Shown piece after piece: positions 1-64,000 of a DNA stretch of 64,000 nucleotides (positions within the stretch are counted from its first letter, which is position 1; each line of letters begins with the position of its first letter). The notes beneath the pieces were generated by a model, which was not told the DNA's origin, made no database searches, and saw only the letters and a program-made list of their open reading frames with translations. The stretch lies in assembly GCA_963922205.1 (NCBI GenBank), contig CAWUHX010000247.1:62001-126000 (forward strand). Direction: 5' to 3'. A program made the position numbers and the translations under genes. This stretch comes from Romanomermis culicivorax (Eukaryota > Nematoda > Enoplea > Mermithida > Mermithidae).

Positions 1-624
1 GACCTGAACCTTATCGGCTCTTATTGCTGATGATTGCTTTTTTCCCATTGTATAATTTTTGGATCATGCATTCCACATAATCTTGCCTATTTTAGACTTA
101 TACCAGTAAAAATTTATAAACTTATCTTGAAAGCCAACCATTAAACGTTCGTAGATTAAAACTTTGAATTCCAAATTAAGCTCGGATTTTATATAATATT
201 GTGCCCAGTAATGGGAAACTTCATGGTGGAAATTTCGACGCTTGTTTGCCTTTCTATTTCAGTAAATTTTAGCATCGATTGAACTCTGATTTTCCATGCT
301 CATACAAAAAATATAACATATTTTCTAATACAGGTGTAGAAATTTTATCTAAGTTATGAAAAATAAAGTTTTGGTGTATAATCTACAGATTTATTTAAAC
401 GGTTTTACCTTTTTGGGCTTTGAAAATTGATAAATATGGGAATTCTCCATTATTACTCTCAATTTAATGTCCTCCTTTGAGGTGTGGTTGACCATTAGAC
501 GTCAATACTGTATTGCCTACACACATTCTTTTCGATCAAAGAACTATGGAATTGAAGCCAATAGTAAGCCTCAATAATGTTATTAGGCGTAATTTAATTA
601 TGTTTGCTTGAGGAAGTGATGCAG

Positions 625-3600
625 AGTTGCGGCTGAAATATCCCGGGAACGTGGTGCGTTATGGTATATGGCATGAAGCTGCTACATACAGCAGCGACTA
701 TAATGCCCGGATTGAATTTGTTTTAAAACAGATTGAAAATTGGACTTGCCTGAAGTATACTTTCCTCGAAATTGTATATATTGTTTTTGTCATCCAGACA
801 ATTTCAGGTTTGAAGACATGCACATCAATGAAACTGAAGAAAAAGCCTTGAAGTTCGAGGCCAAACCGCCCATTATAATTTATCTTTCACAATTGCGTTT
901 TTGCTTCACAGTATTTCTGGATAACTTTTCGCAGTAGAGTTCAATGAAAATTTACTGCTAAAGGATACACAGGAAACTTAATATTTAGTGTTTTCTTGAA
1001 TGAGGAGACATGTGGAACGCATAAGGAAATAATGCAACTGATACTACATATACTAGGCGTTGGAAGGCCAAGAACTGACACCGAAAGATTCTATGATATG
1101 TTGCCACATAATCTCAGAGAGTGAGTTAACACACACATAATGCTCCAAATTATTTCGAGTTATGAACTTCAAAATGTTCCCAACCTGAGTAATTTGTTTT
1201 TCCCCAGCGTCGAAAATGTGGAAGCAATATGCAATCCATTGGGATATACTGAAACAACGCCAGCAGATCAGAACCTGTTGCCATTTGCAGCAATCCGAGA
1301 TCTACATAAAATATATTGCAAAGGTGAGGTGTGCTATAACATTGAGTGGCTACAAAGATGGGCACAGATGGTGGATGTGTATGGTGAATCAATTTCTGAA
1401 ACGTGGCAGATAAGACATTTTACCAGAATTTGTAGATTTTCATTTTGACTATGAACAGATTGTCGAAGGGCTTCCTGGGTGGCACCAAAGCTGTCCCACC
1501 ACTGGCCAATGTCGGGGTAGGTGTAACCATCCCGACCAGGGCTCAACAAAAATTGCCACATTCGGGAGCCGTGGATTGGCTACAACATCAATCCTACGGG
1601 TGGAATGTTGTATGTTGCCATACAACAAGATTTAGGGTTTGAAATCCACATCATCAACAGATTAGAGTGTTTGAGAGGGTGATGCTTATTTTGAATTTTT
1701 ATGTCTAGTAAGTGGACGTCATTGCAGGTTGTTATAAATTTTTCTGAACTTTGAATTTTTAATGCACGTCATTACCACACTTTTTATCTAACAGATTCTT
1801 GCCCTGTCAGAAGTCAGTGTCATAATGGTGGATTGGCTCATCCAAAACGTTGTTCACATTGCATATGTCCATATGGTTTGGATGGCGACCTGTGCAAACA
1901 GGCTTACGCAGACAACAGCACAGGTATTGAATTAGACATTCAATTAATTTTATACATTTATATTATATATAAATTATTGAAAGGAAATTCGTGTGAACCA
2001 ATCGAATTGCGTGTAAGTCCTGACCTGCTGCTTGTGCCATAAATACAGCACTTTTAGGCACAGCTACCCAAATTACAAATGGCTAACAATAATTTTGCTT
2101 AAATTTATTTCAAATTTAGCTTAATCTTCAAAGCTTAATTAACCTAATTAAAATTTGAAATTTAATAAAAAAAATTGGGCAGTAAAAAATTTTTTGTCCA
2201 ATAATATCCAACTTGGATATTTGTTAGAATAATTACTGCCAACAACAATTTTGGTATTAATTTTTTTAAAGATTGGCCTGCCAAGTTACTCCCGAACACC
2301 ATGGAAGGAGAGTCTAAGATTCCCAATTGGCACACGAAAGGTTGTCAATATTTCTGCATACAAACTGCCGCAAGACTGCACATGGCTGATTAAGGTGAGG
2401 CATCAGTGAATATAGACACGATGTTTGAGAAAATTCACCTCCTGTAATGGTAATCTGTGATAAGTCAAAACAAAACTATACCACAAAAATTGATACTTTG
2501 TTTGGTTTCAGTACTGAAAAATAAACATGTGAAGCTGTACTATAGAAAAAAATTATTCCTACAGTGCTAAAGTTGTACCATAGGAGGTATGTATATAAAC
2601 TCATGCTTGAAATTGATGTATAGTTCTCCGCATTGGAACTATCTCACTGTTACATTATCTCATGGTCAATTTTGCATAGATGTGGAGTGGCTGCTACCTT
2701 AAGTCCTCCCCAATGTCGAGATAAGACTTTGTTCATGTTGAAGAATAAGAGGACTTAATTGTTAATGCACTCTATACAGGATGAGTCCTCACGCAGAATT
2801 AGGGTACCTTGCTGTAACACTAGTGGTCCTTGAGGGTCAATACTCGGCTGCTGTGAGGTGTTGGACGTGGCCTTAGAAGCCACCTCATCCATAACCAGCT
2901 GAACACAATGCAACAGTTCTCTAGCAGAACTAAACACAACCTACAGTCACTAATTAGTATTTTGAATGACAACTGCTTGCAACCGAAAAGTGTTCAGGGT
3001 TGCCCCAGATGCTTCCTGCAGGCTAACACAAAATATTAGGAAGACACTATAAAAATATCCTGGTAGGCTCAGGTCCTACCTTGGTACTGGTCGAATAAAT
3101 CAGCCCCTTTCTCGGCTCAAAGTGCGTGACATAATAATAAATAATGATAAATATAAAATAATATATTTATTCAAATTAGACCTGTGCTGTCAACGTTCCA
3201 TTTATTGGGCGGAAGCAGAACAAATATGAATATTTCCATGGATGCGTCGTGCACAAGACCACAAAAAATTTAACGAATGATAAAATCATTCTTTTCTCTG
3301 TGGAATAGTTGCTTTGCCTAATACGTCAATTTTGTGTAGAAGATGAGATGACTGCTGCCATAAGTACATCCCCAAGATGCAGACGATACCCTCAAGGTCA
3401 TGGATTCTAGTCCTGGACTGAGCTTAACTTTTAGTGAAGCTTTGACAAATGGGAACAGGTTGCCTCAACACTAACACATTGAAGGCACTTTCTCCTGTGT
3501 TGATCAGTGCCCCACATGATCGCCACAGCACTCTTGTAGCTAAGTCTGGTATTCCAGGTGCCATTTCTGGCGGCAAAATTTTGATTGAAATGTTGAGGGG

Positions 3601-4554
3601 AATTAAGGAATATGATTTCATCATGAGAAACCCTGTAATAACTACAGTTTCCCAATTTTTTAATCCCTTATGATATTAATTTTTTCTAATTTTTCTATAT
3701 AATGTGCTACTTTTGTAGGATTACATACTGTAGCCATCTTTTTTGATGTTTCTCAGAATTGACGAGTTGGCATGCTCTTTTTCATTTAAAAAAGCAAATT
3801 CTAGTGATCCATCCAAAGTCAACTCTAAACGTAGGACCGATGACTGCTGTTAACTCATTTCACAAATAGTGGAAAAAATTTGTGAAGCGATTGTATTTGC
3901 ACAGCAATAAGTGTATAATGTGGGAAAATGCTAAAGATCTAATTTGTAATTTACTGTGGCACATTGAACTTATACTTTCATGCAGAATGAATGTCTGGTT
4001 CGTTGTCAATGTCGAAAACTAACCCACATATCCTTTTTTGAGGTACAGTTTTATTTTGACTCATCACAACAAAGCCAATTCGTCTCAAACATTGTGTCTC
4101 AATATTTTAAATTGACAAGCTTCCATATTATATTTGATATCAGAATGGTATGGGAAGTCCGCCATGGCAATCCTGTTCACTACTCTTGCCTGCAAGTATT
4201 TTGTGTTTTTCTTCTTCTTAGGCTCCACGAGGACGAAAGTTGGGGCTATTTTTCACAGCTGGCTCACTGGGTTATAATTGCTCTGCAACATGCATGTGTA
4301 GAGATTATTTGGACATTAGAACTGGCCAAGATTTGTCAGAACAGGAATACATGTAATGTTGATATAAATTTATTATATCTCGAATTATTTGACAGTTTTG
4401 CAGACTATGCTGCGATAAACCGATGCGGAAACAAAAGATCGTTTCACAATCGAGTCAAATGTTAATTACATCCCAAATACATAATCCAGGCAGTAAAGGC
4501 TTCGCTGGAGTAGTCTTTTTGGTTCATTCGCGTGAAAAAAGTGGGTTCTGGTGA
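625..4554 (+). CDS. Astacin-family (M12A) metalloprotease-like protein, EGF and CUB domains, inactive zinc site; 5' end incomplete
   Basis: Exons seen: 625-about 770 (astacin N-terminal part with the TCLKY core), 964-1120, 1208-1323, 1795-1923, 1984-2012 (29-nt mini-exon), 2272-2394, 4222-4352 and 4404-4554 (stop TGA). From 964 on, every junction keeps phase. Exon 964-1120 holds the pattern G..G...FS......CGT followed by the zinc-site region. By alignment HExxHxxGxxH reads QLILHILGVGR: the catalytic Glu and two of three zinc-binding His are replaced. Exon 1795 is the nematode astacin EGF module (CHNGG...C.C.CPYGLDG..C). Exons 2272-4554 form a CUB domain (CTWLIK|APRGRK, CRDYLDI, then CC..P......S....M.I). 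Active family members are secreted endopeptidases. This one would be a pseudoprotease, perhaps a binding protein. One or two exons between 770 and 964, and everything upstream of 625 (prodomain, signal peptide), are unresolved. The intron 2395-4221 is enlarged by repeats. Confidence 0.8.
1460..1625 (-). repeat. Fragment of the ~200-bp satellite family
   Basis: The stretch is the reverse complement of the units tandemly repeated in the RXR intron at 24.2-25.3 kb; shared landmarks are a GGCACCA...CCCACCACTGGCCA block and the reverse of CATTCCACCCGTAGGATTGA. It lies in the intron after exon 1208-1323 of the astacin gene. It is a dispersed single unit, not a gene. Confidence 0.6.
2640..3560 (+). 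mobile_element. Old, decayed copies of the tRNA-bearing TRIM
   Basis: Around 2805-2910 the order LTR end, short internal region and LTR start can still be aligned to the intact TRIM at 17.9-18.3 kb (a GTGGTCCTTGAGGGTCAA internal-like block, then TGTTGGACGTGGCC and GCCACCTCATCC). Around 3333-3476 a second decayed LTR keeps a tRNA-like B-box region, CTTAACTTTTAGTGAAGC and the end GGTTGCCTCAACA. Both are in the long astacin intron. Boundaries are approximate. Confidence 0.5.
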
Positions 4555-7460
4555 TTGACGCTGTGTTCATGAGTGAATTTAGTAGCTTCGTGCCTCTATG
4601 TAAATTAAAACTACTATGCATTTACAAATGATAAGTTGGTATGGAGAATTTTGAAAATTTTAATAAACCAAGAGTTAAGGACTTATGATCAAATCTGCAT
4701 AATCAATGAATCAGGAAAGTAATACGTGGTGTGGGGCTGGAACCCTGCATCTAGTGGATGCAAAGCAGACTTGCTACCAACTGTGCTAGTAGTGCCAGGT
4801 GGATAGTCTGGAAATTGCAGCACTTGTGGTGATGGTCTGTGCAGGGTGGCCAATCGATTAGTAGCCGAACTTATTACAGCAACAGATAATAATAAAAATG
4901 TGAAAAAAACTTGTTGAGCATCCCAGCTCTATTCAGTAAAATAACTGCAATTACATGAGTAAAAGATGCAAACATGATAAAAGTAAAGTTACGAAAGAAG
5001 TATTTTCACAAGCATCCAGGTTGGCATTTCTTTGAATGTAGATAGCTGCAAATATGACAACATTCCAAATGACATCCAAATTCCAAATTGAAATTGAGAT
5101 TCACTATGTTTTTCTTTTCTATGTTCCCATGTTTCTTTGTTGATTAATTCAGTGCTTATGCTTGCATCCAATGTGTTATACATATTTTTTACTTGGCTGC
5201 TTGGTTTTTATATTTTTTTGTTAACTGCCTACTTACTCTCGTCTTATGAACATATGTAATGCAAATTTTTTGTAAATGGAAAACGTCAAAAGTATACTAT
5301 GTTTTTTCCAATGCTATTTTTCATATCAGAATTCGTATGCTGGAAAAATCATTGAATATTACCGTATTAACATCAAATGCAAAGTTCTACTTCATGGTCA
5401 AGCAGCACGGTATGACACATTAGATTGTTATTTGTTTCTTTTGAATGTAGTATTCAATCATTTTGAGCAGAGTAGATGATTTAATTTCTTGCTAGACTGA
5501 AGCATACTCAAAAAATAAACCCTGAACAGAATTTTCAATTTAGTAATTCATCTGGAGTAATGTACAACAAATGATGAACCTTTTTTGTGAATAAACAGTA
5601 TGGTTTCATTTCAGTTTCTGATGAACACGCTATTTTCGAAGAAAATCATTGCATCATTGATGATCACATCGACACGCGTCTCCGTTTTACTGGCGTAGTC
5701 ACAACAATATCAAAAAATAAACGGGTGGACACACACATAATACTACTAAAATGATAAAAGAAGAACGAATCTCAATCAAATTTTCTTCCACTGTTTGAGT
5801 CCTTTCATCCACACAATTTTGCATAGATTTGATGACTGCTAGCCCAACTAGATTCCCAACAAATAATAAATATAATAAATAATCAGATAATAAATAAGAG
5901 GTCGATTGATTCATGAGAGAGAACACAAGGAAATCATCCAAGTTGTCCAAGTTTCCATCCTTTGTGGACAGAAATTTTGCATTGATGGAATAGCTGCAAC
6001 CATTCAGCACATCCCAAACCATATCAAAATTTCTGATAAGAACAGAGATATTAAGTTTTTACTTCATATTCTTCCATTTTTCTATGTGTATTGAGGTGCT
6101 TGGTCTAAAAAACTTTTTTGATTTCTGGAGCGCGGTTTTCATTTAACTGAGTTTTAACCATTATTAAACTTGCATGCAATTTTTATACCTTCGTATGGGT
6201 AGGGAACAGCATATATAGTCTGTTTTTCTTAAAATGCTTCCAAATAATGAAAGTGGAAAGCAAGTAGTATTTCAGATTTTTGAGATTTTCTAATAAAGAA
6301 AATACCATGTAGGACTGGAAATTTGTGAGCATGCTGACCTAACTTTTTGCAATTTTTCGAGTGAAAAATTTTACAAAACGAATTTTATGTAAATGATTTT
6401 GACGACAGTACTGATTTGTGTCACTTGTCTATTGGGAAGCATTTTATAAAAAACAGACTATAGGTTTTTTGACGTTCCACTCAATTGCAAATTCCTTTTT
6501 ACTCTTCACCTTTGGAAAATGAGATACTGTGGTAAAACAGAAAAAGGAGTCAATGGCATAGTATGATTTACCTTGAGTAACATATATTTTTTGCCAGAAA
6601 AGTCTCAATTTATAGAGTAAACAACTTCACAACTGAGCTTAATGTATGGATATCCCTGTGCCACGTTTTTTTTTTACTTTTTCACCTATTCAATTTCATT
6701 TATTTACATGTTTCTTCACCGATTCAATTTGAATTTTGTGTCGACTTTGCTAGATCCTCAGTACAAAATCTGATTCTTCAATAGTGCTTAGCATTTGATT
6801 ACATGCTGGCTGACATGAAAATCAGTTGATGCATGTCAACTTTGCTTGACCGCAGTAAGATTCGTTTTTTTAACATTAAACAGTAAGATCGAATAAAGTG
6901 TTTGGCAATTGATTACATGCTGACATGCAACACAAAGATCAGGAAATGAGCAGTGAACTGCCAAAGAAACAAATTGGGCCACTTGGAAATTAAGAGGAAT
7001 GAATATCATTCGCCTGCAAACCTCGGGCAATGATTTCTATGTGCCCAGTGTTCAAATGTATATAGCGAACATTTTTTCAGTATGAGTGGCACCATCTAGG
7101 ACAAGGTTATCGCCCGAAAAGCTAGAAATATTATCATATTTGTTAAAATAAGCCAAGGATTGTGAAAAGTAATTAAGAATTATGAAGGAAATAAATCAAT
7201 TTGAATGTCATTTTTTTATTGGAAAAACCTGGCAGCACCTGCTGATGCCGGATACCATAGCATCAGTGCTGGTGCTGGTTTTAGTGCTGGTTCCTGAGAC
7301 ATTCCCAGTTTAATGCCATTAAATAAAGTTTGTGAAGGCCAGTGTAGAACTTTCTGATGTAAAACTCGATTCTATCAAACTCAGTTCCAATTCAGCCTGA
7401 CTGTAATTGGTTTAATTAAATTCCCTTTGAGAAATTCTTTTTTCTCTACACATGGGTAGC
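4555..7460. other. AT-rich stretch without recognisable genes
   Basis: No exon chain, domain motif or long open frame could be supported on either strand. Only a tRNA-like fragment near 4735-4797 stands out. Open frames here are short and lack domain signatures. Confidence 0.5.
4735..4797 (-). other. tRNA-like fragment (probable SINE head)
   Basis: On the minus strand an A-box-like CTAGCACAGTTGGTAGC is followed about 35 nt later by a B-box-like GGGTTCCAGCCC. No convincing acceptor stem is seen, so a tRNA-derived SINE relic is more likely than a functional tRNA gene. Confidence 0.35.
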
Positions 7461-7465
7461 AGAAA

Positions 7466-7850
7466 TTGGAAAACAGGAATAGCTTATTGCCTCCAACTAT
7501 TAGTCTCAAGAACCAGGTTCGATCTCAGGTGTAACCCCAATTTTTCTGGTAGCTGTCCTACGCAGACACAGCCTTTCATTGTTCCGAGTTCGATAAATTG
7601 TGTAGGCAAGCTTGGAACGCTTCTTGCTCAAGCCCATGCAGAATCCTCGAGATGGCATGCCCTGAATAAGAAAGTGGGCATATTCCATTTATGAGGTAAG
7701 TAGCCATAAAAATCCTGCTGTGTCAGGCAAAAGCTTGCCTGTGGAATGCAGCAAAAGCACCCTGAGAGCTCCTCTTATATAAGGTGGGCGCCTAGATGAC
7801 CACATAGTCATGTGAAGCCTGCCTTTCCAGCTATGAAAAACGATCCATAG
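7466..7850 (+). mobile_element. tRNA-derived SINE, family A, copy 1
   Basis: Shares long similarity with 40,078-40,485 and 38,440-39,030: a B-box-like GGTTCGATCTC, a GGTAGCTG...CGCAGACACAGCCTTTCAT block, GTGTAGGCAAGCTTGGAACGC, a TATGAGGTAAGTAGCC block and the tail AGCCTGCCTTTCCAGCTATG. The A-box end is decayed. No coding capacity. Confidence 0.65.
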
Positions 7851-7930
7851 AAATTTTTCGTCCAGTGTCCAAATTCGGTATTTCAAATTCTATCCCTGAT
7901 GACTCCACGCTGAATGGAATGAAAAAAAAA

Positions 7931-8700
7931 TGTCACAGATAGTGACCTTAGTGATGAATTTTAAATGAAGTGTAAAATAATTTCTCATTTATTATTTTAT
8001 AACATGTTTCGTTTTTATTGTATTCATTTCTCCATTTTCATTTTATCGTGCATTGCGTCATAACTGGATTTTTCATAAGTGAACATCAGTTAATTTCCAT
8101 CAACATAGAATAGTCACGTTGACAACCTAAACATGAAGGTGTCACGTGGAAACCTAATGGAAAAACAACCAGAAATAGAAACACTTAGGGAATAGAACCC
8201 GATTCTCCTACGTGAGGACTCTAACAACATCAATGTCCTAAATGCTATCTATAACCGAAATAGAAAGCCCAAAATAGAAAAGCAAGAGAAGATAAAAACT
8301 CTCTTCTCTCAGTTTTTGTGTCAGTTCTTTTTGCTCGTTTATTTCGGAAATATCCGTCCAACATTCTTCACCTCAACCTCTTTCGCGAAGACAACCGTTT
8401 AACACCACCTTACTGTAACCAAAGTAAGTAACCTATTTCTCAACCATACTTCAACCTTATCCGAGCAACCCTGTCTCAACCTTTGACAACCGTTTCATAG
8501 ATAAACCTTATCAACCTTAACCTTTAACCTCATTTAACCAGAGAAAACCTCTCTCAAACATTTTCAACCACAACCTTAAGACTGACGCTAGTGCACGGTT
8601 AATATACAAAATTAATCGTGTAATAATTAAAATAAAGTAATAATTATTCTTGCATTCTTCTTACTGTTTGTCCTATCCCACACAGCCCCAGGTAGTGACA
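7931..8700. mobile_element. Candidate solo LTR (unrelated to the TGTAACG family)
   Basis: The segment begins TGTCAC and ends GTGACA (6-bp inverted ends starting TG and ending CA). It holds AATAAA near its right end, contains an unusual series of CAACC/CAACCTT words at 8360-8600, and is flanked by AAAA on both sides, a weak 4-bp duplication because the flank is A-rich. No open frame. An alternative is an unrelated repeat that happens to have these ends. Confidence 0.4.
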
Positions 8701-8784
8701 AAAACACTTCAAATTTTATGCTGATGAGTTTTATCCAATGCCTAGAACACGATACAAGATCAACTTTTTCGGTATATATTTCCT

Positions 8785-9235
8785 TCAAACACTCTTATCA
8801 GTCTTCTTCTTGAATCGATTTCGTATTATTCCACAAGTGACATTATCGGGTCGAAATGAACTTTCTACTTCTTCCTCACTTTTCGCATACTTCAACCAAC
8901 AGCTTCGCCCAACGCCCCAAGTGAAGTGCCTGCAGCTAGAAAAGTTGACCATTATATTTAATAGCACATATATGGTAACAACATAGGAAATTACTGTCGG
9001 TGGGCGACACACTTTTTCTGACATTCTTCGAAAGATTTCAAATCGTATTTTAGAACTTTTCCATGTTCAACCAAATCTTTGCCGAAACAGTTTATATCTT
9101 CCAACCTGAACGAAAATTTTATATTGTTAAAATTGAAAATTTTCTATATACTGAAAAGTTTTACACTCGAATTTTCGATCCAATTGTTGAAACGAATAGT
9201 AAGCCGCATAAGAATATAATGGCGAAAGACGTCAT
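8785..9235 (-). CDS. Secreted single PAN/apple-domain protein, copy 1 (110 aa)
   Basis: Three exons on the minus strand: 9165-9235, 8995-9105, 8785-8935 (stop TGA), with introns of 59 nt each. Exon 1 codes for a signal peptide (Met-Thr-Ser-Phe followed by a hydrophobic run ending ..STIGS). Exons 2 and 3 give a PAN/apple pattern: NCFGK...FEECQKKC, HCRHFTW and SCWLK, with a further Cys near the end. PAN domains bind proteins or sugars; the protein is likely exported, but its ligand is unknown. It is a clear paralogue of the gene on the opposite strand at 9410-12003: exon 2 is 111 nt in both, splice phases match, and the C-terminal CGI(I/V)R.RFKK is shared. ATG 9235 is chosen because it opens the signal peptide. 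Confidence 0.8.
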
Positions 9236-9409
9236 TCTGTTGATCCCTTTCAAATAAAAAATGTTGCCCTAGATTTTCGACAAGATACTTACGAGAATTG
9301 GTGGACCATAAAAAAGAATTTTACTCCTAGAAAGTTGCAAAACTGCTCAAGCGAGTCTAATATAATAAGGCAATAAAATCCCTTATCTCACACGCAGAAG
9401 CCTAGAAAT
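9236..9409. promoter_or_regulatory. 174-bp spacer between divergent PAN genes (shared promoter candidate)
   Basis: The two start codons face away from each other with only 174 bp between them. Any core promoters for both genes must lie here or overlap their 5' ends, unless 5' UTR introns or trans-splicing place them elsewhere. No clear TATA pair was assigned. Confidence 0.45.
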
Positions 9410-12003
9410 ATGATTCTCATTATCATTTTTTACAGCTTGTTATTCGATAATATAGTCAGTTTCGACATCATAGTGTAAAAAAAATTTCACTTTTTGCAAC
9501 AGTTAGCTATAATATAAATATTGTTTACAGCAACCAAACTTTCAATTGTTGGGGTAAAGAACTGGTCGAAAAAGGAAAACCTTTACGATCGCAAACTGAC
9601 ACGTTCGAAGAATGTCAGCAAAAATGTACATCACACCGCCAGTGAGTTGCATATTTTCACTCTTCCATTATCTAAGGACCATATTCAAAAATTGCGTGTT
9701 AAGCTAACACCATGTTTGGGCTTAACACAGTGTCAGCTATACCGTGTCAAGACCTAACGCCATGTTGGCTAATACCGTGTTTTCTTTGACACTATGTTAA
9801 AGTAAACCCAGCATTCACAATGACGTGTTAGGCCCCTGTTAACCAACACGGTTTAACATGAGTAGATACTCAGAGCTGTAGCCAAAGCCATGTGGAAAAA
9901 GCCCAGCTTGCTGAACAACAGTCAGTGCCTTTGTTCATGAGGTAACAACAAAGTTCATCAACTTGTCATACGCCAAATGATTCTACTATGCGATATTTGA
10001 CCACTTGTCCAGTATATTGATTAACAAATAAAATTCTTGATGGAAAATTTAAGTAATTTACTTGAAGAGCTAGTTGAACAGTGTGATTTCGACCTGACTT
10101 GACCAAACTCTCTTTAATAAGTTCAATCAAGGCACCATTTTTTGACAACTTGTATCTCGATTTAATTTTTATGTTGTCATATTCTTCATATGGATTGCTC
10201 CTATCTGAAAGATGCACTTATTCGTTTTCGTCAATAGATCAAAAGCATCCATTAGAAAACTCCTGACACCACAAAAAATGACCAGTACACAAACTAATAT
10301 GTTGCTTAAACCTGTAACGACCAGATTTGTGTGAGGTTCTTTACTTCTAACCAATCGGTCGATACGGCGGGGACAAATAACGGGACGGGGGCGCAGGCGG
10401 TACGGTTACAATAACAACGGTGATCGACGGTCGCTTGAACGTCGACAATAAACGCGTTTCGATTTATAATACGAACGGGGGCCTCGGTTTAAGTTGCTTT
10501 CGGATAGTCGGCCGCTTGCAAATGTATAAAAGGATGGGGCGAGCGCGGAAGTCAAAACGAAAAAACCACAAGAACAAGAATGATCAAATCACGCTTTGCT
10601 TCTTCTCTTATACGGCGATCTTGGCCACTCCCTGGGCGTCGCGGGAGGTGGAGCTTCTGTCCATCTTCTTCCGCCAATCGTCGTTTCCTGCCACGCTTTT
10701 TATGCTTTCTTAATTACGCCTCTCTAATGCTTTTCTGGTACTGTATGCTTTCTGTGCTTCGCTTGCTTTCTACGGTGGGCTTAGCCACACCTTTTGTGCT
10801 TCTGTGCATGCTTCCTGTATCGGTTTCTCTGTATACACATGTTTTGTGGGGCCGCCGCTACCATTACACTTGAGCCTACTGTCTGGCGGGGCTTCTACAT
10901 ATTTTACTGTGTGCAGGTGTTGTTTACAATTTTTACGGGGGATTACGGTAGCTGTGGAATGTGTAGTTTAGTGTAGGTTCTAGGGGAACAGCTGCCGTTT
11001 GTGCAAATTAATTGGGGCATCTTAATTGGGCTACCGGGGTGTGAACGGATCAAAATAAAGTACTTCACGTAATTTTATAGGAATGTTTGGGTGTGAATCC
11101 CAGACACCCTTGAGACGATAAAATGTGAAAATTAATAATATTTAATAAATGTCTATTACATACAGTATGCTACATATTTACAGTACTGCTTTAGCAGGTA
11201 CGTTACAAACCCGAGGGTTGTAACAGTTCTTGCACACTGGGCAGTAGCTTCTCTACCACTGACTGCACAACCCTGCATCGCCTGTTGCAACTGCAGCAGT
11301 GCCCATCACAGAAATCCAGGTCTGGGCCTGTGACTCAGATGAGCAACATCAAGTCTACACGTTCAGAGGAAAATGCATGATGGCACCTTTTGCGCATCAT
11401 CACATTCTCCTCCTAGGGAAGTGTGACGCCCTCGTCACAATATCCTTCCTCCTGCTGAGGCAGGCAAGGGGTCCCCTGGTACGCTCACCATGTAACGGTT
11501 CTCGCACACTGGGTGGTAGCTTCTCTAACACCGACTGCACAGCCCTGCATGTCGCAACTGCAGCAGTGCCTGTCACAAAAATCCAGGTCTGAGCCCCTCA
11601 ATTGGATGAGCAACATCAAGTCTACAGGTTCAGAGGAAAATGCATGATGGCACCTTTTGCACATCATCACAGGGTTGCAAGGATTAAATCATTGTGTTAA
11701 CTTTTTTCTTACACACGCTAGCATGCTAATGTGAATACCAGGTTAAAAGTTGACACTGTGTCAAGTTTAAATTTAACAATGTGTTAGCCTAACACGCCAT
11801 TAACATACATTGGTGAATACAGCCCAAGTGTTACTTTAAGCTGTACTCATTTCGCTTGGTCCAAAGTGTACGGGTGCTGGTTGAAACACGCTGAAAGTGA
11901 AGAGGAAGTACGCAAGTCGTTTGTAGAAGGTGTTTACGCTTGTGGAATCGTTAGAGATCGTTTCAAAAAGGCCAGTAGCAATACCAAGCAAGGACGGAAA
12001 TAA
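9410..12003 (+). CDS. Secreted single PAN/apple-domain protein, copy 2 (112 aa), with TE-expanded intron
   Basis: Exons 9410-9474 (signal peptide, MILIIIFYSLL...), 9531-9641 and 11841-12003 (stop TAA). Phases match the paralogue exactly, and exon 2 is again 111 nt. The domain pattern is NCWGKELVE, FEECQQKC, HCTHFAW, GCWLK, then CGIVRDRFKK. Intron 1 is 56 nt. Intron 2 is about 2.2 kb against 59 nt in the paralogue, because a solo LTR (10,313-11,207), satellite units (11,212-11,672) and possibly a DNA transposon have entered it. If splicing across this intron fails the gene is dead. The exons themselves are intact. Confidence 0.75.
10313..11207 (-). mobile_element. Solo LTR of the TGTAACG...CGTTACA Ty3-type family (TSD AACC)
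   Basis: 895 bp, beginning TGTAACGACCAG and ending GGTACGTTACA, closely similar over its full length to the LTR at 56,516-57,361. AACC is duplicated at 10,309-10,312 and 11,208-11,211, the expected 4-bp target duplication. With no internal region present, it is a recombination remnant. Orientation (minus) is taken from the full element, whose polypurine tract defines its 3' end. Confidence 0.92.
11212..11672 (-). repeat. ~270-bp satellite, about 1.7 units
   Basis: AGAGGAAAATGCATGATGGC recurs with a 269-bp step (11,366 and 11,635). The same unit occurs in opposite orientation at 21,486-22,216. It lies directly beside the right target duplication of the solo LTR. No coding evidence; open frames through it are repeat translations. 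Confidence 0.75.
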
Positions 12004-13349
12004 TGATATGCAGTGATGAGATCTATATTCGAATAAAATGTCATGCAATTTGTCACACTTTTTTCTTAACAATATATGAAAACTTTTAGTTGATTGAGGA
12101 GTTAGAATTTTGTATGGCAAAGAAACGAGGTGAGACCAAGCTTCCTATAGTATGCAATTGTATGGCCACCTCTCAAGGTTTTTTGGTTTTTTTAATATTT
12201 TGCAGCTTTTCACAAGGCTTTAGCTTTTTTGAGGTTTTCGTGGTTTTTACTCAACTCATGAACACTGTTTAAGAATATTTAAATCCAAGAAGCCATCGGC
12301 AAAACACTGCAGCCCACACACTTGTCTTCACCTTTCCAAAATTTCAGTCCGCAAGTCACACAACTGGGTTTCAACTTGGAACTGCGTTGCAGTTCAGTGA
12401 GGTTTATGCCTCACAATGAGTTCTCAAGTGGAGTGGGGTGCTCTGGCAGTATGAATATATTACATGCAATTCTACCCTGAATAACACTAGATGCCTGAAT
12501 GAATGTGAATAGCACGCCACTATTGCCTGTTCAATATTGTTCATCATGCTGAAATTCGAAAATAACACGCCCTTCAGCATCTGAATGAGAATGAAATTAA
12601 AAATCACTCTCGGCTAAACGCCTGATGTCGACGCCAAAACCTGCTGCTGATGACATGTTTGGTAATTTTTTCGTTGCAATTTTTGAGCATTTTTAACTGT
12701 TTCAATCAGGCATACAGGGCAAAACTTTTTCAGAGGGGAGAGTCAAAAACCTTTGGGGGGTGAAAATTGGCCAATTTTTGGTAATTTTTTTGAAAATTTT
12801 GCGAAATTTTGATTTAAAAAATGCTTACTTCTGCTCAAAAACGAGGTTTTTTAGTAAAAAAAAATACCTAGACTCCAATAAAATAATCAAATAATCATTC
12901 ATTTGTAACATGTACAGTACATGCTTCCTTTTGCATATGTATTATGTTAACTTAACCATGAATAACCATGCATCTCTTTATAATTTCTGGCTTGAAATTA
13001 TGGTGAAATGTGCTTAGGATTGCGGTTTTTCGGTTCTGCATTTTTCCAGAACTGCACAAAAGTATGACATTGTGAGAGCCGCGACCAACCCACAATAGCG
13101 GGCCCCAAAAAAACTGCCTACTGTTTGAGTTTTAATTATTTGAAACAAATCATGTATTATTACTATTTGTGCATAGCACTTGTGATCAGAAGTCACCAAC
13201 CATTTTCCCCTTTTTACCTTTTGTTTTGATATTTCATTTTAAATATACCTTTTTTTCCACATGTTTAATGGACGGCATGCATTAAAATTAGCTTTGAAGT
13301 CTTCTTCAATGCCATAACATTACCCATTGAAGCGTCTTCGGTAGATTGT
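12004..13349. other. Gene-free stretch
   Basis: Low-complexity AT-rich sequence with T-runs (12,660-12,860). No splice chain, RNA gene or repeat family was recognised. Confidence 0.45.
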
Positions 13350-14410
13350 GCATCACTATAGCCACCATCACACTAGAGCCGCTGTCTCACTATAGCCACC
13401 ATATCACTACAACCACCATCTCACTATAGCTAATGTATCACAATAGCCACCAGAATCTCACTAGAGCCACCACAACGCATAATAATGATCTCGCTACAGC
13501 CACTAGTGTCGCATATTTAAAGGTACTATTACAGCCAATGTCTCAATACAGCCACTACGGACAACCTGTAAAATGCAGTGTCATAAACAACTTGTATGTG
13601 ATACGTGTATTGGCATTGCATAATGGGCTTTTAAGTATGAGTATACGGCAATGACTACAGATGCAGCATATTTCATGCCATTTGAAAATATATTATTGTT
13701 GCATGGGTGAGAGCCTCGTCACCTCATTTGCATAAGCTTTGTGCTAAAAATAAGGAGGTCGTGTTAACTGCTAAGCCTTGAATAAAAACTTAAAAGACCT
13801 CAGAATTTTGAACAAGCATTACATAGATCAAAATGGATTTTGGTGCGGCTGTTTTTGTATTAACTCAGTTCATGGAACCAAAAATGTTAGTTTGTTCCAC
13901 AAATGATGATGGTGACTTGCACTATCTGTTTCACCAAAAATCTCAAAAACGACTTAGTGATAATTCTTTGAGCGAATATTAACTTGCGTGTCACAAAAGA
14001 AAGATACGAAAATGTTCACCATGCTATAATAAACGAACAAGATAATGATCAAATTGTTCTTGAAATCGGTCACTTTTTGTGTCATGTAACGCATTTGATG
14101 GGTTAACAGTTATTTTTGCAAAATTAAACGGATAATTAAAACATACAACACACTAAATATTTATTGTGCAGAAAACAAGTAATTTTCTCCATTATCTGTT
14201 GAGTAGCTCTTCTGAGACACTGGCCATAGTGACATATTTGATATATGACACTGGCGGCCATAACGAGATCATTATTATGCGTTGTGGTGGCTCTAGTGAG
14301 ATTTTGGTGGCTATTCTGATACATTAGCTGTAGTGAGATAGTGGCTGTAGTGATATGGTGGCTATAGTGATATAGTGGCTATAGTGTGATCGTGGCTATA
14401 GTGAGATGGG
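13350..14410. mobile_element. Foldback-type element with ~200-bp inverted arms
   Basis: Left arm about 13,350-13,560 and right arm about 14,206-14,410 are reverse complements. Each arm is largely built from the short word TCACTATAGCCACCA and variants, repeated several times. A shared unique block (AATAATGATCTCG near 13,480; inverse near 14,270) confirms the pairing. The centre (about 640 bp) has no supported gene. This architecture fits a foldback or non-autonomous DNA element. Target duplications were not determined. Confidence 0.7.
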
Positions 14411-16865
14411 CCCCTTCGGTGCAATAGCTCTGCTAAAAACCAAATTATGCAATCGATTAATTTGTGACTCGATAGATGCTTAGTAGTCGGTGAGTTGCAG
14501 TTTGAAATTCTTGAATAATGGTAGCCAAGTTTGAGGTACTGATGGAAATGTTTCAAAAATTCAATATGTTTTTTTATGAAAAGGATGATTGAAATCTTTT
14601 TCGACAATAATGTCGGCACGATCATGGATAACATGCAATTTTATTAGCAAGCTACATAGACACGATTTTATTTTCGCTTCGAATTATGGATCAAATATTT
14701 AATTTAGTGAGAATAATTGTGATGCATTTTAGCGTAGTTTTGCTGTGGTATCGGATGATTTTTCAGCTCTTTCAGGCGTCATTATGCAGTTTTTGACTAA
14801 AACCACCTGCGACACTACGTCGGCAGCCATTTACGCTGAGGCCTTAGGCAGACAATCTAGTAAATTGATGGTCGATTCAGGCATGAATGGATAATAAAAC
14901 TTTGAAGACAAGCTTCTTTTCCTTATTGTTGAAGTAAACAAAATTTTTTGAAAAAAGAAAGTCACGACGATTTTCATTATTCTATTTATAGCCATACAAT
15001 TGCTTGAGAATAATTCAGTCACCATTGCCCTCAATGTTGTTCACCTCTTGCCTTGATAATTATTGTTGATTGTATCATTATTGTATGCTGAAAGAAATGA
15101 AGCAGAATTTGATGATAAACTCTGCATTTATTCTCATAATTCTTAATTTTTGGGACAAAATTAACCCTAAAAATACTTGTTATAAACGAGATTAAAAAAG
15201 CATCTCCAATTGCATTACGGCTTTTTGTTCTGGCTTTTAGAGAGACAAAAGAGAGGAAATTAATTACACAGAATTTTCTCTCATGAAGAGATGTTCTGAG
15301 ACGTGGCTCTGTTAGAGAGCAGCTCTGTGAGACAGTTCAGAGCCAAAGAAGTTCCATGAACCAAAAAACTGCTCATGCGAGGAAGTGCAGAGTCAAAAAT
15401 TTTGAGCCTGCTAGGATGTAGCAAATGTCAGGAGTGGGGTGTTGGAAGAATTATTAGTCCCCGAAGTGCTGATAAATAGAATGGGGTTTTTCTAACTTTA
15501 CCAATTTAGAATAGCAATAATAGATAACTGTTACAACTTACGTTACAACAGACCGGATGCGGTCAGACTTGTGCCAAAAGATTCGAGGGTTCAGGTTTGG
15601 GTGGCGACGCTGGCAAATAAGATAAAGTGGGGCAACGTCCCTGCCCATGGAAGGGAAGGAATACCGCAAAGGGCAGGGGGCCCTGAAAAATAAGAAAGGG
15701 GCACTGTAGTACTCACAAATAAAACCAAAGTAAAATTGGGATAGTTCGCTATCCACAAAATGGTATGGTAACGTTCACCTTACACATCAAAATAACAAAA
15801 AGGGGATAGTTTCATATCTACCAAAACAGCGATAACATTCATGTTATAGGCCAAAACGCACAAGAAACAGTCTCGAAAAATGACTCTCCAATGAGTGGAC
15901 AATTTCTATGACTGATGATCTTCCCATCTTTCAGAAGGGGTCTATCCCCAAACTAGATCCGCCTACCACTTAAGATGTAGGTTGTGTCACTACAGTCCCA
16001 TGCTTTTTGTTGCATTTCCACACATCCTAATGGGCCAGAGTGGCCTATTTCCCAAAAACCCATTAGTGTTTTTGATTTGATCTGACCGCACCTGCTGAGA
16101 AAATTGAACATATAAAACAATGACGAAAATCTGGTGGAAAAAGTGAAGTGTTGTGCATATATGTAACTCTTGGTGCAGGAAACGCGTAAATACCTATTGT
16201 ACAAAAACTGGTTATTACCGGATTATTTCTCCGAAAAATTAAGATCGAAAATTTACAAAAAATACAAAATAATATTTTAAAATTTGTCACTTCTCGTGAC
16301 ACAAACAATAAGTTTCAATTTGTTTGTATCTCTTTGCTTTTGTAAGGTCTTCCCCAAACTGGGATTTTGAAGGCAAGTTTTATTTAAAAAATTTGATTTT
16401 TTTATTTACATTTTCAGATCCAAAAAATGACATTTTTGTTACAACTGAAGCACCAAGGACTGAGTTAAATAACTTCTTATAAGCACGGGGTAATCGATGA
16501 CCTTTTCTCACCTAAATGTCTGCAAATAACGCAAGAGCCCCAAAAATTGATATTTCAGGCATGATTTCAAAATGAATAGAGAATAAAAAATCGCAGTCTT
16601 CATACATTTTCGATTGTGAACAATCCAATGATGTTTTTGAAAATAACAAATTCGCAAGCACCTGAAATGAAATCACACTCCTTAATTAGAAAAAATACTT
16701 CATCAATTGTTATACATTGATTAAAAAATCGGAAATCCTTTTTTATAACTTATTTTCTCGTTTTGCCCAAGAAATGACTTTTCCACTTTTCTTAATTAAA
16801 TCTGCTAAAAAGCTGTTTAATTCACTTTTTGATAATCAACAAGCTCAAATTAAATCTTTTAAGAC
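14411..16865. other. Gene-free stretch
   Basis: No domain motif or exon chain found. Short open frames at 14.4-14.6, 14.8-15.0, 15.5-15.8 and 16.0-16.3 kb have no recognisable content. Confidence 0.4.
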
Positions 16866-17290
16866 ACGTTCATACTTACCTTTTCCTATGAAATAGAATG
16901 GAACAAATTGTCAACAGTTTGGAACAGCCTGAAATTTCACTCTCCGTCGAGAAGTATAACTACAATTCTGTGGAAAATGACTGACAGTAACCTCCAACCA
17001 AACTATGTTCAATCAATTGCATTCCATTCTGACCCTATATGTTCCATTGCATTCCGTCAGAAAATACAAGTATAAATGACCCTTTAAATCTCATTTATAC
17101 TTCCCTCTTCCAATGAAACAAAATGGAACAGATTACCAACAGCTAGGAAAGTCGAGCCTGAAAATCTCTTTTCAGTCGGAAAGTATAACTGTAATTCAGC
17201 AGAAAACGACTGACTCTAACCTCCAACCAATCTACGTTCCATTATTTGAATTCTATTTTGTTCCAAGTATAAATGAACCTTACCCTGTTT
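16866..17290. repeat. Two tandem ~225-bp repeat units
   Basis: The blocks starting CATACTTACCTTTTCC (about 16,870) and ATACTTCCCTCTTCC (about 17,097) continue in parallel for about 200 bp (AAAATGGAACA..TT..CAACAG, AAGTATAACT..AATTC, CTAACCTCCAACC). The outer ends carry AAGTATAAATGA(A/C)C words in both orientations, so this could be a duplicated MITE. Confidence 0.6.
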
Positions 17291-17974
17291 AAAATTGTGG
17301 AATACTACACTTGAGCAAAACAAATAAAGTTCCAATATGCATCCTGTCATCTAAACTCTGAAACAGAACTATTGTAACGCCCAGATTTATCTATACTTTT
17401 ACTTGAATCCAAAACGCCTGTGCTTCTCTATGGTCCACGGGGACGCAAACGATAACAATGAACTATAACGATAATGTCACACAAATAAATGACTCACCGA
17501 CGGCTTATTTTGCATTGACGCACAACAATAAAAGAAACGGTTTCTGTTTCAAAATGCAATTTGCATAAAACACGAACACGGATAAAAATCTGACGATTTC
17601 ATGCTTCTCTCTGCTTTTTATACTGCTTCCGCTTTGGCCACTCCCTTGATACGTGGGGGGTCCGCTTCCGAAATGGCTTTCCACCAATTGTCGCTTCCTG
17701 CTTGTCTTGCTTTTGTATATTGTATGCTTACCTGACCATGCCTTCCATGCTTTTTACGTATCGGATGCTTTCCACACCTTTGTATTACACTTGCTTCCTT
17801 GCTTATGATAGACTTAACCATGCCTATGTGCTTCCCTGTTTATTACTGATGTGTATATATGCTTCTGTATGAACCACGGCTACTGTTCCACTTGAGACTG
17901 GTGTCTGTGTTGAGAGTGGCCAAAGCAGCCACCTCAACTACGAATTATTGCAAAAGGAGAGCGCCTTTCCCACT

Positions 17975-18047
17975 GCTCGGTTGGCTCAGTTGGTTAGAGT
18001 GTGCGGACGGCAGCCGCAAGGTCCTGGGTTCAAGTCCCAGACCGAGC
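17975..18047 (+). tRNA. tRNA-like sequence in TRIM left LTR
   Basis: 73 nt folding into a full cloverleaf: 7-bp acceptor stem GCTCGGT/ACCGAGC, D arm with A-box TGGCTCAGTTGG, 5-bp anticodon stem TGCGG/CCGCA, 5-nt variable loop, and T arm CTGGG-TTCAAGT-CCCAG with a B-box. The loop reads ACGGCAG, so position 33 is C, not the near-universal T; a functional tRNA is doubtful. A TTTT run follows at about 18,052, usable as a Pol III terminator. Confidence 0.7.
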
Positions 18048-18203
18048 CTAACTTTTACTGAAGCCCTGAGTGGTGGGAACAGGTTGCCTCAACACTGGTG
18101 GCCCTTGACGGTCCGTCAAACTCGAAGGCGGAGGGATGTTGAGAGTGGCCAAAGCAGCCACCTCAACTACGAATTGTTGCAAAAAGAGAGCGCCTTTCCA
18201 GCT

Positions 18204-18276
18204 GCTCGGTTCGCTCAGTTGGGTAGAGCGTGCAGATGGTAGCCGCAAGGTCCTGGGTTCAAGTCCCAGACCGAGC
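18204..18276 (+). tRNA. tRNA-like sequence in TRIM right LTR
   Basis: Same 73-nt frame as the left LTR copy, at the same offset (67 nt into the LTR). The anticodon loop is ATGGTAG (T33 present, triplet GGT), but one anticodon-stem pair is broken (TGCAG/CCGCA). The acceptor and T stems are intact, and TTTT follows. Best read as an internal Pol III promoter-like module, not a gene for translation. Confidence 0.65.
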
Positions 18277-18949
18277 CTAACTTTTACTGAAGCCTGGAGT
18301 GGTGGGAACAGGTTGCCTCAACATCTGCATTGGGGCTTCTACTTTTTGTTACGGGGCAGGTGTATTTACGATTTTGGGAAGAACTAGTATAGCTATGGAA
18401 TGTGTGTTTTCATGTGAGTTCTGGGGGTCAGGTGCCGATGTGCAGATTAATTAGAATGTCTTTAATTGAATCAATAACAGCTTCTGGGTGTGTGACATTC
18501 AAAACAGAACACTTTAAATAAATTTATAGGAATGTCAATATGTGAAACCCAGACATCCTTGAGACGATGAATTATAGAATAAATTTATATGCAATAATAA
18601 ATAACACATAGTGTACATTATGAATTTACAACAATGCACTAGCATCTACATTACACTATGTGCATAGTGTAACACAGTAATCATTATAGAGTGTTGCTTA
18701 GAAATGTCAAGAGACACAACATTTACTAAGGAAGAAACCACACTTACTTCACTTTTTAGAAACTAACTGACATAATTTGACTAATTTTTCCCAAAATTTT
18801 GCTATATTATGTAACTAATTCGTATTTTCTATATGAGGACTAATTAGTTATTCTATTTATTCATGCTTAAGTACATAAATGAAAACAACCTGCTCTTTTT
18901 CTACGTAATTGTTATTGCGCAATTTTCTATACCCATGTGTTAAATTTTG

Positions 18950-19215
18950 ATACACAGGAACTGGAAACTGCACTGTTTTTCTGTTTTCCACATTGTATTT
19001 TTGTCAGTCTCACCCCAAAGATCAGTACAGTGAAGCAAATTTGTTTTCTTAACACCATTGTCGTCCCACCTGCAATTTACGCTTGTGAAACATGGAAGAC
19101 GTTGGCGAGGATTGCGAAGAGGCTTAACATTGCCCAACAATGGTAAGTGGGTTGCAGTGAATCCACCAAGTTTCATATTGGAACCACATCACCAACGAAG
19201 AAATCCATCATACAC
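18950..19215 (+). pseudogene. Non-LTR retrotransposon RT C-terminal fragment, part 1
   Basis: In translation the stretch gives the typical C-terminal end of RTE/CR1-type reverse transcriptases: a ..PP.IYACETW motif, a KRLNIAQQ segment, then a WNHITNEEI-like block around 19,180. Frames are broken by a stop and frame changes. Part 2 lies at 20,770-21,050, beyond a Tc1-type remnant. Confidence 0.6.
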
Positions 19216-19329
19216 TAAGATGCTTAAGTCTGTATCCCATAACAAATTTGTTGAATAATTTCAAATTCAAGCAATAAAATACTAATGATGCAAAATATGA
19301 TATTTAAAATGTGAAAAGCCTTCTGAAAA

Positions 19330-20330
19330 AATAACAAGGTCATATAAAATATTAATAATCAATAGAACCACCTTTATTTTTGATGACTAAATTCAATCGA
19401 TTTGGAATACTTAAAATTAAGTTTTGAAGGAAACTTTGGAGAATTTTGTGCCAAGCTTTTACAACTGAATTCCAGAGTTCACTACGTGTTCTTGATGGCT
19501 TCTCGTGCATTTATCCTTCAAGGTAAGCCCACAAATTTTCAATTGGATTGAAATCTGGAGATTAGGGTGGCCAATCAGTGATCAAATTTATTGATTTTCT
19601 AAGAAACCAATTTTGGTCGATTTGGTTCTATGGAAGCTGGCATTACCCCATTGGAACATATAATTTCCATCTGGACGCAACAAAGCAATTGATAGAATAA
19701 GGGCCAAAGTGCAAAATGTCTTGGTAACACCTGCATTGATCAATATTCGATCGATCCAGCCAAAATGGCCAATTTCATTTCCACTAGAATATGCCCAGAC
19801 CATGACTCCTTCATAAAATTTGACAGTTTTTGTTAAGCATTCAGGCAGATAAGCTTCATCAGGCCATCTGATGCATTACTGGGGCTTGTCTGAAATAAAG
19901 CAAAGTCGAGATTCATCTGACCAAATAATATTTTGCCAATAATCGGATGTTTGTAGACGATGCTTGAGGGTCCTTTTTGACAAGAAAACATGACAATCAG
20001 CTTCAAAATCTAATGATAAGTTAGCCAAAGTTTGCTTTCTATTTCTCAAAATCAAGCCTTTTAATTTTTTGTCCATTCGTGGTGTTGTTTTCCTAGGTCT
20101 GCCAGATCTTTGTTTTGATTCCAGTGAGCCAGTTTCGCGTTCTTTAATCAAAATTTTATTTACACCATCTATGGTCACGTTAAAACCATAAATTGATTTC
20201 GTTTTTTGGCTGATTTGCATTCTCAATAATCAATTTTGATGGAAGGCTGAAATTCTAGCATGATTTTCTCAATTGATTTCAATTTTTTGCCTTGATTTTT
20301 TTCCAAAAGTAGGAAATATGAGTGGTCACT
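19330..20330 (-). pseudogene. Degenerate Tc1/mariner transposase
   Basis: On the minus strand, 20,226-19,876 encodes an N-terminal DNA-binding/linker region with GRPRKTT and ends in the catalytic-core motif YWQNIIWSDES. 19,803-19,588 continues with MVWAYSS.., WIDRI and a FHRTKST-like motif, typical of Tc1 family enzymes. Frames are interrupted and the C-terminal part towards 19,340 carries stops, so no active enzyme is made. Terminal inverted repeats could not be fixed. Confidence 0.75.
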
Positions 20331-20769
20331 GAATGATCACATGAAAATTTTTAACCCTTTGCAAGTAATCATACTGATAAAAAAATCGATACTACTGATC
20401 ACGTTCCTGATCAGAAAGTGATAGAACTGATAATATCCATCCTAAAGTGATCAAAAAAAGTTTAGAGTCTGATAAAAGTACTTAGTGTTGCAAATGAAAG
20501 GTAAAATAATATGAAATTACCCGGCAGAATTGCGAATTTTAGCCATTTGAAGGATTGACCACTAGTGTATTGTTCAGCAAAATTCAGGTAGATTTGACAA
20601 AATCGCCTATTGCTTGATCAAAACAAAAATTTGAGAAATAAAATTTATACACTTTTGGACTAACATATTTTAGTGACTTCTGAAACAGTTTTCACTTGAC
20701 AATCATTTGTTTGCATTAGCAATGAACAGTTTTCTTCACATAACAATGTACCGGATACAGGACTTACGC

Positions 20770-21050
20770 CTCATAGTGTAGAACCGCCAACCGCCCCCTC
20801 AACGACATTGTGACCGAATGCTGGCTACAATTTGCTGGGCATACCTTACAACAACAGGATTCGTGACTTCAGAAAAGTGCCATCATACGGACGAGGAAGT
20901 GGGAAACAAGGCCAGCCTCGAACCATAGAAGATCTGTGGGCGCTTGGTATATCATGGGAAGAGGCTGGGATAGCTGCATTAAATGGAACCCAGTAGTGGA
21001 TGACACTTGCTGTCCAACATGCCAAATGGCACAGGAGGAACTAAGTCTAA
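20770..21050 (+). pseudogene. Non-LTR retrotransposon RT C-terminal fragment, part 2
   Basis: Translation gives the last segment of the same type of RT: LQFAGH, then YGRG, GQ.RTIEDLWALGISWEEAGIAAL, and a C-terminal ..HAKWHRRN. One or more frameshifts. Together with part 1 this suggests one old insertion later split by the Tc1-type element. Confidence 0.55.
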
Positions 21051-21485
21051 GTAAAACAGTTGTTACTTGTGTAAGGTTTTTGGTATGGGGTTTGTGTAAC
21101 ATAGATTACAGGTTACTGTAGCAGGACTGGCACGATCGAACGTTTATTTACTGCAGGGCTATTCAAAATGAGAAACTTACCTGCCGTTTTTATTCTGTGA
21201 GAAAATGACAGAGCGATTTCAGAATGTGTGTGATTTAAGAATTGAACAAAGTCTATACTCGAGTCTTATGAATCATAGAACCAAGAATGATGGGAAATTA
21301 TAATGAGTATCCGGACTTCAATTGTTTTGCTGTAGTCGACTCGAGGTGGTATTCGATAAACAATGAGAATGAACGATTCTAAGTTTTATATATCGGTTGG
21401 GATGGACGTTTCTATATTTCCCATAAACCCAAAAGACGATTGGACCGATTTGGGTTTTGTAATTTATTGAGGACGTTATATAAAA

Positions 21486-22216
21486 CTGTGACGATGTGCA
21501 AAAGGTGCCATCGTGCATTTTCCTCTGAACCTGTAGACTTGATGTTGCTCATCCAAGCCACGGGCCCAGACCTGGATTTTTGTGACAGGCACTGCTGCAG
21601 TTGCAACAGGCGATGCAGGGCTGTGCAGTCAGTGGTAGAGAAGCTACTACCCAGTGTGCAAGAACCGTTACATGGTGACTGTGTCAGGGGGCCCCTTGCC
21701 TGCCTCAGCAGGGGGAGGGATGTTTTGACGAGAGCATCACACTTCCCTAGGAAGAGAATGTGACGATGCACAAAAGGTGCCATTATGCATTTTCCTCTGA
21801 ACCTGTAGACTTGATGTTGCTCATCCAAGCCATGGGCCCAGACCTGGATTTTTGTGATGCACTGCTGCAGTCGCAACAAGCGATGCAGGGCTGTGCAGTC
21901 AGTGGTAGAGAAGCTACTACCCAGTGTGCGAGAACCGTTACATGGTGACTGTATCAGGGGGCCCTTTGCCTGCCTCAGCAGGGGGAGGGATGTCTTGACG
22001 AGAGTGTCACACATCCCTAGGAAGAGAATGTGACGATGCACAAAAGGTGCCATCGTGCATTTTCCTCTGAACCTGTAGACTTGATGTTGCTCATCCGAGT
22101 CATGGGCCCAGACCTGGATTTTTGTGAAGGGCACTGCTGCAGTCGCAACAGGCGATGCAGGGCTGTGCAGTCGGTGGTAGAGAAGCTACCACCCAGTGTG
22201 CGAGAACCATTACAAA
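21486..22216 (+). repeat. ~270-bp satellite, about 2.7 tandem units
   Basis: GTGACGATGYRCAAAAGG starts units at 21,488, 21,760 and 22,030 (steps of 272 and 270 bp). Internal words GCCCAGACCTGGATTTTTGTGA and GAGAAGCTACYACCCAGTGTG repeat in every unit. The same family occurs inverted at 11,212-11,672. The open frames through it are repeat translations, not proteins. Confidence 0.85.
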
Positions 22217-22913
22217 ACATACAGAATAGTTTTATAGACAAATTAGAAAAAGATGGTAGAATATGCATTAGAATAATGACGTAAAACGAGCAGAAATTTT
22301 TGGAACGAGCAGAAATTATAGGCGGACAGATGGGATAGGGAAAGGGAAAGACAGTGGTCAGTCGGGAAAATGGGAAAAGGGAATGTGGTTTATATATGCA
22401 AAAAGATACATAAAAACTAATCACGTGATGCAATAAAAGCTAGTAATTTGGAGCCGAGGCGGCTAGATAAAATAGCGAAAGAAAGAAGTTGGACGATTAT
22501 GATTCAGAAAATATTATGATGAAAAAGTAGAATTAAGAAAGAAGAATGTTTTTAGGAAGTTTTAGGCATGAAAATATTTGGCAAGATGGAAAGAAATGAT
22601 AAGATGAAAAAGTAGAAGTATGATAAAAACAATAGGAATAAAGAGAAAATAATGAAAATGGATGCAAAATGATCGGAGAACTGAGACTTTAAATGAGGTG
22701 AGGAGAAGAACCAGTGAAACTACAGTAATGGCCACCTACAGTAATTCCAGGATTCTCACACTTGGACGTAACAGCAAAAAGTACTTGCTTTCTACTCCAA
22801 CCAGAAATATGACATTTTTGAAAAAAAAACATACAGCAGTTCTTTTATTTACAGTAAATCTCCATTGACTTTAATTTCTACTAATCCCTAATATGGCATA
22901 ATTTGCCTCTAAA
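22217..22913. other. Gene-free stretch 3' of RXR
   Basis: Purine-rich, no repeat family or gene recognised. It should hold the 3' UTR and polyadenylation region of the RXR gene on the minus strand. Confidence 0.4.
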
Positions 22914-25900
22914 TTAATACAAAAATACATTGTGCTGTTGCAAATTTGGATTTTTATCCAACTTTAAAATATGCCTAAATTGATCGATGGTCGGCCGACG
23001 ACAAATACGACAATTGAACGGTGATTTGTCGCCTCGTTCCCAAACTGGGGCCAATTTGCCGGCCCAACAACGTAGGCAAGGTAAGCGCAATAACAGTTTA
23101 GCGAAACGACCGGGTTCGTTACTATACGCCGTACGACAATATTCTTCCAAATGAGTGTAGATTTTTTCGCGAATATTTTCAATGTGGCACGACGATTTTA
23201 GATTTTGATGATCTGTGGTGAGAAACAGAAATGTCTTGCGAATTTTTTCAAGAAAAATTTGCACTCTCAAAGTTACCCGGATTTAACAGAATAATCGTCC
23301 GCAAGCAGCTTATTTCTGTTTGATCGATTTTCAAATTTTTAAATTTGTGGATCAATTCTTCATTGATCGATTCCGCCATCGATGATGTTGACGGGTCGAA
23401 ATTATTGGAAAATGCCACCAAAGTGAGTAAATTTAGTTCGTACCATGCTGAAAATCAAAATAATATCATACTATATCATATACTGTACTTTTTTGCTCAC
23501 AATTAAAAATTAATAAAACTTGATCATCCAATGGTAGATCCAAAAAACCGGGTATCATTTTAGAAAATTCCACCAACCGCCCAACTTCGTCGTTGTAATT
23601 TTCGGATGCACTCTGCAACGAAGGAGGAAAAGATATGAAATTTTGCAAAGTACAGTAACCACTCAAAATTTTTACCAAATTTCTCCCGAAACAACAAACT
23701 TCCGCTTCCAAGATTCTTTCGCCAATCAATGAATGATGATGATCATTGACCATAGTTGTACTGCTTTCGGGCATTTCACCAACTTCGTTGCTAATTGGCA
23801 AAGATTTTTCACTTCTCATACGCTGTCGTTCTTCCTGAACTGCTGAAAATAAGCGTGCAAAATTGAGCTCATTTGCATAATTTATAGGTAAATTTGCTAG
23901 ACTACCTTCCCGTTTCATGCCCATGGACAGGCATTTTTGGTAGCGGCAATATTGACACCGGTTCCGCTGCCTTTTGTCGATCAAACATTGTCGAGTGTCG
24001 CGGCAACTGTACGACAAATCTTTGCGCACTGTACGCTTGAAGAAACCTTTGCAACCTTCGCAGCTACAGTAAGAAAGCTGAATTTCGATTCACAAGTACA
24101 TGGTCTTGGTTTTCAGATAAGTTTTCAAAATTTTCTATTCTCCTGGATGTTTTTCTGCATTGGTTCGAACAACTTCAGCAGCTGCCCTGCAGGTGGTGAG
24201 GTAGGTAGCATACAACATTCCACCTCATCCAGTCCACAGGTTCTCAACTCATCCATTTTTGTTATGGCCTGTTTGGGATAGTTGCACCCAACTCGACATT
24301 GGCCAGTGGTGGGACAGCTCTGGCGACACCCAGGAAGGCCTTCACCACTGGCGACCATAGCAGGGGCCCCTGTTGCTGAGAGGATTGTTATATGGTAGCA
24401 TGCAACATTCCACCCGTAGGATTGATGTTTCATCTGATCCACAAATCCCTAACTTGTCCACTTTTGTTGAATCCTAGTTGAGATATCCCCAGCCAACCCA
24501 ACATTCGCCAGTGAAAAAACATCTCTGGCACCACCCAGGAAGCCCTTCACCACTTGTGATGATACCAGGGGCACCTATTATTAAAAGGGTACGGATGTTG
24601 TATGGTATCACACAACATTCCACCCATAGGATTGATGTCCCATCGAATCGATGGGTTCCAAATCCGACCATACTGCCCTGCAGTTGTATTGCTGTATGGT
24701 AAGTAACATACATCATTAGACCTTTAGGATTGATGTTGGACCCAATCAATGAGTCCTAGAGCCAGTCATTTTTGTTGAGCCCTAGTTGGGATGGTCACAT
24801 CTGATCCAACATCGACCAGAAGTGGGACAGTTCTGGTACCATCCAAGAAGCCCTTCAGTACTGGTGACAATACCAGGTGTCCCCAGTTCTCCAAGGAGAC
24901 AGGGGTGTACAATTGTAACATGCAACATTCCACATGAAAGACTGATATCTCATCCAATCCATGGGTACCGAACCTGGCCATTTTTGTTCAGTCCCTGTCA
25001 GGCTAGTCACATTGATGAGTGGTGGGACAGCTCTGGCACCACCCACAAAGCCCTCCGACACTGATTACTGTACCAGGCGCCCCTGTTGCTCCAAGGAGGA
25101 GGGATGTAGTATGGTAACATGCAATAGTTCACCTGTAGGGTTGACGTTTCATCCAATCCACGGGTGATAAAACCTGGCTTTTTTTTGTCCTGGTTGGGAT
25201 GATCACACCTATCCGACATCGACACTGATGACCATACCATGCGCCCTTGTTGTTCCAAGTGGGACGGATGGTGTATTATAGCATACAACATTCCATCCGT
25301 AGGACTGATGTTTTACCCAACCTATGGGAGTGCTTGCCGGAATGGTCACAAGTGGCTGGAGAGCTCCCTGGGGCGCCTCCCTGGAAACCCTGTTATCAGT
25401 GCAGTTTCCTGGCGAAATTATTCCAGCGGCATGTGTCCTTATGCTCGAGTCAGACCGTGCTGCCCCTCTTGGCCAACTCCAATCGGACTCCATGTCCGAC
25501 TAAATCCCGTCCTTACAGGTACCCTAGTCGGATTCACAGATTTTTTGGCATTCGACCAACAAACGCCCATTTTACCTATGAACTCCGTAATGTTTGCCCG
25601 ACGCCCTATCACCGCATATGCTGCAAATGTGTTTGGGCACTCCTAGCGGATGTCCCGGTGGATAAAAGTTGACCGGCGCCGGTTGATGTTGATCATTGCT
25701 GATCGATCGATTATCATTGTAGAAAAATTGTTGATCGGCAGCACGAAAATTATTGATTTGTTGTTGTTGTGGTTGATTTGGCAAATCTGAATTATTAGCA
25801 CTTGTTGTTGTTGCTGTTGTTGTAGAATCGGCTTCAAATTTAATTAATAAAGATTTAATCAACAACATATCGATTTTGTAATGTGTGAATAAGAATGGCG

Positions 25901-28026
25901 GTTGGGAAAATGTGGAACAACAACTACAGACCGAAAATTCAAACCGTATCCTAATTTCCATTCCTGGTAACCTGACACCATTTCTGGAAAGATTTTCCAC
26001 AAATTACTGTTGTGTGTAGCTCTTAAAACGTTGAATATATGTGGAACAGGGTTGCTGAAAAATTTTTATAAATGTGGTCTAGTTTCGAAATTTAGGTCAC
26101 TTTTGGAAAAAGGGTAAAATGACGAAAATTTGAGGAAATGACCAGAAAAGAAAAATGTGAAAAATTGAAAAAAAAGATTCAGTTCAAAAAAAAGATTTGG
26201 CTCAAAAAAAAAGAAAAATAGAAGAAAAACACGAAAAAAAATCCAAAATTAACAGAGAAAATTAGTATAAAAATCGAACTTTCCAAATTTTAAAAACATA
26301 TATTTAAAAATCAGTTTAAAAATTCTCAATCTTTACTACAAAATCTTACAATTTTGTTGTAAATTCTACTGATTAAGGACTGAAAAACCTACGATATGTT
26401 TAACTTACTCATATATTATAATAATCCTATAGTACAAAAAATCGCAATTTTGGTAAATTTTGTTGGGCGAAAGTAAACTACTACGACCGAAATGGACGTA
26501 AACATTCGACGAAATATGGAAAAAACAACCCTTCGACCTTGAAAATTTTTTCTTTTTTTTATGAAACCGGTAGTTTTATTATTGTTTTTTTTTGTTAATT
26601 TATTTTCTTCGCAAAACGACGTATATGATGTAAAAAATTATGCACAAATTGTTGTTGTTTTTTTGCGAGAGAAAAAATGAGAAAAAAACATCAATATAGT
26701 GAAACTATAACTAATCTTGAATTTTTGAACTAATGAACTAATTATCAACTTAAGAGCTAATTTTATTGGACCATAATTCAAAAAAACGTGAAAATTCTTT
26801 GCTGATGAATTTTGAAAAATTATAATTCAAACAATTAAAACATGACACTCGCGAAAACTTGTCAATGTGAAAAAGGATATATATCAACAAAATTGTAAAA
26901 AAATTCAATAATTAAAATTTTAGAAAAATTAAAACTGAAATAATGGTTATCAACAACTAAATTCCTATTCATTAATAACAAATTATGTCAAATAGTGATA
27001 ACCGTAGAGTTTAATAAAGGCACACTTGAATAATTTATTTTTAAAATGTTAACAGAGGTGATTATATAAGTTTAAAAAGCAACATATTATGTCTTATCTT
27101 AAAATACAAAAAATATCCTTAAATCAATAGACACTATACATTTTTAATCATAAAATTAATTAATATAAACATTAATGAAAAATAAATGAACAAAATTAAT
27201 AATATTAATAAACGTAAAAATTTATATTAAAACAAATAAATATATTAACCTTTATTAATAAATGTCAGTTGAGGTATTACTGCTAGATGCTAAAAATAAA
27301 ACTTGAAATACATTGAATAAATCATAAAAATATTAATATTAATAAAAAAATAAATGAACCAAAAATTTAATAATGTTAATAAACATAGAAATTTATAATA
27401 TTAAAAAAAACAAAAAAGTATATTAACTTTTTTTAATAAATGTCAGTTGAGAGTTTTTATTGCTAGATTCTAAAAATTAAACAATAAACACTTCAAATTG
27501 ATGGTTTAAATTAAAATTTGAGATTTAAGGCTTATTATGTTCTTAAAGTGTACTCATAAAAAAATTAATAATGAAAAATTAAACAATATCATAAATTTGC
27601 CTAACAATAGTGCCAAAAGCATTGCTAATACTTTGAAAGAAAATTTTTAATTTAATGTTGGGAATTTAACAAAAATTTTAAAATGTTAGAATTTTCAATT
27701 TAGAAGCATTTTAATTGAAATAAAATTTCATTTGAGACTATAAATAATCCAAAGTACTTGTTTTGGACAGCTTCAAATAATAAATCAATTTGAAGACTAT
27801 AATGAACTAATGCTAATATAAGGTCGCTAAAAAATGAACAGCTAATGTACTAATAAACTAATAAATTATGAGCTTGTGTCCACTAATTACCATCATTAAT
27901 TAGCCAAAAATTAAAATCGTCGTTTAAAATATCGTCTTCGTGGTTCAAAAAATTGTCGAAAAATTCGTTATTATTGATATTATTAGCCGTAATAATCGTC
28001 GTCGTCGTAGAACTTTCGGCTTCCAT
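22914..28026 (-). CDS. Retinoid X receptor-type nuclear receptor (NR2B), 432 aa
   Basis: Seven exons on the minus strand: 27,891-28,026, 25,576-25,831, 23,906-24,063, 23,676-23,842, 23,501-23,612, 23,277-23,447, 22,914-23,212. They sum to 1299 nt with every phase kept. The acidic, Asn/Thr/Gln-rich N-terminus is followed by the DNA-binding domain: first zinc finger [15 protein letters not shown]-box CEGCKG, second finger with CRYQKC. Its near identity to RXR, not to other receptors, decides the call. The ligand-binding domain keeps [10 protein letters not shown] and LEEYCR....[12 protein letters not shown]. The family binds DNA as hetero- or homodimers in the nucleus. Odd points: after LLLRLP the helix 10-12 region is rewritten (four extra Cys), and the AF-2 position reads FRHILKL without the usual Glu. 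Intron 2 (25,575-24,064), between the two zinc fingers, carries a satellite array. Confidence 0.93.
24190..25340 (-). repeat. ~200-bp satellite array inside the RXR intron
   Basis: CAACATTCCACCYRTAGGA or close variants recur at about 24,208, 24,401, 24,619, 24,921, 25,124 and 25,287. Between them lie CCAGTGGTGGGACAGCTCTGG and CAGGGGCCCCTGTTGCTC-type blocks. Units are diverged and partly truncated. A single unit is found at 1460-1625. Orientation is arbitrary. Confidence 0.75.
26000..27890. other. AT-rich remainder of RXR intron 1
   Basis: Long A/T runs. A ~185-bp partial duplication (AATAAATGTCAGTTGA at about 27,260 and 27,438). No exon or element supported. Confidence 0.4.
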
Positions 28027-28599
28027 AATATTTTAACAAATTTTATTTTTGTTGCAACAAAATATTTTTCATTCAACCAACGCCGCTATCATCAAATTGA
28101 CCCTTCTAAAAACTAGTTTTTACATTATATGTTATGTAATTTTCAAATTAATATTAAAAGAAAGGTCAATTTCAAGGTCGAATTTTCGCCCAAAATTGGC
28201 GACAGGTGGATAAAAGTTTAGAATTTTAGAACGCTAAAATCCGCGATGTCTACGTTTTTGCGTAGAAAAATGCGCCAAAAAATGTCGTTTTCCCTTTTTG
28301 GGAATTAATCCTACGAGTCGCACGGCCCTTTCTAATTACCAAAAAAGAGTCGGAAATGCAGGTCACGTGACCCGGAAGAGTGTTCTACTAATTAACGAAA
28401 CTTCAAAAATTTTCCGCAATATCCTACAGTAATCTTTCTTCAGAAATTTTGATAATCAAGTGACAAATTTTATTTTAGGCTTACTGTATAGCGCAGCTAA
28501 ATCGCAAATTTACAAGAAAATTTTTCAAAAACCCACAAAAATGAAAACTACAAAAGTAAAATATGGAAACTTTTCCTTTTTGTGGTGGTATTTTTGTTC

Positions 28600-29960
28600 A
28601 AGGACGGTCGGTCGAAAATTTTTCTCGCCTCCTGTACGACGTAAAAGTTCATTTTATATTTTTGAAACCAGGCGTCGGATGATACAAAATTTCTTTTTGT
28701 GGAGAGAGAAAAAATTCATATAGTCATTTTAGGTCAAGGATGATGAAATTATAAAAATAAAATTTTGAAAACTAATTGTGAAAAAGTGACAACAAAAAAA
28801 TGAGAAAATTCTCCATATTTTACTCTATTTGCAACAAAAATTTGCATAATTTTCATGCAAAAATTAAAGCATTACAATATGTACAATTTTTTTATAGCAT
28901 TACGTAATAGTTGGTTAAATTTTTTTTTTTGAAACCAGGCGTCGGATGATACAAAATTTCTTTTTGTAAGCGAACAAATTTTAGGTCATCATGATTGAAA
29001 TAAATCAACACTTTGAAAAATAGCTGTGAAAAAGTAACAGAAACTCAAAAAATAGAAAATTCTCTTTATATTTACAACAAAAATTTGCATAATTTCTATG
29101 CAAAAATCACACCATCAGGATTACAATATGTACTGCATTTTTATTACTTCAAGCATTCGATTGGTCGTCGATGAAAAAAATTCCAAAAAGTTCCTTTTTT
29201 TTAAAACCAAGTGTTAGATAATACAAATTTTTTTTATTGAAGGGACAATTACTTTAGGTCAAAGTAGAAACATAAAAGTTTAAAAAATAATTACGAAAAG
29301 TAGAAAAAATTCAAAAAAAGAAGAAAATTCTGTATATTTCACATTATTCACAACAAAAATATGCATAATTTTCATGCAAAAATTATATTAGCAATTTTAC
29401 AGTATGTACTGTCTTTTTATAACTGCTCGCATTTGATTGGTTGTCAAAAAATTTAAAAAAAATTGAAAAAGGTCATTTTCTAGAAATCAGGCGTCGGATG
29501 ATACAAAATTTCTTTTTACAAGCGAAGAAATTGAAATGACTTAAAATTTGAAAACTAATTCTAGAGAAAAGTAAGAAAAACTAAAAAATAATAAAATTCT
29601 CCATATTTTACTCTATTTACAACAAAAATTTGCGCAATTTCTATGCAAAAATTACATCATCAGTATTACAATATGCACTGTTTTTTAATCATTCTTCGCA
29701 TTTCGCTGGTTGTCAAAGAAACATAAATGAAAATCCGAAAAAGTTGCTTTGAATTTTTGAAACCAAGAATCGGATGGTACAAAATTTCTTTTCATAAGCG
29801 AAGAAATTTTAGGTCAAGGTTGAAATAATAGAAAAATTTGAAAAATAATTGCGAAAAAGTAAGAAAAACTCAAAAAAAGAGAAAATTCTTCATATTTTAC
29901 TCTATTTACAACAAAAATTTGCATAATTTCTATAAAAAATTATATAAACATCACTATTAC
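28600..29960. repeat. Five ~275-bp tandem units between RXR and the C2 gene
   Basis: ACCAGGCGTCGGATGATACA or variants at 28,668, 28,934, 29,206, 29,486 and 29,761 (steps 266, 272, 280, 275). Each unit also has ACAAAAATTTGCATAATTT, ATTACAATATGTACTG and a GATTGGTCGTC-like block. The last block also occurs in the final exon of the C2 gene at about 29,993, so the array seems to have grown from that gene's 3' end. Confidence 0.8.
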
Positions 29961-32480
29961 ACTATGTACTGCCTTTTTATCGTTGCTCGCATTTGATTGG
30001 TCGTCGAAAAATTGGGTGAGCAACAACCGAGAAATTTTTTGGTCGTCACCGGCGTAGTCGTCGCTTTCGTCGTCGTTGTAAACTCGTCTTCCTCATTATT
30101 ATTATTATTATTATTGCCTTCCAACGAACCGTAAAACGTCAACATTGTAACTTTGTGTACGGCTAAATGTTTATATTTACCGTAGGAAGGCGATAGTAAA
30201 AAATACCAACCGTCGATTTGCTGAATAAATTTATCATGTTCACACAGTTTTGAAAATTTCAAGTGTAAACTAATACTTGAAGTGTAAAGTGATATTATTA
30301 TTGTGAAGTAATATTAGAAGTGTAAATTCAAATTTGCAGTGTAAAGTAATATTTGTAGTGTAAAGTGATCTTTTAGTTAAAAGTAATATTTGTACTGTGA
30401 AGTAAAATTTGTAGTGTGAAGCATTATTTTTATTCTAAAGTAATATTTGCATTGTAGAGTAATATTTGTAGTGTAAAGTAATATGAGCAGCGTAGAGTAA
30501 AATGTGTACTGTAAAGTATTATTTGTTGCGTAAAATAATATGTGTAGTGTTGAGTAATATATGTAGTGCGAAGTAATATGTGTAGTGTAAAGTAATATTT
30601 GTATTTTAGAATAATATTCTTACTGTAGAGTAATTTTTTTCGGGTAGAGAAATATTTGTAGTGTAAAGTAATATTTGTAGGGTAAAGTACTAATGTATTG
30701 TAGATTAAAATGTGTTGTGTGAAGTAATATGTATAGGGTAAAAGTAATATTTGTAGTTTAAACTACTATTGTATTGTAGATTAAAATTTGTAGTGTAAAG
30801 TAATATGTGTAGTGTAAAGTAATATTTGTATTGTAGAGTAATATTTTTAGTGTAGAGTAATATTTCTAGTGTAGAGTAATTTTTGTAATTTAAAGTACTA
30901 TTGTATTGTAGATTAAAATTTGTAGTGTAAAGTAATATGTGCAGTGTAAAATAATATTTGTATTGTAGAGTAATATTTCTAGTGTAGAGTAATATTTGTA
31001 GTGTAGAGTAATATTTGTAGGGTAAAGTACTATTGTATTGTAGATTAAAATTTGTAGTGTAAAGTACTATCTGTATTGTAGAGGAATATTTTTAGTGTAG
31101 AGTAATATTTGTAGTGTACAGTAATATTTGTAGTTTGAAGTACTATTGTATTGTAGATTAAAATTTTTAGTGTAAAGTAAAATGTGCAGTGTAAAATAAT
31201 ATGTGTAGTGCAAAGTAATATTTATAGGGTAAAGTACTATTGTATTGTAGATTAAAATTTGTTGTGTGAAGTAATATGTGTAGGATAAAGTAATATTTGT
31301 ATTGTAGAGGAATATTTTTAGTGTAGAATAATATTTGCAGTGTAAAGTAATGAATGTAGTGTAAAGTAATATGTAGTGTAAAGTATTATCTGTGGTGTAG
31401 ATTAATATGTGTAGTGTGAAATAATATTTGTATTGTAAAGTAATATTTGTATTGTAAAGTAATATGTGTAGTGTAAAGTAATATGTGTAGTGTAAAGTAA
31501 TATTAGTATTGTACAGTAATTTTTGTAATGTACAGTAATATTTGTATTGTAAAATAATATTTGTAGTGTAGACTTACTTTTTTGGAGCGCGCCAAATGAC
31601 CGACGGTGAAAGACATACAACCTAGGAATACGCTACGTCTGCGGAAAAATAATTGGTTTACACCACATATGCTAATTAGGTAGTAGGCGCTCACTCGAAA
31701 GACGTCGGTCTATGCCACATGGAAATTAGAATCCTTTTGTCGCGATCTTCGGGTAACAATTCTCTGAATAGACCTTTGAATTTACACTAGAAGATTCATC
31801 ACTTTACACAAAAAATTTACATCGTGAAAGTTTGGTTGTAAACCGGCTTATTGCTAAAGCAAACTTGCTCCGTTTTACACTGAGTACGTTTTTCGTCGTC
31901 GGGCACCAAGCAAACCTGCGTAGGATAGAGTTTACACAAAAAAAATTTGAAGTCGATTTACACTGCATACTCTGACGTAACAATTACAACAGGACGATCC
32001 GTCGGGCGGTATTAAATTTCTGGCTTGGTCTACTAAAACAATGTAAAATGATTTTTGAAGTATTTACCCCGAAAAGTGCAATCTCACTCGTTATAGTTAA
32101 TAGACGCCGTTGTAACAAAAGACTAATGTACAATTCGCCTACAAAAAATCGAAAAGTGTAAAGCAACATCACACTACTTTACACTCTACACTACCTTTAA
32201 TCCCGAAATGCTTTAAACCGTGTAATAAACGTCGCATTTTATTGGCGTTTTCGTTCATGGCCGCCGTCGACGTTTTTTCTTCGCCGCCGGCGCTCGACGT
32301 CGACGACGACGAAAACGTCGCCGGCGCTTTAAACCGCGGATTCGTTTTCGGGAATTTATTAGGGCTAGGCGAGGGTGGAGGCGGCGGCGCGGTCGCCGAT
32401 TTCGTAGCGTAGTCGTCGTTTTCGTCCCTGTAACGTTTTTTGTTGTTAACGTTGGTCGGTGAAGCGGAACGTGATATCAT
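29957..32480 (-). CDS. C2-domain protein of the RGS3 / nematode RGS-7 type, without RGS domain (295 aa)
   Basis: Exons on the minus strand: 32,195-32,480, 32,088-32,138, 31,971-32,032, 31,821-31,915, 31,695-31,763, 31,578-31,638, 29,957-30,220; 888 nt, all phases kept. Residues 1-95 are basic/Pro-Ser rich and end LKHFGIK. Residues 96-about 230 form a C2 domain: GELYISL, LTITIDQARNLIP, CYVRVCLVPD..RTQCKT, PVYNQTF, RILISMWHR, FLGCMSF, DGWYFLL, YKHL. The GCMSF...GWYYLL pattern is characteristic of RGS3-type C2 domains (recognised from family knowledge). A poly-Asn and Thr-rich tail ends at 29,957. The C2 loops lack an obvious full set of Asp ligands, so calcium binding is doubtful. The RGS half expected in this family is not downstream; a separate RGS gene lies upstream at 35.1-41.8 kb. 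A longer form spliced past 29,957 cannot be excluded. Confidence 0.82.
30285..31568. repeat. ~19-bp minisatellite (AGTGTAAAGTAATATTTGT) filling the last intron of the C2 gene
   Basis: About 1.28 kb of the 1.36-kb intron consists of degenerate units of the form AGTGTAAAGTAATATNTGT, with a sub-family containing TACTATTGTATTGTAGATTA. On the coding strand it reads ACTTTACACT. The open frames crossing it are low-complexity artefacts. Confidence 0.9.
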
Positions 32481-33478
32481 TCTAGAGAGGGAATATGAGA
32501 GAAAGAACGAGGAAATGGCGTTTATATATAATGACTAATAATGGAACATAAGGGAATGTTTATACAAGTTTAATTAAAAATATGCTAATTAATTAAGTAA
32601 ATAAAATTGTGTGCGGGACGGCGGCGTACTTTTTATAATTAGTCGCCCGGGGCATTTTATTGTTATCGTAGAGGAAAATTTACTCCCATAGGCCATATGT
32701 CCATCGAATTTCTAAAAAAAATTTCTACGGTTTGTGAAACGTAAAAAAAATCTGCTGCAAAAGAATTAGTGGAATTTTCTGGAAAGAGCTATTATTGGGA
32801 TATTAATGAGCCGGAATTCTAAAAAAAACTTATAGCTCATGCGAAACGTGAAAAATCGGGTTCAAAAAAATGAGCGAAATGTACAGGTTGAGGAAAAATA
32901 TCGATTTATCCTACAAATGAAAGGAAAAAATGACCAAACATTGTACACGCGCCCAGGGACGCCATCTGGCGACGCTTTTCTATGGATAGATATAAAAAGT
33001 ACAGTATACCGATATAGTGTACAAAAGTCGACACCATCATATATACTGTAGCACTTTCAAGGACAACAAAACAACAACAACAACCAGAAAATTGTTCATT
33101 TAGATGGAAAATAATTTTTTCCTTCGTGCAGACTAATTTACATAAAAATTAAGAAAAATGACGACCGTATATAGCATAGCACAGGAGATGACCATAGAGA
33201 AAAATATACACCTGCCGATCTGCGTAACAGACGCGTGTCCATCTAATGGTCAACATGAGGGGGGAAAAATCTCGAGTGACCATTCCACTTAATGGGAGGT
33301 CAGAGGGTAAATATAATATACCATACATAATTATTTCCGTTCCTTTCTTTGGGCAGAAAGGCGCAAAATTAATTAATGAGAACATTGTGTAAAGTGTCGT
33401 TTTTTAGCTAGTGTAAAGTAAGTTTATTTGACCCCCAAAAAAATAAACTAAAAATAAATTTTGCGGCTTTTCAGCTCT
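32481..33478. other. Intergenic, ~1 kb
   Basis: Upstream of the C2 gene start and downstream of the unrecognised minus-strand gene. No element or gene supported. Confidence 0.4.
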
Positions 33479-34728
33479 TCAAAGTTCGCTCTTCCGGCCA
33501 AACCTGGCTAAAAATTTGTTGACGTCGGCGACGGTCGGCAAAATTAGTTCGTCTAAATAATGAAGTGTAAAGTAGAGGAAAAATTTATGGTGTAAAGTAA
33601 AATTTCTACCGTCTTCTTCCGCAAAATGCCGACATTGTTCCACAACGCCGGGCAACATTTCCAACATTCTCTCCTTTCCCGGGTGTTCGACGCCGTGTTT
33701 GGCTAAACAAAAACGTGGGAAAAAAATTACTTTACACTCACTTTACACTAAAGCCATTCGATATTTACTCAAATTATCCAACGATTTATCTATATCTCCA
33801 TCTTGAAATTCGTCCCTTCTAAATCGGTGGACTATTATTGGAGAAAAAAATTACTTTACACCGGGATATTTTGCGACTAAAAAATAATCATCATACAAAT
33901 GCCGAAAATTTCGTCGCAAATTTTTTCATTATCTCGGTGGTGCGAATGGCCGGGCGGTAGGGGCTTCGTTCGTTTACATTCGTAGACCTGCAAAATTTAT
34001 GTATAGTTGTAAAGCGCTTTTCAGTAGTGTAAATTTTCACTTGGAAGGCGGCCAACGTGAAAAGTAGTGTAATGTAGTATGGCACGAACATTTTGATGTG
34101 TAGCATATACCTGAAAAGTTAATAAGCTAGAGTTAGGTGTAAAGTTGTTCTTATCGTTCTTAAATTTGAGTTATATTTTAACTGAAACATGGCACTCCAA
34201 AAATATTTTTTGATTGAGTGTAAACTACCATCCTCGTTATTTAACAAGTTTTGTTTGAACTGCTTTACAATGAAGCCGGTCAGATTCATTGAAAAAGAAT
34301 GCTTTACACTCTTTCACAGGTTGTAAACTGATTAATATCTGCTTTGTTAAAAATACTGATAAGTTTGACATTAAATATCCAGATTACAATTCAAATTTTA
34401 TTTATATCAAGTCGCAGTTCTATGATATTACACTAAAGTTGAGTGTAAACTAAGATTATTGCCAGTAAATTGTAAAGTAATAATTTCGTCCATGTGCCTT
34501 CTTCTATACAACTATTTTTGAAATTACTATTACCTGTCTAAGCTGGACACGATAATGGGAATGGCTGGAGCGCAAAATTCTAAAGAATAAAAAGGTTATT
34601 ATCCTAATGCACTTTACACCCGATAATAAAAATTTGATTAATGATGTTGGAAAAATACGAAAATTTTTCTACCCCGAGCGAAAAAATCGTCGCGTACAGT
34701 TTCGAAAAAAACACTTTTTCTCTACTGG
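33479..34728 (-). CDS. Unrecognised protein, five to six exons, 5' end uncertain
   Basis: Exons on the minus strand: 33,897-33,987, 33,769-33,831, 33,610-33,702, 33,479-33,552 (stop TGA), joined by introns of 57-65 nt with consistent phase. Two possible upstream exons, 34,673-34,728 and 34,534-34,579, also fit in phase but their frame is weakly supported. The protein is hydrophilic with stretches such as DEIFGIFHRFRRDEFQDGD, KERMLEMLPGVVEQCRHFAEE and a C-terminus FLARFGRKSEL. I do not recognise the family. The RFG-RK ending resembles an amidated RFamide peptide site, but no signal peptide was found, so this may be chance. It lies between the RGS and C2 genes on the same strand. Confidence 0.5.
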
Positions 34729-35132
34729 CTAGATAAAAGATGTTATCTAAAAGTCAAATAGCCGTAAAAGTTTCTCCTGTTTGTTGATGGAAAAGCATTA
34801 CTAAGCAGGTTTCTAGTCCAGGTGTTTATGAAGATTTTTTACTTATTTATTCACACAGAGAGCAACCAGTTAATGTTTCGCTAGAGTGATAAAAGTTTAC
34901 GGAAAAAAACTCCTACTTTTTGGCGCATGGTTTTGTTTTTTTCCAAAATTGTAAAGTTGTCAAATTTGACGGACTTTACACTTTACAATTAAGGCATTTT
35001 TAACATATGGTTACAAACTCAAAGTGTAAACTGAAAAAAATGATGCAGCATGATAAATTTTCCAATATACATTTTTTCGGGTAGTGTAAATTTTTTTTTA
35101 TTCATGAGTTTACAACACAACGTAAAACATAT

Positions 35133-38100
35133 CTAGCTATTATAATTGCTATTATCTATATTGGTCAAATGATTGCAGAAATTGATATACAAATCTGAGC
35201 GTAAAAATCGCGGATATGTATCTTTCTCCATTAGATTGTAAATTTTACACTGGGCTACATCGAATAAGATGCCATCGGGAGTCAAAAGTTTATCAACTAT
35301 GGCTCGACGCGTGTGCGGATCCAAATTAACCTTGCAAAGGGAAAAGAATGTGGTTTACACTTTGTGTACAAATTTAAAAATATACTCTACATCATTTCCA
35401 CAAGTTTACACAAAAATTGAATTCAAAAGCATCAACCTTTCGACACCAGTTTACAATAAAGAAGCTTCTACTTTTATCTATACGGAAATACAATGATTGT
35501 AAACTCACTTCTTTAACCGCAAATTCCGAAACGTATTGTTCGTAAATTTGATTGGCCAACGAAACGAAACTTTGCTGTTTGAGCATATTTTGAGGACTTT
35601 CGTCCAAATTATCGAATAATAATTTATATTGTCGGCATAGTAAATAGAATTCCAAATTTTCTTGACTAAATTCGCGTTTCAAAAATTGTTGAAACAATTC
35701 GACGCCGGCTGCAAAGAAAAAAAAACGTTCCTTCGGAAATTTAATTTCTCAAAGCGTAAATTTACGAGACGTGCGAATTAGTGTAAAGTAGCATTCTATT
35801 TCTGCAGTGAGGAACGTTTTAAACTGAACAAGAAAATTAAGGAAATTTTTTGAAGTGTAAAGGTGGGAGAAGTGCGAATTAGTGTAAAGTAGCATTGTAT
35901 TTCTGTAGTGATAAACATGGTAAACTGGACAAGGAAATTAAAGGAAATTTTTTCAGGTGTAAAGATAGGAGACGTGCAAGCTCAGGACGAAATGAACACT
36001 CTAGAAAGGTCTAAACATCAAATTTCCGTAATGACGATTATGTAAACTAAAAACAAGGAATTTTTGAAAGTGTAAAATTGAAAAACGCATAAACGTAGGA
36101 CGAAATGAGCAAAGTAGTAAAGTATTAGTGCCCATCATTGTAAACTAAACTGAGACAGTAATTGAATTTTTTGAAAGTTTCAAGTTTTTTCGACGAAGTA
36201 AGCACGGTAGTGGAATTTTTATTGACTATTATTGTAAACTAAAATGGGAATTCAAGGAAATTTTATAAAGTGTAAAATTATGACAAGTGCAAACTTGAGA
36301 TGAGATAAGAAAATAAATGAAATCTTATTGACGATTAGTGTAAACTAATTTATGGCATTAATTAGATTTTTCAAAGTGTAAAGTTATGACAAGTGAAGAT
36401 TTAAGACAAAATGAGAACAGTGGTGGAATCTTGGCGACCATTATTGTAAACTAAATTAGGAAATTGATTAAAATTTTCAAAGTGTTAATTTACGAGAAGT
36501 GTGAACTTGAGATAAAACAAGCATTGTAGAGAAATTTTAAGATGTAATTTCTGTAGTAACCACCGTTGTAAATAAAAATGGGAAATTGATTAAATTTTTC
36601 AAAGTGTTACGAGAGGTGCAAACTTGGAAGTAAATAACAAAATCTTAAGTTTAAATCTCAGGACCAAAAAAATGTAAACTAGTGTAAAAAAATTCGTCTC
36701 GGTGTAATAAACGATTATTAAAAGGAAGCATAAAAGGTGTAAATCGGTATTCAACTACAAATTTGTAGTCACAATAAGTGTAAAAAGGTCTTGGAGTGGC
36801 TAACATTGTAAACAGGATAATGAGAGTATGGTCACGGTGAAAAATTTTCATGATAACAAATAAGTTTGGTAAATTAGAATGGCGGTGTAAAAAGCACAAG
36901 CAGTGGATAAAGTGAACAACAATACTGTAAAAAGTGTAAAGTGCGACGCCGAAAATATTGTAAAGCTAACTTTTATTGTCGAGCAAATTTTTTAAACTCT
37001 GCGACCAACTTTCCGCATCTTGCAAAGTGACGACGTCCTGCGCCGTCGACGACGACGACGACTGGCCGGTTTTTTCGCGTTGTTTCGTAATCAAGGTCGA
37101 AAACATCGGCGGAATAACTTTGTCGGTTGAATGACGCCGCAAAAAATTTATTCCTTGCAAAAACGTCGAATGGCTGCAATTTACACACAAATATACGGGA
37201 GGCTAAGGCTTAGGCTTAGGCTTAGGCTTAGGTCCAATAACTCACATGGTTTTCTTGAACAACGGCTTATCGTATCTAATAGGTGTAGGAATTTTTTCTT
37301 CTTCGGCGTCTTCTTTGGGTACCATCCTCAAAATCTGTGGGAAAAAATTGTCACAGTTTACACCCAAGACTGGAAAAATTTTCTCACAGGTTCACTCCTC
37401 TTCCTAAATATCGAATCTTTGGCTTCGGCGACCAACAACGACAAACTGCAGCCCGTAGGCGTAACGACCGACGACGTTTGCGTCACTAGGCCGCCGTCGC
37501 TGTTCATGCGATAACGGCGCCCAGCCACTGCGCCATAATGCCTATATGCTGCGCGTCGTCTTATGGATCCCATGCCGGGTGTCGTTGTCGTCAAATTTAG
37601 GCAATTTTGCATGAAAGTTCGAACGCAAAAAAATTTGGCGTCATAATCATCCTCAGCCTGTCCTCGTTTGGTGGTGGTGGTGGTAGCGGATGCGGCTTCA
37701 TCATCGCCAACGTCGATCATCGATTCGCGGCGTAGTTGATGTGCTATTCCGCCATCTAAGGACAATGTGGCGGGTGATTGCTCGCCGCTATGTGCTCTGT
37801 AATGGTCGTTCGCACATTGAACCATATTGTCGTTGGTGCTCGTCAAACGACGTCGAACGGCGACGTTGGCTATCATCGACGAGTTGGTCGCTTTCAATTT
37901 GAATTTGTTAAAGAATTGTTTACGTTTGGTTTGCGAATCGGGACTGCCTGTGGACACGAGGGTGGACACGCGCCGGCGACTATCATGCATGGTCGTGGTT
38001 GGAGGTGACATGCCGCCTCCATTGTCGGAGAAAGTTTGTTCATCAGAAGTGGCGTCGTCGCATAGTAAGTCATTGGCTGCCAGGCTGCGCATGGACAAGG

Positions 38101-41100
38101 GACTTGTGGGAGTGGTGGTGAAAAAGGGCGTCGATGCTGAAAATTTGTTGACAACGTTTGACCTTTCAGTTATATCTGCAGGACAATTTGTGATTTTTAA
38201 AGTTTTTGCAGGTACACCTTTACCCCCATTCCTATAGCCGGAAAGGCAAGTATAAGGTCATTTAAGTGCCCATCTTGTATGAGAGGCGCTCTTTGAGTGC
38301 TTCATGCCACGTATTCCACGGGCTAGCACCTGTCTAACGAGCAGGACTCCTTCTGCTACCTACCTACCATTTACACATTCACCACACATTTGATGACACA
38401 TCAAAGACAACTAGTGTCGAGGCAGGCTGCTTCCATTGCACGGGTATTCAGTAGGAGTTAGTCTTGCACCATCTCAGCCTAGTGATTACCACGTCCAACT
38501 TGGGTGTAATCCGGATTTTCCTGGTAGTTGGCCTATGTTGAGGCAACCTCTTCCAGCTACTCGGGGCATCAGTAAAAGTTAGGCTCGGTCCTGGATTTGA
38601 ACCCGGGACCTTGCGGCTACCGTCCGCATGCTCTAACCAACTGAGCCAACCAAGCAACAGGAAAGGTGCTCTCTTTTTGCAACAATTCGTAGTTAAGGTG
38701 GCTGCTTTGGCCGCTCTCAACACCTAGAAAGACACAGCCAACCATCCTTTCCGGGTAGATAATTTGTGTAGGCAAGCTTTGTACACAGCTTGCAGGGTCC
38801 ACTTGGCCCAGTTAGCATCTTTGTAATGAGGTGCAACAAATGAGGAGATGGGCCCACCTCATTTATGGGTAGGTAGCTGAGCAAGTCCTGTGTGGTCAGG
38901 CAGGAGCTAGTCTGTGGAATGTGGCCTCCACCACGCAGAAAACCACACCCGAGAGTTTCATTTGAGGTGGGCAATTACATGACTGTGTAAAGCCTGCCTT
39001 TCTGTCTATAGGAAAAAGTGTACAGGTGTACCAGTGAAAATTAGAAGAAAGAATTTTAGCTTGCCTCGGAATTTGATCCCAGGACTTGAAACCGAGAATT
39101 TGTGGCTTTTACCATGCTCAAACGAACTGAGGTGGCTGTTGTGGCCACTCTCAACATTCTGAATGGTTTTTTTTATTTTTATCACTGAAATGTGGATTTT
39201 GGCAAAGATGGTAAAAACATAAACTGAATTTTTTGACGTAGATTTCAAATAAAAGGTGGATATAGGATACATTGGATGACACTTTTGACGGAACTTGGCA
39301 TCTGAAAGGCAGTCATCCCACATCTGTGCAAAATTGTTAATCCAAAGCAAAGGCACAATGAGGTGAAGTGATTAAATAATGATTCTCATTTTTAACTCAA
39401 CTCTCTTATCGTCTGTGTTGCCCATTGTCCGACCTGCACAGTTAAGTTTTTCAGACCTGCAGGAGCATATTGGTGAAATCCTGCATGCTTTTCTATTGCA
39501 AGCCAGTGTGTGCTTCTCAGTTCCAAAAAAAATTATAGTCTGTGGAAAAGATCTTGCGAATATGGCAGTTACCATGCAAGCATGCACATAATGCACTTTA
39601 GACCACTGACTTGAATCAAAACATTGGGTGTTTAATTCCAGTTTTATCCAGGATGAGAAAGATTGGAAGGGGATGCAAAAACTCTGATCATTCACATTTT
39701 CCCATATTTGGAATAAAATTTCATATACATCGTGCCACCTTAGAGTGTTGCACATAGCTGTAATACAGTAATCCTCGGTGAATTTCTCGGCACATGAACT
39801 TGTTTTCAACCCTTATCAAAAATAGAAAAAATAGACTACAGGTTACATTATGACTCAAGGTTGTGTTTGGTAAGGTTGGGAACTGTTAGACTGTACTCTA
39901 AGTGACCTGCAGTAATCAGCTAATTGTGAACAAACAATTAGCTCATTTAGTTATTTTGCTGGTATGTCTTTTGGCCTACAGGAACTAACCATATAATCAG
40001 CCAAAAAGTCCGATATCTACATCCACATTTGGCAGCAAAAACTGGCAAGAATGCCAATTACCGAATCCATCACATGGCGCTGTCTTGGTCTAGTGGTTAT
40101 CACCTCTGACTGCTAGTCTCATGAACCAGGTCTGATTCTGGGTGTAACCCGAAATCGAATTTCTGGTAGCTGGCCCAGGCAGACACAGCCTTTCATCCTC
40201 TCGGGGTAGACAAATTGCGTAGACGAGCTTGGAACGCTGCTTGCCGAGGTCCACTCAACCCAATTAGCATGTTGGCAATAGTGCGGCGAATGGGGAGGTG
40301 GGCCTATTCCATTATGAGGTAGGTAGCCAAACAAGTTCTGGTTGTCAGGCAGACGCCAGCTTGTTGCCTCCACTAGGCGGTAAAAAGCACCCGAAGAGCA
40401 CCTCTCATGTGAAGTGGGCACTTATATGACCCCATAGTCCTCTAAAGCCTGCCTTTCCGGCTGTAGAAAAAATGGGTAGGTGTACCCGCAAAAATTCAAA
40501 AAAATCGCTTTTTATACAGTAATCTACTATACACAAGTGTTGCATACTGAATATGAATGCCCCAATTTTGTGTTTTTTCTGACAGATAGGGTATTTTCGT
40601 TTTTTTGTGTGTCATTTAGAAAATTGAAGTTTTTGACTTTTTTAGGATTTTCGATCCACGAGTCTATGCTGTCATAATTTTGTACACAATGGGAAAACTT
40701 TTACAGTACAAAAATTCATATGACTCATAATCAAAATTCTTCGCAAAAGCTACAATTTCCAATATGTTTAATTATCAACAGGTGTAGAAACACGCAAATT
40801 TGAGTGACAGTGATGAAAACGCCAATTACAGTGATGATTCCGTTAAGAGTATAGAAGACGTGCAAACATCTACTCCTTGGCCAGATATCAACAACGTGGC
40901 ATAAAGAATGGTGTTCCAGCTTTACCCTTTCGAAGGTCACATTGAAGAAAATGATACTCAAAAGTCAAAACGCCAATGAAAGTGAACAAGAAAATTTGCT
41001 AATTGGAAATAAAGCAATGCTGAATAGATTATTGATTGTTGATTTTAAGTTTTAAAATAAAAATTTTGTTGCTAATAAAGATAAAATTTTAAATCTATCA

Positions 41101-41766
41101 GCGGAAGTCATTTTTGAGCAGAAAAAAGTCATTTTGACCCTTTTTTGGGTTTTTTGAGTTAAAATTTGTGGTTTTATAAACTTTTGGATTTTTAGACTCT
41201 CCCTTATTACTTGGAATCTCGTCGGTCAAATTTTCCACCGACAAATGAATTCTCGGCGTTATTTTCGGTGATCCATGGAAATTAACGCCGCCGGCAACAT
41301 CCGCCAACGAACTGCGGCGCATCGCTCCGCTATCTTTACGTATTCTTTCTAAACATTTATCGTGCAAAGTGCCGCCGCCGCCGCCTCCGAAAATCATACT
41401 TTTCAAGTTAAGCGCCGAAAAGCGGCGCATCGTCGATCGCTGCCGTTTTATTTTGGCTGCGGCGGCGATTTTAGCCGCTGCGTCTTCATCAGCGGCAAAT
41501 ACCGAGCTAGGCGTTTGTTTGAGAAAATTTTTTCTTTGATCGGGCATCGGCGGTTGACGATGATGCAACGATGATGAAAGCTTCTGTTTATCGAAAAATT
41601 GAACGATCGACGATCGACGATTTTCGCCAACTTTTTGATATTGCGAATTTTTGAGCGTAGTCGTCGTTTTTGTTGATGAATTTTCTGCATCATATTGTTG
41701 TTGTTGTTGTTCATTAAAATTTGCGAGCGTAGAACGTCGTTTTTGATGATGTTTCAGTCGATCCAT
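35133..41766 (-). CDS. RGS-domain protein (regulator of G-protein signalling), 664 aa
   Basis: Exons on the minus strand: 41,211-41,766, 37,388-38,136, 37,246-37,334, 36,971-37,173, 35,509-35,708, 35,133-35,330; 1995 nt, all phases kept. ATG 41,766 opens a long Ser/Thr/Arg-rich, probably disordered N-terminus of about 500 residues (polyQ, polyT and polyG runs). The RGS domain occupies about 518-650: SWSQSLKNLL, FLKREFSQENLEFYLLC, IYEQYVSEFAVKEVNLD, TRRAIV, LFDVAQCKIYNLMEKDTYPRFLRSDLY. It would speed GTP hydrolysis on Galpha at the membrane. The protein ends soon after the domain, as in RGS3-type proteins. No C2 domain is present in this gene; one is found in the next-but-one gene downstream. 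Intron 1 (3.07 kb) holds SINEs and a TRIM LTR, and intron 3 holds telomere repeats. Confidence 0.9.
35745..36640. repeat. Imperfect ~110-150-bp repeats in RGS intron 4
   Basis: Recurring order of AGTGTAAA..T, GAGAAGTGCRAACTT, TTGTAAACTAAA and GGAAATTRA..AAATTTT, about seven times. Units are diverged and vary in length. They share the TGTAAA(G/C)T word with the minisatellite at 30.3-31.6 kb. Confidence 0.6.
37201..37232 (+). repeat. Interstitial nematode telomere repeat (TTAGGC)n
   Basis: Four to five TTAGGC units in a row inside RGS intron 3, only 14 nt from the splice donor at 37,245 and upstream of the next acceptor. A shorter TTAGGCTTAGGC is at about 44,422. TTAGGC is the telomere unit of nematodes such as Ascaris and Caenorhabditis. 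Confidence 0.9.
38536..38722 (-). mobile_element. Solo LTR of the tRNA-bearing TRIM (TSD CCTA)
   Basis: Exactly 187 bp, the same length as both LTRs at 17.9-18.3 kb, with ends TGTTGAG/CTCAACA (minus strand; the first seven bases here read TGTTGAG). CCTA is duplicated at 38,532-38,535 and 38,723-38,726. It carries the 73-nt tRNA-like cloverleaf at 38,583-38,655 (minus). Found in intron 1 of the RGS gene. Confidence 0.88.
38583..38655 (-). tRNA. tRNA-like sequence in TRIM solo LTR
   Basis: Minus strand, 73 nt, acceptor stem GCTTGGT/ACCGAGC (one G-T pair), A-box TGGCTCAGTTGG, anticodon stem TGCGG/CCGCA with loop ACGGTAG (C33, triplet GGT), and B-box GGTTCAAATCC. The T stem has one mismatch. It is probably not a working tRNA. 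Confidence 0.65.
39045..39158 (-). mobile_element. Decayed, deleted TRIM LTR
   Basis: On the minus strand: TGTTGAGAGTGGCC..AGCCACCTCA, a jump over about 30 bp, a degraded A-box region, then a B-box-like region and AGCTAAAATTCTTT. Ends at 39,158 with the LTR start. An old copy next to the family A SINE. Confidence 0.55.
40078..40485 (+). mobile_element. tRNA-derived SINE, family A, most complete copy
   Basis: A-box TGGTCTAGTGGTTATCACC and B-box-like AGGTCTGATTCTGGG in the first 70 bp, then about 330 bp of tRNA-unrelated body shared with 7466-7850 and 38,440-39,030. Lies in RGS intron 1. Target duplications not determined. Confidence 0.75.
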
Positions 41767-42249
41767 ATAAGCGAGCTTTAGCTTATTAGCCGCTAATTAA
41801 TTAGCCGTATATCATGAAGATTGAGCATGATAGAAAAATGAGAGAAAAGAAGCTTTAGAATCTCTTGGAACACGCGCTTATATTAATGGAAAGGGGGTCG
41901 AAAATCGATAATTAATGATTAGCCTCCTGTAAAAGTTGATCGTCAACGCTAATTAATATATAGAACAAGATATTATGTATATGAAACTGGGTAATTAGAA
42001 TCAAGATTATGCAAGAATTTATGCAACATACTTTCAAGAGATCGATAAGTAAGTTTACTGTAGCTTAGAAAATCGATCAATTTTTGGCAGTTGCGCAATA
42101 TGACGTCATTTTTGCTGAAAAATTTCTTTCCAAGAAAATAATGTTATTGCTTACTAAAAGTTGTTTCGCGTGTCCGACTAGCTTAAAAATTGGCATTATG
42201 GCTCAAAATTTTTATTTTATTTTCCAACACTTTACAAAAAAATTGTGAA
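41767..42249. promoter_or_regulatory. 483-bp intergenic region between divergent RGS and ABRA genes
   Basis: Start codons face away from each other. The region must hold at least one promoter unless distant 5' exons exist. No specific elements assigned. Confidence 0.4.
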
Positions 42250-43048
42250 ATGACAACTTTCAAAATGGAATTTTCCGACGATAACGTCGACGATTTTCGT
42301 AAAATTATTCATCATCGTTGGCCTAATTTGGAAACTCGAAAAACGCCGGCCGCCGACGACTATAACGAAAAATTCGCTCAACTTTTACGTCGTAAATTCG
42401 ACGGTTGGCCATCGTCGACGTCGACCGATAAAAACAAATTCCAAGAAAAAATTGCAATTTTTAATGGAAAAATACGAAAAAATGAAGAAAATTTACGTAA
42501 AAATCCATTTTCCGATTCGTATCGACCGGTCGCTTTTTCAAAAACAAACGACGTCGGAATTTACGGCCGACCGGAAAGCGGTTCTTTGACGGAAAAACGT
42601 GGTGTAAAAGCAGGTTGTTGATAGGAACTTTTTCTTTTGCTGACGTCATTTTTCACGTTTTACTGTAAATATTTAGGAAACCATATCGGTAGAGAAATCT
42701 TGGAACTTTGCCAAGTAATCGACGATTGCGGTCATGAACGACCAGACGGCGTTAAAATTATCACTTTCGGACATTTATTTCAACTTTACACTAAAATTTC
42801 GGATAAAGTACTTTACTACAAACTTGAGGATCGGGATTTCTCGGCTTACTGTAACTTTTTTTGATATTTAGGTCGTCGGCATGTTATTAAGGGCCAGGCG
42901 TCACGGATTGGTGAAATTCGAAGGCGAAATGTTATATCAAAGGCGGGACGAAGAAAAAATCATTTCGTTGGCTAAATCGTTCTCCGAAATTGAAAAGTTG
43001 TGCAAACAATCCAATGATCCGGCGAAATGTATTACATTTTCCGATTGA
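42250..43048 (+). CDS. ABRA/STARS-type actin-binding Rho-activating protein with costars domain (223 aa)
   Basis: Exons 42,250-42,613, 42,677-42,807, 42,872-43,048 (stop TGA); 672 nt, phases kept. The first exon encodes the family's NPFSD, ..YGRPESGSLTEKRG region. Exons 2 and 3 encode the costars domain: HIGREILELCQVI, ITFGHLFQLYTKISDKVVGMLLRARRHGLVKFEGEMLYQ. Family members bind actin and promote SRF/MRTF signalling in muscle or cytoskeleton. ATG 42,250 is preferred to 42,190 because the upstream segment is hydrophobic and unlike the family. Divergent from the RGS gene. Introns are 63 and 64 nt. Confidence 0.9.
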
Positions 43049-43720
43049 AGTTAAGTTTTTTTGCTTTTAAATTCTATCGCGCCTTATAAAAAAATTTACA
43101 CACAATTTGGAACTTTTAATTTGCAAGTGACGTTCTAATTTTTGTTGTACATGAAAATCAAAGTGATTACTGTAGAAAATGCTCGTCAATTGGCTCTATT
43201 TTGGTTGATGTGTAAACCGGCTTCATTGGGACATTTTCGCATATGATGAATGGTCATTTATGCCTATACGATGCGTCCGAATGATGGTCGAAATTTTCAG
43301 ATGACAATTTTGCACGACCTTTGATAAAAACTATGGGTAGCAGGTGGTCACTGTGTTTTCCTGGATAAGCCAGTTCATCCACCTCAGTCATGCAGTCGAC
43401 CTCCGTATTGAAACGAAAAAGATATATATTTGAAAACTATAAATATTGATAACGTGATATAAAATCATGTTAGAAAGCTTATGATGAGTCCCGCTTGGAA
43501 ACCTGCTTTACTGTAGCTTTTCTGTCACGAAATTCACAAACCTGTACTTTTCGTCTGCAGCACCGTTTTTTTCCTCAAATAAATGGGGTCTTTTGAGGAA
43601 AAAAATTTCGAAATGTGGAAAAAAATTTTGGGTATGGTTCTCATTGAGGAAAAAATTTTGGGGAATTCAAAACCGAAATGGTGCGTTTTGGTAGACTAGT
43701 TAAAAGGGTCAAAATCTCAA

Positions 43721-46085
43721 AATTTTCCGGCGCTTCGCACCGGTCAATCTTGACTATTTTCGATCAGGCGCGACCGTTAGCATATCTACTCCGACTTACT
43801 AATTAATGCTTAACAGTTTCTATCAATCAAGTTGGCTCGTTTCATTTTCTAATCGTTAACAGTCCATTTATGTCGCCCAAAATTGAGATTTTTCATCAAT
43901 TCTCTCAATTTTTTCTCTCGATGCCATACCTGTACTTGGGGGGGGGGGGGGGGTTGGGGGGACCCCCCCCCCCAACTCGGCCAACCCTATACCCAAAATC
44001 ATTTCCCCCCCCCAACCCCCCCCCAGTTTGGAAAAAAAAAAATTTTTTTTCAAAAAAGTGTATGTTTTTTCGGCCTTTTTTGGGAAAAATTTCGACTTTT
44101 TCCTACCCCCCCCCCCCCCAAATTTCGGATTTACCCCCCCCCCCAACTGGTCGGAGGTCTTACAGGTATGCTCGATGCTTGGAATTTTTGAAACGTTTGC
44201 AACCTGAACTTTTGCCTTTATTGAAGATGGAAATCGATGACATCATTCTAGACTGCGATCTGTTCATGAATATCTGTTGGAGAGATTTATTTTCCAGCGT
44301 TTTAAAATAGATATAAAAATAAACCGAAAATTTTTCCGGCGCGAATTTGAAAAAAATTATACATCGGGTAAATTACGGATGGCGGTGGCCGCCGAATTTA
44401 CCCTACCTTAAAAATTTTCCTTAGGCTTAGGCTTGTGGTACAGCAGCTGCGCCCTTGGGGCGCAGCGCTGTTGAGGCTCTTTCAAATGTTTCGGCGTGGC
44501 CACGGCCAAATGTTTCGGCGTGGCCACTGCCAATTTCGGCGTGGCCACTGTCATCTGTAAAAACTCTTACAGTTCATCAGTTTGATTTTAATTTATTTCT
44601 CAAAGTTGTGAAGGTTCATTTTTCAGCGTTTCAGAAAGTGAAAATCGAAAAATTTTTCTGGCGCTCCGCGCCGGACCAAGAACTAAATAAAATTAGATGA
44701 ATCGGAACCACAGAAATGTCAATAGTGCGGATAAATTCCTGAGAACTCTATCGTTAACATGCTTCACCTGCTTCGTTAGAACACCAATATATTCTTCATG
44801 AGCTCATTTTGGACTAACATAACCAGTATTTTCTCATTTTTTTTCCTCATTTTTGCAGGTTTCTGACTCCAAATACAACGAAATGCTTGGGTATGCTCCT
44901 AAAATGCATAAAAAAGCATCCATAGCCACATTATAAACGTTTTTAAAAATGAGGAAAAAAATTATGGGTCCGGTTCTCATGTGGAAAAAATCTTCGAGGA
45001 AAAAAACGGTGTCTACTCGCATTATTGGACCCGAGCGCGAACGAATTCTTTTCGAATAGTGTATCAGCATTGTTGCAGCAAAGTTTATAGGCTGTCAATG
45101 GATGATAAATGGAAATAAATTCTGAATATTCTCTGTTCATTCAGTCACATTCGGATTTAAAACTGAAATTCTTCCTTTTTGTGCTTGATTCATTCAAATA
45201 GAAAATTCGATATCCTTAGTCAGGGTCGTGCGCAAGATTTTTTCATGGGGGGCGGACTTTTTTTTCACTGAATAGCCCCAGGAAATGTTGATCTTATGCG
45301 GATATACTGTGTGCATCACCGTTTTTTTTCCTCGAAGATTTTTTCCACATGAGAACCCGACCCAAAATTTTATTCCTCATTTCCCAAAAATTTTCCACAT
45401 TTTTAAAAACGCTTGTAATGTGGCTACGGATGCTTTTTTATGCATTTTCGGAGCATACCCAAGCATTCTGTTGTATTTGTAGTCAGAAACCTGCAAAAAT
45501 GAGGAAAAAAATTGAGAAAATTCTAGTTATGTTAGTCAAAATGAGCTCATGAAGAATATATTGGTGTTCTATAGAATGGTCCGGCGCGGAGCGCTGGAAA
45601 AATTTTTTGATTTTCACTCTCTAAAACGCTGGAAAATGAACCTTCATAATGTTGCGAAATAAATTAAAATCAGACTGAAGAAGCGTAATTTGCCTCTCAT
45701 TCCGGCGCGAAGCACCGGAAAAATTTTCGGGTTTTTGTATTCTAAAACGCTGAAAAATCAATCTCTCCAACAGATAATTCGTGAACAAATGTTTTGAAAT
45801 CGCGTTCTAGAGTAATGTCTTCAATTTCCACCTTCAATAAACGCAAAAGTTCAGATTGCAAACGTTTAAACAATTCCTATCATCGAGAGAAAAATTGAGA
45901 GACTTGATGAAAAATCTCTATTTTCGGCGACATAATCGACTGTAAACGATTAGAAAATGAAACGAGCTAACTTGATTGATAGAAACTGTTGAGCATTAAT
46001 TAGTAAGTCGAAGTAGATATGCTAACGGCCGCGCCTGATAGAATATATGTAGTTATAGTTACCGGCGCGAAGCGCCGGGAAATTT
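43721..46085. repeat. Large imperfect inverted repeat (~1.0-1.3-kb arms) centred near 45,150
   Basis: Left arm sequence from the hairpin at 43,727 is mirrored outward-in by the right arm ending at the hairpin at 46,078. Matched pairs include the CTTACTAATTAATGC region (43,795 / 45,995), TTTTCATCAATTCTCTCAA (43,890 / 45,905), ATTTCTCAAAGTTG (44,592 / 45,655) and GTTTCTGACT...AATGCTTGGGTATGCTCC (44,860 / 45,480). A MITE and a further ~230-bp segment interrupt the left arm. No gene inside. Confidence 0.8.
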
Positions 46086-47120
46086 TGAGATTTTGACCTT
46101 TTAAAGTCCACCAAAACGCATCTTTTCGGTTTAGAGTTACTGCCCCAATGGGGGGGGGGGCGGCTTTTGTGCAACGGACGGACTTTTGTGCCAATTGGCA
46201 CAAAAGGTCAAAAAAATTGTGCCAATGGCACAACAATTTTTTTCACCCTAATAACATGCTGAAAACCTTTGAAAAGTTTTGACTCAGTTTCCCATTCTAT
46301 CTAAGGGGTTGGTTGGGTATCAAATTTCCTTAATAATATATTTCAAAGGGTCAAAATTGGAAACTGCCTATCGTCTCTGCTCAAAGTGTCCAATGGTGTG
46401 TCCCAACGTAGTGTATTAGGTCCAACTTTGTTTCTTTTGTAATACATAGATGCAGTGTTTTTTTTGCACTGTACAAAACTTTTTTTCAGGTTTTTTGCAC
46501 CGTGTATCAAATCTTTAGAAAAATTTGGTGTTTTCATACAGAAATGAAGCGTTTTGGTGCATTTTAGTATAGGTGCAAATCTTAAAATTTTCCGGCGCTT
46601 CGTGCCGGTTATGACTTTAATAATCATTAATATATGTATATTACATTAGCTCAGACGCAGCTTTCAGAATGTCTACTTTCACCTATCATTTAATGTATAT
46701 AATAGTTTTCATTATCCCAAACGTATTATCTCATGTTTTAAATGCTAATCTTCAATATTATCTTGATATTTAATGAAGATTCGCAGTTTTTCCTTGAAAC
46801 GTTTTGCGAGAAAGATCAATGTGTCAAGTCTCTAAACTTTTTGAAGCGATTATTCCTTCCTTAACGTAAAATCAATCCAGAAGCTTCATGGAAGTAGTTT
46901 TCGGAAATTTCTACTCTTTACTTATATTTTTTCGGCCAAGTTCATGAGAGTCAACGCATAAATTACTGGTTTTAAAATTTTCCAAATAATAAAACCCTAA
47001 AAATTACGACTTTTGAACACAAAATTTGAATCTAATTCCTTAATTAAATGTTTCGAAAATTGATTTTGCTGCGTCGCTGAATGTCAATAGACGAAAAATA
47101 TTTCTAGCGCTTCGCGCCGG
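43727..47120. repeat. Dispersed CCGGCGC-TTCG-GCGCCGG-type hairpins (8 copies)
   Basis: Near-palindromic 17-mers at 43,727, 44,658, 45,581, 45,703, 46,062, 46,592 and 47,104, plus a half site at 44,335, nearly all preceded or followed by AAAATTTT. Five mark block borders of the large inverted repeat, two lie beyond it. GC-rich islands in AT-rich DNA. Confidence 0.75.
43925..44170. mobile_element. 246-bp MITE with 10-bp TIR and 8-bp TSD (hAT-like)
   Basis: Perfect terminal inverted repeat CATACCTGTA...TACAGGTATG and duplicated CTCGATGC at 43,917-43,924 and 44,171-44,178. The mirror arm of the large inverted repeat lacks it, which gives the empty site. The interior is dominated by long G and C runs. 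8-bp duplications are typical of the hAT superfamily. Confidence 0.85.
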
Positions 47121-47230
47121 AAAGATTAACATCTTTTTTGGGCTTTCACTTGTCTTCATAGAGGACTTAACCATCTTTATCATCTAATGCAAATTCATTA
47201 TGCTATTGGACAGTTTTCTAGAAAATTTGT
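46120..47230. other. Gene-free stretch
   Basis: AT-rich with G10 run at 46,151 and two hairpins. No gene supported. Confidence 0.4.
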
Positions 47231-48215
47231 TCCACAACGCTTTTTGGTTGCCTCACTGACCAGTTGGTCAGTTGTTTGACTCCTAGATTGATTGGTTGTT
47301 TAATAAATTGGTCGTTTTCTTCCCAGGTCATTTGCTTGATAATTTCCCATATCAGTTGGTCGTTAGTTTCCCAAATCAGTTGGTTGCTTCGTACATCAGT
47401 TGGTTGGTTGATTCCTGAATCTGTTGGTTAGATATTTCCTATACTCGTTGATTGCTTCCTATATATCAGGTGGTTGCTTGCTTCCCAGATCAGTTGGTTC
47501 GTTGACACCTAGAGTGGTTGGTTTTTTGATTCCTGGATTTGTTGGCTGGATGTTTCTTAGATTCGTGGGTTGCTTCCTATATGTCAGGTGATTGGTTGCT
47601 TTCCAGATCACTTGGTTGATTGTTTCCCAAATTGATTGGTTGCTTCGCAGGTCAGTTTATTGATTGCTTCCCAGATCAGATGGTCTGTTGTTTCCCAGTT
47701 TGGCTGGTTGGTTGCTTTCCCAATAAGTTGGTTGGTTTTTTTCCAAATTGGTTGGTTGCTTTCCAGATCACTTGGTTGGTTGGTTCGCAGTTCGGTTAGC
47801 TGGTTGTTTTCCCAATCACTTTGTTGGTTATTTCCTAAATTGATTGGTCGCTTGCCAGGTCAGTTTATTGGTTGCTTCCCAGATCGCTGGCTGGTTGCTT
47901 TCCAGATCACTTGGTCTGTTGTTTTCCAGATTAGTTAGTCCCGATAAGTTGGGTGGTTTTTTCCAAATTGGTTGGTTGCTTCGCAGATCAGTTAGTTAGT
48001 TGACTCCCAGATTGGTTGGCTGCTTGATCGTTTCCCAAGCTAGTTTATTGGTTGCCTCCGAGATCATTTGGTTGGTTGCTTCCCGAATTTGTTGGATGGT
48101 TCCCTGATCAGTTGGTTGATTGACTCACAAATCGATTGGTTTCTCTCCAGATCAGTTGGTTGGTTGTTTCTAAAATTGGTTGGTTGCTTCACAGATCAGT
48201 TGGTTGATTGGTTGG
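47230..48215. repeat. Degenerate TTGGTTG/CCCAGATCAG minisatellite
   Basis: About 1 kb of imperfect units of the type CAGTTGGTTGGTTGCTTCC(C/A)AGAT with step near 30-45 bp. The open frames through it read as Trp/Leu/Ser-rich repeats and are not treated as proteins. A (TC)n microsatellite follows at 48,305-48,325. Confidence 0.8.
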
Positions 48216-48329
48216 CTGACTTTATTTCTTTGCCTCTACTGCTCTTTTTTTCTTTCTCTCTTTTTTTTGTTTGTCTGTCCTTGTCTTTTTTCGTCTTTGC
48301 CTTTCTCTCTCTCTCTCTCTCTCTGCTCT

Positions 48330-50640
48330 ATAAAGTTTTGGATTTCTGGAGCCACGGACAGCCGCCAACGTAGCTACCGAACCCAAAAACGTGCCTACCC
48401 GATGGCTCGGGTGACCCGGCATTGCCCAGGTATGCCCCAAACCCTCCCACTCAGTTTGAAAAAAATTAAAAAAATTGGCGAAAAGTGTATGTTTTTTGGT
48501 TTTTTTGAGAAAAATTTCGACTTTTTTCGACCCCCTCTTTGAAATCAAGTGTAAGTATTTGACGAAAATCACAAATTTTATCGATTCTTTTCACGAAAAC
48601 TTCTTTGCAATCTTTAAAAATTTTTGATTTTTGTGAACGTAGTTTTTTTTGCATTCGGAAAATGATTGGAGCAGTAGCAGATGTTCTTGCTAGTTGAAAA
48701 ATTCAAATTTTTGATTGCTTGCTGATTTTTCAATTTTAGTTCCATGCTTCCAGTATGATTTTTCATATTCTGTCCGACAATGAAAACTGATCAAATTGAC
48801 TGCAAAATTAGAACACTTATCGAGGAAATAAACGTTCGAAAGATTCAATTTCTAGCACTCTAGAATATAGAAAAAAAATCTCGGCACCTCCCGCTGGAAG
48901 CTTATTTATAAATAATTTTACAGTTTCGCCCAAAATTATGAAAGATCGTTGACCTCAAGCTGATTTTTTAGCCGGTTAGCTGATTAAATATATGCGCACA
49001 TTATTTAAGCAAGAACATCATTAGGCGGGAAAAATGAAATTTCAAATCATGAAATAAGTGTTAAAAAGATAAATTTTTCAACGTTTCTAGAGTATTGTGA
49101 CCCGAAAAGTTTTTTATTCAAATGCCATCTATGATTCTTTATTGCGGCTATTCACAGATGTGTTATCAATCGATTTTCTATACAATTCAGGTTTTCCTCG
49201 CATTATCATTTTGTTATTATTAATTTTGATATTTTTTATCATAATCTGAGTCAAAAGTTAAAATTTATTGTTCTTTAATTATTTTTAGTACTAATTACTG
49301 ACTGCAGGAACATACATGTAATTGGGGGGGTGTTATAGGAACCCCCTCCCCAGAAATCGTCGACCATATGGCTAGCCATTGGGCGACCGCCCCCTAGGAT
49401 TTTCCAATCCTATGGCTAGCCATATGGTAGCCCTAGGGATTCCCATACTTTTGGTCGCAAAAAATACTGAAAAATGTCAATTTTTGAACAAAAAATGGTC
49501 AAAAACGTCAATTTTTGATCGCTGCCCCAAAATTTTGGGAATTTCTGACCCCCGGCCCAAAAAAAGTGGCCCGATCCGACCCCCTTCAATACCTCGGGGC
49601 TCCGTTACATGCATACATGCACAGGGTCAGGGGTCTCAGGGTATAGAAAATACCCAAAATTGGTCCTTTAGTAATTTTTTTTCCAATAATCAGGTATATA
49701 GTAATTTTTTTACATTAAAGAGAAATTTTATTGCCTTTTGTATCAATAATCACTCAACAAAGTTTGCTGACATTAATCACAAACTGTGTTTTAAATTGAT
49801 ATTTTTTGTAATCTAATCTTTTCAAAATGTTTGTTGAATTTCGCTTTGCCAAATTTTTGACCTATAGTAAAGTTTTGCCAAATTTTTGGCCTATAGTAAG
49901 CTTCTGCCAAATTTTTTAGGGTAGGGTAAATCCATACCCTGTCCATACCCTGTGTGCATGTATGGTTACATGTATGTGCAGAACCATGTATTTATGTTGT
50001 CAAAAGCTCAAAAATGCATGAATAACGCATATAGTGCATTTTTAAGCGACGAAATAGGTGTAGCGAAAATGGCGAAAAATTTTGACCTTATTCGCCTAAT
50101 GGTGAAAGGTTAGTTTACGGCGGCACTGTTTTTTTGTCAAATGGCTGCTTTTGGCGAAAAAAGTCTGGAAATTCCATGAAAATTCTTGGATTTTTTGTCA
50201 TTTTAGGGACCTGGTCCCTAAAAATCTGGGAATGGCTCCTAATTACGTCTTATGTAGGAGCCGTCTTTTCTCCTAAAATTTTGAATCATTTATATTTTAG
50301 TGAATTATGTAAGGTTATATTCATTAAATTCTAGATTTAAAGTATTAGCGTTTTATAGGCTCTAAAATCATAGAATACCGAGAATTTTCCGCGAGATTTC
50401 ATTTTCTAATTTTGCGCCAGATTTCATTTTATAATTTTTCGGATTGGTCAATTTACTGTTTTTCTACAAATCAAACTTTATGGGAAAAAATTTTCCAAAA
50501 AGGGAAGTAATGTGGGGTTTGACAAGGAAGAGATCAATTTTGGTGCATCTAAGGCATCAAAGTTTTGTACATAATTTTAATTTTTAAATTTCGAAAAAGT
50601 TCACACTTGTCTTTCTAAATTTAAAGGTCTAATAATACGT
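48330..50640. other. Gene-free stretch with MITE fragments
   Basis: 48,430-48,545 is a fragment related to the interior of the 43,925 MITE (AAAGTGTATGTTTTTT, GAAAAATTTCGACTTTTT). 49,305-49,640 is a different repeat (GAAATCGTCGACCATATGGCTAGCCATT and an ATGGCTAGCCATATG palindrome) seen again at 50,935-51,545. No gene supported. Confidence 0.5.
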
Positions 50641-50650
50641 CGCAGAAAAA

Positions 50651-52478
50651 ATGGTGCACAATTTAGTTTTCCCGTCAACTTTAACCGAAGAAGAATTACA
50701 TTTGAAAAAAATGTTCGAACTTTTACGTAAAATAGTAAGCGTGAATTTAAACGGGACATTTGAAAAAACATCTAGTGGCTATAGATTTACGTAGAAAAAC
50801 GCCAAAAATTGCGAAAACGAACACGGGAATGTTGGAACCACGATGGTTATTCCGTCGTCCAATTCTTCGACGAGTAAAATGAAACCGAAGAAAGGTAAAA
50901 ATGTACAAAGTGCATAGGGAGAATATGCTATAATACCCGCCCCTGGAAATCGTCGGCCATGCGCCTGGCCATTGAGTGACCCTCAGCATATCTGTAAGAG
51001 GTCCGACCAGTTAGAAGGGGGGTAAAGCGAAAATTTCGGTTTGGCGGCCCGGAAATGTCTCTAATTTTGGGGGTGTGGGTTCCAAAAAAGTAGAAAAAAT
51101 TTCGAAAATTTTCGCAAAAAAGGCCAAGGAAGTAACTCAAAATTTTGGGAGTGGGTTGAAAAAATTCCGAAAATTTTCCCCAAAGGCCAAAAAAGGGTAC
51201 TCTTCATGGGCGGTTGGGCTCTTGGGTAATTACAGGTATGCCGCCAAGATTTATGGCTAGCCATATGTTAGTCATAGACACCACCCCCATACTTTTGTTC
51301 GGAAAAATGTAAATTTTTTTGGCCTGCCTCAGGCTAAGGCAAGGCAATGAATAAATTTTTTACGGTTATTTAGCCAAAATTACCATTTTCTAAGCCGTTT
51401 CTCGGACTTTTTTGGTGAAAAAATCGTTTTTTTGCTTTCAAAGACCATGCACCCTTAGATTTTGGGGAATGAGTGACCCCCTGACCTAAAAAGTTGCCTG
51501 ACACTCGGGGCCCCATTGCACGTACAATTATGTTCGACTGGCGATCAGAATATCTTCCAAAAAGTCTTTTTTTTAGGTATAGAAACTGCCCAAGCGACGA
51601 CTGAGCAAGTGAAAAAGTTGGTCAAAACTGGTGTAAACTAAATTCAATTATCGATTTTTTCGAGTTTTGTAAATTGAATCAAGAAATTTAGGCTATGACC
51701 ATCGCGAAAACGGAAGAAAAATTGACTTTTAAACGATCGAGTCAATTGGATAAAAAATTAAAAGTGAAAAATGCCAACAAATGACGAATGTTTTTGAATT
51801 GCAATTATTCTACAGGACAACGAATTTTTGAAAATTCGACGCCCGAATAACGCTACCAAAAATGCCGGCAACTCGTCGAACGAAGACGGTTTACAACAAC
51901 AAAAAAGTGTGTAAAGTGTAAAATATTGAAAACGTTGATTTTTTGTAGATGGCAACGGCGCCGGCAAAACGATCTACGTTCGAGGCTACGATTTGATGGA
52001 AGAACCTTTGACGGCAGGATTCTCGCGTTTCGGCAAAATTTTGCGCGTTCACATCGAAGACAGGAGGAGGTGTAAAGTAGTTTTTGACGATTTCCGCCCA
52101 GTACACACTTTTTCGTTTCCTTCAGGAGCGCGTTTGTCGATTTTGAAACCGATGCTCAAGCGTTAAATGCCATAAAAGAAGTATACAATATTTGAAGTTT
52201 TTACTGTAAAGCGTAATTTACATCTGGTGTTCAAAGATGGACGGGAATATGGTCAACGGCGTGACTCTACGAGTTTCGATGGCCAGACGCCAAAATTATA
52301 ATCCTAAAAGAGCGGCGCCGTGGTCGGCTAACGATTGTAAAGTTGTATTTTTTTATTTAAAGTAACTTTTTGAAAGTTTAAACTTGTATTTTTAGGCGCG
52401 AAAAAGTCAAAGTTCGACAAACAAGACGATTTTGAAGATAAAAGAGAAATGATTATGTACGATGACGATGATTTTTGA
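50651..52478 (+). CDS. Negative elongation factor subunit E (NELF-E/RD-type), 253 aa
   Basis: Nine exons: 50,651-50,734, 50,795-50,894, 51,577-51,632, 51,692-51,763, 51,816-51,906, 51,949-52,069, 52,126-52,180, 52,237-52,336, 52,396-52,478; 762 nt, phases kept. The N-terminus LTEEELHLKKMFELLRKI matches the leucine-zipper start of NELF-E. Next come the conserved EQVKKLVKTGAMTIAK...FKRS block and an RRM (TIYVRGYDL, FGKILRVHIED, SAFVDFET, LRVSMARRQ). The C-terminus DKREMIMYDDDDF matches the family. The Arg-Asp dipeptide tract of vertebrate NELF-E is absent. NELF pauses RNA polymerase II near promoters with DSIF. NELF is unknown in Caenorhabditis, so its presence supports a distant nematode lineage. 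A nested MITE enlarges intron 2. IWS1 follows after 166 bp. Confidence 0.88.
50935..51545. mobile_element. Nested repeats in NELF-E intron 2: GTCGNCCAT family interrupted by a MITE at 50,987-51,240
   Basis: Outer repeat matches 49,305-49,640. Its middle is occupied by a 254-bp relative of the 43,925 MITE, reversed (ends CATATCTGTA/TACAGGTATG, AGGTCCGACCAGTT block). The 8-bp flanks are diverged, so the duplication is not secure. Confidence 0.55.
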
Positions 52479-52610
52479 ATAAATTCTTTTTTATATGAAG
52501 TTTGATTCAAATGTTTGGATTTGTCGTGTATGCCATTCCAGTCAGCAAGTTTGTACCGTAGTACATATTGTCTAATCCTGAGAAAGTTTACTGTAGTCCA
52601 AATCGTCAGA

Positions 52611-52618
52611 TTTTTCAG
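52611..52618 (+). promoter_or_regulatory. TTTTTCAG acceptor 26 nt before the IWS1 start
   Basis: A strong 3' splice signal lies in the 166-bp gap between the NELF-E stop and the IWS1 ATG, 26 nt before the ATG. With no clear donor in the gap, it fits a trans-splice (spliced-leader) acceptor. A 5' UTR intron whose donor lies inside NELF-E is the alternative. Confidence 0.45.
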
Positions 52619-52644
52619 AAAATTTGCGCTCATCAAATCGAAAA

Positions 52645-55382
52645 ATGCCCCGCGTTCTAGATTCCGATGACGATGAAACGGTCGAACGTCCAATATCAGA
52701 AAACGTCGACGACGAAGAAATGGTTAAAATTTCGTCGACGGAAAAATCCTCCTCTCGCGCCGTCGCCCGTATAATCGAAAGTGACGACGATGACGAACTA
52801 CAACAAACGGAGAAGGATAACGTCGGAAATGAGGACGAGGAGCAGCGAACGCCCGCCAGCCCCGATGCGGACGGCGACGGTAGAAAAAAACTGATAGCGT
52901 TTTTTCGCGATGTTTAGATTATATTGTTATAATTTCGAATTTTTCAGCCGCCGCCGAAACGTCGTCGACTCAATTTTTTCACGTCGCCGTCGACGAAAAT
53001 GACGAACAACAAGAAACGCCGACGGCCAAAGACGACGACGGCGAGCCAGAAAACATCGTCGTTGAAGCGTCGACGACTCAATTTTTTCGCGCCGCCGACG
53101 ACGATGACGAGCAAGAAAACGTCGTCGTCGCCGCCGAAGCGTCGACTCAATTTTTTAACGTCGTCGAAAATGACGAAGAACGACGAGAATCGTCGACTTC
53201 CAACGACGGCGACGAGCGAGAAAACGTCGCGACGACTCAATTTTTCAACGCCGTGGGAAATGACGAAGAACGACGAGAAATGTCGACGATCAACGACGGC
53301 GGCGAGCGAGGAAATGTTGCGACGACTCAATTCTTTAATGCCGTCGAAAATGATGAACGACGAGAAACGCCGACGGTCAACGACGGCGATGCGCAAGAAA
53401 ACGCCGTCGTCGCCGGCAACGTTTCGACGCAATTTTTTAATGTTTCGAAAAACGTCGATGATACGCAATATTTCGCGTCGACGACGACAACGGCGATTGA
53501 AGAAGAAAATTCTATGGTCGATCGATCGGCGGCAGCGGCGACCGACCACGTGACCGATGAAGATTTAATCGAAGAAGCGGCCAATAATGAAGAAAATGAC
53601 GACAGCGAAGACGAAAAAAGATCGGAAGTTGGCGAATTGATCGCCGATATTTTCGGCGAAAGTGATCAAGAAGAAGAAAATGTAGTGGAAAATGAAGAAG
53701 AAGAAGGTAGGCGTGCTTTACATTTTTGTGTAAAGGACTCTTTTCAGTTTTTTACTTTACACCAGCAGCTGGGCCGGCCGGTGAAGAGCAAAGACAGGAA
53801 GAAGAGGAAGAAGAAAATGTAAAGCGTAGACCGCAGTAAAATTTTGTTAGATGAAATTTACACATGAATTTCGAAGTATTTTTTTTGTAAAGGGAAGAAT
53901 TCGTTTCCGATTTCGATTTAATGATGGAAAAACGTCAAAAACAATCGCAACGTTGGCGCCGCAAGAAGAAAGATTACGAATTTATATCGTACAACGACGA
54001 TATGATCGCTGAACTTTTGAATCAAATGAAAATGGCCGCCAAAGTGAGTGTAAAGTAGATTTACAACGACAAATTGCGATTGTAAACTAATTTCCCAGGA
54101 AGACTTGGATTTAAACTCGATGCAGGTGCCAGCCCTTCGTAAAAGAGCTTTACTTTCCGTTGTCTTACGAGAATTGCGAAAGTTTGTGGTGTAAATTTAT
54201 TGTTTTGTCTTTAAAATTGATTTTTTGTACATTTAAGGGCCGATTTAGTTTCTGGATTCATCGAAGCCGGTGTAGTTTCTATAATGGCGGTTAGTTTTTG
54301 GAATTTTCTTCAATTTGTACATCATTGATCAAAATTTGATTTTTCAGCAATGGCTGTCGCCTCTACCCGATAAAAGTCTACCGGCGCTCGAGATTCGAAC
54401 AGAATTTCTGAAAATCTTGGAAACTGTAAAAAAATGAAATTTACGGTGTAAAGTCGTGATTTCGAAAGTGTAAATCCTATTTTACAGTTTCCAACTTTGG
54501 ATCATCAAATTTTGCGATCGAGTAATATCGGTAAAGCGGTCATGGTTCTATTTAAACATCCCAAAGAATTGAAAGAAAATAAAGCTCGTGCTCAAAAATT
54601 GATTAGTAAGCGGCATTTTTTGCTCACTTTACACCAGTTCTTTGTACACGTTTAATTCAACATTTTGTTATATGGTAGTGACATTTATATCTTATTTTAA
54701 ACTTTACACTGAATTTACATCCGATAATTTTTGATCGACATACTTTACACTCGACTTTTTGTAAATTTAGGTGAGTGGGCGCGACCAATTTTCAATTTAC
54801 AAACGGATTATCGATCGTTGTCGAAAGATGAGCGTTTAAAACGCGATTACGATCACATGCCTTTGACGAAAAAACGTCGTTTAAGGTAGTTTTTTTCTCC
54901 AAAATTTACAATGCTCGTTTAATGTAAACTTTACATCGAATGTTATGCAAATTATTTTATACTAATAGCCTTTTTTCGTCGCAGTTTGGAAAACGAATCG
55001 GAAAAAGCGCCAGGTAAAAAAGCGCCCGAAGAAAATAGGCCGGCATTGGGACCGGGCGACAAAGGCTTCATCGGCCGGGCGCGGGTGCCGCGGCCGTCGA
55101 CCCGCGACTACGTCGTGCGTCCCAAATGGAACGTCGAAACGGAAATTAGAGACGTAAGATAATGCATTTTACACGTTGAAATTTACATCTTTTTACATTA
55201 TAAAGCTTTAAATTTCGAGTTTTTGCTTTACACATTGATCTTTTTTTATATAGCTCAAAAATAAGAAACACACCGAATCAAAAATGGACAAGAAAATCCG
55301 CGAAATTAAAATGCGCAGTTCGACGAAAAAGACTTTACACGCCGTCGGCGTCAGTTTGGAGGGACGTAAAATCGCTATTTGA
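52645..55382 (+). CDS. IWS1/Spn1-type transcription elongation factor (652 aa) with six TQFF repeats
   Basis: Eleven exons: 52,645-52,879, 52,948-53,706, 53,766-53,835, 53,893-54,043, 54,099-54,181, 54,238-54,289, 54,348-54,425, 54,488-54,605, 54,771-54,885, 54,985-55,153, 55,254-55,382; 1959 nt, phases kept. Residues 1-80 are acidic. Residues about 83-250 contain six tandem acidic repeats each beginning (S/T)TQFF. Then [25 protein letters not shown], the TFIIS N-terminal (TND/LW) domain (about 440-560: [38 protein letters not shown]-like block) and the C-terminal [24 protein letters not shown]1 acts with SPT6 on elongating RNA polymerase II in the nucleus. Introns 2-10 are rich in the TGTAAA(G/C)T word. 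Downstream of NELF-E on the same strand. Confidence 0.93.
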
Positions 55383-56515
55383 AATAAGTATATCATTATA
55401 GTGTAAAGTTAGTTTACAACAGTGTGTAAAGCGTATTTGGATTAATAAACTATACTCTTGTAGAATCATTTATTTTTGTGGTGTCTTTGGTACAGAATAT
55501 GAAAAGGGCCGCTTCAAAAAATTTGCTACCACATGAAAAAAATCGTCACTTTGGCACATGATGCCCAACATTTTTTCAAGATGCACCGCAAAAAAATCAA
55601 GATGTGTGAATTATCGATGTTAGACATTCTCTTCAAGTAAGTACGTCGAAATCAAGATCCCACCTTGAAAAAATCAAGATACCGGTTCGAAAAAAAATCA
55701 AAATGGGCGGCACGTCGAGAGATGAGAATTTCTGGAACTAGCTAATCAACAGCTTTGCTCCGTCCGCCCGCCATGTTTATATAAAATCAACGGTGCCCTC
55801 CGCTGGGCAAGATGTGACCCCGGAAATCTACTTTGAAGGGTTGCCCTACATCGGGAGCGGAATAACGCCTTTGATTGACCATGAAATTTTGATTCTTTGA
55901 TTTGGCGCCCCTCTTGATTTTTTCAACGTGGTATCTTGATTTATTCAGGATGACATCTATATTTTCTTCAAGGTATCATCTGAATTCTTTTCAAAAAAAT
56001 ACGACGCACTTGAAAAAAATGTGATGCATTTGAAAAGAAAGCCGAACATGGAAAATTCTTAGATCTTGATTTATTTGCGAGGCATCTTGAAAAAATCTTG
56101 TGCATCTGTTCGAAAAGACGACAACTCTGTCAAGTGGAAACAAATATTTTCAAGTGGTAACGATTCTGTCGAAGAGGCCCTCTTTGTATGCCGTATTAAG
56201 GGTCTGTAACTTACATATTGAGATCAGTTGAAAAATGTTGAGCATATATTAGATGTAAATACAATCAAGTGACCAGCAGTTGCTGAGATGACCCACAAAG
56301 GCTGCTTCGAAACTAGTTTAAATTAGCTTCTCACAAGTCATCGATGAGAGCCACATGACCAATGTTCACTGTATTATAAAATCAGAAATCAATTCCAGTA
56401 GAAGTAGTGCCCAGTGTCAATAGTGTAAATCTTGTCAGTTTTACGAATTGACTCACAAGATAATGTCGTTTGCTGTTTTTTGTTATTGTGGTGAGTTTGC
56501 ACCAGATTTTCAATA
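55383..56515. other. Gene-free stretch between IWS1 and the retrotransposon
   Basis: Repeated (A)ATCAAGAT and CTTGAAAAAAT words at 55,560-56,100. No gene or defined element. Confidence 0.45.
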
Positions 56516-57361
56516 TGTAACGACCAGATTTCTGTGAGGTACTTTACTTGGACCAATCGGTCGATACGGCGGGGCAAATACGGGGCAGGGCGAACGGTTA
56601 CAACAAACAACGGGTAATTCGACGGTCGCTTGAACGTCGACAAATAAAACGCGCTTCGAATAAAAACGGATGGGGGCCTCGGTTTAAATGCTTTCGAATA
56701 GTCGGCCGCTTGCAAATGTATAAAGACGGGGCGAACGCGGATCAAAAAATAAAACGATACCAGAATAAGAACCAGAATATAATGATCAAAATCACGCTTT
56801 GCTTCTTCTTTTATACGGCGATTTTGGCCACTCCCTGGACGCTGCGGGAGGTCGAGCTTCTGTCCATCTTCTTCCGCCAATCGTCGTTTCCGGCTACGCT
56901 TTTTATGCTTTCTTAGTTACGCCTCTCTAACGCTTTTCTGGTACCGTATGCTTTCTGTGCTTGCTTCCTGTATCGGTTTCTCTGTATACACATGTTTTAT
57001 GGGGCCGCCGCTACTGTTACACTTGAGACTACTGTACGGCGGGGCTTCTACATATTTTACTGTGTGCAGGTGTTGTTTACGATTTTTACAGGGGATTACG
57101 GTAGCTGTGGAATGTGTAGTTTAGTGTAGATTCTAGGGGAACAGCTGCCGTTTGTGCAAATTAATTAGGGCATCTTAATTGGGCTACCGGGGTGTGAACG
57201 GATCAAAATAAAGTACTTCACGTAATTTTGTAGGAATGTTTGGGTGTGAATCCCAGACATCCTTGAGACATAAAATGTGAAAAATAAAATAATATCTAAT
57301 AAATGTCTATTACATACAGTATGCTACATATTTACAGTACTGCTTTAGCAGGTACGTTACA
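56516..57361 (-). mobile_element. 3' LTR of the Ty3-type retrotransposon
   Basis: 846 bp, ends TGTAACG/CGTTACA. In element orientation a TATAAAAG box lies at about 56,815-56,808 (minus). Followed (in + coordinates) by the polypurine tract. The base flank CAATA to the left would be the target duplication; its partner is outside the window. Confidence 0.93.
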
Positions 57362-57374
57362 TTTCCCTCCTTCC
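57362..57374 (-). promoter_or_regulatory. Polypurine tract (plus-strand primer) of the LTR element
   Basis: On the minus strand GGAAGGAGGGAAA directly abuts the start of the 3' LTR. It fixes the element's orientation and the LTR border. Confidence 0.85.
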
Positions 57375-57392
57375 GGAGTTGAACGTCCTCGT

Positions 57393-60300
57393 TCAAGGCT
57401 TCCGGGGTTGAGGAAGGGTGGGGGTAGATTCGATAGTTGCTTTCCGAGGGTAGAAAGGGGTTGTCTCATTTACATGCACCGTAAATGTAATATTCTTATG
57501 GGGGTGTTTGAGTGTAACGTTGGGGTACATGAAGTTTGTAACTGTATAGGGCCCGTTTTGGCGAGGGAGGAATTTGGGAGTCAGGCCTTGTTTACACGAA
57601 TGATTTTTGTAGAGAATAAGATCACCTGCCTTGTAATGTATGTTCTGAGCATGCTTGTTATACTGACGGGTATAGTGGGCTTGGGCTTTTTGCAAACTTT
57701 TCTGCACGGTGGAGAGTGCTTCTGTGAAATGCGATTTTACACGAAGGGTGTAATCATCTAAATCAACCATGTAGGACGTGGGGAGAAAATTTAAAGCTGC
57801 ATCTGACGGCAGATTGGCTTGCCTACCGTGGAGTAATTCAAATGGGGGATATGATGTGCTATCATTTTTATGGATGTTGATCGAAAAAACGGCATAGGGC
57901 AGATAAGTATCCCAATCAGTGTGATTTGAATTGATGTACATGCGGATACGGGTGGCTAGGGTTTGGTTGCAACGCTCAACTTCTCCATTGGCAATGGGAT
58001 GATATGGGGTAGTGTGAATTTTCTGAGTGTTGCATAAACTGGTGATCCGTGAGAAGAGATCGGATACAAAATCGGTGCCACGATCACAATGGATGATTTT
58101 TGGGGACCCATGACGACAAACAATTTTGGTTACGAATAGCTTGGCAATAGTGGCTGCAGTGATGTCAGGGGTCGGGAATGCCTCTACATACTTTGTGAAA
58201 TAATCGATGAAAACGACAATAAATCGGTTGCCGTCTTCTGTGAGGGGTAACGGTCCCATGCAATCAACACCGACTCTATCAAAGGGGCCAGTCGGCTGAA
58301 TTGGTACCAAGTTTGCATGCACTTTGTGTCGGAGGGCTTTCTGTGTCTGGCATGGGTGACAAGTTTTGCAGTAACGTTTGATATCACGGCTCATTTGGGG
58401 CCAAAAATATTTCTGTCTGAGCAAGTGTAGGGTTTTCCGGGCCGCAAAATGACCTGTGAACTTGCTGTCATGATGTGAGGCGATGAGATGCTGGACTTGG
58501 GACTTGGGAATGTATAGTTTTGCCTGTTTGTCGACTATACGGAAGAGAATGTTTTGATGCACGGCGAATTTGATCAGAGTAAGGGGGTGTTTTTGGGCGA
58601 TTTTTGCTAAAATACTTTTGACAGTTGGATCAGTGCGTTGGAGTTCAGCGAAATTTTTCTGTTGCTCTTCCTGTTCAGTTGCTTCAGCTTCCAAAACTGA
58701 ATTGATGGTTGATATTTCGGGGCGGGTTTCTAATTGCTCAATATCAAAGGATTGCTTTGCTGTCTGTGAGGGGAATCGAGAAACTGCATCTGCGTTGCGG
58801 TTAGCAGTGCCTTTCTTGGGTCGAATGTCTAGCTGAATGCCAGAGAGAGCTAATCCCCAACGGGCAATGCGAGGGGACGGGTTTTCCTTTTGTAAGACTG
58901 CCTGAACTGCTGTGTGGTCAGTGTGTACAATAACATGTTGCTGGAAAAGATAGGGGCGGAAATACTTGACAAATTCGACTACTGCAAGGGTTTCTAACTC
59001 AGTGATCGGATAGTTGCGTTCTGCGGGTTTCAATGTGCGGCTCCCAAAAGCAATGGGGCGATCCTGACCTTTACTATCTAGTTGACTGAGAATGGCGCCG
59101 ATTCCAAGTTTTGAGGCGTCAGTTTGCAGAATAAACGGTTTTGTGAAATCGGGATGCTGTAGTATTGGGGCATGAATGAGTAATTCTTTTAGCTTAGTGA
59201 ATGCATTTTGCTGTTCAGGGCCCCAGGAAAATTCTGAGTTCTTTTTGAGTAGCGATGTGAGTGGGCTAGAAACTTGAGAGCAATTTGGGATGAATCTGCG
59301 ATAATATGAGGGTAGGCCAAGGAATGACTTGACTTCTTTTGAGCTTTTGGGTGTGGGTATGTCATAGATGGCTTGTACCTTGTGGGGATCTGGTGAAATG
59401 CCTTGCTGGGAAATGACGTGGCCTAAGTATTGGACTTGGGGCTGGCAGAATTTGCATTTTTGTATGTTTAGCTTAAGGCCTGCTTGTGAGAATCGGGCAA
59501 GAATAGTGTCTAAACGTTCCAGCATTTGGGCATGGGAGTCTGCGAATACCAAAACATCGTCGAGATACACAAGGCATGTGTTCCATTGCAGACCCGAAAG
59601 AATAACATCCATCAACCTTTGGAATGTGGCTGGGGCATTGGTGAGTCCAAAAGGGAGGTAATTGAATTGATATTGGCCGGCTGAGCAATTAAAGGCCGTT
59701 TTTTCTCTGTCTGCTTGTGCTATGGGAATGGAATAGTATGCATTAGATTGGTCAAGGGACGTAAAATATTTCATTCCGCGGAGGGTGTCTAGAATTTCGT
59801 CTATCCGGGGCAAGGGGTAGGTGTCTTTTTTGGTGACTTTGTTGAGGCCTCTAAAATCAATGCATAAACGATGGCCTCCATTTTTTTTGGGAACTAAAAC
59901 TGTGTTGGTACACCATGGGGAATTGCTTTGGCTTATGACACCTGCTTTTGCGAGTTGCTCAACTTCTGCTTGTATGATTTGCTTTTCTTTTGGGGAAGTC
60001 CGATAAAGTTGTCTACGTACTGGTTGGGAGCCATTGGTGTCAATTGTATGTGAAACGAGGGTGGTTCTACCTACATCCATTTTGGATTTAGCATATAATG
60101 TAGGGTACTTCGATAGGGCGCGTAGGAGTTGCATTTTCTCGGTTTCTGTGAGGTCACTGGAGGTTAAATTAACATTTTCTTTTAACCATGTGAATGTATC
60201 AAAACGGTTGGGCTGGTTTTGCGTTGAAGGGGTTACGTTAGCGGGAGTATTTTGTTTTGGGATGTAACATGAGACTGTACCAATGCATGTTCCAGGATAT

Positions 60301-63300
60301 AGAATTTGAACTGTTTCTTGTGTGTTTAGGACGGATATGCGTATGCGACTGTTTTGATTTTCCGAGATACAAGCTGCGAAATGGACTTTGGGATTCTGTT
60401 TGGGTTTCGGAGTAAATTCGAGCTGTTTAACCTGCAAGTACGATTTGGGCAAGGGGACAGTAAATTCGGTTACTGTACGGGGTGGTAATTCTAATTTCTC
60501 ATCCAAATAAGTTCCACCACGAGTTGAAAGAGGGCTATATTCTAGGCCATCACAAGGTAGTATAACATTGCCAAATTTGACCTGTGATTTTTGATTGTTG
60601 ATAGTGTATTCCGAAAATCGACTGAGAAAGTTTTTGCCTAGAAGGATGTCTGCTGTGCAATCTTTTTGGACATGGACCATGATTGTTTCCTGGATGGTTT
60701 GGGCTGTCACTGTGACAAAAGTGGTTCCTACAAAGTGAATCGGGAGATTATTTGCTGCTTTTGCTTGGACTAGCGGGGGTTTCATGTCTAACTGTAAAAG
60801 TTGAGCGACTCGGGAATCAATGAGTGAGTAAACTGCACCAGTGTCAATCATGCCTTTTGTCATTAATTTGCCGTTAAGTGTGATTGGGATGTGAGGGGTA
60901 TGTTTTTCAGGCACGTTTTGGGGTGGCGTATTTGATGCAGATTGCTGAATTTGATTAATGAGTTCGATTGCAGGAGTTCGGGGGGTATCAATATCGACAA
61001 GGACGTATTTCTGCTGTGTTTGCGCCCCACGACGATTAGCTAATTCTAAGAGAGCATGGCCGAATGATGGGGGAATGGTCTCATGTAAATGTCTGTTGTT
61101 TGATGGTATTTCGTATGCATGTTCGTTTGTGGCATGATGCTTTGAAGAGGGGAAATATTTTCGAAGAGCGAGAAACGAATAAAAGACGCCTGCAATAACT
61201 ACAGTAATAACGGCTAGATTAATAATGATTTGCAGGGGTCCTTTGAGTAAATTGTTTAATCCATCTGTGAGACTTTGGGTGGTACCGGTTATTACATGTT
61301 CTATGCCTTGACCGGCGCCAGAGAGTGTATTTCCGAGTGCTTGGCCAGTGCCTGAGATCATGTTGTAAACTGTATCGGAATTGAGAGACATTTGGGCGGT
61401 ATAATTGACGAGTTTTTTGACAGTGTTTTCGAGTGTGTGAGTTTTGTAAATGTATTGTTTCAAAAAGAGTAAGTTGGTTGAAATAGTTGCAAGTTGATCA
61501 TGAAAAATGGCGGGTGTATTAAAATGAAAAAGGGAGAAATTTTGGTTCCAGACAATTTCTAAAGGTAAATTTGTGACATGCGGGGATCCTGTTTCACTGA
61601 CCCATGTATTATTCTGTTTGTAAAGGGCTACATGCATGTGATGGCAGTCAATGGTTTGCGAAAAAGGGGTCAAATCGTTGCCTCCTGGATTTGAAAACAT
61701 GAGTTCAGTTCCTACGAGAATGGGCAAAAGTTTGTAGCATGTTTGGTTGATTTTATGGTTGTAAAAGATTTTAGATGCATTTACTTGCTTGCAGGGCCAG
61801 ACTGTGAGGGCTTCTCCTGTGAATTCTGCTATGATGTCGGTTCGCTGTAGGAATGCACGCGCTCCAAGGGTTGCATCAAGACGCAAGATTTGCCATACGA
61901 GATCAAGGTGACGCTGTGCCTGTCTGCATAATTCATTCCATACATTTTTGAAATTTTGGATTTCGAATTCCTGTATTTTGTCTGCTAGATAGTTTAGTTT
62001 TGCATTAATGGGTTCAAAATCATCAAAATCGTATAATGTAGTATGAGTTTCGTTGGTTTTTGGGGTTAAAAATGCATTACGATGTGGGGTGCTTTTGTCT
62101 AATTGTACGATAATGCCTTGTTCGGTTAGAATGCTATCTTGGATTTCTGGGCAATTGGGGTTCGAAAAAACTGTATTTTTAACGGAGAATGCACCTTGTA
62201 GCTCTTCTATTATCATGTGTGTTTGCGTGAGTTTGATGGGATGTGTATTTTTGTATTCGAAAGGACATAGGTTTTCAAATGCTGTTTCATTCCAGATAAT
62301 GGATCCGTCGGCTGTGACACAATGGCCTGATGTCGGTTTGCATGACCCCAGGTCGCCTAATGTACCTGTCATAGATTTTCCATTCCAAGATGCTATTTGT
62401 CCTATTTCTATGATGACGTTAGTGACCGAGGTACAATGGTCTGTACAACACCATGTGTATTCTACGCTTAGGGAGTTATTTGTTGACCAAAATCCTGGTT
62501 GGGTTTCGTATAATTTTTGACCGTTGTGTTCTTTGTCTATAACGATTGCCTTACAAACATGTGGGGTTAGATTTTGCATTTCGGTTTGGTCGAAGACAAT
62601 ACCTTTTGATCCAAAAAATCCTGTATTAGTACAAATTTTGCGTTTGCGGACACTGCATTTGTATGCGTCTGTAATGTGGGGCTTAGTGGAGGGGATATAG
62701 ATTTTTCCGAATGTCTGTACGGGTTTGTCTACTGTGGAAGGGGGCATGCATGATACAAGTTTTGGTATGCTGACTGAGTGACCGCTCAATGAAGTTCCAC
62801 ACATCTGAAATTGGGCACTACACGATGTGGGGATTATTATACAAAGAAAAATACAAAACATCGGCCAATAGAATGTTTTAGTGGAGGCGGCGGGGCACTG
62901 TATGTTTCCGTTGTGGCCGGTTTGGTGTTGGGGCTTTTGGTGTTGTCGTTTTGCGATTTTGCGCTGGGGGGGTGGCCGGTTTGAAATCTGAACGTTCTGT
63001 AAAAGTTTGGAATTTGAGTTATGGGATGGGGTTTGGACTTGCTTACTTGCGGGGGTCGGTAGCAATGTTTGGCGGGGGCGGAATTGGTAGGGTTCGGGGG
63101 TCAGGCCATGGAGAAGGGATAACAAGTTGCGGCCTGTTTTCGACGGGGTTTCGGGGGCGGTGGGCGGCGTTGTGTCCTGCTTTCGGGGGATCTTGTAGCC
63201 TACGGGGATGGTGGGCGGCGATTTTTCGATTTTTTCGGCTTCAGGCGTGGGGGGTGGTGACATGGCGCACCAATCGGGTACGTCCAGATCAAGGACGTAT

Positions 63301-64000
63301 TCGTCACTGCGGCGGTGGGTGTTGGGCATGATAGTTCCTAAAGTAGTCTGAGGGCCGTTAGTTATGGCGGGTAATTTTGAGTAAAATGCGGGGTCGTCAA
63401 TGTCCATGAGGGGTTGGGGTTGCCTGTACTCAATGCAATTTTGAATATTACGACTCTGCTGATTTGGACAATACCTGCTTGTATGACCTCTCTGCTTGCA
63501 TATAAAACATTGAAAATTGGAGTAGGGTTTTGAAGGGCAGTTATCTGATCTATGTCCTGTTTGGGAGCAGTGGATGCATGGGCTTTTACAATCACGTGTA
63601 CTGTGATTATTACGGAAACAGATTGCACATGATTTTCGGGTGCCTACTGATTTACAGTTACGAGCTACGTGTCCGATTTGTCCACACTGGAAGCATGTGG
63701 GTTGCCTAGGGGTGGTATTGTTCCTGTAAGCATTATTCCTGCTGAAAGTATTGTTACTGAAATTGTTGTAGCTACTCTGTTGCGGGGGTTGAGGTTTTTG
63801 TTTGATCTGCAACTGTAAATCTTTTACTTGTTGTTCTAACTGATGCAAAAGGTCCTGTTGGTCTGTATTTTTGGTTAGGGAAAAGATGGGTTCGGGTTTT
63901 GGGGGTATAAATGGAAGGGTGTTAGATTTCAGCTCATTTCTAAGGATTTGTTGTTCAATGTAAGCTGCTTCGTCTGACATTTCTTTTAGAGTTGCGAACC
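57393..64000 (-). CDS. Ty3-type retrotransposon polyprotein: Gag zinc knuckles, envelope-like module, protease, RT, RNase H, integrase
   Basis: One frame, 2195 codons from Met at 63,980 and still open to the window edge, so the Gag capsid part may lie outside. Order by residue: four CX2CX4HX4C knuckles (96-171); Pro-rich linker; hydrophobic signal-like stretch 370-389; Cys-rich region about 390-905 with at least nine N-glycosylation sequons; Gly-rich membrane-proximal segment 876-913; membrane span about 916-940; tail; aspartic protease DTG 1046 with ILLGKNFL; RT with KNGGHRLCIDFRGLN and YLDD 1472-1475; RNase H with D1621, E1663, D1688; integrase HHCC (H1837, H1844, C1871, C1874) and D1906, D1966, E2002 (D35E), then a GPY/F motif. 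No stop or frameshift in 6.6 kb suggests a young, perhaps active copy. In other Ty3-type elements an env gene follows integrase; here the env-like block lies before protease. Confidence 0.93.
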   Translation of the reverse strand, partial: FATLKEMSDEAAYIEQQILRNELKSNTLPFIPPKPEPIFSLTKNTDQQDLLHQLEQQVKDLQLQIKQKPQPPQQSSYNNFSNNTFSRNNAYRNNTTPRQPTCFQCGQIGHVARNCKSVGTRKSCAICFRNNHSTRDCKSPCIHCSQTGHRSDNCPSKPYSNFQCFICKQRGHTSRYCPNQQSRNIQNCIEYRQPQPLMDIDDPAFYSKLPAITNGPQTTLGTIMPNTHRRSDEYVLDLDVPDWCAMSPPPTPEAEKIEKSPPTIPVGYKIPRKQDTTPPTAPETPSKTGRNLLSLLHGLTPEPYQFRPRQTLLPTPASKQVQTPSHNSNSKLLQNVQISNRPPPQRKIAKRQHQKPQHQTGHNGNIQCPAASTKTFYWPMFCIFLCIIIPTSCSAQFQMCGTSLSGHSVSIPKLVSCMPPSTVDKPVQTFGKIYIPSTKPHITDAYKCSVRKRKICTNTGFFGSKGIVFDQTEMQNLTPHVCKAIVIDKEHNGQKLYETQPGFWSTNNSLSVEYTWCCTDHCTSVTNVIIEIGQIASWNGKSMTGTLGDLGSCKPTSGHCVTADGSIIWNETAFENLCPFEYKNTHPIKLTQTHMIIEELQGAFSVKNTVFSNPNCPEIQDSILTEQGIIVQLDKSTPHRNAFLTPKTNETHTTLYDFDDFEPINAKLNYLADKIQEFEIQNFKNVWNELCRQAQRHLDLVWQILRLDATLGARAFLQRTDIIAEFTGEALTVWPCKQVNASKIFYNHKINQTCYKLLPILVGTELMFSNPGGNDLTPFSQTIDCHHMHVALYKQNNTWVSETGSPHVTNLPLEIVWNQNFSLFHFNTPAIFHDQLATISTNLLFLKQYIYKTHTLENTVKKLVNYTAQMSLNSDTVYNMISGTGQALGNTLSGAGQGIEHVITGTTQSLTDGLNNLLKGPLQIIINLAVITVVIAGVFYSFLALRKYFPSSKHHATNEHAYEIPSNNRHLHETIPPSFGHALLELANRRGAQTQQKYVLVDIDTPRTPAIELINQIQQSASNTPPQNVPEKHTPHIPITLNGKLMTKGMIDTGAVYSLIDSRVAQLLQLDMKPPLVQAKAANNLPIHFVGTTFVTVTAQTIQETIMVHVQKDCTADILLGKNFLSRFSEYTINNQKSQVKFGNVILPCDGLEYSPLSTRGGTYLDEKLELPPRTVTEFTVPLPKSYLQVKQLEFTPKPKQNPKVHFAACISENQNSRIRISVLNTQETVQILYPGTCIGTVSCYIPKQNTPANVTPSTQNQPNRFDTFTWLKENVNLTSSDLTETEKMQLLRALSKYPTLYAKSKMDVGRTTLVSHTIDTNGSQPVRRQLYRTSPKEKQIIQAEVEQLAKAGVISQSNSPWCTNTVLVPKKNGGHRLCIDFRGLNKVTKKDTYPLPRIDEILDTLRGMKYFTSLDQSNAYYSIPIAQADREKTAFNCSAGQYQFNYLPFGLTNAPATFQRLMDVILSGLQWNTCLVYLDDVLVFADSHAQMLERLDTILARFSQAGLKLNIQKCKFCQPQVQYLGHVISQQGISPDPHKVQAIYDIPTPKSSKEVKSFLGLPSYYRRFIPNCSQVSSPLTSLLKKNSEFSWGPEQQNAFTKLKELLIHAPILQHPDFTKPFILQTDASKLGIGAILSQLDSKGQDRPIAFGSRTLKPAERNYPITELETLAVVEFVKYFRPYLFQQHVIVHTDHTAVQAVLQKENPSPRIARWGLALSGIQLDIRPKKGTANRNADAVSRFPSQTAKQSFDIEQLETRPEISTINSVLEAEATEQEEQQKNFAELQRTDPTVKSILAKIAQKHPLTLIKFAVHQNILFRIVDKQAKLYIPKSQVQHLIASHHDSKFTGHFAARKTLHLLRQKYFWPQMSRDIKRYCKTCHPCQTQKALRHKVHANLVPIQPTGPFDRVGVDCMGPLPLTEDGNRFIVVFIDYFTKYVEAFPTPDITAATIAKLFVTKIVCRHGSPKIIHCDRGTDFVSDLFSRITSLCNTQKIHTTPYHPIANGEVERCNQTLATRIRMYINSNHTDWDTYLPYAVFSINIHKNDSTSYPPFELLHGRQANLPSDAALNFLPTSYMVDLDDYTLRVKSHFTEALSTVQKSLQKAQAHYTRQYNKHAQNIHYKAGDLILYKNHSCKQGLTPKFLPRQNGPYTVTNFMYPNVTLKHPHKNITFTVHVNETTPFYPRKATIESTPTLPQPRKP
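61146..62873 (-). other. Envelope-like glycoprotein module within the polyprotein
   Basis: Residues 370-945 of the polyprotein. A signal-peptide-like run (..FCIFLCIIIPTSCSA) has its own Met at 374, so an RNA starting or spliced nearby could yield a separate glycoprotein. The region has more than twenty Cys, N-X-S/T sites at about 470, 501, 564, 643, 734, 745, 790, 814 and 859, and a single membrane anchor. No clear furin site. The Gly-rich segment before the anchor resembles class III (gB-like) viral fusion proteins; this is a loose resemblance, not an alignment. Confidence 0.7.

Follow-up and report, generated by a model that had tools for sequence, protein, structure and literature searches.

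TRIMs that carry a tRNA-derived sequence in their LTRs were named Helenus (TRIMp3) by Kojima in 2024, and the available text of that paper places them in fungi, six animal phyla (its Table 1, which has no Nematoda) and Selaginella, with lengths of 311-1263 bp, 4-bp target-site duplications in animals and tandem arrays of LTR-11_DR; mobilisation of the animal members is linked to Gypsy, and use of the Pol III promoter is unproven there too (PMC10886601). Cassandra is a plant TRIM with 5S rRNA in its LTRs, and its array units are reported to be without differences (PMC7215508). Like the element described here, biv-TRIM is an animal TRIM with solo repeats, tandem arrays and an unclear PBS, but its hosts are bivalves and the available text makes no mention of tRNA within its repeats (PMC6934838). 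The tandem LTR retrotransposons of rice likewise form arrays that share internal LTRs inside one target-site duplication, but these are autonomous-type Gypsy and Copia elements of plants, and a weak terminator has been proposed as the cause of their arrays (PMC11899658). The origin of such arrays is treated as open in the available text of both PMC7215508 and PMC11899658. TRIMs figure as a class of repeats in one nematode paper (PMC7593179, from the part of the text available). Among the literature matches listed there was no tRNA-bearing TRIM from a nematode, though Repbase or Dfam may have an entry for one.

The window, which here means the whole stretch of 64,000 nucleotides that was analysed, holds one complete element at 17908-18323. 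A repeat search found direct repeats of 187 bp with 94% identity at a spacing of 229 (17908-18094 and 18137-18323), so that the copy totals 416 bp arranged as LTR (187), interior (42) and LTR (187). The LTRs start with TGTTGAG and finish with CTCAACA, and TCTG flanks the copy on both sides (17904-17907 and 18324-18327). The complete TRIM of the original prediction was thus seen both in the letters and in the repeat search. A 130-aa open frame spans the LTRs and the interior, and by eye it encodes no retrotransposon protein. The features of this copy and of its relatives in the window are as follows.

17904-17907, no strand: 5' target-site duplication TCTG, from the sequence, repeated at 18324-18327
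17908-18094, plus strand: 5' LTR, 187 bp, TGTTGAG...CTCAACA, from the repeat search and the sequence
17975-18048, plus strand: tRNA-like sequence of the 5' LTR, ARAGORN Ala ggc (the family is mostly Thr ggt), Rfam 54 bits
17982-17993, plus strand: box A-like TGGCTCAGTTGG of the 5' LTR, from the sequence, with the consensus as quoted in the available text of PMC10886601
18027-18037, plus strand: box B-like GGTTCAAGTCC of the 5' LTR, from the sequence
18053-18056, plus strand: TTTT of the 5' LTR, Pol III terminator-like, from the sequence
18095-18136, plus strand: interior, 42 bp, from the sequence
18095-18111, plus strand: PBS-like stretch CTGGTGGCCCTTGACGG, with 234 exact genome occurrences and 0 for the reversed control
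18124-18136, plus strand: PPT-like purine-rich run GAAGGCGGAGGGA with one internal C, from the sequence
18137-18323, plus strand: 3' LTR, 187 bp, from the repeat search and the sequence
18204-18277, plus strand: tRNA-like sequence of the 3' LTR, ARAGORN Thr ggt, Rfam 49.9 bits
18282-18285, plus strand: TTTT of the 3' LTR, from the sequence
18324-18327, no strand: 3' target-site duplication TCTG, from the sequence
38536-38722, minus strand: solo LTR, 187 bp, with ends of the type seen in the complete copy, 88% like the 5' LTR, flanked by TAGG on both sides, with a tRNA-like sequence at 38582-38655 (the remaining one of three tRNA calls in the window, Rfam 48.4 bits)
3378-3470, plus strand: fragment, the second half of a related LTR at 80%

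Just outside the solo LTR, the start of a divergent LTR of the same family lies at 39128-39156 on the minus strand (29 bp at 93%), and a box B-like match at 39102 lies next to it.

Each LTR of the complete copy contains a tRNA-like sequence of 74 nt by ARAGORN, and both score well above the gathering score of 29 for Rfam RF00005. The cloverleaf and the following TTTT in each LTR had been predicted and were found, at a length of 74 rather than the 73 nt given. The A and B boxes, also predicted for both LTRs, are present in the 5' LTR, while box A of the 3' LTR is altered (TCGCTCAGTTGG against TGGCTCAGTTGG in the family). Rfam at gathering scores, applied to the whole window, finds tRNA only and no 5S rRNA in the LTRs. 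A long stem is predicted around the tRNA-like sequence, formed by LTR positions 50-73 with 159-183 (window 17957-17980 and 18066-18090); at its pairs 65:167 and 66:166 two sequences each are changed on both sides, among few diverged copies.

The window interior begins with CTGGTGGCCC and is purine-rich at its end. Across copies the interior start is conserved and TGGTGGCCC-like, a candidate for the PBS that in Helenus adjoins the 5' LTR and is complementary to a tRNA, and the purine-rich GGCGGAGGGA, with one C, that precedes the 3' LTR is a candidate polypurine tract. The run in the window copy (GAAGGCGGAGGGA, with one C inside) differs from the GACGGCGGAGGGA of most other copies. The original prediction had offered Cassandra as the known parallel; that it is the sole one is not supported, given Helenus, in which animal TRIMs carry tRNA-derived LTRs (PMC10886601, available text). 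The present element shares with Helenus the tRNA-derived sequence in the LTRs with boxes A and B, a TRIM structure with a short interior at a length below ~1 kb (416 bp, within 311-1263 bp), 4-bp duplications, solo LTRs and tandem arrays as in LTR-11_DR; it differs in its nematode host, outside the six animal phyla of Table 1, and in a cloverleaf that is nearly always intact by ARAGORN, and the origin of its arrays is analysed here (compared with the available text of PMC10886601). With Cassandra it shares a Pol III-type gene within the LTR and long tandem arrays with shared LTRs, but the gene is tRNA here and 5S rRNA in the plant element, and the arrays are heterogeneous here and uniform there (PMC7215508, available text). 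The element is therefore not a new kind but a member of Helenus, apparently in a new phylum, Nematoda, and perhaps the first Helenus reported from a nematode.

The nematode host is supported by the cuticle collagen N-terminal domain Col_cuticle_N, which marks nematodes and had 50 matches in the genome, each above the curated cut-off, and none in 14 control genomes. SL1 RNA gave no match in the genome, and none in the controls either, which makes this search uninformative about the host. Nuclear receptor exons at 22914-26003 on the minus strand, with zf-C4 and ligand-binding domains, are close to RXR among the best 120 of 668 hits; an RXR-like gene fits an animal host and does not fix the phylum. 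Other neighbours on the minus strand are an RGS domain exon at 35392-35748, a frame at 19876-20229 whose weak HTH_32 match scores 25.3 bits against a cut-off of 33.7 and which is possibly a DNA transposon remnant, and long AT-rich frames at 30430-31573 in which YYFTLHILLY-like units recur, probably a tandem repeat.

The genome (359 Mb, 595 contigs) was searched for further copies. The 416-bp query gave 74 matches listed from the best 40 of 1272 first-look candidates, and an older related element used as query gave 76 listed from the best 40 of 483; complete and tandem copies are over-represented among candidates with the highest scores, and neither these match counts nor the 234 exact PBS occurrences are total copy numbers. 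Removal of repeat-site loci and of the older element of L052 left 55 LTR groups, comprising 29 two-LTR copies and 26 arrays of 3-7 LTRs. The interior was 42 bp in nearly all copies examined and 43 bp once, in L063. The structure seen in the window is not due to chance, since other places in the genome share its ends and, nearly always, this interior length.

An exact 4-bp duplication flanked 43 of the 55 groups, and a 5-bp duplication none of those 43. The twelve groups without one were at L007, L011, L035, L040 (CTAT/GTAT), L042, L045, L048, L049, L067 and L073, with two in L076, and five of the twelve have incomplete LTRs. Complete two-LTR copies with a duplication (n = 22) showed 0-14 differences between their LTRs, with a median of 4.5. 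The 5' and 3' LTRs of the window copy mismatch at 12 of 187 positions, which places it among the older members of the family. At L004 a three-LTR array is nested inside an older relative (LTR 68% and interior 88% like the window copy), and L052 is a paralogue of that older element without the array, which provides an empty site. When the L004 flanks were joined with one GTTG removed, they aligned to L052 with no gap at the junction, in pieces of 93% and 98% identity; this is one clean insertion, seen against a paralogous empty site. What had looked like a head-to-head dimer at C185 proved to be an array inserted into an older, divergent relative, and the dimer reading was rejected.

These observations bear on whether the element could be a tRNA SINE in dimeric or tandem form, mobilised by a LINE; a dimeric SINE was the outcome that the original prediction had named as its refutation. 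The Pol III boxes are tRNA-derived and 26 of 55 groups hold tandem copies, as such a SINE might show, but the ends are exactly TG...CA, 4-bp duplications are present in 43 of 55 groups, a solo LTR carries its own duplication, the empty site is clean and no tail was seen at the copy ends inspected. The tandem copies, too, have retained their fixed ends and duplications in most cases (19 of 26 arrays). None of the traits of a tRNA SINE (lack of LTRs, duplications of variable length, a simple or A-rich tail) is found in this element, and the SINE reading was rejected as extremely improbable. The refuting signs that the original prediction had named, variable tails and flanks lacking 4-bp duplications, were not seen in this interspersed family.

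The next question concerns transcription. Of the 154 aligned LTRs, a set that leaves out the window solo LTR and the older family, ARAGORN gave a cloverleaf for 152, reading 146 as Thr-ggt, 5 as Thr-agt and 1 as Ala-ggc; it called no tRNA in the older related stretch of L004. When LTRs were mutated at random with the same substitution load, 145 of 154 kept the cloverleaf. Rare variants are about equally dense in the tRNA part (0.0125) and its flanks (0.0137 upstream, 0.0107 downstream) of the family alignment, so that no selection on the cloverleaf is demonstrated, and neither the tRNA part nor box A is differentially conserved across the 154 LTRs. Departures from the majority amounted to 4 of 616 cells in TTTT, 15 of 1693 in box B, 51 of 1848 in box A and 693 of 25188 in the rest. 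A single G-to-A variant makes up 33 of the 51 departures in box A, and this variant presumably still agrees with the box A consensus.

Canonical LTR elements use Pol II, and the element may be a Pol II-transcribed TRIM in which the tRNA-like part is a passenger, a reading that the even conservation of the tRNA part and box A favours. Against it stand the cloverleaf in almost every LTR, the few departures in TTTT and box B, and the lack of AATAAA, ATTAAA and TATAAA in the majority LTR and interior; I regard it as unlikely. A second possibility is that the LTRs function as tRNA genes, by which tRNA-Thr would multiply in the host. The 151 LTRs that read as Thr would be in line with this, but 146 of them are Thr-ggt, which is not known as a usual eukaryotic cytosolic tRNA-Thr. 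A few Helenus families could encode a tRNA, but a functional tRNA is judged unlikely in the available text of PMC10886601, and for the present family this reading is very doubtful indeed.

The explanation that I consider probable is a Helenus-type TRIM, that is, a non-coding, non-autonomous LTR retrotransposon with a tRNA-derived LTR sequence, working as follows. The precedent of Cassandra makes it likely that Pol III transcribes the element from inside the LTR, as the original prediction had suggested: the A and B boxes would recruit Pol III, with a start near LTR position 60-67, and the polymerase would pass the weak TTTT in the 5' LTR without stopping and end at a TTTT in a downstream LTR, such that the repeated R region would be roughly the tRNA-like sequence itself. 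Reverse transcriptase and integrase would come in trans from a putative autonomous LTR retrotransposon, the cDNA would integrate with a 4-bp duplication, and solo LTRs would arise by LTR-LTR recombination. As for priming, a tRNA-Ile, which ends in GGGCCA, would fit roughly the first nine bases of CTGGTGGCCCTTGACGG; a search for a tRNA with the full 16-nt complement to the PBS-like stretch and a T arm found none. Self-priming by the LTR's own tRNA was rejected: its 3' end mismatches the PBS by eye, and the effect would be weak at best, since 12 of 200 shuffled LTRs paired with the first 24 interior bases as well as the LTR itself did in its best duplex. Counting against the Helenus-type mechanism are a tRNA part with no clear excess of conservation over its flanks, a box A as variable as the rest, the 12 of 55 groups without a duplication and the arrays (5 of 19) in which the outer LTR pair is the farthest apart.

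LTR distances, with permutation P values, were evaluated in the 19 arrays whose LTRs are complete and whose duplications match. The two outer LTRs were strictly the closest pair in 9 of these (P 0.0055) and strictly the farthest in 5 (P 0.12). In an earlier subset of 12 arrays the outer pair was closest in 6 (P 0.033) and farthest in 4 (P 0.10), and its mean rank was no different from chance (P 0.25). Outer LTRs were identical and the middle LTR distant in L017 (5 and 5 differences), L032 (7 and 7) and L072 (10 and 10), and L008 and L028 also had an outer distance of zero with smaller gaps to the middle LTR. Variants in the middle LTRs of L008, L032 and L072 recur at other loci, and in each of L017, L025 and L032 one variant among the 154 LTRs is confined to both outer LTRs. 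Identical outer LTRs around a foreign middle one are expected if a multi-unit RNA is reverse transcribed: an RNA or cDNA spanning more than one unit would insert an array at once, with the outer LTRs regenerated identical and the middle ones carried along.

Other arrays would have enlarged through unequal crossing-over. L036 and L037 show the exact additivity of LTR distances that unequal crossing-over predicts, L012 (G000 C476) is a six-LTR array with a duplicated trimer, and L056 (G000 C213) is a seven-LTR array that alternates; the latter two are higher-order repeats built from a TRIM. Some exchange between copies also occurs, as shared variants separate the two LTRs of the two-LTR copy L016. 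On these grounds, all arrays might have grown after insertion, through unequal crossing-over, ectopic gene conversion of middle LTRs or a one-LTR circle recombining through the interior. Crossing-over predicts an outer pair that is farthest, however, and the excess of arrays with the outer pair closest and the variants held only by both outer LTRs argue against such growth as the sole origin, which is possible but somewhat doubtful. There was no LTR lineage confined to arrays, and the variants examined occur in two-LTR copies and arrays alike, with variant 74G commoner in arrays (27 of 98 LTRs against 5 of 56 in two-LTR copies). Whole-array retrotransposition fits some arrays and unequal crossing-over others, and both seem to be at work. 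I tentatively suggest, as a plausible though far from assured reading, that this Pol III-type TRIM can move as whole multi-LTR arrays: if Pol III termination is leaky at each LTR, RNAs of at least two units would result, which would be reverse transcribed and integrated at once, and a short element may in this way spread as ready-made tandem arrays whose outer LTRs are identical and whose inner ones are foreign.

The family extends Helenus to Nematoda, a phylum not listed in the founding paper (PMC10886601). It also adds to the kinds of element that can be mistaken for tRNA genes, as the ARAGORN calls illustrate. Comparing outer with middle LTR distances offers a simple test of whether tandem arrays were inserted whole or made later by recombination, and the signatures of both are present in this one family.
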